Shown one piece after another: positions 1 to 64,000 of a DNA stretch of 64,000 nt. The stretch spans positions 1,984,001 to 2,048,000 of the forward strand of contig NW_026570230.1 in the NCBI RefSeq assembly GCF_019649055.1. The letters are read 5' to 3'. The DNA comes from Paramacrobiotus metropolitanus. Lineage: Eukaryota; Tardigrada; Eutardigrada; Parachela; Macrobiotidae. Positions within the stretch are counted from its first letter, which is position 1. The number at the start of each line of letters is the position of its first letter. Below the pieces are notes generated by a model that saw nothing but the letters and a program-made list of their open reading frames with translations, did not search any database and was not told where the DNA came from. A program made the position numbers and the translations under genes.

Positions 1-170
1 GTCCGTGTCGAGATTCGTGGGGTTCACCGTCGTGGTGGAGCGCTGGATGACGGAGCGTTTGGTGTTCTTCAGGGAGGGATACTGGGGAATGGGATTGAGC
101 GGATCAGCGTCAGTGAAGAGAGCGGCTTGAGACGGAGGGAGCTGCATGTCGGCACAGCCGATCAGCAACC
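1..170 (-). CDS. partial exon of an unidentified, probably secreted protein
   Basis: An open minus-strand exon runs off the window edge. Its 3' splice acceptor (pyrimidine-rich TTTCTTTTAG) occupies 171-180. The reading begins GLLIGCADMQLPPSQAALF and continues through a Pro/Asn/Thr-rich stretch with a basic NTKRS site. The first residues look like the end of a signal peptide whose start would lie in an upstream exon, at higher coordinates. I do not recognise the family. The exon is much more GC-rich than the flanking intron, as with other real exons here. The start codon and the rest of the gene are not visible. Confidence 0.5.
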
Positions 171-840
171 CTAAAAGAAACAATAATTTTTGGTAAAATT
201 ATATGCAGAAAAATTATTTAAACTACAGAAAGGAAAGCGGTATAATTTTTGATTCAGAGGAGCAACTTCCTAAAGTACATTACATCTACTCCAGTCCCGA
301 TACCAACACTTTTCTTTGTATGCCTCCACACTACACTTGCGCGACAAGCGGACGGCTGAGATTAACAGTGAAAGAGAGTTTGTTACGGATGTTGTTGAGC
401 AAGTACTTTCGGCATTCAAAGCAGTAATAATACGAGTAGAGTAGGAGACAAAACTGGCCGAACGCTGCATTTCGTTTAGATCAATATTGATGGTGAAATA
501 CTTGTTTAAGCTTTAAAACAAACAGTATTCACATGGTTTGTAGTTTGTAATTTCGTAGCTCTTAATCGCGAATGCAAAACATGACAGAGAAGTTTACAAA
601 CTAACTGCATTAATCTTTTCTAGGAAAACATTTCTTAAAAGACAAAATTACTGTTTTTAGGAAAAATTGGATTTCCGTGTAAGTTGGAAGAAAACAAGAT
701 TTACAGCAAGAAACCTGCAGATTTGTTTCTAACGCCGATGACAGCAACGCCAACACGATGTACGTGTTTGTACTTTATATGCATATCCCCACATAAATAT
801 TTTATCTGTAGGGTAAGATGTACTATGTCAGCCAGGTAAT
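171..840. other. intronic or intergenic AT-rich DNA
   Basis: No coding exon is supportable here. The segment holds one copy of a diverged direct repeat (about 206-338) whose partner lies beyond the integrase-like exon. The remainder is AT-rich and unremarkable. Confidence 0.4.
206..338 (+). repeat. diverged direct repeat, copy A
   Basis: This copy shares ordered blocks with 1338-1470. The shared pieces include AGAAAAA.TT.TTTAAA, GGTATA.TTTT, TCA.AGG.GC.ACTTCC and TATGCCTC.ACACTACACT, in the same order and orientation. Spacing between blocks varies, so the copies are old. Together they bracket the integrase-like exon. Confidence 0.5.
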
Positions 841-1250
841 TAATAACTGCAAAACCAACACCACCCACCGTTCTTATCCAGCGCCATACCGCCGGTGGTG
901 ACACCGGCGTCCGCCCCGCGATCCTGCAGGACAAACAGCTGATCCACACCGTACTGCGTGTGCCGCAGGACAGCGGTATCCGGGGTAGCGGGATGGATGT
1001 CGTGCTGCTGCAGGAGCTCGCGGAAACACTCGGCCACCTTCTGGCACACCGCGTACTTCTGCTTGCTCACGCTGATCTCGCAGCGTCCAAAGCGAAAATA
1101 CAGCGATAAGAGGAAGCGCGCGATGGCCTCCGGGCTGCTCTCGGGGAGGGCACGGGCCTCTGTCCAGTAGGTGCAAGTGTCCACGGCAAAGATCAAGTAG
1201 CGGTGGCCGTCGGGGGTGGGTGGGAAGTTGCCCAAAATTTCCACGCGGAT
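840..1250 (-). pseudogene. degenerate Ty3/gypsy-type integrase core fragment
   Basis: A minus-strand reading opens after an acceptor (CTTCGTAG, rc of 1251-1258) and stays open for about 135 codons to a stop at 840-842. Its start resembles an integrase core: GHRYLIFAVDTCTYWTEAR matches the region of the first catalytic Asp, followed by an FRFG segment. The second catalytic Asp, normally in an S-D context, is replaced in the EISVSKQ segment. No convincing third catalytic Glu follows. No reverse transcriptase, RNase H or protease is nearby. The fragment may be a retroelement relic or one exon of a domesticated integrase-derived gene. Diverged direct repeats lie on both sides. Family assignment is by residue pattern only. 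Confidence 0.5.
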
Positions 1251-1337
1251 CTACGAAGCAACAACCGTTAACTGGGAATGGGCCGATTAACAAGCCCAAA
1301 GTAAACAATAATCAAGGCAACAATGGGTGTCAGGGTG

Positions 1338-1470
1338 TAGAAAAAATGTTTAAAATATAGCAAGGAAAATCACTTTCCGAAAGTGGTATATCTTTTAACT
1401 CAAAGGCGCTACTTCCCATATTGGACATATGTAGCCCGAATGCAGACAAGTATGCCTCTACACTACACTA
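1338..1470 (+). repeat. diverged direct repeat, copy B
   Basis: This is the partner of the repeat at 206-338, in the same orientation, on the far side of the integrase-like exon. See copy A for the shared blocks. Confidence 0.5.
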
Positions 1471-2090
1471 TTACTACACTTATTATTTAATATTTACCAA
1501 CTCGCCGTGTTCACTGCTCAGTGAGCAGTGCTCACTCTGTTATAATGCGAAGACGCTCACTATTTAACGTGCAATCATGAATCCTTCTCTCAAAATTTCT
1601 GGAATGCTTTGGATTAAAGGCTGAATTTACAATTCCATAAAAAACCAATGCCTAGGTGAAGTTGCACCCTTTCTTGCTCTAGCACGCCTCCATAAAAATC
1701 ATAAAATGCGAATTTTAAGGAGACTGAAGCGCAGCACATAACGCAAGCGCCATGGGTACCCATGCATTTACTACAAGTTCTGCCTCAAAAGTAAGCGCAG
1801 CTCAGATGCTGGCAAAATATTATTAATAGTGAATTTCTGATCCCTTTGCAACCCTTCAAATTCTTCTGCTTTAGGCCTTCAGCTGATCTCAATCATCTCA
1901 TGAATTACTTATTTACATTTTACAATTTACACTTTTTACAATACCTTCTTCCATACGTTGGGCAGCACTGTGGCGTAAACAAACAGGCTCTCCATGACAT
2001 GTTCCCCAGAGCAATGAACAACTGCAGCGAAAGCAAACCAACGCACACAAAGACCACCAGTGGAAAGCCAGCAGACCAGCTAGTAAGGAC
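1471..2090. other. no gene seen
   Basis: AT-rich sequence with only short, low-quality open frames on both strands. I could not join any of them with splice sites into a credible protein. Confidence 0.4.
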
Positions 2091-2228
2091 TCAAAAGTCA
2101 AATGAGTTTAGGAGCTCAACACAACAGTCAGACTCCATGATCGCTAGCAGCGGAGCAAATCCTTCGCCAAGTCCGACAATGCAGATGAATAAGATGATCA
2201 TTAGCAGTAGTAAGCATAAAACTTTCAT
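2091..2228 (-). CDS. possible 45-aa secreted microprotein or signal-peptide exon
   Basis: The minus-strand ATG at 2228 opens 45 codons. The start has textbook signal-peptide form: MKVLC, then a run of Leu/Ile/Met/Phe, then a GLGEG boundary, then a short tail containing a Cys pair (ESDCC), ending in TGA. The reading could be a complete microprotein or a first exon whose donor I could not place. There is no homology support, and a hydrophobic frame this short can arise by chance. Confidence 0.2.
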   Translation of the reverse strand: MKVLCLLLLMIILFICIVGLGEGFAPLLAIMESDCCVELLNSFDF

Positions 2229-2520
2229 GCCATTTGCGAAATGCAAAAAACTAAAACATCATTCAACATAATTTTAGAAGTTTACAGTATAAATAGCTGA
2301 GATAACTTTATGATAAGATACTTGCAACTTGTTACTTACTTTACTTATCAGGAGACGAGAACCAGGAGTGTTTGTGAGTTTCAGAGCTTGAGACTCGCGA
2401 CTCCGCCCACACCTGTTGCAGATTGGCGGTTGGCGGATGCGGCGGTTTGACAACTACTTCTATGACAAGAGCTTGATGGTTTACGTGCAAAATTTCAGTT
2501 TTAGACTAAAACAGTAGTAA

Positions 2521-2569
2521 GTACAGTAAGTACCGTAACTAAAACTTTTTGTTACAGTACTTACTGTAC
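2521..2569. repeat. short inverted repeat, 19-bp arms
   Basis: The arms 2521-2539 and 2551-2569 are reverse complements with one mismatch, around an 11-base loop (TAAAACTTTTT). Confidence 0.7.
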
Positions 2570-3730
2570 TAATGGTAAGTTCATGACACCAGCACTTATC
2601 AAGCAGTATCTAAAACATCGATAATTACATAAATAAACCTCAGAAAATAAGTGTAAGTAATACACTTTATTTAGATGTCCAAACATCATATACTGAAAAA
2701 CCTTAAGAAAATATCACTTATTACTCAGCATCAACTGACCCATGCGGTCTAATCACAAAGAACATAAAATATATATATATATTGATCTAAATTTGCGCCT
2801 CTTGGTGCCGTTCCCAAGATAGATGCCGCAATGCCTCGTTGGATTTCGATGCTGATCCGCTGTGCTAATCATAAGTTACTAATAAGCATAAGTACTAAGG
2901 TACTAACGATAAGCATAAGTACAATTGTAACCACTTCGTTATTTCATTGTATCAAAATAAAATTGCAAAATTTCGAACCACCAGACAAGCTGAACGGAAT
3001 TTTTTGAATCTCCCTTTAATTTACGTACTTTATTGTAGAGGAGTTCGGAAACTGCAGAGTTATTCGCTGTTTGCGCATTATACTCGGTTTATACATTCTG
3101 CAATACACTTCTAGCACCTTGCTTCTATAAATAGTAATAACACCTACCCTACTCGTACGTATTGATTTGCACACTGGTGACTGGTTTGATGTTAAGTGCC
3201 TGCGACATAAAATTCTGATGTTTTTTTCATTTTATGTAACAGAAATTATCGTACATATAGATATAAGGCTGCCATTCGCCTTTTTGCAATTGCACGTAAT
3301 ACACAGAATACAGTAAGTTCTTATACGATAATAAATTTGTACAGATGATGGTGAGAAATCTTGCCGCTCGTAGTAAATTGTATTTGTATAATTTGTACAA
3401 GGAAGTGGTCCCATGCTTATGCGGGCAATGCTGATTTTATTTTGACTTGATTATGCGTGATTCGCTCCTTACAAGTTAGTGAAACAATTACTGCAGTGTC
3501 TGAAACTTGTACTCGTACAGGAAGAAAACGGTCGCTCATGAGGGCATTCAAACTTAATTACATACAAAGGTGTGCGTTCGACGTCTGCATGCATAAAAAA
3601 GTTACAAGTATATTTTTATACGTGTATCGATTAAAATCATCATCGTTATAAAAAGTAGCAGGCTGTAGGTTCAGCTATGTCTCACAAAATGGTGTAATAC
3701 TACATATATATATAATACTCCGCGATATAT

Positions 3731-3806
3731 CTGAACAGGAATCTGCTTCTCCTCCCGCGCGGTTAATCCCGAACAGGAACAGCTATATTCTCCTCCCAGT
3801 TAATCG
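3731..3806 (+). repeat. diverged 38-bp tandem pair
   Basis: Units 3731-3768 and 3769-3806 share GAACAGGAA, TTCTCCTCCC and GTTAATC in the same order, with substitutions and small gaps between. Confidence 0.5.
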
Positions 3807-4471
3807 TTGAACACTAGCTTTATTGGTTTGTACTCTGCAGTCGCACACCAACTTGCAGTTCAGTATCAGCCAGCTGGGGCACGGAAACCGCTCCTAAAAT
3901 ATAAAGGTTTATATAAGGGATGTGGCAGTGAGTAATCAAAATGCATATGTCAGAAAAAGTTATAAGAATTTATTATCAACGAGTACGTGTAGCAATAAAT
4001 CTGCTACACGAACAGTAATTGTTACTATGTTTCTACAATTTATTAGCAATATTTGTAGAGATCAGCATCCTCTCTACGATAGTACTTGTAGTAAGTGTTG
4101 CACAAACGATAGTATAGTGACGGATATAGATATACCGAACGTTACTGCAGGCAAAATTCTTTGTACGGCATTATCAATATGTACTATTTGTATAATAAGT
4201 TTACAGTAGAAGTACCTTGTTGCAGTGTCGGGTAGTGTGTGACCACACTTGCCGATCATTGTGGTATTACAAAATGACATGTTGGGGATGATCCCTTACG
4301 ACCAAAATACTCCGTTGTGGGGGACCGATCAGCCGTGCTCAATGTCGCTGAAATAATTAAAAAAACTCACACATGAAATTGCAAAAACGATAATTTCCAC
4401 TCTGGACCTGCTGAGTCGACCATACATAGTCTTTCTGAATATCAATACAAGCCAATACAAGCTTGTAAATA

Positions 4472-4545
4472 GCGCCGTATGTACCGATATGTTGGTACAA
4501 TTAATGTGCTGATTAATTGTACCAACATATCGGTACATACGGCGC
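4472..4545. repeat. perfect 34-bp foldback with 6-base loop
   Basis: The left arm 4472-4505 and right arm 4512-4545 are exact reverse complements, separated by GTGCTG. Similarity continues imperfectly outward: GCTTGTAAATA on the left mirrors GCTTACAGAC on the right. The structure lies about 170 bp beyond the stop codon of the GPCR gene, on that gene's 3' side. Confidence 0.9.
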
Positions 4546-4715
4546 GCTTACAGACAAAGTTAAACGTTAAACGAACAACTTTCGTATTATTATTCAAATG
4601 CCTTTCCAAATATAATCGTACATAATGATAAAACTTGCAGGATATTTATTGTATCGATTATCCATATTAATATTGATAAATACATACATACGGTGCGTAA
4701 TCAAAATGCATACTC

Positions 4716-7700
4716 TTAAAAGTAAAAGCTACTGTTATACTCGTAAAAGCTTTTACACAACCGGTGGTAGTCTAACACTGCTGATCCAGTTTCTACGCAG
4801 TGCAAATTATTATGATTCTGCAGTGACATACTCGTACATGATTGGGAGTTGCGCGTGTGGCAGAAGGCATGCCGCATGGCCAACCGGAAACGCGGATTGA
4901 TGGCGTTGTAGAGGAAGGGATTCATGGCGCAGTTCATGTATATGAGCGTCTTGGCGAAGAGCAGATACCAAATATCCAGCCAGGGTTCATCCGCCAACGA
5001 GTTGTATATTAGCAGGCCGCGAAATGGCAGCCAGGAAACGGCAAATAAACTCACAATCACAATCAGCATTCGCATCGTCTGCAAAATTCAGCCAAGTTAT
5101 TACAGTAAGAGTACTTACTTTTTTACCTACTAATTATTGAGAAATTAAGACTGCGTTTAATCACGAACCTTATTTTTTTGGACAAATGAAACTGGATAAG
5201 TTTTAAGCGATAAGCATATTGAGTACAGGTATTTACATATAAATGGAACTAATTTGCAGAGATTTTTTTGTACATATCACCATTTTCCGAACTACAGATA
5301 CTAGTAACTCCTAGCGAGTGCTTTCACTAATCTCAGTATCTACTCTATTACTACAAGGAAAATTCTGTAGCGTTTTCTGTGACTCTGTGGTTTGGTTCCC
5401 ATTAATTTATAGCAGTAAAACTGTGCTAACTAATGCCTATTTTTATATTGTGGTAACGCACTCCTACAAATTTATTTTATTTTTTTTTTACAAATTTATG
5501 TAAACGGAAATGCCGAATGCAGGCTTTGCGGTAGCAATGAACCATGATTGCCACAATCAGGCTGCGGCTAACCCAAAGTTTGTCCCGGATTTACGAGTAT
5601 CACTCTCAGCAAATATATTTTTATATAACGAAGCCAATAAAGCCTTAACGCATGTCTGGCCAAGCTGTTCTCAGATTGAACAACCGGCACAAACAGTCGT
5701 GTTTACGAGTATCATCCCTCTCGCATTTACGTGGGCGGCTTATCCAAACGAACCCAGCAAAATAAAGCGCCGCAAACAATAGTTAACGCTCAACACGATG
5801 ACCTTTCAAATGTCATCAACAAAAAGGCCGATGTTTGAATGGAAGGTGGCCCGGTTGTTGATCACGCACTCAACACAAGGCACACATCTTTGTGCTTTTA
5901 TGCTATACGGCTGCGACTATTCCCGGCATCCAATCCCCATCTTCTGAAAGCGCTTATACCGGGAATGGGCAAGCAGCCGTGATTGTCTAGAACAAACGGA
6001 AATCCTACACGCATTCCGCGCCATCCAACGCCAGCTATTGTTCAGGATGGGTGAAATTTTCCACTCAACGTCAGTCGAAAAGGAATCGAGAATTTTCTTC
6101 CATTCTCAGCTTACGTATCATTTCGTGATAAACAGATTAATTACTTCCGATAAATCTGGGAAGTGACCATGCCGTGCACTAATACTAGAACACCTACATT
6201 ATCGGAATTAAAATATTTTTACCGATGCAACTAGATGGTTACGAATTAAGCTGTATAACGGGATCCTGAAAAATGTGAAATGCTCAGAGCAATATGAACC
6301 GAAAAGAGTTCAATAAAAGAAATTAAGGTGTACTTGTACAGCATACTTTTCAGTTTGTCGATTTCGAGGAACTGGTTTACAGAAAATGGTACTATATGTA
6401 TAAAAAACTGCATCATAAACCAACATATTAGCTTTCTAAATTCTGCTTATATTACAATCACCTACTCTGAGCCCACTGATAGATATTACTGATAAATTAT
6501 AAATATTTACTGCATGCACTAACCGAACTTTTAGCGCTGTCGGATTGCCGGTAAAAACTGGCTTTCGATGCATTTTTAATAATCTTGATGGATCCGGTCG
6601 GCTGGAGGTGTTGTGGCTGCAGCGGTTGATCCAGTTCCTGTTGGCAGCGTGACCTTTGCTTGATGACCCAAGCGATCTTGGCATACCCGCCAACGGCCAT
6701 CAGTAGCGGTAACACGTAGAAAACCACAATGTCCGAAACGAAGAGAGCCGCGTATACTTCCTTGCTGACACGGAAGTCGCAGTGCGACTGATCAGGGAAA
6801 ATAGGGTCTGGTTTGAGTTCGGTGAGAAAGAGCCACGGCATGCAGTACGCGACAACGGCAATCCAGCCGGCTAAGATGATCTTTTTGGTGCGTTCCAGTG
6901 TGCATAATCGATGCGCGAGAAAGGGATGGCATACAGCGATATACCGTTCAATTGTGAATGCGAATATGCTGCGTGTAAAAATAGTTGTTATAACATTTCC
7001 TATATTATATTGTACAATGAGTGACATGTCGTCACAAATATATTAGCTTTGTAATGTACATTTGTGCATAAGTCATATACGTAGGTCAAAAATCAAACTA
7101 AATTAAAGAAACAGTGCGGAAAGCGGAATTGTACACGAGCTATCTTAGTGAACCGATTGACGTCGCCTTATTGTCATTTTTATATCGTGCGTAAAAACAG
7201 AGAATAATACATAATTACCTACCTCATGCTGCCGGCATTTATCCCAAGGAAGTTAAGAAAGACAAATAGTGCACATCCGACTTGTCCAAAAATCCAGCGT
7301 GCCCCAACGTGATGGCACACAATTGCTTCCGGTACCGCTGTGCTTATTACCACCAAGTCGGCAAACGCAAGGGATACCTTGAGGAAATAAACGTTTTATT
7401 GTTAATACAATTCGAGCCTTCCATTGAATATGCATGTTTATATACGCGTGAGGCATAGACTATGATATTGTTATTATGTATATGCACGTACTAACAATGC
7501 TACATGCAGTTAGTTTTAATTTATTGTGTCCCGCCAAAACATCTAAAGCTAGGGCTAGCTAAATCAGTAATTAATTTAAGGTAAGATAATCGAATCCTCC
7601 GGTACTTTGCAAAAATGTAACAAAATACTGATTGCTTTCTGTAATTATATCCCACTTCCTTGCGTCACTAATCTGGTTTATTAAAACGTAAATAAATCTG

Positions 7701-8223
7701 TTTATAATAAAAACTGCAGTAGGGAAATTAAATGCATAATTAAAGGTAATAATGATATGTGTACGTTGATATTTCCATGGGGAACTGCCTTGCACGTAAC
7801 CGACCGGAAAACAGATAAAGAAATTTTTGCCCCGGCACATTAGGGATAATGAGATAATTTACTTACCAGGTATGAATAGGTCGGAGTGTGCAGTGTGCGC
7901 TCCTTGTGTGCCACAAAGATAATGGCCAGACAGCCGAGAATTCCCGTGATTAATATGACAGAGTGGATGATGGTGGCGATCACCCGGTACGCCAGGGGAA
8001 AGTGTAGGTCATCCTCAATGGGGATTTCGCCGTTGCCGGCAAACAGGGTCACATTGACATTGTGCGAACTACTGTCCATTGGTATAAGAGACACGGCGTG
8101 CCGGTCCCCGTGGAACGTTATGGCGGTAATGGACACGGCGTGCCGGTCCCCGTGGAACGTTATGGCGGTAATGCCGGTATACGTGTGTACACCTATAACA
8201 GATGTATAAATACCCGTATACAT
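4716..8223 (-). CDS. TRH-receptor-like rhodopsin-family GPCR, 4 exons
   Basis: Seven-helix peptide receptor, plasma membrane, expected to signal through G proteins. Minus-strand exons: 7867-8223 (or from Met at 8079), 7223-7377, 6524-6968 and 4716-5078. All junctions keep phase, giving 391 aa from 8079 or 439 aa from 8223. Visible landmarks: an N-terminal NVT glycosylation site, TM1 ending in VAHKERTLHTPTYSYL, TM2 SLAFADLVV, the TM3 end FTIERYIAVCHP (an ERY version of DRY), TM6 FAVSWLPF and TM7 NPFLYN (the NPxxY position). The TM3 context GINAGSMSIFAFTIERY and the following LCTLERTKKII closely resemble vertebrate TRH receptors. Ecdysis-triggering-hormone receptors are the nearest alternative. 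The 8079 start is preferred because the sequence upstream is a recent tandem duplication. The ligand cannot be inferred. Confidence 0.85.
8091..8174 (-). repeat. 42-bp tandem duplication at the GPCR 5' end
   Basis: Units 8091-8132 and 8133-8174 are identical except at the last base. The length is 14 codons, so the frame upstream of the preferred GPCR start stays open through both copies (FHGDRHAVS occurs twice). Confidence 0.9.
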
Positions 8224-10861
8224 ATCATATGAATTCCCCGCACGTGTGGGAAATCACGAGTACAATAATTAATCGTAAGTTTCTTGGACGGGATGCCATT
8301 AGAAATACTCCTATATACCGCATCCGGCTGGTTCAAGTTTTTTTATACCGGAGCGCTATACACTCGTATTTCGTAGCAGACTTCTCCAGCAATCCAGCGT
8401 GATATTCAAGCATTTTGCATATACAAAGCTGATGGAGCGTTTGCTTGATATTATTATGATTTCGTATAATATTAATATGTAATCAAAGGAATCCAGGGTA
8501 TATATTTTTATATAACGTAATCTACATTCCTAAATGCACAAGTATTAAATACTATAGAGGTCCCTTTAAGAAGGGATCGACTAGTGCAAATTACAAACGT
8601 ACTGCGATGCAGGAACTTTAATAGACGTACAATATTTCACGTACAGGTACGACTTGTGTTATTATTTTAAAATAACTACACTAACCATGGTAAATGCATA
8701 TTTGAACGGCTAGGTAAAATACACCTATGCATGCTTAAAACTATATATATGTACGTGCATGCACTGAAAAAAAAAACAGGAACTAATCGTAAAATGTAAC
8801 GGATAGAGATATAAATGACATTTCCGAACTTCCACGTCGGACGTCGATCGATAGTTTACGTATATGATTCATTATCCTATAGAGTGATTTAATACAATAT
8901 AATACGGCATTGACTCTTATGGTGTATTAAGTCACTGAAACGGGCTGGGAAAAAATATAAAACGGTAGTATGGATGGATTTATGCAAAAATAGGAAATGG
9001 ACAACCTCTGGGATACATCGGCTTCCATGCAGTATAATGACCATGTTTAAAATTACGTTATATACGCGGATTTGTGCCACGTGATCGAAACCAGTACCCT
9101 GAATAGACTGTAGTAAATCGCGATGTGTCAGCAATTGAATAGCTAACGGAGGAGTAATGCACGACAGTTGTTTGCTTTTTAAAATTATTCCTAATTTATT
9201 GGTATGAAATTTTGAGAAAGAAATCATGATAGCAAAAAGGAATTCCGAATAGATGCACGTAAAAAACTTTAAAGAGCGCAAACAGTGTCCCATGCGTCAG
9301 ATTCCTAAATACTTGCAATCTTTAACGTAATAAAAGAGTGACGATATCCTGCATGCATCGATTGCGAATCCATTATATAATTAATTACTTACCGGCTACA
9401 AATATTCACGATGGCGATCTGGACCGGTTATATATATACTTATACCGGTTATGTATAACTGGAGACCAGCGATCAGGAATTCAAGTATTATACTCTCACC
9501 GTTCTGTCGTTCACGTATACGCAAGTAAGATTAAACGCATTACAATCTTTTAATCAACGCAGAAAATAACCTTATTCGGAGCAAAGAAACATATTTAACG
9601 ATGCCGCCGTATCGCGCGCAAAGCAACAAACACTTGATGGATCCTGCGTGTGCAAAAGGTACGCGCGACTTTAACCGGCTAATTGGATTTTGCTATCATT
9701 ATACGTGGCATAACGTCCGGTAGGTATGAAATGGCACATCTGTTACACTTCGTGCGTGAAAAGTCGTGTCGTTTATTAGATATAGCGCCTAGCAAAGGTA
9801 AATTTCCTTATGGAACTGTGGAAGGGATTGAGCTGCATGTACATATTGTGTAGAATATCATGATCATCCGGTTGGGAACACAGACATCCCCCAATGACCA
9901 TTCCCGAGCGTGACCCTGACCCCCGCTCCGATTATAATTATGTTAACTAACGATAATGAGCAGGCATGTGATAGTTATTGAATTTACCGGCTCATAACAA
10001 GTGCACGGCATACGAAGAATGTATTCGTGCATGACTTTCGTGGACGAAAACAATACATAGGTGCGTGGCCTCGTGCGTACGTATACTTCACGCGAGGGAC
10101 TGCGAACTCAGTATATGTACGCGGCAAACGGGCAGAACGCCCGATCGCGAGGATTAAACATATTCGGAGAGGTATCACAATATATTCGGAGAGTCAAATA
10201 CCGCTTATATCGAATAAAAGTTCCGAATTGTTAAAATGTACTATACAAGTAGTGGTATTCCGTGGAATATTAATCATCATTTGTGCGAATGTGTTGAGCA
10301 TATGAAACTTATTTTATAACGATTTAAAGAAAATAATGGTCTTGCAGTAAAATGCAACCAAACCTTAATTACGATAAATCAAGTCATTGCTGACACAGGC
10401 AACTTTGTATTACATGTCCATCACCCGCTTGTGTATTTACCGGTAGTATGCGCTGTTTTGGAGTTACATATACAATATATAGTCTTAACCATAAGGATAA
10501 CATACGCTATAATTAAGGACTCACCGACCAGTGAAAATTATTTCGCCTATTCATATTTTTAAAACAGATAAGTACTCGTAGTCGGTCACCAGCACATTTT
10601 TGGATAGGACAGTCTAGCTGTACTGTTGCCCACAGGATATCAGTAAATTATGTTTTAAATAAATTATTTTAATTTAGGGCATCTATTCTGACTATATAAT
10701 GAATGAATCGGGAACGACAGTAATCACGAGCTTGAGGAATGTTTTACGATCTGCGTTGGTAAATGGTATATGTATTACAAATTAAATTGGCCCCGAGAAT
10801 TTTATTATACCGAATGCCTGCTGTGGAGAATTACAATGTGGAATTCACAATATTATATAAT
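8224..10861. other. 2.6-kb intergenic region, no gene supported
   Basis: This holds the promoter side of the GPCR and the 3' side of the next minus-strand gene. Open frames such as 8889-9293 (minus) have no family resemblance and no splice partners. A plus-strand ATG at 9601 opens about 20 codons to a possible donor near 9658, which is too short to support. Confidence 0.4.
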
Positions 10862-11748
10862 TTACGAGTGATAAAAGACACGCAGCTGATGCTGCTTGCG
10901 CGCAAGATAGGCAGAATATCGTAAATTCGGCAAGATTATTCTGTGATTTCTCCCGTTCTTTTCATTTTCCACTACGGTTAGCCGCTCAATTAAACGCTCC
11001 AGTTGGTCTTTGGACAACCGTTTACCTACGATGGCATTATCATAACACTCGAGCTCACAAGTCAGTGCAATAGTAAGTACATAAAGCCCTAACAGTAATC
11101 ACAATGCAAATCAGTTATGTCATAATATGTTCGCGTTAATATTTAAGAATATTTACAAAATAATAAAGAAACAACCGGTCGGCAAGCCGTTTGTACACAG
11201 GTAGATCGTACTTAGTACTGCAGAGTAAGCCGGCGGACGTTTAAGATACGATAGACATGTCAATTAATCTGCTTACACTCAATTTACCTTTGCTTCTAAA
11301 AGAGCATATTAGACCACTTTTCACTGGCTCGCCATCGCCATCCGAATCGTTTAGGCAAGGCTGGGTGACGCCCACGCTGTGACCTTTGCTTCCAGCGGCG
11401 CCCCCAGTCGGCTCACCTTCTTCCGGTCGTGATTGTACTGATTGGACGCTGCCGGAATCGACGCAAGTAGCTGGCGGGCGCATCACTTTGCCAATGGTCG
11501 ATACAAAGTGGTCAAAGCGCGATGATTCTACAGCGCTAACACATGGCCATTTTTGGATCAAATTACCAACAATTACTTGGAATATGTAATTAAATACCGG
11601 GATAACTTTGTACAGTGACCAAATCGGACACGGATGTCGACGCTGTACTTTCCGCGTCATTTGGACAAGATGACGGCATTTTCGACGGGATTGCTCCATT
11701 ACCGGCATGCGGCTGCATCTTGGAAGATTTTTTCCGCCCGAATTTCAT
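10862..11748 (-). CDS. unrecognised 184-aa protein, 3 exons
   Basis: Minus-strand exons 11598-11748, 11288-11527 and 10862-11025 join with consistent phases (1, then 1) and good donors and acceptors. They give 184 aa ending at a TAA. The N-terminus starts MKFGRKKSSK and is Ser/Pro/Gly-rich and probably disordered. The middle contains acidic and glycine-rich segments (NDSDGDGEP). The C-terminal 60 residues look folded: KGKRLSKDQLERLIERLTV is a likely amphipathic helix, followed by a basic tail with LRYSAYLARKQ. I know no family for it. The start at 11748 is the first ATG after an in-frame stop, but a further upstream exon cannot be excluded. The precise frame match at both junctions argues that it is a real gene. 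Confidence 0.55.
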
Positions 11749-12973
11749 GGTTGGTGTTCCGAATAGCAGAATATCACTTAAGGTCACGCATTTTGCAAAC
11801 AGTACCGGTTAACGGCAATGCATGCCTGACATTGTCGTAATCGGGCATAAATTAACCTTGCCTTTTATATCATATTATATAGATATTTTTACAATCCATA
11901 CATCGGCATTCGGATCTCCAGATTTGTCTTCATATAATCACCAAATGCGAAACCGGAAGATGCAGTGCACCCGGGAGTTGCTGCCGGTATTCACAGTAAT
12001 ACTACTGCATTTTGCATAAGAGCGGTTTTATTGTTTACGGGTCTACAATCCAGTAGTCTGTAACCTGGTGACAACATCGTATACAACAAACTTGATTGTC
12101 TGTGAATACTTTTACAGTAATTCGGAATTTCGGATCAAAGCACTGTTGTGTTTTTGGTAATTACGTACTTGCGTATTTAATATTGCAAAACATTAAATTA
12201 TTAAAAAATCACTGCAGGTTGTACTGCACATTAAATCTGCAATAGCAAAGTAAAAAGTTATACGAAGTCGAGCACGGGTGAGTGCAGACTTTACAATACT
12301 TACCAGTTAAACGTACAGCGAGCAAAAATGGCAATGATTTCGTGCAATCACTGCAATGATCTTGTATGTCTAAAACTGTGTGCAATGATCTCGTATGTTT
12401 ATAATTTGGTGTATCAAGTCAGAACTAACTAACACATGGTGGACACTAATGTGCTCCCTTAACATCTCATGATACACAAGCAAATATCAGAATGAAAATC
12501 ATCTTTGCCAAGAAGACACTACATTAACATAACTTATATCTTCTGAGCTTCATAGTTCATGATTCAAGGACACTGTTTATTAAACAATCCATAAAATCAA
12601 TCGAAAAAAAACAGTACAACAATAACACCATATGTCATCGGGCTACACGAACAGCGACAGAAATCGAACATGAAAGGGTTAATTGACTTAATTCCATACA
12701 GGGCAACGGATTCGGAATTGTATCGATACAAGAAGTAATTAAAAACCAGTGCGACTGCCTGACGGAACACAAAATAATTAGTACAGGATAACCTTATAAC
12801 CAGAGACCGATAAAAATAACACAATATCCAGGGTTTCGATAGCAAAGTGTTTTGAAGCAATTCTCACCGACTAGGAAATAAAAGCGAATGAACAGTCGCA
12901 CAAAATACCAAAATATATTCCCGTCCGTAGCGAACAGATTCCTCATTCAGCCGACGCGGAAGTGAGCAGTTTT
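11749..12973. other. spacer with 3' region of the Lifeguard gene
   Basis: No coding exon is supported between the unknown gene and the stop codon of the Lifeguard gene. The higher-coordinate part is likely that gene's 3' untranslated region (minus strand). A minus-strand AATAAA at 12576-12581 may end it. Confidence 0.35.
12576..12581 (-). terminator. candidate polyadenylation signal of the Lifeguard gene
   Basis: TTTATT on the plus strand reads AATAAA on the minus strand, about 390 bp beyond the stop codon at 12974. The hexamer is common in AT-rich DNA, so confidence is low. Confidence 0.3.
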
Positions 12974-15112
<2,139 letters not shown>

Positions 15113-16283
15113 GGCGGAATGTCAGATTTATACACTGGAAGGGATCCGATAATTCCGATAAGCACCACAACTGAAAAACCACAGAATAAGTAACCAAATA
15201 AACCACACAATAAACACGTCACTACAGATCAAATAACCTTACTGAAAGACTAGAAGATACAATCACAAAAGGTAAATCGGATAAACAGCCAAAAAAGAGG
15301 AAAAGTAAAAAAAAAATACACTCAACTCAAGTAGTCAAGTGCCTCAGTAGAGTGCCAAGTTGCCAACATATGTATTCCACCTACCGAGGTCTGACTCTCC
15401 CTTTGCACCAAATCCAGAGGACAGACTCCGCACAGAATCTCAGGATGGTGAAGACACAAATAACCACAACAAGATATCACAATGGAGTATCGATGTGCGA
15501 TGAAAAGGAAGAGTCGGAGTTCTACAGACAGAAATTTTAAAATTAATTATAAAAAAGTCTTTGGAAATATTTCAGAAAATAAAATCTTCAAGCAAATGCT
15601 TCCGGCGATGACGTCAGATCCAAACGGTATCTTTATCATGAGGCGAGAGTCGACCGTCTCACGGTCAGCTCACGTTGCTAACCTCTGCTCAAGGCTGATA
15701 AGCGTCCCGGCCTGTGCTTTATCGGCTTATCGCCCAGTTATGAATCATGATTAATGAATAATTTCGACTATTGTTCAAAATATGACTCACAAGTCTGAGA
15801 AGAATTCATAGAACAAAGAAATTTTTTCATCAGAATAGCGGCAAAGGAAACATAACCTGATACTCATATGTACCTGCGCCCAGTACGAGTATTCATAATT
15901 TCATTATTTCCCCACCTCAGGCACAATTATGTCAAGATTTATAATTTTGTTTAAAACAAAACTACTGTAATTGATTTTTGCATCTTCTAAGCTTCTTACA
16001 CGAAATAAACTGGAAATCAAATTAGTAAAAAATAAAAATAACGAGATTTTACCGTGGACTGGCCGTTTCGCGTCAGAACGGACAGAGAGAAACGGCAGTG
16101 ACTGCCGGAGAGAGAAACGAGTTTTAAAAGCCGCGTCGATGTCGCTGTAGTCCCGAATCGAGCCTCGAGTCAGCTACGAGTCTGCCATGAGGAAGTGTCA
16201 GAGAGAGAGAGTGAGGCGTAGCACGAGTCGTGATGTAACGAGGCTAGTGCACTACGCGCAGGCGACGTTCATTGGCATGTGGC
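15113..16283. other. divergent intergenic region between Lifeguard and eIF1
   Basis: The two genes point away from each other. No coding exon is supported. GA-rich sequence (GAGAGAGA at 16201-16210) and GC-rich elements lie just upstream of the eIF1 TATA box. Confidence 0.4.
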
Positions 16284-16292
16284 TATAAAAAG
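16284..16292 (+). promoter_or_regulatory. TATA box of eIF1
   Basis: TATAAAAAG lies in GC-rich context about 235 bp upstream of the eIF1 start codon. A pyrimidine-rich leader follows. A small 5'UTR intron is possible: donor GTGACT near 16403, acceptor TTTGTCTAG ending near 16475. Confidence 0.45.
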
Positions 16293-16519
16293 CATCAGCC
16301 AGCGCACCCTCATTTTTCAGCTTGCTTGCTTTCCCGAGTTGCTGCAGTTGAATCGGATCTACTCGAGTTCTCGCGATACATCTTTTTTTACCCCCACAAA
16401 AAGGTGACTCCCGCGTGTTTCTTAGCGATATCCCCAACGATAAAATAACCTTGATTGTTGTATTTCTTTGTCTAGCTACCGTTTTAGTCATTGTCAAGGC
16501 TCAATTCCCGACAAATCCG

Positions 16520-17116
16520 ATGTCCCAAATTGACGCTAATATTAGTGCGCCGTTTGATCCATTCGCAGATGCCGTGACAGGAGATGAACGCGGAGCCGAA
16601 GGCTTAATCCACATTCGTATTCAACAGCGTAACGGCCGCAAGACCCTTACGACTGTTCAGGGTATTTCTCCTGAATACGACAAGAAGAAGATTGTCCGCG
16701 CCTGTAAGTAACACTGCTGGCATCTGCCATTAAAATGAAGCGTTGTCGATGGCTCCTTAACCTTTACAGTGCAGTCTGAACTATGTGGTTTGCGCTACCT
16801 GTAAATTCTTGTGGAATAGAAAATCCTCTGCTGTTTCTAACAGTAGTTTGTAGTCTGTAGTTTGTTTAATAATAATTTAAATTTTTGTATTCGTTGGTAA
16901 AATTGAAAAATCTATATTTTAGACGTTTTTGGGGTTTTTATTTTATTTGTTGTTTGTATAGGTAAGAAAACTTTCGCCTGCAATGGGACCGTGGTTGATC
17001 ATCCCGAATACGGGGAAGTGATCCAGTTCCAGGGAGACCAGCGGAACAATATCTGTGAATTCCTGACGACCAACGCCATCGCCAAGCCCAGCCAGCTGAA
17101 GGTTCACGGATTCTAG
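16520..17116 (+). CDS. eIF1: translation initiation factor eIF1 (SUI1)
   Basis: Small ribosome-binding factor of the 43S pre-initiation complex that enforces AUG selection in the cytosol. Two exons, 16520-16703 and 16962-17116, join in phase to give 112 aa, against about 113 in animals. Matching core: FDPFADA at the N-terminus, HIRIQQRNGRKTLTTVQGI, then FACNGTVVDHPEYGEVIQ and the terminal QLKVHGF. 16520 is the first in-frame ATG and aligns with the family start. The hydrophobic open frame upstream has no ATG and is untranslated leader. Two residues differ from the usual animal sequence around the splice site (VRACKKTF where others have VKAFKKKF). The TATA box upstream suggests strong transcription. 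Confidence 0.96.
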
Positions 17117-18909
17117 AAAGAGCAGGACGCGACATCCACTGACAGGAAATCGTACGAAAATGCGGACAATATTATCCTGACATCTCCTTGCGTAGCCTTT
17201 TGTTTTTCCGTTGTTTTTTGGCGTGGGCTAAGGTCGAATGACATCAGTTTGTGCATTCCTCGTTCATTTCTCATATTCGCCACTTTGCTGTACATGTCAT
17301 GCGTCGTCTTTGTTGTCTGTTCCACTTCCGTTTCCGTGTAGCTGACGCTGTCGCAGTGCGTCCTTCATCGCCCGTCGTCGAATTGTAGCATCCTTGTACA
17401 ATCTGTACTCATTTTTTAAACGGTAGCCGTGCCTAGGTTTTCTGTAGTATTTTCTCTTTCGACACGTTGGAATTTTTTGGTGTGTCATTGACAAATGCTC
17501 TGTGCTTTGCTTTCGTCTGCCGACCTTGAACTCACAGTAAAATCGTAAAAATATACGTGCGAGTGCTGCGTAATATTTGTAGCGCAACAGAGAGGTGGCC
17601 GGTACCGTGCGTTCACACCAGAGTAGCCTACAGGGGACATGGCCAACGTAGCCGTAGGCTAACGCCTGGCCACAAATACTCAACTGCTGACATTCAACGC
17701 TGTAAAAAATTAATTAATGAGTTCCATATCTATATACATCCATCACAAAATAATTAGCATATGTACATTATTGTACACATGAGAAAGAAGTCAAAACTTA
17801 AGCTTACAATTAACTTGGAAAAGGATTTTATTTGTAATTAACAAGTTGTAAAGTATAATGTCGACACTCGACTGAGCATCACTCACATTTCACAAAGATA
17901 AACTACCGTGTTCAAATTTAATACAGTACAATTTACTCGTTAATACGTAACTGACTAACTGTAAACAACAAATGTTGTATTTAACGCATCTGCGATGATT
18001 TAACGTTTGCGTAACCGTATCGTTTCAAATCCATTCAGTTATAAAATGTAGATTGCAACAAAAATTGTTCGTTTATGATTTACGTAACAACAGTGCTTAA
18101 ACTCCAATGCAGTCATATCATCCAATGCAGTCATATACTATATGTATTTTACTTCTGAATATAGCGATTTACCTGATCAATTACGAAACCAGGCATTTAC
18201 GGGGGAAACTACGGAATTGTGAACCATCTTGTAAACTGGAATTCTTTCGTATAGCCTTGTTTTTGTGATTATATCCTGATTTACATGTACACTGACAACC
18301 TGATCCCGATTCGCGATCGAAGGATTAGAAATACTCAGCTCCCACTCCTCCTTTCCGGATGTTTATCCCGTTTCCACGTCGCCATAATCATTTCATGCAC
18401 GCAAAGCCGGTTACAGTGCTGTAATTCTATTCCAGGCATCAGCATCTCAACAACAAATTTACCTCATTACGGAAGTTATGCATGAAAAAATAAGCATGCT
18501 TAATAAGATTTCTTCGCTAATGCATCTATGATAATTATGATTGATCTACGATTACGAGTACATTTTAAGGATTCAAATTTCACGGAAAGCGGGTTGGTGC
18601 TTGTTATGATTCCAGATTTCTCTGGTAACAAACATAGAAGTATAATAAGAGGAGGTTTAAGCATGGTTACACGATGTACGGTAAAACAAGGAAGCTGATT
18701 CACTATTTCATGCATGCAAAATCATAAAGAGGAAGGCGCGTAATTCAACAATTGAGGAAAGGGGATAATTTATGACCATGCTTATACGTGATCTATCTCG
18801 CGAACTGCACTACTGTACCCCACACATATTATGCTGCAAAATCCAATAACAAATAAAAACAAAACAGTGCCGACACACTGAATAATTTACCCAGAATATT
18901 ACAGGCTTC
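17117..18909. other. convergent 3' regions of eIF1 and U2AF65
   Basis: The two genes converge here. The first part is the eIF1 3'UTR. A 128-codon minus-strand frame (17297-17683) lies opposite it and shows no family resemblance. An 18-bp tandem repeat sits at 18103-18137. Confidence 0.4.
18103..18137 (+). repeat. 18-bp tandem repeat
   Basis: TCCAATGCAGTCATAT occurs at 18103 and again at 18121, head to tail. Confidence 0.7.
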
Positions 18910-21335
<2,426 letters not shown>

Positions 21336-22548
21336 CTTGTCACGGAGATTGTTATGGTTCCTACAATAACAATAACCTAAAGCACACAGACATAAACCAC
21401 TACAAATTGGCTATCAAACTGGACGATTATGAATTTATGATGAATTACGATAATGATGGGACCCAAAAGCCTGAAACTGAACATACTAGGTATTACAAAT
21501 AACAAATTTACAAACTTTCAACTGGCAATATTATTTAAATTTCCAATCAAAATAATTATAATCAGGATTCAGGACCATTCGTGGCGGGTCGCTGATAACT
21601 TTGTCAGTAACTGTTTAAGGATAGTTTATCAACTGTCAACATAAAAGTGATAAATAAAATATTTTCAGCTTTTGCCGAGTTTTGCTGTTTGCAGCAAAAC
21701 TTTTGCGTTTTAAAGTTATACTTCCAGCCTCATGAGTGAACTGTGAATATGACCAAAACCGGTTGAAAACTTTTAAAAGACTGATCTTTTACTGTTCACG
21801 GACGAGACTTTCAAGGGTTCTCTTCTCATAAATCGTAAAGACGGTAAATCGAAAGTAATGAATAAAAATTATAAAATGATTAATCTATAAATTTTGCTCC
21901 AACAGTCAACTGGAAAGTTCAGATGATTATAAAGGACTGATCGCCACACGTACCTGCACGATTCCACACGATTCAAAATGAGCGATATACTGTATAGTGT
22001 ATACAATAGCTCGAAAATTATCAGGAAGAATGTAAACTCAAGAGATTTTCAAAAGAATCGTATGGTAAAACTTAAATCATATTCCAGAGTCTATGGACCA
22101 CGCAGAGTTCCACAGTAGGATGAGGAACCAACTCGCAACGATTGATTTCACGATTCAAATTTTCAAAAATCTCGACACCAACGAAAAATAAAATGGTTGC
22201 GACTTGCGAACTTACGGTGGTGTAACGAGCTCGAGCGAAAGGGCCAGCACCTCCGGTCCACACCACAGCCCCTGCCGTCAAAGTCATGCCCTTGCAGCAA
22301 GATTCCGCTCGTCACGCCACATGTGCTGAGTGCAAAAGGCCACGCCGTCGAGGAGCGAACACCATGCGCCACAGATTGACGGCGTTTGGAAGCATTTTAT
22401 TCGATGCTTTGTTTTTACGCGACTCAGGAACTGAGTGGATTTACAAGATTCTGCTGTTATTGCGACGTAAAATTGATTATTGTATCGCCCAGAAATTGAT
22501 TCTTCCTGTTTATTTGTGGGAAGACATACAGGACTGTCGCTCAGGAAA
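21336..22548. other. divergent intergenic region upstream of U2AF65
   Basis: No coding exon is supported. It must hold the promoters of U2AF65 (minus) and the SANT-like gene (plus). A 125-codon plus frame at 22286-22663 has no recognisable content and overlaps the likely first exon of the next gene. Confidence 0.4.
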
Positions 22549-24549
22549 ATGGGTAAGAAATACTGAAATAGCAGTTCTACGTCGATTTGTAATAAGTTGG
22601 CGTACGTGCACAGCAGTCAGTTTCCGCCGTTGCGTTATCAAAGGCTGCCTGCTTGCTGCCTGATTCCGCTGTAGTTCCTCCTGCAGCCATAACCACGATA
22701 TCAGTCGTCAGACTTGATGCTAACGAGAAGTGAAAAAGGACTTGTCTATAAGTTTATTAATTTTTAATATTCGATTCAGTAATCTGTTATCAGATGTGTT
22801 TTACAGTCGTACTTCTGTATTTTAGTTTGGACTTATAAAAGTTTTCTTTTGCGAATGTTTTCGTGGATATTTATCGACTGACTTTTAACAGTTTGTTGTT
22901 ATCGTGCGTATATTAGGGCTAGCCTAACCGCTCCTAAATTTCTGGTACAGTATAATCTGTAAAAAAGTTTGAAATTGAAATTCTGGTATTTTTTAAATAA
23001 GTGAAATAAAATCCTGAGTAATTATAAGTAATTAGTTACTGTAATAATGTAATTTATAGTTATTATTTATAAACGAAATAACGAATAAGTTATAAGGTTT
23101 ATTTCAATGTATAATAATAATTGTAATACATACTTAATTAAATTACTGTACTTATAAATCGATCTACAAATCATAATTATTCCTTATATTCGTTTATAGC
23201 TGAGACGTCGGAGCATTCGGACAGTCAAGGACACGAAGAAGTAGAAACTTATGGCGATCCCGCAGAAGACGAAGAATTGGAGGAGGACGATGGTGGTTTC
23301 GATGATCCGCGGCGCGGCTCCAAGCAGACCATCGAACAGGAGACCCTCTCCAAACTGGCCATCGTCGCCGAAGTCAATCCCTACCAGGCGCCGGAGAAGA
23401 CTCCCGAAAGCAAGGAACTCTGGCAGAAAGCCATCGATCGCTGCGTCGAGCAGGGCATTTACGTCAACATGAACTCCAAGAAACCCCCTCGCAGTATGCT
23501 GCAGCAACTGGTCAACCGCTACGTCACGGAATTCCGGCAGAAATATCCCGGACCGCGGTTGACGGTGGAGCAGGAAGCCAAGCTGAATGAGCGGGAGAAG
23601 TACGCGCGGTTGTTGGTTAGTCAGATGCGCAAACGGCCCAAACGCTGGTTCGATAAGGCCAGTAATATGCATGTCGTGGTGGCCGGACATAGTGGGGAGA
23701 AGCGGCAGAAGTTGAATACTGGGGCGGGCGCGGTGGGCAATCTGGTCAGGGTGGAGCATCTGCACTACCCGGCCGCCAAAGACACACAGATGGTGGTCAA
23801 TGTGGAGAATGATGAGCATTTTGAGCCGCTCTTCACCTGTAAGTGACGCGCAGTATTGGTGATATTTTAGCCTTTTAATGGATTTGTTGATTATAATATT
23901 GTTGGTTTTTTTGTGTTTGAAGTTTGTTTGGTTTTTGGCAACAGTGTGTTTAAATATTTTTAGATGGAAATGAGGTGGTTGCGGGTAGTTTGAGTGGCCT
24001 TTCTCCGGTAAAAGCTGAAGGTGAGCACGGCATTTGTCTAATGTTCTGGTTAATGGAAGCGCGATTGTAGTGTTGTGGCTAAAAACCTGATTCGGTAAAG
24101 GGAGCGCGACGAAGTGAAAGCTAACGCGATGGCGTCTTCAATCCTTTCGTTAGTTCAGTAATCTTTGCAAAGAATTTTTTGTTTTTGGTGCATATTTAAG
24201 AGCTTAGCTTGTAAGAGATGTTTTTGCAGCCCCTGAAGCCCGTCCCAGGGTGTCGCAGAGCGGGAAAGAAGAGTGTAGCGCCAAGTGCAATTGCCAACAG
24301 GAACTGCGGCACGCTATTGGTGCCCTGGTGAAATGCATGCAGGACAACATGGAGATGATGCGCACCCAGATAACCGTCGATAAAGAGACACGGGAACGCG
24401 AACTGCAGATGCGGCGCGAAGAAGCGGAGAAGGACCGCGAGATGCAGTTGACCCTGGCCCGCCAGGCACAGGAATCTCAGTCGTCCCAGCTGAAGTTGAT
24501 CTTAGAAGCGGCGTTGAAGCTGGCCACGGGGAAGGCCAGCGGAGTGTGA
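22549..24549 (+). CDS. SANT/trihelix-like DNA-binding protein with C-terminal coiled coil
   Basis: Model of 339 aa in four exons: 22549-22552, 23200-23838, 23964-24020 and 24230-24549, all phases consistent. The first coding exon contributes only ATG plus G (context GGAAAATGG, donor GTAAGA) and yields MAETSEHSD. Residues 1-40 are acidic. Residues about 50-120 (LSKLAIVAEVNPYQAPEKT, later WQKAIDRC and LVNRYVTEFRQK) have the spacing of trihelix or SANT-like DNA-binding domains found in transposase-derived and regulatory proteins. After a linker, a Cys cluster (ECSAKCNCQQE) precedes a long charged helix (METRERELQMRREEAEK-like, heptad pattern) that should form a coiled coil for oligomerisation. 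The likely role is as a nuclear regulator, inferred from layout only. The start exon is inferred and could be wrong. The other three exons are solid. Confidence 0.6.
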
Positions 24550-25541
24550 TAAGGAAATAGCTGCTGCGTTGGTTCAAAGTGTATTATTGCGTCGGCGTAC
24601 GTTGTTGCATTTGTTTGTACATGGATGAGAATTGATTCACCTGCCAGTCTAGGTCAGTTTTACATTTTCGCATGCTGGATTTCTGTGAGCGCTAGAGATG
24701 CATGCGATATAATCGTTTATTGTTTTTTTTCCGATTTTTTCCTCTTAATTTTTACTTGTGTTGTTAAAGTTGAATGTTTGCGCTTCTTGTGCTTATAATA
24801 TAGATCACGCAAATGCGGGACACATGCGTAATAGTTACGATAAAGCGTTTTGAAAAAGGTTGTGAATGATCGTTGTATTCATTTTCGAAGTAACCGTTTC
24901 TGACAACAAAATAGTGCGCTACTCAGTTGTTAAATTTCTGAGTTAAGAGACTGTACAGTACTTTAAAACATTATGTATTGCACTATGCAACTTGAGTGAA
25001 CTCTCGCTCGAAGGACGGGAGAAAGAGCGGGAATACATTCAACCTAGACAGGGCAGTTAAAAGTTGTTCTGATGTTGTATAAATTTGACCGATTGTCTTA
25101 AGCGCACCGCCTATTCGTCGTAATTTCAATCTGGATGTATGAAAGAATCTATTCGGTTTATAAGAATCAGGGGAAAACACATCCGAGAAAGTTTGTTCTG
25201 CATGCAAAGGGAGATAGAGTGAAGTTGTAGTAGTTGACCCGGATTTAGCCATAGAAGGGTTATTACTTGTTCTATTTGAATGTGCGTATCTGTATCTATA
25301 GGCATACTGTATACATGAAAAACCACTTTGTTTCAGATCAGAATTATTTCTAAAAATTCTGGCACTGCACTATTTTAATTATCGGCTACAAATTATTTGA
25401 GTGGGATTATGCGCTGCCGCAGCCTGATCGGCATTATGGATTTTCATGGAAGCTGCCGGTAAATGCTGAAAATTTTTCAAGCGAGAAACGTGCAGTGTTT
25501 TTCATCGTTCTGACTAATCGTTTGCGTGTTGCATTTTCAGA
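24550..25541. other. intergenic, 3' of SANT-like gene and 5' of peroxidase 1
   Basis: No coding exon is supported. An 89-codon minus frame (24983-25252) looks like chance. The peroxidase ATG lies two bases after an AG (TTTTCAG), so part of this stretch is probably its 5'UTR intron. Confidence 0.4.
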
Positions 25542-28500
25542 ATGATTTGTTGGATTATTTGCCTCGTACTTTCCACGGCACGGGCCTCCACGAAAGAGGC
25601 ACCCGAACTTTTGGTCGTTGACAGTCTGAATGATCCCCTGGAAGATACTCCCTCATCTGGCAATTCATCGCCAGCGGCGCCCGAGATTATCCGCATTCTG
25701 ACGAACGACACGGACCCCGGCGACGTCGGCCTCCAGGATGAGGAGACGCTAAGCGCTCGCTACCCGGAAATCAGCGATACTTTTATCGAAGAGTTGATTA
25801 ATAAAGGCAAGGACCGGGCGGAGGGGCTGTTCGGGGTGCTGCTGACGGATGACAACGACCCGGGATTCTCCAAACGGGCGCTGGGGAAAGTGCCGGCCAA
25901 GCAGTTGATCGTCAATCAGTTTCCGGCGGTGGACAATGTCAGCTCGGCGGCGGGATTGGGACGCTTTGGGGAGATGGATCCGCGGATTATCCCAATTAGT
26001 CAGCGGGCGAATATGCTGCTGGATGTGACGCGCGGCGTTAAGGACAAGAAGTAAGGCGACCTGCATAAAAGCACTCGGAGGTTTGATTTGAGTGGAAAAA
26101 TTGGTTAACAATCGACCGGCATTTCATTCCTCAGTTATATTCATATCTCGTGTTGCTATTTAATATCGCTGTTTTTTTGGTATTAATTCTTGTCCCACAA
26201 ACTGTGGCATTCAAAACTGTGGCATTCATTTTGTCGCTGGAATGAAAATTGCTTTTTGTTTTCAACGTTATCTAAGATGAAACAGAAGGCGATGTAATTA
26301 AAGTTGGTCCAGTATTGAAAAGGCTTAAATAGGCAGTTTTATTACTATCTGAAGTATCGAAACTTTGAAAGAATGCAACATTACTGGCGAAGTGTATAGT
26401 GTATATAACATTTTAACTGTAAAGAGTGTCTTTGGTCGACACTTGATTCAGTTGATTGGTTAGACCAGTTTATCCTGAAATGTGACACAGTGTAGTGAAG
26501 TGGCAGTCTCCCAGGGGATCCAATATGTACCGAACGGCTCACTATTACAATGTAACTTAAAATCAATAATATTAGATTGGATAGATAGATTCGCTGTACT
26601 TTTTATTATGGTTATATTATATATTTATTATTACTGTTCTGCTAGTAAACGGATGTTATAATGGTGTTTTGCGGCATAGAATTACATATATCCCGTTTGT
26701 GTTCTGCAGGGATGAACACGTACGAGCGATTCGACAGATCACCGGATTGACCTTACCACAGTTCCGCGCATTTTGTCCATTTCCTAAAGAGTAAGCAACT
26801 AAGCATTGAAATTAAACTGCTGATAGACGTGCAGGTAGTGTTTCTTGTAATTTACTGTCGACACAAAAATCAAGGAAATACAGTGAATTCGAATTGTCAG
26901 TAACCTTCTTACGACAACCACTATGTGTACTCTGACAGGAAAGCTGTTGTATCGCTGACCACTCCATTCGATAAACACAACCTGCCGCAGTGTGCGGGGA
27001 ACAAATTCCGAAGCTTGGATGGAAGTTGTAATAACGTTGCGTTCCTGACACGGGGCAAGGAATCGACGATTTATCGCAGGTTACTGGCGGCAAATTATGG
27101 AGATGGTAAGAGTGGCGGCGAGTTGGGAGTTTTTGAAATTGACACAACAAACGGCAGGGTTAAATTAGTCGGTAGATCCATACAAATATCCTGGGTGCAT
27201 AATTTTGTCATGTTTACACTGAATTAATTATTCTGCTGCATACTTTGTCAGATTATTATTTTCTATGTTTTATCAGTGCTTTATTATTGTAGGAATTTCT
27301 GAGATGCGAACGCCAAGTGTCGGCGCTTCCTTGCCCAGTGCCCGCGCGATCAGTATACGAGTGTTCGATAACGCGGAAAATCCGGAAGGCGACATTTCCG
27401 CCATGGTCAGTTAGATTGGTGTTTCTTATGCGCTCCGCAGAATAATGTTTCTGTATGGTGGTTTATGTGTTGCAGAGTGCGCACTTTGGCCAGTTCTTAG
27501 CACATGAAATTGTGGTAAGCTTCACTCCTGTAATCTTTGCGGAATCAAGAAACTGATGCTCAAGTTGTTTAGAATTCGCCATCATCGAAAACTGTTGATA
27601 AACAAACTCCCAAATGCTGCAATTCTCCAGTAACCACCCATCCCGATTGCTGGCGTACGTAATACGTCCGTTTGAGCGTTCGACCTTTTGAATTATAACG
27701 TGATGATTTTGCAGCTATTAATATTCCGAACGATGACACTTTTTCTGCGCGGTACGTGTACTGAACGCATTCTTTCGTACTAACTGCATGATATCGATGC
27801 TTCTGCTTGGAACAGACACGGCAGAACCTGCATGGAGTTCGTTCGTACACTGCCCGGAATTCGTCCCGGGTGTACGCTGGGACCCCGTGAACAGATCAAC
27901 CAGGTCACCCACTTTATTGACGGAAGTTCCGGTATTAATTGCATGGATGGTGGTAGAATTAAAAATGTTAAACTAACTTAACCGGCGTTTTCCAGTGTAC
28001 GGCAGCACGAACGAGGAAGCGGCTAACCTGCGGCTCTTCGTCAAAGGTCAACTGAAGACCACACAACCTTACTGGCAGTCGCCGCAGTACACGTTGTTGC
28101 CGACGGATGCGGGCGGGTGCCCGTCCCATCCCACGGGGCTCCAGTGTTTTAAAGGCGGGGATAAGCGCGTCAACGTGCAGGTGGCAATTAATGCGTTACC
28201 TTGGTAGGATTTTATCGTATACTGTACGTATAATGGTGTTGCGGTAGCCGGGATTGACGATGCTGCACACGATCTTCATGCGCCATCACAACAACCTGGC
28301 CTCGCTGCTGTCGACGATTAATCCGCACTGGGACGATGAGCGGCTATTCCAGGAGACCAGACGGATCGTCGGCGCTCAGCTGCAGCATATTGTTTTCCAG
28401 GCAAGTGTTGGCATGTGATTAAATTGCATAACGAAACTCTTTAAACGGAGTATGCAAAAATTTGTTTGGATTTTTGTTATGCACAATCCGCGACTTTATA

Positions 28501-30810
28501 CACTGGCATATACTAAGGGATTAAATTTGTGATTATGTATCATCTGCTCCTCAGTGTAATGTTGTTGTGTTTGAAATTTCCTTCGACATCTGAAGAAGCA
28601 CGCCGTGAAATTTTTCTTAGATTTGCTCGTAAGAATAATTATTTTGTAACGTAACGGCGGAATGTTGTTCTGTTACTTCTGTACCAAACGTACGAACCTG
28701 TAATTATTCGGTTGTGTGTGAGACTGTAGAACTGTGGCGTGATATATGTTTGCCCAGGTGTGAGCGCAAACAAAAATGAGTACCTATACTTCTATGCCTC
28801 ATTATACAGTAAATATCAATTAGAATTAAAATGAATTTATTTTTTTAGTGGTTTTCCACAGTTACGTTACATTTTTAGGAGTACCTCCCACTAATCCTGG
28901 GATCATCCCTGATGCACAGTTTCAACATTTCTCTGGACGACGGGCAAAACCATCCGCCCTACGACATCACCATCAACCCCTCCATCACCTCAGAATTCGC
29001 GGTGGCTGCCTTCCGCCTGCACTCCACCATCCCGCCGATTATTGCGCTGCGCAACGCGGACTTCACGCGCGCCGGCTCCAAACGCTTCCGCGAAGCGTGG
29101 TTCAGTCCGTTTGATTTATACCAGGGTTACTATATGACGCAGTGCGCCGCCGGTATGGCTTCCGGGGTGTGGGATAAAATGGATCAGCACTTCACTACAG
29201 AGACGCAGAACCACCTCTTCCAGACGTTCCCCAGCCAGTTCGGACTGGATCTGCCGGCTATCGATATTCAACGGGGCCGGGATCACGGTCTGCAGCCGTA
29301 CGTTAAATATCGCGAGTTGTGCCAACTGCGAGTGCCGAAAAATTTCCTGGATCTGAAACGGATGCGGATTATGCCGGAGCCGGTGGTGGATCGGCTGGCG
29401 AAAGTTTATAAGTAAGTGGCCATCGCCAATATCGCGACAGGCTACTGTAATGTATTTATTCTTTATCATAGAGAACAGGAAATAAAATACGGTTCTTAAG
29501 AGTTGACTGAGTCGGCGGACTGTGTGAGCTAACGTTTGCGCTAATCTATCTGTCAGATGTCTGGATAGTGTTGAGATCTGTTTTTCGTTGGTTAATCTCT
29601 AGAAAAAACGAATATTTCTAAAAGAGATACTAATGCGCTGCTCTCCATAATTTGGATTAATGAATATACTGGTAATAATTTGCAGCACCTTTAATATCCA
29701 CTTCACTACATTGTTGTTGTTACCGTTAATATAGTGCCTTGATTATAAATACAGTATGTGTTGCAGTTGTGTACTCGTTTTGGAAGTATTGTAGCAGGAC
29801 AAGTAGCCAGCTTTAACCCAGTTGTATTTTTATCAGGAGATTTCTACGGCATTCGCATATTTCGTAAAATTTCCGGCATTCGGAAAATTCATCAAAGTTT
29901 TTTATTGTAGTTCGGTGGAAGATATCGATCTTTTTGTTGGTGGAACCGTGGAGAATCATGTGGCCAACGGACGAGTCGGACCAACATTTGCCTGCATCAT
30001 TGGAGAACAGTTCTATCGTCTGCGGTACGGCGATCGATTCTGGTACGACAATAAAGTGCCACTTCCGTCGGCATTTACCCCAGGTACTAGATCAGACAAA
30101 CTCATCGTTGGAAAAAATTATAAACACATTCAGTAATTCTTATCTAGAGTTTTTCCATATATCCAGTGATCTGAATTACGACAATAAGAACAAAATATAC
30201 TTTCCCGAGTGTGCTCGACGAGAAGGTTATTGGTTGTGTTATGAGTTTATACTTAACGCAATACGCGAGTGACAATTACATACGCAGAAATAATAATGTT
30301 GAGCTTACGTGGAAGAAATTGGCAGTTTCTTTTGAACATGCGCTGTATGTAAACGTATGCATTTTTGTAACTGTAATCATGAAGTAAAGTGCCGTCCCTT
30401 TTTTATTGACATTACCAGGTACTGGAAAAATTATTTTAAATGTTCTGCTGTACCGACTTAGCTCACGTCTGGATAAATCTTATCTGATAGACTAAAGCTT
30501 TAATTTAGGTGGAGTGGTAGACTTTAATCATTATGCTGGCGTTTCACTGCAGAGCACGTTGAGCAGATCAAGAAGACCAGTTTATCGCGGATTCTGTGTT
30601 CTAACGTGGATGGATTGGTTAACATCCAGCGGGATATCTTCCGTATTGCTGATGTGTATGCTGTTGAAATAAAATGAGATAACATTAGCCGAATTTTATG
30701 TAGCATGCCAGTAATAGCACATGTGTGTCTTTTTCAGTACAAAAAATCCTCGTGTAGCCTGTACTGCCCTACCGGAAGTGGACTGGCAGCGATGGAAGGA
30801 GAACATCTGA
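25542..30810 (+). CDS. secreted animal heme peroxidase 1, 14 exons, with altered heme-pocket residues
   Basis: Animal (MPO-type) peroxidase, 787 aa. Exons: 25542-26050, 26710-26790, 26939-27105, 27293-27405, 27476-27514, 27573-27654, 27715-27751, 27816-27931, 27996-28180, 28248-28400, 28879-29411, 29911-30083, 30553-30655 and 30738-30810, all phases consistent. The signal peptide is [16 protein letters not shown] roughly 200-residue acidic propeptide precedes the domain. Family landmarks: [27 protein letters not shown] with distal His300, a KCCNS/PDCW pair, [32 protein letters not shown] with catalytic Arg439, FRLHSTI with proximal His542, [12 protein letters not shown] and [12 protein letters not shown]. 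Departures from MPO: Ala299 and Val442 replace the heme-linking Asp94 and Glu242, and Asp replaces Asn421. Intron 10 (28401-28878) is GC-AG. The family oxidises Tyr or halides with peroxide and often hardens extracellular coats. Confidence 0.93.
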
Positions 30811-31832
30811 TCGTGGATAACTGAACGTGTAGTAAGGTTGCGGGATAGCGAATTGTATCAGACAGCTGAAATCAAGCAGTTTTTCTGCTTAGTGCATTGT
30901 TTACACACTTCAGGAAGAAGAAATTAATATTAACTTTAAATTTATTGTTGTTAACTTTAACTTTATTAGCTTTTTAATGAGATTTGAGTATTTCCATGCA
31001 GACGAATTACCTTATATTTTTGCTGTCTACATATATTTTTAAAAATTTTAATGCTGCTTGTAACCGTTGTTTGTGAGCTTAGTGAATCTGCGACGTTTGC
31101 TGCTTTGTGTACATTTTTTGAATTTGTAAATGATTATCGGCCGCGTTAATGGTTAATTGGAGTGGATACTTACATGTTAACTACGCTAGTTGGACGTGTT
31201 ATAATATTCGTACAATATACGATTGTAGTGAAAAGGTTTGTAAAATGAAAGCCAAAAAACAAGTTGAATACCGCTTACGACAAGTGTGTGGGTACTGTAA
31301 GTTATTAAGTTTATATTTGTTAGTACGCTTTGGTTTTTTTCAACTGGAAAAACCTAATTAATACTGTCGAAACAATTTTCGGGAAGTGAGCTCGAACGAG
31401 AATTCAGCAAGGTTCGTTATACTTAGCGCCACACGCAAATGAACTGTTGCGGCGTACATTCGCATGAACAACCCCGGTGACCTTTGTCCCCGTGTTGCGT
31501 TGCTGAGTGAGTGACACAATCAGCCATCATGCTAAGCGCTTTTTGCAATGCCTTCCGCGGCCGCGGGGAAAAAAACGCAGCATTGTGTGATTGAGAAATC
31601 ACCCTGCACTACATCTGCGCGTACATAATGCGATGATTCCCTCAAAACACCAATGCCAGGTCCGATGGCTAATCGCAGTCCACCGCTGCTGAAAAGCCCA
31701 AACATGCAAACGCATGGTGAGGAAAGGGAGAAAGCCGGTCATCGGCCTGCCGGCCAAATAGGCCGCGTGTGTTTTTTTCCCCTACCCCGCGTTGCCGGTA
31801 TAGAAACCTCCGGATGATAATCGCGGGGCAAT
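30811..31832. other. intergenic between the two peroxidases
   Basis: No coding exon is supported. Within the GC-richer part, 31470-31485 reads GGTGACCTTTGTCCCC. Its reverse complement is a DR1-like nuclear-receptor site (GGGACA-A-AGGTCA), about 360 bp upstream of the peroxidase 2 TATA box. Confidence 0.35.
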
Positions 31833-31840
31833 TATATAAA
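31833..31840 (+). promoter_or_regulatory. TATA box of peroxidase 2
   Basis: TATATAAA, followed by a run of about 180 bases to the start codon with no in-frame upstream ATG. The placement suits a strongly expressed gene. Confidence 0.5.
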
Positions 31841-32018
31841 GTAGGAAACAAACAATTCCTCTGACCTGGTTACCATGTGCGCGTGGTGCTTGCGACCGGT
31901 GGTAAATAGTTTTGGTTAACGTTGGATGGTTGCTCAGTTGGTGTTCAGTCGCGGCAGTGGTAAGACTTAATTTATTTTGCGTTTATTTTACCGCTGCTTA
32001 ATTATTATATCCGTCATT

Positions 32019-35000
32019 ATGGGACGGTTTGCGGTGGCCGTCGTGGCCAGTGTCGCGGCGCTGTGCAGTGCACAGCCGTATCAGAAGGCACCGTACGGGA
32101 ATTATACCGGCGGCGCCAGTATGTATGGGAATTATTCCGGGCAGCCCAGTTATCCGGCAGCACCCTATAACAGCTCGTATGGACCGAAGTACATGAACAA
32201 CACGTACCAGGCCAACTACTACCAGACACCCCCGTGGGCCTACAACTGGGATCACGAGCACCAGAGCCGGCATCTCTACAGCCAGGAAGCCGCCGCCTGG
32301 CTGTATGCCAATATCTATCCGGCCTGGGAGTGGGCCGTCGGGCAGTACGCCACCGTCAACGGACGCTACTACAACAACGCCCAAAAGTGCGGTAAGAGTC
32401 AGCACGGCGAAAAAAGTGTGTTACCGTTTTCAAAAATATACTTCAGTAGTTTTCTTGGAATACATTTAGTTGGTGAATTTAGTTCAGTATTCGCTTATAT
32501 ACTGCCATATATTGTAGGTTGAAACTGTATAATTTAACATTACTACAAGTGAGCATTGTCATATTAATTTTATAGTCGCTTCTGTCGCCGGAACATTATA
32601 ATAATGCCTATCGTCTATGAAAGATGCGTATGTTTCATTCTTAATTTAAAAAAAAATAGTAAATAGTTTTGGTAATGGCTTGAATAGGCGAAAGGTTACT
32701 TATATTTTGGACATGAATTATTTTGATAAAATTTCAATATTGTCCACTTTCTGACCTGTACGGACGAGATTGGTGCGGTACTGTTTATTTACGCGAGGGA
32801 ATTTGGTGAACTGGGTTATCTAAAATATGTGGAATAATTTCCTGTAGCTGTGAAACAATTTCCTGTATTTGTAGGTTACAGTGGAAATCCATATAACAGC
32901 GTGGAGACGAGGAATGCTCAGCGAGCCGAATACCTGACCCTGATGGCGCAGTGGCTGTGGGACAATTATCCGTAAGTACGAATAGAAAACCTTTCCCAGT
33001 TTGCTATCAGGGTGGCTTAAAAAATCATTTGAAGTGTCAGATTACAGAAATAATGGTATACAATAAATACACTCAGTGTACATGGTGTACGAGTATCTGT
33101 TTGCTTGTTGGCTTTACTAAATCTTTTCCGATTTATTTGTTTATACGATAACTGTAGAAATGTACTGTGAACGTGAATTACCTACCGTTAGGTGTTGTTA
33201 ACCTGGTATAACCGATGCTGGTTGTTTGTTAGTGGTGATAAGTCAGTGCTGCACAAGGCCATGTTGAATCTGGACGCCTACAAGATCCAGCTGCCCTTTA
33301 TCCAGGACTGCTTAGCCGAGAACTACAACCAATGGCAGGGACAGTGTGGAGCGTATCAGCGCTACAACCGGCCGGACCAGATCTGCAACAACATCGGCTA
33401 CCCGACGTGGGGCGCCTGGCTGGACGTGACTATTCGTATTACCGATATCTGGAACTACTACGGAGGTATGGCGATATTGTAGAGTGATGGCTGCATTCAA
33501 GTCGATTTCCGCAGCTTCTAGCTTGGTATCTGAGTTGTTAACACAAAATAATATATCGCGTTGAGTCTTATTTTTATCGATATTTCTCGAAGTGTCATCG
33601 CAAATTCGATTTAGTTTTTATACTGTACGGCGTATACGCATCTGCGCAGTACATCCATCATACATACTTCGGCGTTATTTGTTCACATGTACTTACTACA
33701 AGAAAGTATATTGGGTTTTTCTCTAAATACTCTGTAGGTATGGTTATATTAAAAAATAAACACATTGTTGCGGTTATAATATGTGTTTATTTTTTGTTGG
33801 TTGGTTCTAATGTATCACTCAATGGATATGTGACGGTGTAATTAAGGCAGTTGAAGCATTTCCAATGCACTGGTTTATTGGGAACCATGAATGTTTACAG
33901 GTATCTGGCAGGCTAACCAGTACAACGTGTGGCCGGATTACAACGGGCAGATCACACCGTTGGCCGATGCCAAGTACATGGCCAACGCGTTGGACAACTG
34001 GCAGAACGGCCAGTGCTACAACCTCGATGCTACTATGTTGCATGCCTACTTTACTCAGTTCATCGCCCACGACATCACCCGCAGTAAGGCCAACTTTCGA
34101 ACAAAGTTGCTCAGTTTGTCTTAGAATTTTTGATTGCGCGTTATGGAGAAATTTTTATAACTACCATTATAATAATTCAGTATAATAATATAAGTAAAAT
34201 ATTGGAAAATTGTAATATTAATAATAAAAATCATACATTGACTGTTATAATTATTCGATATTTGTAGAATTTGATTTTACCAAGAAATGAGTTGTTTTTG
34301 TACTGGTGATTTTTCGCTGTGATAGTGACGGTGGTTTCCGACTGTAGGTGGTCCGTACACGGTGACGGGCTACAACGGTATCCAAGTGAAGCCGGAATGT
34401 TGTAAGATCAGCGACGAGTGTCTGCATCACACTTGCCACTCCTGGTACGGCCAGTATTCCGATGGATACAATCAGTATCCGGTCTGCGAGGAGCTCTCCG
34501 ACAATCTGCCCGGCATTGACTACTGCAACCCAAGTACGTTTTTTTCTAAAAAGGAAGATATTTTTTGCATGAGCATAAAATAATAAAGAATAAAAAATGC
34601 CATAATGGACTGGATTATTTGTAAAATACATGGTAATTTTACGAGTAAATCATCTGTTAGAGCTAAGTACAGCATAAAGTATGAACTATGATGCATATAC
34701 AGATGGTATTGTACGTACGGCTCGTTATTAAATTTTCTGTTGACCTTTGATTTACAACTGTTATCCTGCCTAGAAATGTCCGTGTATTGTATGTTTGCGT
34801 TGTTCTATTTCGTTATTACCAGTGGCCGTTTGTTATATGTGTATGTCTTGCATATAGTTCCGAAAGACTCGGTGAACCTGCAAACCTCGTACATTGACAT
34901 GTCGGCGGTGTACGGCGCCAGCTGCTACGAAGCGGCCAAGGTGCGTGCCTGGCGCAAGGGAAAGCTGCGCGTCAACAAGGGCAAGTACGGGCTGTACTCC

Positions 35001-38000
35001 AAGAATGTCCTGCTGCCGGATGACTACAGTCCCAATCCCGATGAGTGCGACATCAGCTATCCCGACGGCGATCTCAAGTGCCATTTGGCCGGTGATCCGC
35101 GTAACAGCATGCATCCCGGATTGTATGTTTTGCATACTGTAAGTCCATCGTCAGTCTGTCCATTTCTAATTATGATTATGCATGAGAAAAGTAAGCCATA
35201 ATGTACATTGTATAATTCGACAAATTCTCTTTAATGTAAAGTATCGTTCGAGCATAAATTTTATCCTGAAATGGTTATTTGCAACATTATTATTTAATTT
35301 AAGTTTTCATTATGGTTATTTATTTTCGGTTCTTTTTTGTCAACAGTTGTTCATGCGCATGCACAACCGTTTTGCCTCGTCGTGCGCTAAATGGCTGGAG
35401 AAGTACTATTTACCGGAAGATGTACTGGATGAAATCTGCTACCAGGTATGACTGCACTGCGTAATGACCGGCGACGAAACATGTAGCGAAGTGACCTTTT
35501 ATTGGTGGGTAAATGTTAATAAAAGTCCGGCCTTTCTGTGAATAATTGTTTGTATCGGTTTTCATCTCGCTAAATGGTAGAGCAAAGGGAATGGTGTGTT
35601 TGTAGGAAACTCGCCGTCTGATGCAAGCCATTGGGCAGAAGATCTTCTACGCTGAGCATCTCCCGGTGGAACTGGGTCCGTACGTTGCCAACGATCCCAA
35701 CTACGGTCTGAGCCTGGACTACGTGCTGCCCTACGACCCGGCTGTGCACGCTAGTGTCTGGCCCGAATACCTCTACGCTGCTGGACGGTAAGGAATAATT
35801 AGTCTATTTAAACCATTTATCCCGCGATATAATGCAACACTTTTAATGAGTTAAGCTTTACATTTTTTTACCAAAAATGTTGACATGCATCTTTGCATGT
35901 GTTGTTCATTTTAATTGTGTACTTTTATTGGGACAATAGCCAACTGACAGAACAGCAAGCCTGCGCTGGTAGATACTAATTAAAAATTTCGAATTTTAAG
36001 TTAATCTACAGCACGTTAACTGCGCTTTTGTTTAAGTGCATTTTGCTTACATGGCCAAAAGCAAATAGAGTTCCATCCAGCGTGCCAGTGCGCTACGATT
36101 ATACCGGCTTGACAGATATTTCGTATCGAACATAATATAAATTAAGATGTTTAAAAATATGCGTTAAATTCTGTAGATGTGTGTATAACACTGTAATGTT
36201 ACGGTTGCAATAGTGTTATTAAATCACTGATAAACTTTATCAGTAATTATTTAACGCCGGCTAGCAAGATTGCTTGCAGCTTATTATATCATGAATATTG
36301 TCGTTCTGCAGTAGCCGCTCCATTAACGGAGATATCTTACCAGACTACCGGAAAATGTCTTTTTTCGTTTGTTAATTTTTGAAGATTTTTACGTTTTTTG
36401 TTTGGTTTTATACGATAAAAGTTGTCCAATCTGTAAATCACCTTCGAGACATAGAATCTTAAAGCCAGACGTGCTGCCATCCGGTTATGGGGAATTAACA
36501 TTAAAAGTGTAATTATTGTTACCTGTTGTGTATACCATTGGTCGGTAATCAGGGTGTTTGGCTTTTTGCAGTCTGCACTCCACCATCTCCCACTGGGCCC
36601 AGGTGGTGGCGCCCGAGAAGGCCGCGCAGGGCCTGCAGGAGCCGGACAACTGGTACGGCATCTACGACTTCTTCCACCGCGGCTACGCTCTCATGTCCAG
36701 CAAGCACAAGCTGAACGAGCTGGTGGCCAACTCCCTGTACGACCCCGAGCAGTGCTACGACGCCCTGATCGTACCCGAGATGCGCAACAAGGTGCCGTCC
36801 TACGGCGGACCGGGTATGGATATGCACTGGGTCAACCAGATGCGCGGCCGTGAATGGGGTCTGCCCTGGTACTCGCAGGTGCGCGACTGGTGCGGTATGA
36901 GTTACATCAACGACTGGGCCGATCTGCAGAATATCTGGAGTGAGAACTGCCTCAAGACCCTGCCCGGCATTGTCTAGTAAGTGGCTGCGTTCGGCACTGT
37001 ATGCTTCTCCCACTAGGAGTATGGTTAGTTTCTTGGCGCTTATTTGTTTACTCTGTGGATCCTGTACAATGTGTCTAACGAAACGTTATATTACTGATTA
37101 AGTACTAGAAAAAGTCTTTAAAAGGCGGCTGCCATCGGCGTATTTATTAAGTATACGTTTTTAGTGCATTGACTTTCCCAGTGCATTGACTTTCCCAAGC
37201 GGGTAAGGCTTTTTTAAAAAAGATATGGAAGAATTTCACTTTTGTGCAAAGACGCTACTGTATATGTGTAAGACTGTTCGATTTAATTAACATACGAGTA
37301 CATGATTGTTTATTGCCCCGATGGTAGTGATATTCGCAGTGCGATGGCATTGTGATCGCACAAAATTGCCATATTGTTAACTTATACGAGCATGTTAAAA
37401 TGATATTATTGCCATTTCGCTGGACTCTTATCAGTTTTTGGTCCACAATATAGTGATGTGCTAATTTTTGTGTATTTTTAAATGACGTAAGGGCGAACCT
37501 CGATTCGATGTACTTATTTTTCTGCCAGCTTACGATTTTGCCAATTCTGTGGATTGCATTGATAAGGAATAATATCATTTCATGCCTCATCTTGATAAGC
37601 TGTATCCGTGGTTTAGCCTGCGCTTGATAGGTGAAAGCATATTGCTGCTAAAGAAATACTGACGGAATGTTTTCCGATTAAATAATACGTTGGTGATTGT
37701 AGTCATCCGAAGAACGTGGAAGCCTGGGTGGGCATGATCTGCGAGAAGCCGATGCCGGGTGCCGTTGTCGGTCCCACAGCCGGGTGTGTCCTGCAGCGAC
37801 AGTACTACAATCTGCGCGAGGGCGATCGCTTCTTCTTCGACCGTAACGGATTCACACCCGGTGCGTACCTGACCGCCGACTGTCCAATTTGTGACCGGGT
37901 GCCTCGATGGTCATCGGTTGCATATTTCCATTTATATTGTATATTCATATTAGTATATGTTTGTATACATTTTTGTGTTTATTACATTTATATATATTTT

Positions 38001-39005
38001 ATTATATTTAGATGATACCGGTTGTGTATTGCATATTCATATGTGGTATGCTTTGCAGATCAAATTAACGTTATCAAGAAATTCAACATGGGCAAGGTGC
38101 TGTGTATTACCACCAACTTGGACTACGTCACAACCAATCCATTCCGTACTCCCAATGCCTACTCGTAAGACAAAAACGTGCGACATTTTGTTGCAGTTTT
38201 GTGATATTTGAATGTGGCTGTATTTTAACAGGAATCCTTATCAGTCGTGTAATGCTTATGATGATATCACGGAAGATGATCTCGCTATGTACTGGAGCAC
38301 GGTATGTTACGAGTTGACAGTGATTTGTTTAACAATTTACCGAACTTTTGGATTTCCATGCGTACTTTAGACATATTGTCTTACGCATGCAAAAAGTATG
38401 TAAAATTAATCTGATAACAAATATGTTTTCATTTAAGTATTTGTTGTTTCCATGTTGGTTTATATGCATGTTTACGCACTTGGAACTTTTCACCATTGCA
38501 CTACGAAAGCACTGTGTACGCATCTGGTCTAATTGAAGCACACGTTGATAACTAAGCATATTTTCTAACATTTTCCCATGTTTTTGTGAATGCTTTGTTT
38601 TTCTTCATGTTAATACGCACGATATGATGGTAAGAAGTCCCTACCAAACAAATTAATGAAAAATTCTTTGGGATACAATTTGTTGGAGTTAACTGTTTAG
38701 ACTGTCCTTTTATGTTAGGATAGCATAACTTCGCATTTGTTGAGAATTTATGTGACTAAACATCGCATTACCTACGTTTTATTTTAGTTGATTTTGTTTA
38801 TTTTTTGTAGATCCCCTACGCAGCCGGTGACTACCGTACCTGCAAGGATTACAGCCAGTTCGCGCCGAACCAGCAGTACCAGAACACCACGTACAACGCC
38901 TACGCTAACCGCCAGTACGGCAATTACTCGCAGCAGTACCAGCCACCGGCGCCGCAGTACCAGCAGACTACATACCAGCAGACCACCTACCAGAAATCCT
39001 ATTAA
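32019..39005 (+). CDS. secreted heme peroxidase 2 with Tyr/Gln/Asn-rich termini, 13 exons
   Basis: 855 aa. Exons: 32019-32391, 32875-32971, 33233-33465, 33901-34083, 34348-34533, 34858-35138, 35347-35445, 35606-35787, 36572-36976, 37703-37860, 38059-38164, 38232-38301 and 38811-39005, all in phase. The signal peptide is MGRFAVAVVASVAALCSA. A Tyr/Asn/Pro/Gly-rich segment (GNYTGGASMYGNYSGQ) follows. The peroxidase core is strongly diverged but aligned: FTQFIAHDITR (Gln287, distal His291), VKPECCKIS, SYIDMSAVYGAS, RNSMHPGLYVLHTLF (Arg439), GRLHSTIS (proximal His547), WVNQMRGREWGLPWY (Asn633), REGDRFFFDRNGFTP. The positions of MPO Asp94 and Glu242 are Ala290 and Met442. The C-terminal 50 residues are Tyr/Gln repeats (QQTTYQQTTYQ). 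The family can form dityrosine, so the tails could be its own crosslinking substrate in a cuticle or eggshell (inference). Codons are strongly G/C-ending, unlike peroxidase 1. Confidence 0.9.
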
Positions 39006-40834
39006 ACAGCCACACCGGTGGAGTGATGCTGTAAGACTCTTCTTTGATCTACACACTGACCTTTCTCTTGCTTTTCTCTCTCTGTCCATAGCTTGTACAT
39101 GCAGAGCGCGCGAGCCACATGTGGTGCAGCGTTGCTATTGTTTCTGGCGAAAATTTAGACAAAAATTAGTCGTGTATTTAAGGTCACCGCTGCACTGCAG
39201 TGTGGTGTATCATGTCGTGCTTTTTTATAAAAAAGGTTTGCTTCCCTCTGTGGGTTCTTTTCTTTGCAAGCTGTCTTTCTCTCTTTTGTAAAATTATTCA
39301 GCTGCATCTTTTTTACTTGAGCAATAAAAGTGCAGAATAACACGGGACGCATGTGTCGTTATTTGACCGCAGACAGTATAATGCTGTTACGTTGTATATT
39401 TATACCAGTGTACTTGTATATCGGTATAATTTTGGATGCACGCTTTCTCAGTTTTAGTGAACTAAAGACGCTAAAAATTCGAAAGTCTTCTTATTAGACA
39501 GATTCATTAGAACCTTTTCCGGTGGACAAAGCGCCCTTGTTGCACTTTACGATTGACGTTTATTTAATTAATATTTTTCAAGTTTTCTTTTAATAAGGTT
39601 TTAATACTGGTAAGATGATTTTTAATACCCTTTTAAATAAGGCTTCAATAAGCTTTTATTTTATTATTTTTAACGTTTTTACTGTGAATCTGTGGAATGC
39701 GGCGGGTGTTTTTCATGTGCGATAGTGATCGTTGTTAGAAGGTTCAGCTAGTGATTAACCGATGCATCTCCCAGTTACGGATATCGTAGGTTAACGCTCT
39801 CTTGCAAACAATCGCCAGCCTTGACCTTTGCTCGTTGCGACGACGCTTAATCTGCTTTTGCATATCATACAAAGTTTTTTATTTAAATTTCACGTCGTTA
39901 TGTTCGCATTCATTCTTTGGTACTACTGTAACCGATCTGTGCTTCCTTGCATGATTTGACATTATTGCAATAAATTAGAATGATCATTATGAAGTTACTG
40001 CATGTACAATGCATCGTTTTAAAAATTATTCTTGGTTCCGCCTTTGAAAGGGCAAGTGAACGAATTTCACTTGATCCTCTCTGGTGTTGAAAAATTTTTA
40101 TATTTAGCAGAATATCAGTTCAAGCTGAAACAAAATAGAACAAATTTTAGTATCCTTAATTTTACTAGCAAAAGCAGCAAAGTATGGCGGTGAAAGAAAA
40201 ATTATCATCAAATTATTAATAGATATGACTGTACAACTGTTACGTTTGCGACCGCTACGACTTTGATTCGAAATAACAAAAATGCTATTAAAATCTATAC
40301 CTTAGTGTCGTTCGTATTCTTCGTCGTGGTCGAACTGGAATTGAGTTAAAAGACAGTATTTGTGGTAATACGAAAAATTACTCGAAAAATAAGAGCGAAA
40401 TTATAATTCAGAAAAGTGGCCCAGGCAGACCACCATGCGTCCAACCAAGCAAAGGTCAACGTGCCCAGTGCCGATGATATCGTTGTTGAAGACTTGTCTA
40501 ATGTGAAAATGTATCAATTAAATGGTGAGGCATACTGCTTAAGCGTATTAAGTAATATGCCTCCTTATCGGTATGTGTTCGACCCGTCGGCATTTTACTG
40601 GGGAAAAACGAAAAATATACGTTTCGTGGCATTTCCATGAACATGCAGCAGCCGAGATACGGTGGTGCAAAGTGTCAACCATGTCCTGACTGCATCCAGG
40701 CACACATTCACTTTGCTTTTTTTCCCAACCCGATGTCCTTGACATTGAGGAAAAAATCGGCATCTATCATGCAGCGGCATTGTCTGGACTGCCGGCTGAT
40801 GTTTATCGATTTTAAGATTGAAATACCGACTTCG
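39006..40834. other. 3' end of peroxidase 2 and upstream region of vitellogenin
   Basis: No coding exon is supported. AAAGGTCA-type half-sites occur at 39832-39839 (reverse) and 40451-40458 (forward). A 74-codon plus frame at 40416-40640 lacks a good ATG and any family resemblance. Confidence 0.4.
39323..39328 (+). terminator. polyadenylation signal of peroxidase 2
   Basis: AATAAA in the context GAGCAATAAAAGTGCAG, about 320 bp after the stop codon. Confidence 0.5.
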
Positions 40835-40844
40835 TATATAAAAG
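40835..40844 (+). promoter_or_regulatory. TATA box of vitellogenin
   Basis: TATATAAAAG lies 85 bp before the vitellogenin ATG, in a GC-rich patch. The expected start site is near the CCATTTAGTTT sequence at 40863-40873. The position and sequence are near-ideal for a highly expressed, inducible gene. Confidence 0.65.
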
Positions 40845-40919
40845 CCGGCAGCAACACACGGTCCATTTAGTTTTCCACTGGATTACTTTGACTGTGGACA
40901 TTCTTGGCCCATCATCACC

Positions 40920-43900
40920 ATGAAGTTCACACTTGCCCTTTTGGTGACCGTTATCGTCAGTGGTATGTGACCTTTATATTACTTGACTTGTGTTATGTCA
41001 TAAGTTCTCATAACGCTTTCCATTTCGTCAGTAACTCCTGGAAAAGTCTCATATTTTAACTTTAGTTTATGCCGCTTATATAAGTTTTAGTCAACAAATT
41101 TTCACTGTTAAACGCTGTTCACTATTTTTACGGAAATGCTGCATAATCATTCGTATAAGCATAAACGTCAATTTCTTATTTGGTTGTGTTTTACATTTTT
41201 TAAAACTGAACTTGGTATGACAATAATTTGTGCCTGTCCGTCGTAATTTAATGGTGTTACTTTACGTTTTGTTAGTTTACTTTACGTTGTCTGTGGTTTG
41301 TCCAGTGTTGTGTGCGTCGTTATTAGGTTCGGCCAGTGTTCTGCGTTCCCGCGAACACCAGCCCAAGAACCACGTGGAGGAGGAGTGGAGTCGTTTTTTC
41401 CCCGAGATCAGCCACCCTAAGATCAAGGAGCGCCTGTTCAAGGATGGCGGCGAATACCGTTACCTGTACGACAGCCAGATCCTTACCGGCATGCCCTCCG
41501 TCCACTACCAGTTCTCCGGCGCCCGCATCCGCGCGGTGGTCAAGATCCAGCTGACCGGCCAGAAGGACCTCATGCAGGTGAGCAAAATAAAAGAAACAAG
41601 CTTTTTCTTATTCTGAAGGAGAAAAAAAATTATAGTTGAATGCAGTTCGATTTAACGGTTTGTCGTTAAGATAATTGACGAATATATTCAAAATTTCTCC
41701 ACTGCACTACCTACGAAAGCATACAACTACAGTCGATGTAACTACCATACACGTTGTAATTGAATATCTATATAATTATTTTATATTATATTTTCTTGCT
41801 AATTCGTACCTTTTTTGTGACACGCGCATTTTATACTCTCGTCAGTTTTACGTGTTCGTTTACGCACTTTTGGCTGATGTATTCCGCATGGCGTTTACTG
41901 GTAGCAGCGCTACGGTAAGGAGGTTTGCATGGTAATAAGACATTCTGTTTGCTTCGTGCAGATTGAGAAAGTGTTCGTGGGATCTCTCCATGAGCGCTTT
42001 GTCTCTGACCCGCAAACCCTTGTGGAACTGAGCGCCTTCGAACCCGTCAAGCCCGAGGATGCCCCCTTCGAGGAAGTCCTCCGCCGACCAGTCCGCTTCA
42101 GCTACGAGAATGGCAAGGTATGCATTAGTAGGTTATTCGAAGCTCGGCAAATAGCAGTCCGCGTATGGTTGCATTTATCTTGTACCGCTGTTATAATCTG
42201 CCATCTAACTTCAGTTTAAAAACGTGACCTTTCTTATAAAATATTTAATGGCTACATAAAACATATTTGTAACGTTATGGTTGCATTCATTTTCATACCG
42301 CTGTTATAATCCAACATAACTTTATTGTAAAAATGTGACCTTTGTTTATATATACTGGTGGTCGTAGATCAACGACTTCGAAGTGACCGAAGGTGATCCC
42401 ACCTGGTCCATCAACATCAAGCGTGCCATCATCTCCACCTTCCACCTGTCGCTGACCGACCGCGAGGAGCCCATCGATGAAGTCCGCCGCGAGAAGCTGT
42501 CCAAACTCAACCCCGAATCCCGCAACGAGGTCACCCGACCATCTGGCAAGAAGTCCTCCAAGTCCAGCAGTGAACGCGACAACTCCGAATACTTCACCGT
42601 CGTTGAGGTCAGTGGCTGGTTCGCTGCCCATAATTTTTTTGTATACTGAAAGCGTAAATTACGCAGCTGTATCTGATATAGTTAACCCGATGGTTATTAA
42701 TATTTTATTTAAAATACATTTGTTTCTATAATTTTTGCCAGTGTTCCGGGTTGCAATTACTTGCAACATCCGCTGAACACTAAATTAAAAAAAAACATCT
42801 GTGTAATAATAAAAAATTTGTTGGTTATTATCGATCGTACATATTAAAGTGGTTAAGAAGCTTTTAACGTTTGTTAGTCTTCCAGCTAGAAGCCGGGCTT
42901 AAGCCATCGCACTACGAATAATATGACAGTCCGTCTAATATTAACAAGCTGTCAAGTTTTTAACAGTACCACGTCTGCTCTGGTTACATTATATTTTCAG
43001 TAATATCTTTAGCACTATTTTCGCATGTTTGCTGTGCTTTAGGATGGTGTCGCCGGCCGATGCGAGGTGTCCTACCTGGTGATGGAGATCCCCGATGAGG
43101 ACATGAGCGTCTACCCCATCGACGAGCTCATGCAGAATGCCGGTCAGTACGAATCCGGATCGCCGCAGCCTGGTGGCCGCCCACGTGACAACAGCAAGTC
43201 GCCCCGTGGATCCCGCGGACCCCGCTCCGTCCCTACCGATCGCGAGGAACTGCCCGTCCTGAACGTGACCAAGACCTTTGATCGTCGCAACTGCGAATTC
43301 CGCCCCTTCGTCTTCAAGGGACTCCATCTGACCACGGCCTGCCCCAACTGCGAGGAGGATCCCGAAAGCTACGTAAGTGCACATTATAAAAATATTTTAC
43401 AATTTTTTATTATGCAATGTTTTCATTTAAATTAATTGTTATATTTTAAACATAGCATTACCATTGCCTGTACTCGTAGCATTACAGTGCATTATAGCAT
43501 TTATTAGCATTTCAAATATTCCAGCAATTTATTTTGCCGGTCATATATAACGATGCTGATATTAATCGGTTATTTGCAAATGACTTCGCGGTACCGATAT
43601 GACTGAGGGAGATTCCAATGAAATAGAACTTTTTAAATGTAATTTTTCGATTGCTTTTATTGCGCTTATACTAACGCCTGCTGCTTCTGACCGTACAGTT
43701 CGACCTGCTGGAATCGTCCGCCCACACCCGCTACAACATCACCGGCACCAAGGAGCAGTACATCATCGACGCCGCCGTCAGCGAGGCCGTCTACAAGATC
43801 ACGCCCCGCTCCCACTACGCCGGCTCCATGGTGGCCTACGCCAACGTCACCACCGTCCTCATCGAATCCGGCTCCATCAAGGAACCCATCCGCTTCCCCG

Positions 43901-46900
43901 AGGGCAAGACCATCCAGATCGACGGTCTCCACATGATCAACGCCCACTTCCTCAAACGCGAAGGCGACAAGGTCTTCCTCGATGCCCCCGAGACCGACAA
44001 GCCCATGCCCCAGAAGCCCGAATACTGGCCCAACATCGCCCAGAAGCCCCAAAAGGTCAGCTAATATTATTGTGATTTATTAGCTTGTAAGCATGAAAAC
44101 AGAATGCAATATCCATTCAAGCCTAATAGCCAGCAATTCGTTTTATTATTTTAAATCTTTTCTTCGTTTTTTCCCATTCTTAATGTTTAACTGTTCAGAA
44201 ACGATTAAAATAGTAAATTTTAATCGTTCACGATGCCGGAGATGTGCATAAGTCGTATACTTGTATTGAAGCAAAATCACATTTGTCTACTTTTCTGAAT
44301 TTATATCGTTGTCGGATGGTTTGTTCGTCAGAAGTTATTAATTATATTGATTATCGCAGGTCAAGGCTCTGTTTGAGAAATTGGTGCACGGCATGGAACC
44401 CCGCGACGGCAAGACCATGGAAATCGACACCGACATTAGCGTCCTGGTGGAGGACATTGTCCGTATCCTCGACAAGGCTTTCACTGAGGAACTCGAGCAG
44501 ATCCACAATGCCATCAAATCCGTTAGCGCCCCCGGCGTCCAGAAGGAGGAAATTGAGTAAGTTAAGAAATAATTTCTGAATGAACTTTACAGGGCTATGT
44601 ATAGAAGTGTACTTACCAATGGTAAAAAGTGTACCAATGTAAAAATGTGTTACCTAAGTTTTTAACTTTTTTTTATACGTTTACGTCTCTTTTATGATAT
44701 GCTGCACTGAGAATTGATCTCACTAGTCTGTTCTTTCCTTGCCATTATACTACATCGCTTTACAATATTCCCGGCTTGGCAGCCGTATCTATATGGTATA
44801 TACTGTAGATATTTATCGTTAGAAAAATACTTACGTAGTACGTACTGTACCTATCGTAATGTTAGAGATGCAGTTATTTTAATCCGACGCTTTTTTAAAA
44901 ATAAATAATACTATACATGCCGCTTTATCTGTTGCATATAAAATTCGGTGTCCGTCTTGCAGACACCTGTTTGCCGATCTGTTGGTGGCCACCGGCAGCA
45001 ACTGCACCTTCACCTACCTGAAACGCCTGTTGACCGACAAACAGCTGGAAGGCCCCGTCGTCCAGGATGTCCTGGCGCTGATGCCCTTCAAGATGCAGAC
45101 AGACAAGATCAACCAGATGATGATCGAGGAGTACATGGATATGTGCGAGGATGAGGATCTGAAGAACGATCCCTTCGTCGAACGCGCCTGCTGGTTGTCC
45201 TTTGGCACCCTGGTCCACAAGGCCTGCGAGCACAAATGGTACGGCGAAAAGACCTGGTTGGAGGTCATGGAGGAGGCTAACCAGCGCCCGTCCGGTTCCG
45301 AACCCGGCCGTCGTCTGCCCGCCCGCCGACCCCGTCAGACCCCCTCCCGCAGCGGTGAGCCCAAGTACAACGACGAGATGCCGCCCCGATGCCCCCCGGA
45401 GACCCGTGACCGTGTCGTCCAGGTATGTTGACCTTTTGTAGTCCTAATCAAAGGTTTTTCCTGCTAACATATCAAGAGTTAACATTTCTGACGGTTGTGT
45501 ACTGCGTTTTCCCTCCATAATTTTTCATTAGCTTTTTTGCTCTTTGGTTGACTGACATTTATGGATTTTGTTTTACTTATTTCTTTTCATGTTTTACTTA
45601 TTTCTCAAAACAGTTCCCAGTGCTCTTGTTTTTGTGTTAAAAACTTTCTTTTATTGTAAATTTTATTTTTGCATTAAAATTTGTTTGTCGCAAAATTTCT
45701 TTGAAAAATTATTTTTTTGGAGATGTGACAGTTACTGGATTTGCTCCAGTTTGTTCAAAACAATGATGCTACAATCTGGGCATTGCTTACAGATCGGTAG
45801 AAGAAAGATAATATACGCCCTGGTACTACATGTATCATCACTGCTTTTACTTTTAGTGATGCTGTATGTGTCGTGAAACACAGTTTTATTATCTGTAATA
45901 AGTAACCTGGCGAGTTCTTACCGGGCGGTTAGTTTATTGTTGTAGCCGGAATTCTGACAATGTTAATTTCACTCAATTTATCTTGCAGAAAGTGACCGAG
46001 ATGCTGAAGAACGCCGATTCCGATGAGAAGAAGATCCTGGCCATTAAGATCATGGGCAACATGGGTGTCAACGAGACCATCGACGAGTTGATCGAGATCG
46101 CCAAGGACGACGCCCTGCCGACGTACGTGCGCACCCAGGCCATCTACGCGCTCAAGTACACCGCCACCGACTACCCCGAGATGGTGTACAACTACCTGCT
46201 GCCACTGTACCGCCGCACCAACCAGCCCACCCAGGTCCGCATTGCCACCCTCGTCACCATCCTGGCTTCCCGTCCCGACCTGCCCATCTTGGAGGATATT
46301 GCCCAGAGCCTCAACCGTGAAATCGATCTGGATGTGGCCAGCTACACCTACTCCGCCATGACCTCGCTGGCTAACAGCACCCACCCGTGCCTCAAGAACT
46401 TGTACGTTAAACATTTACTACTTGCAATCAATTTAATTCTTTTTATTGAAGTTTTCTACTAGAAGTACGTTTAATTATTCTAGTATCAGACTAATTATTT
46501 TAATTTTCTGGTGTTACTTTATTATTTGCCAAGTTGTTTTCAGTTTTTCAGTTCAACTTTTTTTTAAATTTTAAGTGTTAATTTTTCAGTTCAATTTTTT
46601 AATTTTTTTTAAAATTTTCGCAATACCGACACAGTTTTGTTACTAAAAAATTAAATCGAATTCTATTTTTATACTGTAATTAAAATATTAACATCACTGT
46701 GAGCATTTTTTAACCAAATACAGCCGTCGCTGTATGAATTTTATTGCTAGTCGGAATGTTCTGCATTCAAACATCGACGACCTTTGTAATGTTAGGACCC
46801 GCGATTTGATCCTGGCTTTGGAGCACGCTAAGCCCGTCAACAGCGACATCCGCCACTCCAAATCTGTTCACAGCGGCAAATACATCGACCATATGAAACG

Positions 46901-49900
46901 CGGTCTCTTCTGGGAAATCAACCACGTCATGGACAGCGATGCCCCGATCCCCCGCTCCGGCAACTTCCGTCTGCACGCCACCGTCATGGAGAAGTCATTT
47001 GACCTGATCGAAGTACGTCTAGCAATTAAGCAGCACTTCCTGGTTAACAGGATAACAATAACGGGATTTTTGTATCTAGTTCGGCTATGAAACCGAAGGC
47101 TTCGGTGATGCCATCCGCAAGTACGTCGGCAACTACAGCCGTGAAGCCGTGGAGGAGATCCTCAGCGGCCGCGCTGCCCGTCGCCCCCGTGCCACCCCGG
47201 GTGACAGCCAGGTCCCCGATCTGGAACAGATCGACCAGATGCTCAACGTTCAGCCAGAGCCCCCCAAGGACATCCGCGGCACCGCCTACCTTAAGCTGTT
47301 CGGCCAGCAGACCCGCTTCCTGGTCATCAACCCGCAGACCATCAGCCGCACCATCGTCGACGTGATCACTCGCTCGCAGAACCTGATCCCCAAACTGACC
47401 GGTGAAGGGCTCCCCATGGACCAGCGCCGTGCCACTACTTTAATGGACGTCCGCGTCGACTTCCCCACCATCGTCGGTGTGCCCATCTCCACCAAGATCG
47501 TCGCCCCCGTTGTGGCCTCCATCAAGGGCAAACTCAAGGTCCATATGGAACCCAAACCCGCCGCCGGATTCAGCATGCTGAAGAACGCTCCCCACAAGGT
47601 AATCCTAAAGGTCACCGGCGTCAAACAGCATTACTGGCTACGAGCGTAAAACTAAATAGCCAGACATTAAAGTTAAATATTACATTTATTTTTAATATTT
47701 TTTATGTCATTCGTACTTAATAATAATATTGCGATTACGTATTAGAAATTAAGGATATCCTAAAACCGTAATAATGATCACATCAAATCAAATAGGTACA
47801 TAAGTGGAATATGTAGTGTAGTGATACCGCTCTTGCATTGTCTTATCGGTAAATTACTCAGAAGCGGGCTGATTTGTTACTACAAATGTAAGCTGCATAA
47901 TCTCGATAAAAGGTTTTTTTGGGAATCGTTTGGCTACAAATTATAATGCCAGATCGTTTCGTTTCTTTTTAATTTTTGGAGTAGCAAATCATGACCGATT
48001 TCATATATCCTTTGCCTTTGCCTTGTAGCTGTTGGTTGAAAGCGACGTCAAGACCAGTATCGCCGGAGAGATCCACACCAAGATGAGCGTGTACCTCGGC
48101 TTCTTCAAGATCGGCACCGGTGTCCGCACCCGCTTGAGCTTCAACGCTCCCATCAGCGGCAAATTCGAGTTCAACATGCAGGACCGCATGACCAAACTGG
48201 TCCTGGACATGCCGGAGACCCCCTTCAAACTGGTCAACATCTCCTCCTACCCGGTGACCTACGTGCTCCACTACTCCAAGAACCCCACCACCTACCAGCC
48301 CAAACCTGTGCCATCTGGTCATTTGGCGCCCCATCCCCGTGGTGAACACGAGAGCAGCGAGGAGTCCGTCGAGATGTCGTCGCGTCCCCGCCCCCTGCCC
48401 CACGGCCCCCACGGAGAAGGCTTCGTCAAGGTCAACATCACCGATGCCCGCACCACTCTGATCACCGGTACCGGACACGTCATTATGTCCAAGTTGGTGG
48501 GTCTGCCGCTGCCGACCCTCGACATGTGGGAGATCCCTACGCCCATGTTCGTCAAGTCCCGCAAGGTCCACTTCCAGGTATGTTATAATTTTCACTCTAG
48601 AATATTAAAATTTATTTATCGAAGTTATTTATAACGTTGTGGATAGTGGTTACGTTCATTTTAAACTATGTACTTCTAAAAGATAAAATCACTTGCGTTC
48701 CAGATGTGGATTCGTTGATTTGATTATTAGTCAGTAAACAGATTTATCAAATTATTTAAATCAACAGATTCTGTTGATGCAGTTCGGCTATTTTAGTTCG
48801 CACTTGCAAAGTAGTTCTGATTTAATTCCTTTTTTGTCAGAAAATTTCCATAATACGAGTATTACAATTACGAATTACGATACTTAACTTCGAGCCGTAA
48901 GTAGCTTGGTGATTGGTGTAGTGCGGTGGCTAAGTACGGCCATGTCGAATAGATTACCGAGTCATAAACCTACAGTTGCAGAAGTGCCGAATAGATACAT
49001 TTGGTTCCGATTTGTTAAAAAATATTTTTAAATCGCTATGAAATAACTTGTACAGATTAATCTGCCAAAGCGGATAAAGATTTGAATTAACTATAATATT
49101 TTTAAATTGTTTTGCAATATTTTATGGCTAATCAAGTTGTTGTTTAAATCAACAGATGGGCCATGAATCCATCGCCGCCAAGATCGACTTCAAGTCCAAG
49201 ATGGAGTACCCCGACACCCTGATCCCCACCGCTCTCCTGCCGGTCGTCGGTGCCAAGTGCGAACTGGAGCTGAAGGTCACCCCCAACCCTGGCCACAAGA
49301 AGCTGGTGTTGACCATTTTCGAGCGCAGCGAATTCACCCACTCCCACTCCGAGAAGGAGCTGTTGAACAAGTTGAAGGATAAGGTCGCCGATATCCCCCT
49401 GAAGGACACCCCCACCCCCGAAATGGACAAACGCCCCAAGATGGGTCACTCCCTGCAGTTCTTGATCAACAGCCAGGGTAGTGAGAATCCCCAGGAATGG
49501 ACCACCCGCGGTCTGATGGCCCTGATCTACTCCGTGGACGGCCGCTTTGTCAAGCTGGTCGCCGGTATGAACAGCAAAGTGCCCACTCTGCCCAAGAAGT
49601 TCTGCATGACCGCTGAAGTCAAGAAGCCCGAACGCAACGGCATGTGGTTCATGACTCCTCAGGAACCCCTCAACAAATCCGTCCAAGGAAACGTAAGTCA
49701 TTCTTTTCGGTTGAAAATCATCGCTTAAAAACAGAGTATTTAAATTACTCAAAACATATCTGTGTAAGTAAAACTTTATGTATGGATATATAAAGCTCTC
49801 TGATATATAAGTTGGCATATATAAAGGTCACGCTTGTTTTTACAGTACCTAAGTGTGTTCTGATTGGTAATTAGAACTCACAATAATACCAAACAAATTC

Positions 49901-52258
49901 AGAATTTAAGTTTGAAAAAATTAATAAATTTAAGCAGTCAGTGTTTGCATATGCTGTAAAGGTCATGGTTATCTCTGCAGCTTGAAGCCTCTTGGGGTGA
50001 TGAGTGCGGCAGCGAGAAGTACGTCAAACTCCGTCTGCGCTACCAGAAGACCAAGGAACAGATGGAAGTGGAGAAGTATGACCTTTACGACGAGAACGGC
50101 ATCCCTGTCCCCCTGGACATCGCCCACGAAGTCCGCGAAGGTGAAGGCCTCTTCAACTCCATGTACAAAAGTGCGAGGAAGACCGTCAGCGCGGCGCTTT
50201 CTTCAGCAAGGAATGCGTTGACTTTGCCATCTGGTACAGCGATCTCCTCCGCTTGAAGTTCGACATCGAATACAAAGAGGTGCGTTGAGATCCTTGATTA
50301 AGCAATGCGGTTCGCCTACATTTTAATGTAATTATTACGTACTAGGTGCCTCGCTCCGTCCGAAACGTTCTGTCCAAATTGGAACGCTTGGTGAAATTCA
50401 AATATTTCTGGAACACCGACACCAAGGAAGTGGACATCCACAACCCGGAGAACCGTGTCAACATGCTGATTGAATTCTCCGCCGACCGTAGCTACATGGA
50501 CATCAAATACCAGACCCCGCGCAGCAACGTCAGCATCATGAACATCGATCTGCCGGTTGATGTGCAGCCCATCAGTGCGTTGGTGCCCTGGACGCCCGCC
50601 CGTCTGGTCGGTCTTGCCATGTACCGTAAGTACACTCAGCTATGCAGTAATTTGGACAAAATTACTTTATTCGATTTTATTAGGGTTTATCATTAACCGG
50701 GTTATCAGTCATTATTCGGAGTTAATTTAACAGCAATATGTTACGTATCAAATTGTCAGTGTTTATACGTTTAGTAAGCTTTATGCCTTTATAATGATAT
50801 TTGTCAATAATGTATTAACACTAGATTAAATTGCTAATAAAAATCTTGTTTTGCAGCTGCCTGCACCATCTCGGGCCCCAAGATCAAGACCTTCGATGAA
50901 GTATCCGATGAGATGCCGTTGAGCCAATGCTGGCATGTGTTGGCCAAGGATGCCACCGATGAGAAGTTGTTCGCTGTTTTGGTTGCTGCTGCCGGCAAAA
51001 CACCATTGCCAAGGTACACTAGTCCTGGTTTTCTTATTTGTCTCTTGATTCTTATGAAATTGTGTTCTTCCACAGAAAGTCGCGGTGATCTTCAAGGACC
51101 ACAAGATCGAAGTCCTGCCCACCGGCCCCGTCTCGGGATCGCCCCAGAGCCCGCCCAGCCTGAAATCCTTCGTCGTCAAGTACAACGGACAGGAGCTGCG
51201 CGAAGCCATGACCCCCGAGAAGTACACCACTATCCCGCCCAACATGCCCGAGGACAAGGAGGAACTGGCCGGTATCACCCTCATCAAGCCCGAGGAATCC
51301 GGCAACAAGGAGCCCATCCTGGCCATCTTCTCCCGACCGATGGGCATCAAGGTCCTCTTTGACGGCTCCAGTGTCACCGTTGTGGTACGTACAATTTCAT
51401 TGGCCGAATTCGGCTACAGTCTATCAATTTTGTACGGCATACAATATTTTTATTAATTTTTCTGTGCAACAATACATTGATATATCCAGCAATTATGAAA
51501 TATTATAGACAGCTATAAAACTTTCAGTGCAAAGCGTAGCATGCCGCATAACACAGTTCGTTATATTCGAACGTGAGATATGCAAACCTAAAGGCGACTA
51601 CTTTTGATGTAGTAATTCTCTGTGCGTTTGTGTTGCTAGAGTTCCTTCCACTACATAATTAATTATTGATAATAGATTAAAAAAGTTAACAGGATAACGT
51701 TTGTATTTTACGGTAGCTGTAGCTGTGTCTTATTGGGCAATGCTTTGAACTGCAGTACGTAGTTTGATTTGCGGCCGCCCGGATACAGTGCCATTATACT
51801 ACAGTTTCTAGACGACAATGTAAAGCGATATGGGCAGGAGTTTGATCAGTTTGTGTTATTTAATAAGTCGGTCTTTGCATCCAGTTACCGTTAAACCACT
51901 TTTACTGTGTGCTCATAAGACTTGGTAATCGTGAAACTATTTTATATCATATATTACGAATTTATTTGTCAGTCAGTACATGTTACAGGAACAGTAATTA
52001 TCACTCAAAATTAATTTCTCAATATTCATACTGTCTTTTTTTTCGTTACAGCCGTCGCCGTTCTGGAAGAACGGTCTGATGGGTCTGTGCGGTTCGTACG
52101 ACGGCCAGCCATGGGACGACAAACTGCTGCCCAACATGACGCTGGTGGATGAGCCAGTGCAGGTGTCGCGGGCCTTCCTCCTCAACACCCGCAACTGCGA
52201 CTCGGAAGTACCCGAGCCCCACACCGGCAACAAACTGCCCAAATCCCGTCTTCCTTAA
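40920..52258 (+). CDS. Vg: vitellogenin, 18 exons, with two apparent single-base lesions
   Basis: Large lipid transfer protein, secreted as egg-yolk precursor. Exons: 40920-40962, 41306-41577, 41962-42117, 42368-42607, 43043-43372, 43699-44055, 44360-44556, 44963-45422, 45989-46401, 46796-47012, 47080-47598, 48029-48577, 49156-49692, 49981-50279, 50346-50625, 50857-51013, 51076-51384 and 52052-52258 (5542 nt, about 1847 aa if two missing bases are allowed for). Visible: a signal peptide starting MKFTLALLVTVIVS, the lipoprotein N-domain beginning GGEYRYLYDSQILTG, a Ser-rich stretch (SGKKSSKSSSERD), a basic RRLPARRPR site where furin-type cleavage is possible, the helical domain around ILAIKIMGNMG, and a C-terminal vWD domain (ACTISGPKIKTFD to GLCGSYDG). 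Exon 14 is one base short at an A-run (50167-50170), and the exon 16/17 junction also lacks one base. As written, the reading stops after exon 14. Exons downstream remain open. Codon use is extremely C/G-ending. Confidence 0.93.
50254..50256 (+). other. premature stop created by the exon 14 frame loss
   Basis: After the four-A run at 50167-50170, the annotated frame reads MYKSARKT and then meets this TGA. The other frame (CEEDRQRGAFFSKECVDF) is the one that fits vitellogenin and reaches the exon's donor at 50280. Confidence 0.8.
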
Positions 52259-54134
52259 GATCTTCCGCTGACTGCAGCAGTCTGCCCTGTTTGTTACAGC
52301 TATGCACACTTTCCCAAATCAGTGTCTATATTCCAACGTGTCAGAGTAATCCGCTGGTTACGTAGATTGGTGTTTTTTCTTTCGATTCCCCTACAACCGT
52401 TTTATTGTTTTTGATTTTGTATGTGATTTTTTGGTGTTGGACAATTGAATTGAATTAAATTAATTCATATGACCGACGACTGGCAAAATTAACCGGCGTT
52501 CCTCGAAAGGTGACTAAAACGCCTATAGTTCACATATGTACGAAATGTCACATAATTATCATAACAGATTATAAAAATTCAAGCCGTAAAGGACACCATC
52601 ATGTAGGAAGCATTTTAATTTGTTTGCCCCGTTCTATACCTTGAACACGTTAGAATCCTTATGGTATTGCACGTAGTGATGGAAAAAAATGACTGCAGGG
52701 AAGTGCGAGTATACGTACCGATACGTACCAACATTTCCCCGATGAACATGCAAGTAACACGGCAAAGAAACTAAATTATCATTATCATTGTACCCGAATT
52801 TGGTGAAATCAGCGGTCTGAATTATCATTAATTTTGTAAGTAATCCACATCATCTCCCCGACCATCGCAGAAGTGTCACTAGGAGTATGAAAAAAACTGA
52901 AAAAGAATAAAAAGAACGCTAAATTTTCACTTCATGCGCAGTCCGCAAAACGCTAATCCACAGCGCTTTTGTCGAAAGCGATTAATACGATATGCTGCCA
53001 TTTTACTACAATTCTTGACACTTCTAAACGAAGTTGTAAGCGAAAATGTTAATGTAATGTAGCCCTTTGCCGGTACGTAATGCATGGTTACTGAAGCGCA
53101 GAACTTTGGAATTACACTATACACTTTGAGACAAAATTGCATCATCAAAGAACTAAGCGTTTACGGACCCATTCAGGAGAATCCGGCAGCGATTTTTTGT
53201 AAGCGCTTTTTCACAACTTGGTTTGAATTAACTATACACTTACTAGTCTGCTTAAAATTTATATCCAAGTTTTTTGTTAATTTTCATTCGTTGTACGTTT
53301 TTTTCACAATCGCGAATACTATTATATGACTGTACTACAGAAAAAAACCAGTATTATAGTTGTTAAATTTCAACTATGCAAATTCGCTGCTGGGAGCATG
53401 ACGAGTAATAATACGCGAACATGATTATCATATGCATGAAAAAAGTTTATGGTTAAAAGTGTGTAGACAGAGGCGCTGGGCATAATGCATATTATGATAG
53501 TTATTATGCGTACTGTACTGGTCGATTATGTAACAAGTACATATGTTTTATAACGGATTAGACACAGCCGTATTACACACATGAAACATTTTTAAACCAC
53601 CGCAGGCACCAACATATTAATATTTCTTATTACTCATACAATATTTTGCCAGCAGACGAACCGTGCGCTTCGACATATTTTTACGCCGATCCGTACGTAC
53701 GTATCCACGTTTTGTACAAACAATTTAGTGCACATGTCGGCAGTTTTGCGGAACTGTAGCTCCTGGATGATCTGTAAGTGTTGTCACGCTCTGCGCGCTG
53801 AATAATCGTCTGGAGGGCAATTTTTACACTCTGAACAATAAGGTATCTGAATATTTCGCCAAATCATGGGCCGCTACTTTGCTACTTGTGTAGCGCAAAT
53901 AAGGAGAATTATTTATTACATGTTTCTTGACACTTCGCAGTTCTGGTATGTTTACAAAGAATTGTTATGGTTTCTAATTTTTTGACTACGATCGTAACAG
54001 TTGCAGACTGTCCATTTTTTACTTGTATAGAACTCGTGCAGAGTAATATTCCAACATTTGCGACTGAAGCCATTGATCCCGGACAATTTCCAGTGTTTTT
54101 GTTGCAATATTCCCTTTCGTGAAAGCGAAGAAAA
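52259..54134. other. intergenic between vitellogenin and annexin A
   Basis: No coding exon is supported. The first 200 bp are vitellogenin 3'UTR. The rest is AT-rich with short chance frames on both strands. Confidence 0.4.
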
Positions 54135-56921
54135 ATGCCGGCTCGTCCGACGTTGCATCCGCACTCTCCCTTTAATGCACAATCCGATGCGGATGGACTC
54201 TACAAGTCCATGAAAGGATTAGGTTTGTCGTCGTAGATTCCAGGTTTTGCTGCTGTATGTGTAGAATCGTAGATCTGCTAAAACGTATAAAGATCTGACG
54301 GCAAACGATATGAAATTATAGATTATCGAACAATACAGACTGTACCGCGCCAACTGTCTTGGTCATGACACTTTGACCGTTTGCGTAAAATAAATCAAGC
54401 AAATTATTTGGAAAATTATCTATATGTAAATATAACTTTCATATTTTACCATTAAATCCATTAATATTAATGGATATCTATCAAACAGGCACTGACGAAA
54501 AGCAACTAACATCCATCTTAACGGCCAGAGTATGGAAGCAGCGTCAAGAAATATCTCGCGCCTATCAGGAAAAATATCGCAAGGTACGTACAGGTCCAGA
54601 TTTTGTTTAACTGCCTGCTGTTGTTTAATAAACCCGTACAATGACACACAATTATACGTACGACTGGTAGGGTTCGAACTACCAAATTAAAATTAATTGA
54701 TTTGGCGGTCAAGTTTGCTTATTAATTTAATACCTCTGTGTACTTGCAGAGTTTGCTGGCGGATGTGAAGTCAGACACGTCGGGCGACTACTACAGGTTA
54801 TTAAAAGCGTTAATTCAGTCACCGGAAGTCAGCGATGCCAAGGATCTGAATTATGCTATGAAAGTAAAATAAACAACCGTTTCGATATTTACCTTGTAGA
54901 GAAACAAAGAAACATAATTGTTTTCGATTTTGTTCACTGTTACTTTGCGATTCTATAGTACTGTACAAGCGTTGCTCTTTAAAAATTAGTAGCCACTGTA
55001 ATTATAATTAATGGTAAGCTCAGATATTGCTTTATGGAGGATGGTACAACCGAATTAACGATAAAATTAACTAAGTAATTTTACCGTTTCATAAAATATC
55101 GACGTACTCGTGCAAACATAGATATTGTACGTTTATATTTATAATATGCTCCATTATCCCCCATACCGCCGTACATAAGGTACTAGTACATGCAAACGCA
55201 CGAGTATTGATCGTGATACTGATTTCCTTTTCTAAACACTTCGTTTGTTCAGGGCATTGGAACAGACGAAGATCTCCTAATGGAAATACTTTTCACCAGG
55301 ACAAACTCGGAACTGCACAATATTGACAAGGCCTACCTTGAACGTACGGTGTTAGATAATCGCGGCGGCAAGAAATTGTCAGTTGAACGTTTTTGCGTAC
55401 GAGTACCGAATTTGTTTGATAGTGTTTAAAGTGCCCCTTTCTACGGCAATCAAGAACGATACTTCCGGTGATTTCCGAAATCTTTTGCTGGCCATTGCCG
55501 CGGTGAGTGTAGAACGACATTATAGCCCATTGAATATTATTTCATGCTGTTGCAGTTTTGAAGCGAATAGACTGTAGTTTTTGTAAATACTCCACACTCC
55601 ATGGTGTAGGTATTACGTTTTGATACTTTATTATATATTGTTAGTAATTTGCATTAAGTAAGTGATTCGTTTCGCGTTAAACCGCTTGCCATCGGCATTC
55701 AGCTTCGCTACATTTGCCCCGTTACCACACAACTGATTCCGCACCATAAAGTTTATTAAAACGAGCGCTGTTACAATCGTAATAGACTACGTATTATAAA
55801 TGGAAATTTGAAAATCTGCGCTGAATTTAGGGAAAGCGGGATGCAAACAGCACCTCCTATAATCCGAATCAAGCAATTGATGACGGCAAAGCGCTGTATG
55901 ATGCCGGCCCGAATCGGTTAGGAACCAACATGGCGAAATTCACAGAGATATTTTCCCAACGCAGCATGGACCATCTTTGGAAGGTATTCCATGAGTTCAA
56001 AATGATCGCAAAAATGGACATTCTCGACGCTATTAAATCCGAGATGAGTGGAGATGCCGCAAAAGCTTTTCGCACGCTTGGTTAGTCTATGAAAATTATT
56101 TATGAAAGATTCCAAGTTAGGAAGCCAGTATAGTATTAATCTGATCGGTGTAAGCTGATCGGTGTACTATTTTTTAATAAAAAGTTGGTCGTTGATCCAT
56201 AATTATGTAGGCTTGTCATGAATTATTAGCATGGCATTTTATAGTTTCCGTGCGTATTTCACAACATTTCAAGAATCCCTTGACACGATGCAGTAATTAT
56301 GTATAAAGCATGTTTAATGCTTTCGCGTAACGCCATGTACTCGGTACAGATTGACACGGCATGTCCGCTTCTGCGCTACATGCGTATGTGCAATTTCTTT
56401 TGGAAAGTGTTAATCGAAAATTAAAATGTACGTTATATAGACTGTTATAAATATTTATGTTATGTCTGTATGTGCTATAAATGTTGTAAATATATACAAG
56501 TTTTTGTGTCATCTGTGCAATTTTTATAACTATTTAAACGAAACGTTGAGCGGATTAAAGTTTGGTGTTTAATTACAGCGTACATTATACTAAATGCAGA
56601 AGAATACTTTGCCTTCCGGTTGGCGGAAGCGCTCAAGCGTCCAGTTAAAGACCGCACCGTAATAAGGGTTATTGTATCGCGGTCGGAAAACGATTTGGCC
56701 AATATTAAAGATCAGTTCCGAAAGGTGGCCCATAAAAGTTTGGAAACGTGCATCGAGGTACGATTTTAAATCAGCGTCTGAAACTAACTACGTTTTTCAG
56801 CTTTTGAACGTGTTTTAAATAAATACTCGTATATATCCGTATAATTAATCGTTTTGTATAGGATGAGACCTCGTCTGATTACAAAACGGCCTTATTGGAT
56901 TTGGTTGGAAGACGCAAATAA
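54135..56921 (+). CDS. annexin A (first tandem copy), 8 exons
   Basis: Calcium-dependent phospholipid-binding protein of the cytosol and membrane face. Exons 54135-54222, 54489-54583, 54750-54863, 55253-55343, 55423-55502, 55831-56080, 56579-56757 and 56862-56921 give 318 aa, the usual annexin core length, with a short N-terminus (MPARPTLHPHSPFNA). Four annexin repeats are visible. Repeat 1 has MKGLGTDEKQL with the distal acidic residue in SDTSGDYY. Repeat 2 has MKGIGTDEDLL with NDTSGDF. Repeat 3 has PNRLGTNMAKF with EMSGDA. Repeat 4 has degenerate KRPVKDRTVI, so its type II calcium site is probably lost. The exon pattern is nearly identical to the second annexin at 60140-63816, and the two flank the intronless RING/J gene. 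All phases are consistent. Confidence 0.94.
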
Positions 56922-57832
56922 ACATAGGTAGTACAATAGTACAAATTATTGTCAATATGGACGTCCGAATATACGTACATGTATTGTGCCAATGTTCTGT
57001 ATTTTTCTAAAGTAAAAGAGATGTAACAAGCTACTAGCATGATATTATTTTACATTTCGATGTTTGTGGCAGTGATTTTTTGCATGATATATTTTTATGA
57101 ACTGGGTATCAGCGAAGTCTTCATACATGTTCTACAATATTTACATCAACAAACAACAAAGAATGAGACAATAAAGTAACTACAATGAGAATTCGATAAA
57201 CAGTTTTTGATAAAACGCACCAATAATGAAACGAGCAGCTATAGAGTAAAGCAGTACAAGTACTTACATACATCGCTGTACACACTGTACATTACAGATT
57301 GATAAGCTGCGTTTACAACATGACCGCACCTGTTGACTTTGATATATAATATAACAACAACACCTTCCGGTTCTACACGTTTTGAATTTTAACCACAGTC
57401 ATGTATTGTACATTTGTACCTAAGTAAATACCGTATGTTCTACGAGTACTGTACAAAGTATAAAAACACTGTATACGCTACCGGCGCACAGGAAAACGCA
57501 TCGTCTGTAAATCCAGCAATTGGTAGTAGTGCGTAATGCTACAAGTAAAGGTTTCCTGTTCATGTTTGCATCGCGTACCTACTACAGTACCTATGTAGTA
57601 CAGTTTGGATCGTCACTCATTGGTTTACCGAAGACCGTTTGGAGTTTTCTTTCCAGATTCGTTTTTATTCTAGGTTCGTTTGATCAGAAGCGCATGCTGG
57701 ATGTATTTTTTTTGAATACTGAATACAAATCTTCACAAAATCTTTTCCAATGTAAGTCCTCTTTTCATCGTCAGCATGGTGCGATTGTCATAATTGCAGG
57801 TCTTTACTGCATCTACAATAACATTTGCCTAA
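56922..57832. other. annexin A 3' region and upstream of the RING/J gene
   Basis: The annexin A 3'UTR lies at the left. A possible acceptor (TAATTGCAG) ends near 57800, just before the next start codon, so the RING/J gene may have a 5'UTR intron. No coding exon is supported. Confidence 0.4.
57170..57175 (+). terminator. candidate polyadenylation signal of annexin A
   Basis: AATAAA about 250 bp after the annexin A stop codon. Confidence 0.4.
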
Positions 57833-59227
57833 ATGGAGGACGTATGCGTTGCTTGCACTGAGCGTCTAGCCACCATCCGTTTCAAGCCATGTAATCACCG
57901 CCAGTATTGCTCTACGTGTTTTCCTAAAGTGGAGCGTCGGATCTGTCCTTTTAATTGTCCAGGCTCGGATGTGAATGAAACGGAGGACAGTACTGCAGTC
58001 CAGCTCCGTCCTACAACAGTCGCCGATGCTCTGCATATTCACGATTCGGGGGACCCTTTTCCATATGGCTGTACGGCACCTAATCAATCTTTCCACAAAG
58101 CCTCCCTTGCCGATCATCGGATTGTTTCAGCGAAAATCCAAGAACTACAAGCGGGACGCCTGACTTTGGCAGAACTGGAGCGTGCAGCGGACGACCTGAC
58201 CAAGAGACAGTACAACCTGCTGTTTATCGAGTTGTTCCAAGACCAAGATCTCCATTCTGTATTGAAAGCTGCCGACAGGTTCAAATTTGAAGCCATGAAT
58301 TTTAAGCATAAGGTCAAAGAAATGGTTGTCACCACGTTTACATCGCCCTCGTACAACGCCATTGCGGCACGATCGGGATTGGCTGCGGTGGCTGACGTTT
58401 TTGCCGAACAAATCATCGACAAGATCGGTGGTCTCGGTGGGACATTAAACAAGCCAGCGCTAACTGCCATACCGAACGTGGCCATGTTTGTTATTTTCAG
58501 CGGTGTGGAGATCTACCGTTGGAAGGTATCGAAGTCATTGAGCGGCAAGGATTGCGCTAAAAATGTGGGAGAACATTTTGTGGGATCCTTGTTCGGAGCG
58601 TTGGGAAGTTACGGAGGAGCCATTCCTGGTGCGGCCGCTGGAGCGTGGATTGGCTCTGTCGTTCCCATCATTGGGACCGCGATAGGTGGCGCTATTGGCG
58701 CGATTATTGGGGCTTTTCTCGGTGGATTAGGCATGGATGTCACTGCGCGTCTGCTGTACCGGCAAGCTGTACCCCGAACCAAGCAGGAAGAAAAGGAGAC
58801 GGAAAGAGAGGAGCAACGCCAGATGACAGCAGACGAGAACAAAGCCAACAAAGCCAACAAAGCTGCCAAGAAATGCAATACAGACCTGCAGGTAGATAAC
58901 TTTCCCGAGGCTCAAGCAAGATTTCGTCGCAAGTTGCTGGACTATCATCCCGATAAGCATCCCGATGCTACCGCGGAACAAAAGGAGCAACTGACGGCAG
59001 AGACACGGGATCTACTGGCTTGCTGGCAGATTGTACGCCAGCATTATGCTACAAAGAACGCCAGTCAGCTGAGCGATGAAAGCTTTATTCGGGTATGCGT
59101 ACTGAAAGTGTTCGAAGCCGCGACACAACAGTGGAAAATTGTGAGAACGTTTTTTGAAGATATCGCTGTTGGGCTCGACCTCAATCCGGATACGGAGCGA
59201 GTTGAAAACATGGTTCTCTATTTATAG
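57833..59227 (+). CDS. intronless RING finger - glycine zipper - J-domain-like protein
   Basis: One uninterrupted 464-aa frame in an intron-rich neighbourhood. Residues 5-42 form a compact RING-like zinc site: C5xxC8, C20, H22, C26xxC29, C38xxxC42 (CVAC, CNHRQYC, CPFNC). The last pair has three residues between Cys instead of two. RINGs usually give ubiquitin-ligase activity. Residues about 95-245 are helical with no family I know. Residues 251-300 are a glycine zipper with GxxxG spacing (GGAIPGAAAGAWIG, then GTAIGGAIGAIIGAFLGG), expected to insert into or cross a membrane. A charged EETEREEQ-type linker leads to a J-domain-like segment: FRRKLLDYHPDKHPDATAEQ, with HPD at 372-374, the Hsp70-stimulating motif, and flanking helices in place. 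Function is unknown; membrane-anchored quality control or defence is a guess. The start has good context (CTAAATGG) and sits just before the first zinc Cys pair. Confidence 0.85.
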   Translation: MEDVCVACTERLATIRFKPCNHRQYCSTCFPKVERRICPFNCPGSDVNETEDSTAVQLRPTTVADALHIHDSGDPFPYGCTAPNQSFHKASLADHRIVSAKIQELQAGRLTLAELERAADDLTKRQYNLLFIELFQDQDLHSVLKAADRFKFEAMNFKHKVKEMVVTTFTSPSYNAIAARSGLAAVADVFAEQIIDKIGGLGGTLNKPALTAIPNVAMFVIFSGVEIYRWKVSKSLSGKDCAKNVGEHFVGSLFGALGSYGGAIPGAAAGAWIGSVVPIIGTAIGGAIGAIIGAFLGGLGMDVTARLLYRQAVPRTKQEEKETEREEQRQMTADENKANKANKAAKKCNTDLQVDNFPEAQARFRRKLLDYHPDKHPDATAEQKEQLTAETRDLLACWQIVRQHYATKNASQLSDESFIRVCVLKVFEAATQQWKIVRTFFEDIAVGLDLNPDTERVENMVLYL

Positions 59228-60139
59228 CTCCTTTTCTGCTTATGGTTGAAATCCTGATTTTTTTCCTGTACATTTCTTCCTTGTTATCCCTGTAAATTCT
59301 GATTTTATTCCTGTAACCCGGGGGTGGTTGCTTGGTTCATATACGCTATAACGCTGCACTGAAACCATCTACTTGAGCGATTGTCTCCCTGTCCTTCGAC
59401 CATTTCTCTGCTTTAAATTTTGTGGTGTGCTGCTTTACATCCAGTTTGCCTTTTTTATGGGCGAATACAATAGTAGCTGCTGATGGCTGTATTATAATGA
59501 ATACAGAGTCTGTACTTACTTAATTATGCGCATGTGATGGCTGTATGAACAATATAATATACTCTGTATAAAAACAAATACCTAATTTCCGGGTAATCTG
59601 GCAAACACGAGTGAAGCTTCGGAAGTACTATCTTTAGTAAAAGGTGGTGAAAGTTTCGAAATGACCGGCCTTAAATTCTCTTTTACCACAAGTTGTGCAT
59701 TATCGGAAGATATCGATCACGTTTTGTTTAATCAATAATGCGTCAACAAAATGGTCAGTAATGTAGAGCCCCCTGCCACCAAAAGATTAAAATTTCCATA
59801 ATCAAGACAATTCTCCGCAATTTTGCCGATGAAAATCAATAGTCTATTCACTCGTTTGTCCAGTTAATTGATGGAAACGTATGCAAAAAAGTCTTTCAGG
59901 ATGGCAGAACACTGTATTGTTTACTTCAGCAGACGTGCATATTGACGCAGCAAAATTATGCGTGTACTCTGTACTATGTATACCTGAATATCTATATATG
60001 TGCGGTCAGTGCGGAGTATGATGCGCTTATGAATGCATAATAAAAACCGAAGTAAAGCCTTAAATGTAGTCATTTTTTCCTTTGTCGCTGGAGGTTATTC
60101 TAGAAGTAAGTTCGGCGGAAAAGAGACGGAACCTTAACT
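59228..60139. other. spacer between the RING/J gene and annexin B
   Basis: RING/J 3'UTR and the annexin B upstream region. No coding exon is supported and no repeat flanking the RING/J gene was recognised. Confidence 0.4.
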
Positions 60140-63100
60140 ATGGAAGCAGGAACAGTAACCGGCGCTGTGGATTACGATGCACGAGCTGATGCTGAAGCTC
60201 TGCAAGTTGCCCTGAAAGGTATTGGTAAGTGCTTACAATAAGTGTAATTTGTTTACTAATAGTAATGTAGTATACTGAGTTCACGTGTTTATTGTCCTTC
60301 TAATACTTTCCTATTTCTGTCCTTTGTCCTTGTCTTCTTAGCAACTTCTCTTGTGTTTTCCCGGTTCTCTAGTTACGATTCCTCAGTTTCCTTTCAGTTG
60401 TTTTCCTGACCATTACGATACAATAAAGATACGATTCCTACACATGACAATACATGACAATGGCGTGAAGCTTGTGTAATACTGTAGATCTCTATCATTG
60501 AAGTGTACGAGTTCTTTATATACGGCTTAACAGCGCTAGTTCGCTTCTTAATTCGTTCGAATATGGCGACACCAGAAACTCATCCCATCCTACGGTTTAA
60601 TCCCGAGTCGATGCAGTGGGATATGTGGAAAGAAAACCTCCACAGCTATATCGAATTCGCCGACATCCCCGTGGAGAAGCAGAAAGGGCTGCTTCTGAAC
60701 TCGCTGGAGGTCAAGCCATTCGAGATGCTTGTCTCGATGTGCAGGCCGACTGCCATCACGGACAAGAAACTCACCATAGAAATGCTGCTGGCCAATTGGA
60801 TACAGTGTACAACAAGTACACATTCAAGGTCGCGGAGTGGGCACACCTGTTCCGAACTGTCCAAGGAAGGACGAATTGCTGGCGGCATACTCCAGCAGGT
60901 TACGGTACAGGAGTACCGTATGCAAGTTTCCCGCTGACATCATCGACCCGATGCTCAGCGCCGTCTTCATAAACGGCATCCAGTCGGATTCCGTCCGCCG
61001 TCACCTACTGATAAACGAATACCAGACCCACGAAGAGACCCTGAACGCCGCCAGGAAGATGGAAACCGGCATTGAAGAAGCTACGGCCAGTACGTCCAGC
61101 CAAGACCGTGAAACTGTGATGAAAGTCACAGCTAGCAGAAGGTCAACGGTTGTCAAGCAAAAGACATCCAATTCCAGTGGTCAATCCAGTGCAAATGGAA
61201 GCCACAAGCCACCCACCAGCAATCAAAACGAGTCCGATTCCGATTCCAGTTCCCTAAGCGAAGATGCGATTCCTGTGGATCAACCGATCACATGCGCGAG
61301 CGCTGTTTCTACAGGAAACACGTATGCCATAACTGTGGGAAGAAAGGTCATATAGCAAAGGCATGCCGCTCACAGAAGAAATCCGACGTCGCTACGAATA
61401 ACTACATTACGGATTACGCACCGCGTCCTCCATACGACATACTGTGATTCCAGTTCCGGTTCCTACGACGCTTCGTCTCAGTGGTTCAGAGTTCACTAAC
61501 TATATGGTTCTGTTGCCGTGGTTCTTGTTGCTATGGTTCTATGGTTTGTATGCTGCTAAATATATGGTTCTGATGCAATGGTTCAACCCAGCTCTTTTTG
61601 GGCGAGGGAAGGGAATGTAGTATACTGAGTTCACGTGTTTATTGTCCTTCTAATACTTTCCTATTTCTGTCCTTTGTCCTTGTCTTCTTAACAACTTCTC
61701 TTGTGTTTTCCCGGTTCTCTAGTTACGATTCCTCAGTTTCCTTTCAGTTGTTTTCCTGACCATTACGATACAATAAAGATACGATTCCTACACATGACAA
61801 TACATGACAAGTAACGTAATTTATTAAATTAGTAACGTAATTTATTTGATGGCAAAATGAAAAAAAAACTGAGCTAAGTGCGCTATCTTAAAACTCCTCT
61901 AAAAGTATCGAATAATGAATACTACCGTCGCCAGTTTCACATAGAAACGATAGAATGTAATACTAACGTCGAAAAAGTTATTTCTGCCTAAGACCCCACC
62001 TTTTCCAGTGAGCCACGACACCAACACCATAATCGACATTGTCACCAAACGAAATAATCAGCAGCGTGTAGCGATAGCTGCCGCCTTCCGATTACAGTAT
62101 GGAAAGGTTAGTTTAACTTTAGGCGCACGTTATTACTGGAATTGCGGCGATAATTTAGGGTAGCGAAGGCGTAAATTATGCGATCGACAACGGCAAATTC
62201 TATAAATTTGATCACGGCATTACTCTGACGCTGTCAATGGTACACTACAGCAACGGTAACGCTATAATAACTTCATGATGGAACATACATACATGCCTCC
62301 AAAGTCTTTCCACAGGATCTGGTGACGTGTATTCGAGCGGCACTTATGGGAAATTTACAAGAAGTCATCTGTGGACTGTTTCTTCCACCAGCTTTCTACG
62401 ATGCCGCCCAGCTTCACGATGCAGTCAAGGTATAGCTACTAACTACATATAGCTATTCAATTTTGTAACTCGTTATTACTCTGTTATGGTTTTGTAACTC
62501 ATTATTAGAGGTACGTACCTTGATTATTAGAGTTATTAGAGTTCATAACTAGAGTTATGGTTACATTACGAGTACTTATAATTACTGCTTTGCTATTTCA
62601 CAATTCCAATTTGCTACGTCTACTGTAACTTCATAATGAAATCACCGCGCAGTCCGTTAACACAGTACTGTTTTCAACACTTCTATACAAAGTACGAGTA
62701 CATATTATACAGCGACAAATATTTGTGGTTATAAATGTTCCTAAACTTCTTGTACAGGGAATGGGAACCGATGAAGCGGCTTTAATCGAGATTATTTGCA
62801 CCAGGAAAAATGTCGATTTGGCCAGAATCGTTACAGCCTATCAGACAGGTATTTCGAGTCTCGCCAGCATTGTTTTCATTCTTTCTTGGTAGCCCTAAGA
62901 CTAACTTACGCTAAGATCGATTTTGCTTGCACTGTAGTCTATGGGACAGAGTTGGAAAAGGACATCAGTGCGGATACATCAGGAGTACTACGACGCATAC
63001 TGTTGGATTTGCTCCATGTAAACACGATTAAAAGTTATACCAACGAAAGGCTACCACTAGAGTACGCGGTGGACTTTGTCGTTGCTTTCAGGGTAAACGC

Positions 63101-63816
63101 GAAGAAGCGGTGGAGGTCAATATGGAAAGCGCTATGGGTGATGCGCAGTCCCTGGTGGAAGCCGTTGCGGGACGTTGGGGCAGCGACAGTTCTCTCTTCG
63201 CTAATATATTCACGACACGTAGTTATCCACAGCTGCGCATGGTTTTCCGGGAGTTCGAGATAATTTTTAAGAAGGACATCGAAAAAGCAATTTCAGGAGA
63301 GCTAACCATGCTGTTTGACACTGCGCAAATTTTGACTGCTATCGGTGAGAGATTTCATTTCTGCAATCTCGTTTCGGTGACCTTTCCATAAAATGTTGAC
63401 AACACATTATCAATCAGTAAACATTGGAATTACGTATAACTTGGCTTGTGGTGCATTTTTTGAATTTTACTAGCTAAAATTGCCAAAAACAAGCATCGGT
63501 ATTTCGCCGAAGAGCTGCATCGTAGCATGAAAGGATTGGGAACGAACGACAAAACACTAATTCGGATCATTGTAACCCGGTCTGAGATTGACCTGCGTAA
63601 CATTATGGATGAATTTCAAAATCTTTATGGCCAAAGCTTGGACAGCTGGATATCGGTATGGATCTTTTAAGCCCGTACTTGTCACATGTCAGGCGTACGC
63701 TGTGCCGGCATCATGCAGTTTGAAGACAATTTTCTGCTTTGCAGGGCGATACATCCGGAGATTATCGAAAAATCCTCCTTCTCTTGATCGGTCAGCATAA
63801 CGCTTCCAAGACGTGA
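60140..63816 (+). CDS. annexin B (second tandem copy), 8 exons
   Basis: Exons 60140-60224, 62009-62106, 62316-62429, 62758-62848, 62938-63017, 63092-63344, 63474-63655 and 63745-63816 join in phase to 324 aa. Exon sizes (85, 98, 114, 91, 80, 253, 182, 72) shadow annexin A (88, 95, 114, 91, 80, 250, 179, 60), so the two arose by tandem duplication. Repeat 1 has LKGIGVSHDTN, where the canonical Thr-Asp of the calcium loop is gone. Repeat 2 is intact (VKGMGTDEAAL, ADTSGVL). Repeat 3 is altered (AGRWGSDSSLF). Repeat 4 is intact (MKGLGTNDKTL, GDTSGDY). Strong calcium sites are therefore in repeats 2 and 4, unlike annexin A (1-3). Intron 1 is 1.8 kb because of an LTR-element insertion. Intron 2 contains a possible in-frame 81-nt cassette exon. 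Confidence 0.94.
60261..60265 (+). repeat. target-site duplication, left
   Basis: AGTAA directly precedes the left LTR and is repeated directly after the right LTR at 61810-61814. Confidence 0.85.
60266..60459 (+). repeat. left LTR (194 bp)
   Basis: Begins TGTAGTATAC and ends ACATGACA. Contains AATAAAG near its 3' end, a likely polyadenylation signal. It differs from the right LTR only in CTTAGCAAC against CTTAACAAC. Confidence 0.95.
60461..60472 (+). other. primer binding site position
   Basis: TGGCGTGAAGCT starts one base after the left LTR. It begins with the TGG that pairs with a tRNA 3' CCA. I cannot name the tRNA from memory. Confidence 0.5.
60563..61446 (+). pseudogene. broken gag-like gene with CCHC zinc knuckle
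   Basis: The start at 60563 reads a typical Ty3/gypsy gag opening (a PESMQWDMWKENL segment). The gag-like reading then passes from the starting frame into the other two frames near 60797 and 60865 and returns to the starting frame near 61290. A CCHC knuckle at 61325-61366 (C-x2-C-x4-H-x4-C) is followed by a short basic tail and a TGA at 61444-61446. A Ser-rich linker lies between the capsid-like part and the knuckle. No intact protein can be read through as written. Only positions of the breaks are given. Confidence 0.75.
61604..61615 (+). other. polypurine tract
   Basis: GAGGGAAGGGAA abuts the right LTR directly, the expected position of the plus-strand primer of LTR elements. Confidence 0.8.
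61616..61809 (+). repeat. right LTR (194 bp)
   Basis: One-base difference from the left LTR. Followed by the target duplication AGTAA at 61810-61814, which is itself the start of a local 21-bp tandem repeat (AGTAACGTAATTTATT occurs twice, 61810-61846). Confidence 0.95.
61810..61814 (+). repeat. target-site duplication, right
   Basis: AGTAA, identical to 60261-60265. Confidence 0.85.
62159..62239 (+). other. possible 27-codon cassette exon in annexin B intron 2
   Basis: The segment is bounded by AG (ATTTAG) on the left and GT (GTACAC) on the right, is 81 nt long, open in the phase-0 frame of its neighbours, and reads GSEGVNYAID and KFYKFDHGITL. The default model skips it, since QYGK joined to DLVTC is the normal annexin sequence. 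Inclusion would insert 27 residues in repeat 1. Confidence 0.3.
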
Positions 63817-64000
63817 TTCCTTATAATTAATATATCATTTCTTTCACTAGTTTTACTCCGCAAATATATTAATATGATTTCTGTACAAGTCATTTGAAAA
63901 TGTATAATCAGCAGGCAAGCGGCAATTTTGTTTAACCAGTAGGAAAGCTAACAATTCGGTTCTTTTTAATATCAGGCATGCGTGAATAGTTCGTGGAGTA

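Follow-up and report, generated by a model that had tools for sequence, protein, structure and literature searches.

What would a protein do that carries, on a single chain, a RING-type zinc-binding site, a glycine zipper, and the HPD motif of J-domain proteins? This question is raised by a tardigrade gene that lies within a window of 64,000 nucleotides (C10:1984001-2048000, the whole stretch of DNA that we analysed). Our favored answer, to which we give slightly less than an even chance, is that the product is a J-protein that is anchored in a membrane and carries a RING E3 finger of its own, and that it couples Hsp70 to ubiquitination at one membrane. A preliminary description of this DNA had placed the three signatures (RING-type ligands at residues 5-42, zipper at 251-300, HPD at 372-374) in one frame of 464 amino acids. 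The list of open reading frames, a check of the residues, and an intact paralogue confirm this, and the three-part architecture holds up, with the RING better supported than the J domain. The features of the gene are:

57752..57799, + strand: candidate 48-nt intron 5' of the start codon (GTAAGT...TTGCAG, identified by eye).
57833..59227, + strand: coding sequence, with 464 codons and a stop, for the RING–glycine zipper–J protein (from the list of open reading frames and the intact paralogue).
57845..57958, + strand: predicted RING-type zinc-binding region, residues 5-42 (Pfam zf-C3HC4_3; ligands kept in the paralogue).
58457..58513, + strand: hydrophobic segment, residues 209-227 (19-residue Kyte-Doolittle mean of 1.70; 1.83 in the paralogue).
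58583..58732, + strand: glycine zipper, residues 251-300 (seven GxxxG-type starts; hydropathy; alignment with zipper-J relatives).
58865..59062, + strand: J-like domain, residues 345-410 (partial Pfam DnaJ match, structure model, and fold search).
58946..58954, + strand: HPD motif, residues 372-374 (identical in the paralogue, in the fragment on C253, and in the three zipper-J relatives, L008, L009, and L010; not kept in the more diverged relative L011).
59063..59224, + strand: conserved C-terminal extension, residues 411-464 (65% identity between the paralogues).

An in-frame TAA stands immediately 5' of the ATG at 57833. The gene had been called intronless. This is correct for the coding sequence, which is uninterrupted, but only for the coding sequence, because the putative GT...AG intron precedes the ATG.

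Is this a working gene? We searched its genome (an assembly of 169.8 Mb in 533 contigs) with the full-length protein. Four loci reach an E of 0.001 or below, one of which is the gene itself. The others are:

C10:2050649-2052025, − strand: intact inverted paralogue, 459 amino acids, 67% identical over its full length.
C253:13769-14077: C-terminal fragment, a 107-residue match at 50%, with the HPD kept (by eye).
C33:14292-14570: decayed copy, a 33% match in a frame with four stops (decay judged by eye).

The inverted paralogue is 7.4 kb from the gene, beyond the window, and retains all eight zinc ligands, the zipper, and the HPD. Most of the differences between the two copies are in the third position of codons (113, 74, and 261 differences at positions 1, 2, and 3 of 457 codons), and their nucleotide similarity is significant only within the coding sequence, from the ATG to 17 bases before the end. 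Across three methods, dN was 0.23-0.24 and dS was 1.6-4.0, which gives a dN/dS of about 0.06-0.15 with dS saturated. Given an intact paralogue, the third-position bias, the saturated dS, and the low dN/dS, the gene and its paralogue are a real, old, and conserved pair of working genes under purifying selection. Protein identity is 68% in the RING (residues 1-44), 44% in residues 45-95, 52% in 96-160, 81% in 161-230, 73% in 231-305, 63% in 306-350, 77% in the J stretch (351-410), and 65% in 411-464. The lowest dN among these eight segments is that of the J stretch (0.12).

In the RING-type region, all eight ligands are present in both copies (C5, C8, C20, H22, C26, C29, C38, and C42). With the whole protein as the query, Pfam zf-C3HC4_3 (PF13920) matched at E = 3.4e-5 and 24 bits (23.9 bits for the paralogue), which is under the cut-off of 27 bits. 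With residues 1-52 alone the score was 30.3 bits, and with residues 1-52/53 of the paralogue it was 29.4 bits, both over the cut-off. There is a Val or Ile after the first Cys and a Pro after the penultimate Cys, which is the pattern of E2-binding RINGs. Other details are less typical. The Pfam match extends only to residue 40 and does not reach the last Cys, and the last ligand pair is C-x3-C, which is one residue longer than the C-x2-C that is usual in RING fingers. Also, the residue after the final Cys is Pro, which counts against our main reading, as many active RINGs carry an Arg or Lys linchpin there. The nearest solved sequences are two IAP-type RINGs (E = 0.011 and 0.013), followed by RNF38; that no solved RING does better than E = 0.011 also counts against the main reading. 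Two LIM domains are among the 20 solved sequences listed at E up to 1, and LIM-type and B-box models from Pfam score weakly on the finger. The IAP-type RINGs (BIRC2, BIRC3, and XIAP) are the best solved matches, at E = 0.011 and above, but they end in C-x2-C rather than C-x3-C. IAPs also have BIR repeats, with the RING at the C terminus. As a side observation, the 150 scored RING matches in the genome include scattered PF13920 frames of equal length (262 amino acids) and near-equal score (e.g., C54:358451, C129:258409, C137:260614, and C146:250891), so that these frames may belong to a family of RING genes that has multiplied and is perhaps mobile.

How might the protein be held in a membrane? 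Steps of the form (G/A/S)xxxGxxx(G/A/S) start at residues 251, 258, 262, 266, 281, 285, and 289. Within this zipper, the Kyte-Doolittle profile has one peak in this copy (2.02, at residue 276) and two in the paralogue (2.04 at 261 and 1.81 at 282); that is, the first half has a peak in the paralogue but not here. The zipper is probably a membrane hairpin. (Matches of the zipper to phage tape-measure proteins, endolysins, and bacterial OmpA-type lipoproteins, with a best PHROG E of 1.5e-12, were rejected as probably compositional GxxxG similarity. This is a judgement, and a few zipper-centred matches extend past the zipper, such as phrog_167 over residues 154-363.) Over the protein as a whole, the hydrophobic segments by Kyte-Doolittle are 177-195 (marginal), 209-227, and 276-294. 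Segment 209-227 is a possible membrane helix or peripheral helix, and it is followed by a stretch that is rich in Lys and Arg (229-243, YRWKVSKSLSGKDCAK). By the positive-inside rule, the basic flank of a membrane segment lies on the cytosolic side, so this stretch favors a hairpin that would start in the cytosol and hence a cytosolic J domain. With the J domain in the cytosol, the RING could join it there only if 209-227 is not a membrane-spanning segment. If that segment spans the membrane, the RING and the J domain could be on opposite sides, which counts against the main reading.

The J-like segment is less easily recognized. Pfam DnaJ (PF00226) matched the whole protein at E = 0.0047 and 17.5 bits, as against a cut-off of 27.8 bits, and the scores for the paralogue (12.7 bits) and for residues 300-464 alone (17.2 bits) were also under the cut-off. 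The match covers profile positions 18-43 of 63, which is the helix II-HPD part only, and this counts against the main reading. As it begins at position 18, a canonical helix I is not recognizable in the RING protein. Both paralogues have the same basic helix II stretch, RFRRKLL, along with the HPD, and the C253 fragment has nearly the same. We also modelled the structure of residues 300-464 from an alignment of six sequences. The pLDDT was 77-87 over residues 340-409, and modelled helices at 357-371 and 381-412 flank the HPD. (The model is not fully independent evidence because canonical J relatives are in its alignment. A full-length model from two sequences was poor, with a pLDDT of 40.) A Foldseek search of the PDB gave 82 matches, but not one of them reached E = 0.001. 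The best 50 of the 82 include four J-domain proteins, and these account for the three highest probabilities (0.89 for 1wjz, 0.51 for 2qsa, and 0.28 for HscB, 4it5). In the BFVD, none of 177 fold matches was significant; the top match was an ankyrin protein, and several of the best 50 were named as J-domain proteins. Searches by sequence point the same way. With phmmer, the best solved sequence for the protein alone was human HSP40 (E = 0.018; E = 0.021 for a profile of the pair), and a profile that included the zipper-J relatives described below reached CWC23 at E = 2.2e-4, a result that is not independent because canonical relatives are part of that profile. In this last search, 36 of the 39 solved sequences listed at E up to 1 are J-domain proteins or T antigens. 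In the model the HPD lies between two predicted helices, and J-domain proteins lead the PDB fold search by probability, but no E value of a fold match was significant. As the Pfam match is partial and under the cut-off and no fold match has a significant E, we consider J identity for residues 345-410 to be probable rather than proven.

The same genome encodes simpler proteins that have a zipper and a J domain in one open frame:

C60:601316-602098: zipper-J relative.
C1:4373151-4373894: zipper-J relative.
C51:974830-975573: zipper-J relative.

With the paralogue as the query, we found weak matches in two frames of 261-297 amino acids, those on C60 (E = 0.033) and C1 (E = 0.15); the reverse search gave E = 0.007. 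A direct BLASTP comparison between the RING protein and a single zipper-J relative gave nothing useful (best E = 0.34). The relationship is visible only in searches with the paralogue as query or target and in profile comparisons. For two of the relatives the DnaJ score is over the cut-off (32.6 and 31.3 bits) and for the third it is under (21.6 bits). In the relatives on C60 and C1, the DnaJ match begins at profile position 1. The relatives and the RING protein have a common order of a basic W..K.SG(R/K)...K stretch, the zipper, and an HPD-bearing J segment. They differ in that the relatives have a canonical helix I and a probable first exon (MADKEWRS...), which the RING protein lacks, and two of them end soon after the J domain. 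This exon lies upstream of all three relatives (three of the eight stretches searched, and no other) and would be spliced to the zipper-J frame. No RING was seen in the pieces of the relatives that we inspected, and alignment to them gave no counterpart of the C-terminal extension (411-464). A more diverged relative (L011:2103-2585, − strand) has a shortened zipper and LPP at the HPD position, and is perhaps a degenerate copy.

Using hhalign, we compared the RING pair to the three relatives and obtained a probability of 94% (E ~1e-7), with residues 226-402 aligned to 110-243. As controls, shuffling all columns reduced the probability to 0.1-1.7% in six of six trials, and reversal reduced it to 1.4%. 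With residues 306-464 shuffled it was 86%, and with only 250-305 shuffled it was 0.5-58%, with five of the six best alignments still at the HPD. Alone, residues 160-305 gave 78%, 250-305 gave 57%, and the J part (300-464 or 345-410) gave 1.6-3.0% (E of 0.03-0.015). Therefore, it is the zipper region that contributes the larger part of the 94%, and the HPD adds to it in register. Judged by sequence, the RING protein is in its core a member of the zipper-J family, with the pre-zipper stretch, the zipper, and the HPD block aligning in order. With its RING, it looks like an atypical form of the simpler anchor-plus-J proteins that this genome also encodes, a J-like membrane protein to which a RING was probably added.

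We propose that a zipper-J membrane protein gained a RING here, and that the result is a one-chain version of the DNAJB12-Hsc70-RMA1 system. It would descend from, or have a common core with, the glycine-zipper and J family of its own genome. The zipper hairpin would hold it in a membrane (the ER, or the surface of mitochondria or lipid droplets). Through its C-terminal J domain, the protein would attract Hsp70 and switch on the Hsp70 ATPase on nearby membrane-associated clients that are misfolded or surplus, and the RING at the N terminus would load an E2 for the ubiquitination of those clients. A single chain could then deliver Hsp70-bound clients to an E3 at the membrane, as DNAJB12, Hsc70, and RMA1 do as separate proteins. 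In this scheme we infer zinc binding, E3 activity, Hsp70 binding, membrane insertion, a same-side topology, and the clients. It is also possible, though somewhat unlikely, that the protein represents a single-chain, membrane-anchored "chaperone E3" of the tardigrade lineage, which both brings Hsp70 to a single site on the membrane and couples it to ubiquitination there.

How does this compare to known systems? CHIP is a soluble E3 that binds Hsp70 and has a U-box and TPR, so that Hsp70 is coupled to ubiquitin transfer in one protein; CHIP has TPR and a U-box where the RING–zipper–J protein has a J domain and a RING. A similar logic is found in DNAJB12/DNAJB14 with Hsc70 and RMA1, where a J-protein of the membrane delivers the clients of Hsp70 to a RING E3 that is itself in the membrane. 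The comparison is one of RING and J domains, and those are separate proteins while here there is one chain. DNAJB12 is reported to raise the association of CFTR with Hsc70 and RMA1, and this depends on its J domain (PMC9798423). Similarly, silencing of the Hsp40 MASH is described as phenocopying knock-down of the RMA-type E3 MKB1, although the authors of that report suggest as an alternative that MASH may only stabilise the E3 (PMC7940691). Cooperation between J-proteins and RING E3s of membranes is known for separate proteins. If our reading is true, a natural fusion of the two would be evidence that both activities act at one site and on a common set of clients. It would also be a compact construct for dissecting the handover of Hsp70-bound clients to an E3, and a single-chain chaperone E3 in an animal that survives drying. 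The combination had been called undescribed. We found no protein with a RING, DnaJ, and glycine zipper in the open literature searched, among the matches listed, and none in scans of Pfam, NCBIfam, and PHROGs or in viral, phage, and prokaryote collections. (Passages of PMC9346034 show no RING-J fusion, and in PMC13254874 "ring" occurs once as a whole word, in the reference list.)

Several other readings need to be weighed against a membrane-anchored J-protein with an E3 finger. It is unlikely, though worth taking seriously, that the protein is a zipper-J co-chaperone that works with Hsp70 and uses its zinc finger as a scaffold for binding or dimerisation, not as an E3. The C-x3-C pair with no basic residue after it, the Pfam match that stops short of the last Cys, and the weak LIM-type and B-box scores, with LIM domains among the solved sequences, would all fit such a finger. 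However, RING is by far the best Pfam match, both copies keep every ligand, the E2-binding pattern is present, and the nearest solved sequences are the RINGs of E3s. It is the J-like segment that would be demoted if the protein were instead a membrane-anchored RING E3 that no longer engages Hsp70, which we find rather unlikely. In this reading, the HPD would be a leftover in a helical hairpin, and the C-terminal part would bind a client or partner. The loss of helix I, the partial DnaJ match under the cut-off, and the J part that on its own is not significantly similar to the zipper-J relatives agree with a relic, as does a C-terminal extension that is conserved without a counterpart in those relatives. 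A relic is harder to reconcile with the lowest dN of any segment in the J stretch, and with an HPD and RFRRKLL that are identical in the paralogues and almost so in the C253 fragment.

A reading that we consider about equally doubtful is that the protein resembles C19orf12 and works where lipid droplets contact mitochondria, with the RING and J domain governing turnover of the anchor or of lipid-droplet proteins. Two of the three zipper-J relatives come close to the cut-off of 30 bits for the Pfam C19orf12-like family (PF20721), at 29.4 and 27.9 bits, while the third has 17.7 bits. C19orf12 is reported to reside on lipid droplets, and when its homologue Nazo is lost in flies, Perilipin-2 falls and lipolysis rises (PMC10883546, PMC12384588). 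The C19orf12/Nazo family and the RING protein both have a glycine-zipper membrane segment, but the RING proteins themselves have no match to the family up to E = 10 (up to E = 1 for the full-length paralogue). A search of the genome with the family gave the C60 and C1 frames only, both under the cut-off, so the link is via relatives only, and it lies in compositionally biased zipper sequence. Among the titles listed, no C19orf12-DnaJ fusion is evident, and the word DnaJ is absent from the main text of three C19orf12 papers checked for it. It is nevertheless possible that the zipper-J relatives link this orphan family to Hsp70 co-chaperones, and such a tie between a C19orf12-like zipper and Hsp70 could help explain a disease-linked orphan family. 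Finally, the gene might have been retroposed or laterally acquired, or the frame might be spurious, which we regard as very improbable. The preliminary description had found retroposition and lateral acquisition plausible, and some of the data do fit: the coding sequence has no intron, its third-position GC is 0.52 (0.71-0.81 in six neighbouring coding stretches, a small set chosen by hand), and its codon usage correlates with those neighbours at 0.27 (0.55-0.92 for the neighbours themselves, leaving one out). Against this, two zipper-J relatives have similar values (third-position GC of 0.57-0.61, codon-usage correlation of 0.34-0.37), three have the homologous block in one frame, and the intact paralogue, which is also uninterrupted, is old and under purifying selection. 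Also, searches of prokaryote genomes (bacteria and archaea), phage records, and viral contigs by short peptide patterns and single-sequence tblastn, which would miss distant relatives, found none. An old uninterrupted paralogue, one-frame relatives, and no prokaryotic or viral relative in those collections leave retroposition and lateral acquisition unsupported.

What, then, is the history of the locus? The gene and its inverted paralogue are interspersed with annexin genes:

54482..56757, + strand: annexin gene 1, with four Pfam Annexin (PF00191) matches.
60140..63652, + strand: annexin gene 2, with four PF00191 matches at 62017-63652 (start placed by eye).
C10:2056585-2057355, beyond the window: annexin gene 3, with three PF00191 matches listed.

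The 5' exon of annexin gene 2 was placed by its similarity to annexin gene 3. The genes on either side of the RING-J gene had been taken for two halves of a tandem annexin pair, but with four repeat matches each they look like separate complete genes, and there is a third one past the end of the window. The RING-J gene is between annexin genes 1 and 2, and its inverted paralogue is between 2 and 3. The annexins have diverged (~35-69% identity per translated piece), and the RING-J pair seems to have arisen within an old duplication of this locality. Two other frames lie in this region. Within the span of annexin gene 2, a frame of 172 amino acids (60837-61352, + strand) looks gag-like by eye and has no Pfam match over the cut-off. 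A rhodopsin-type receptor frame (L005:2124-3215, + strand; 7tm_1, E = 1.3e-12), with a second frame directly after it, is located in the interval from annexin gene 2 to the inverted paralogue of the RING-J gene.
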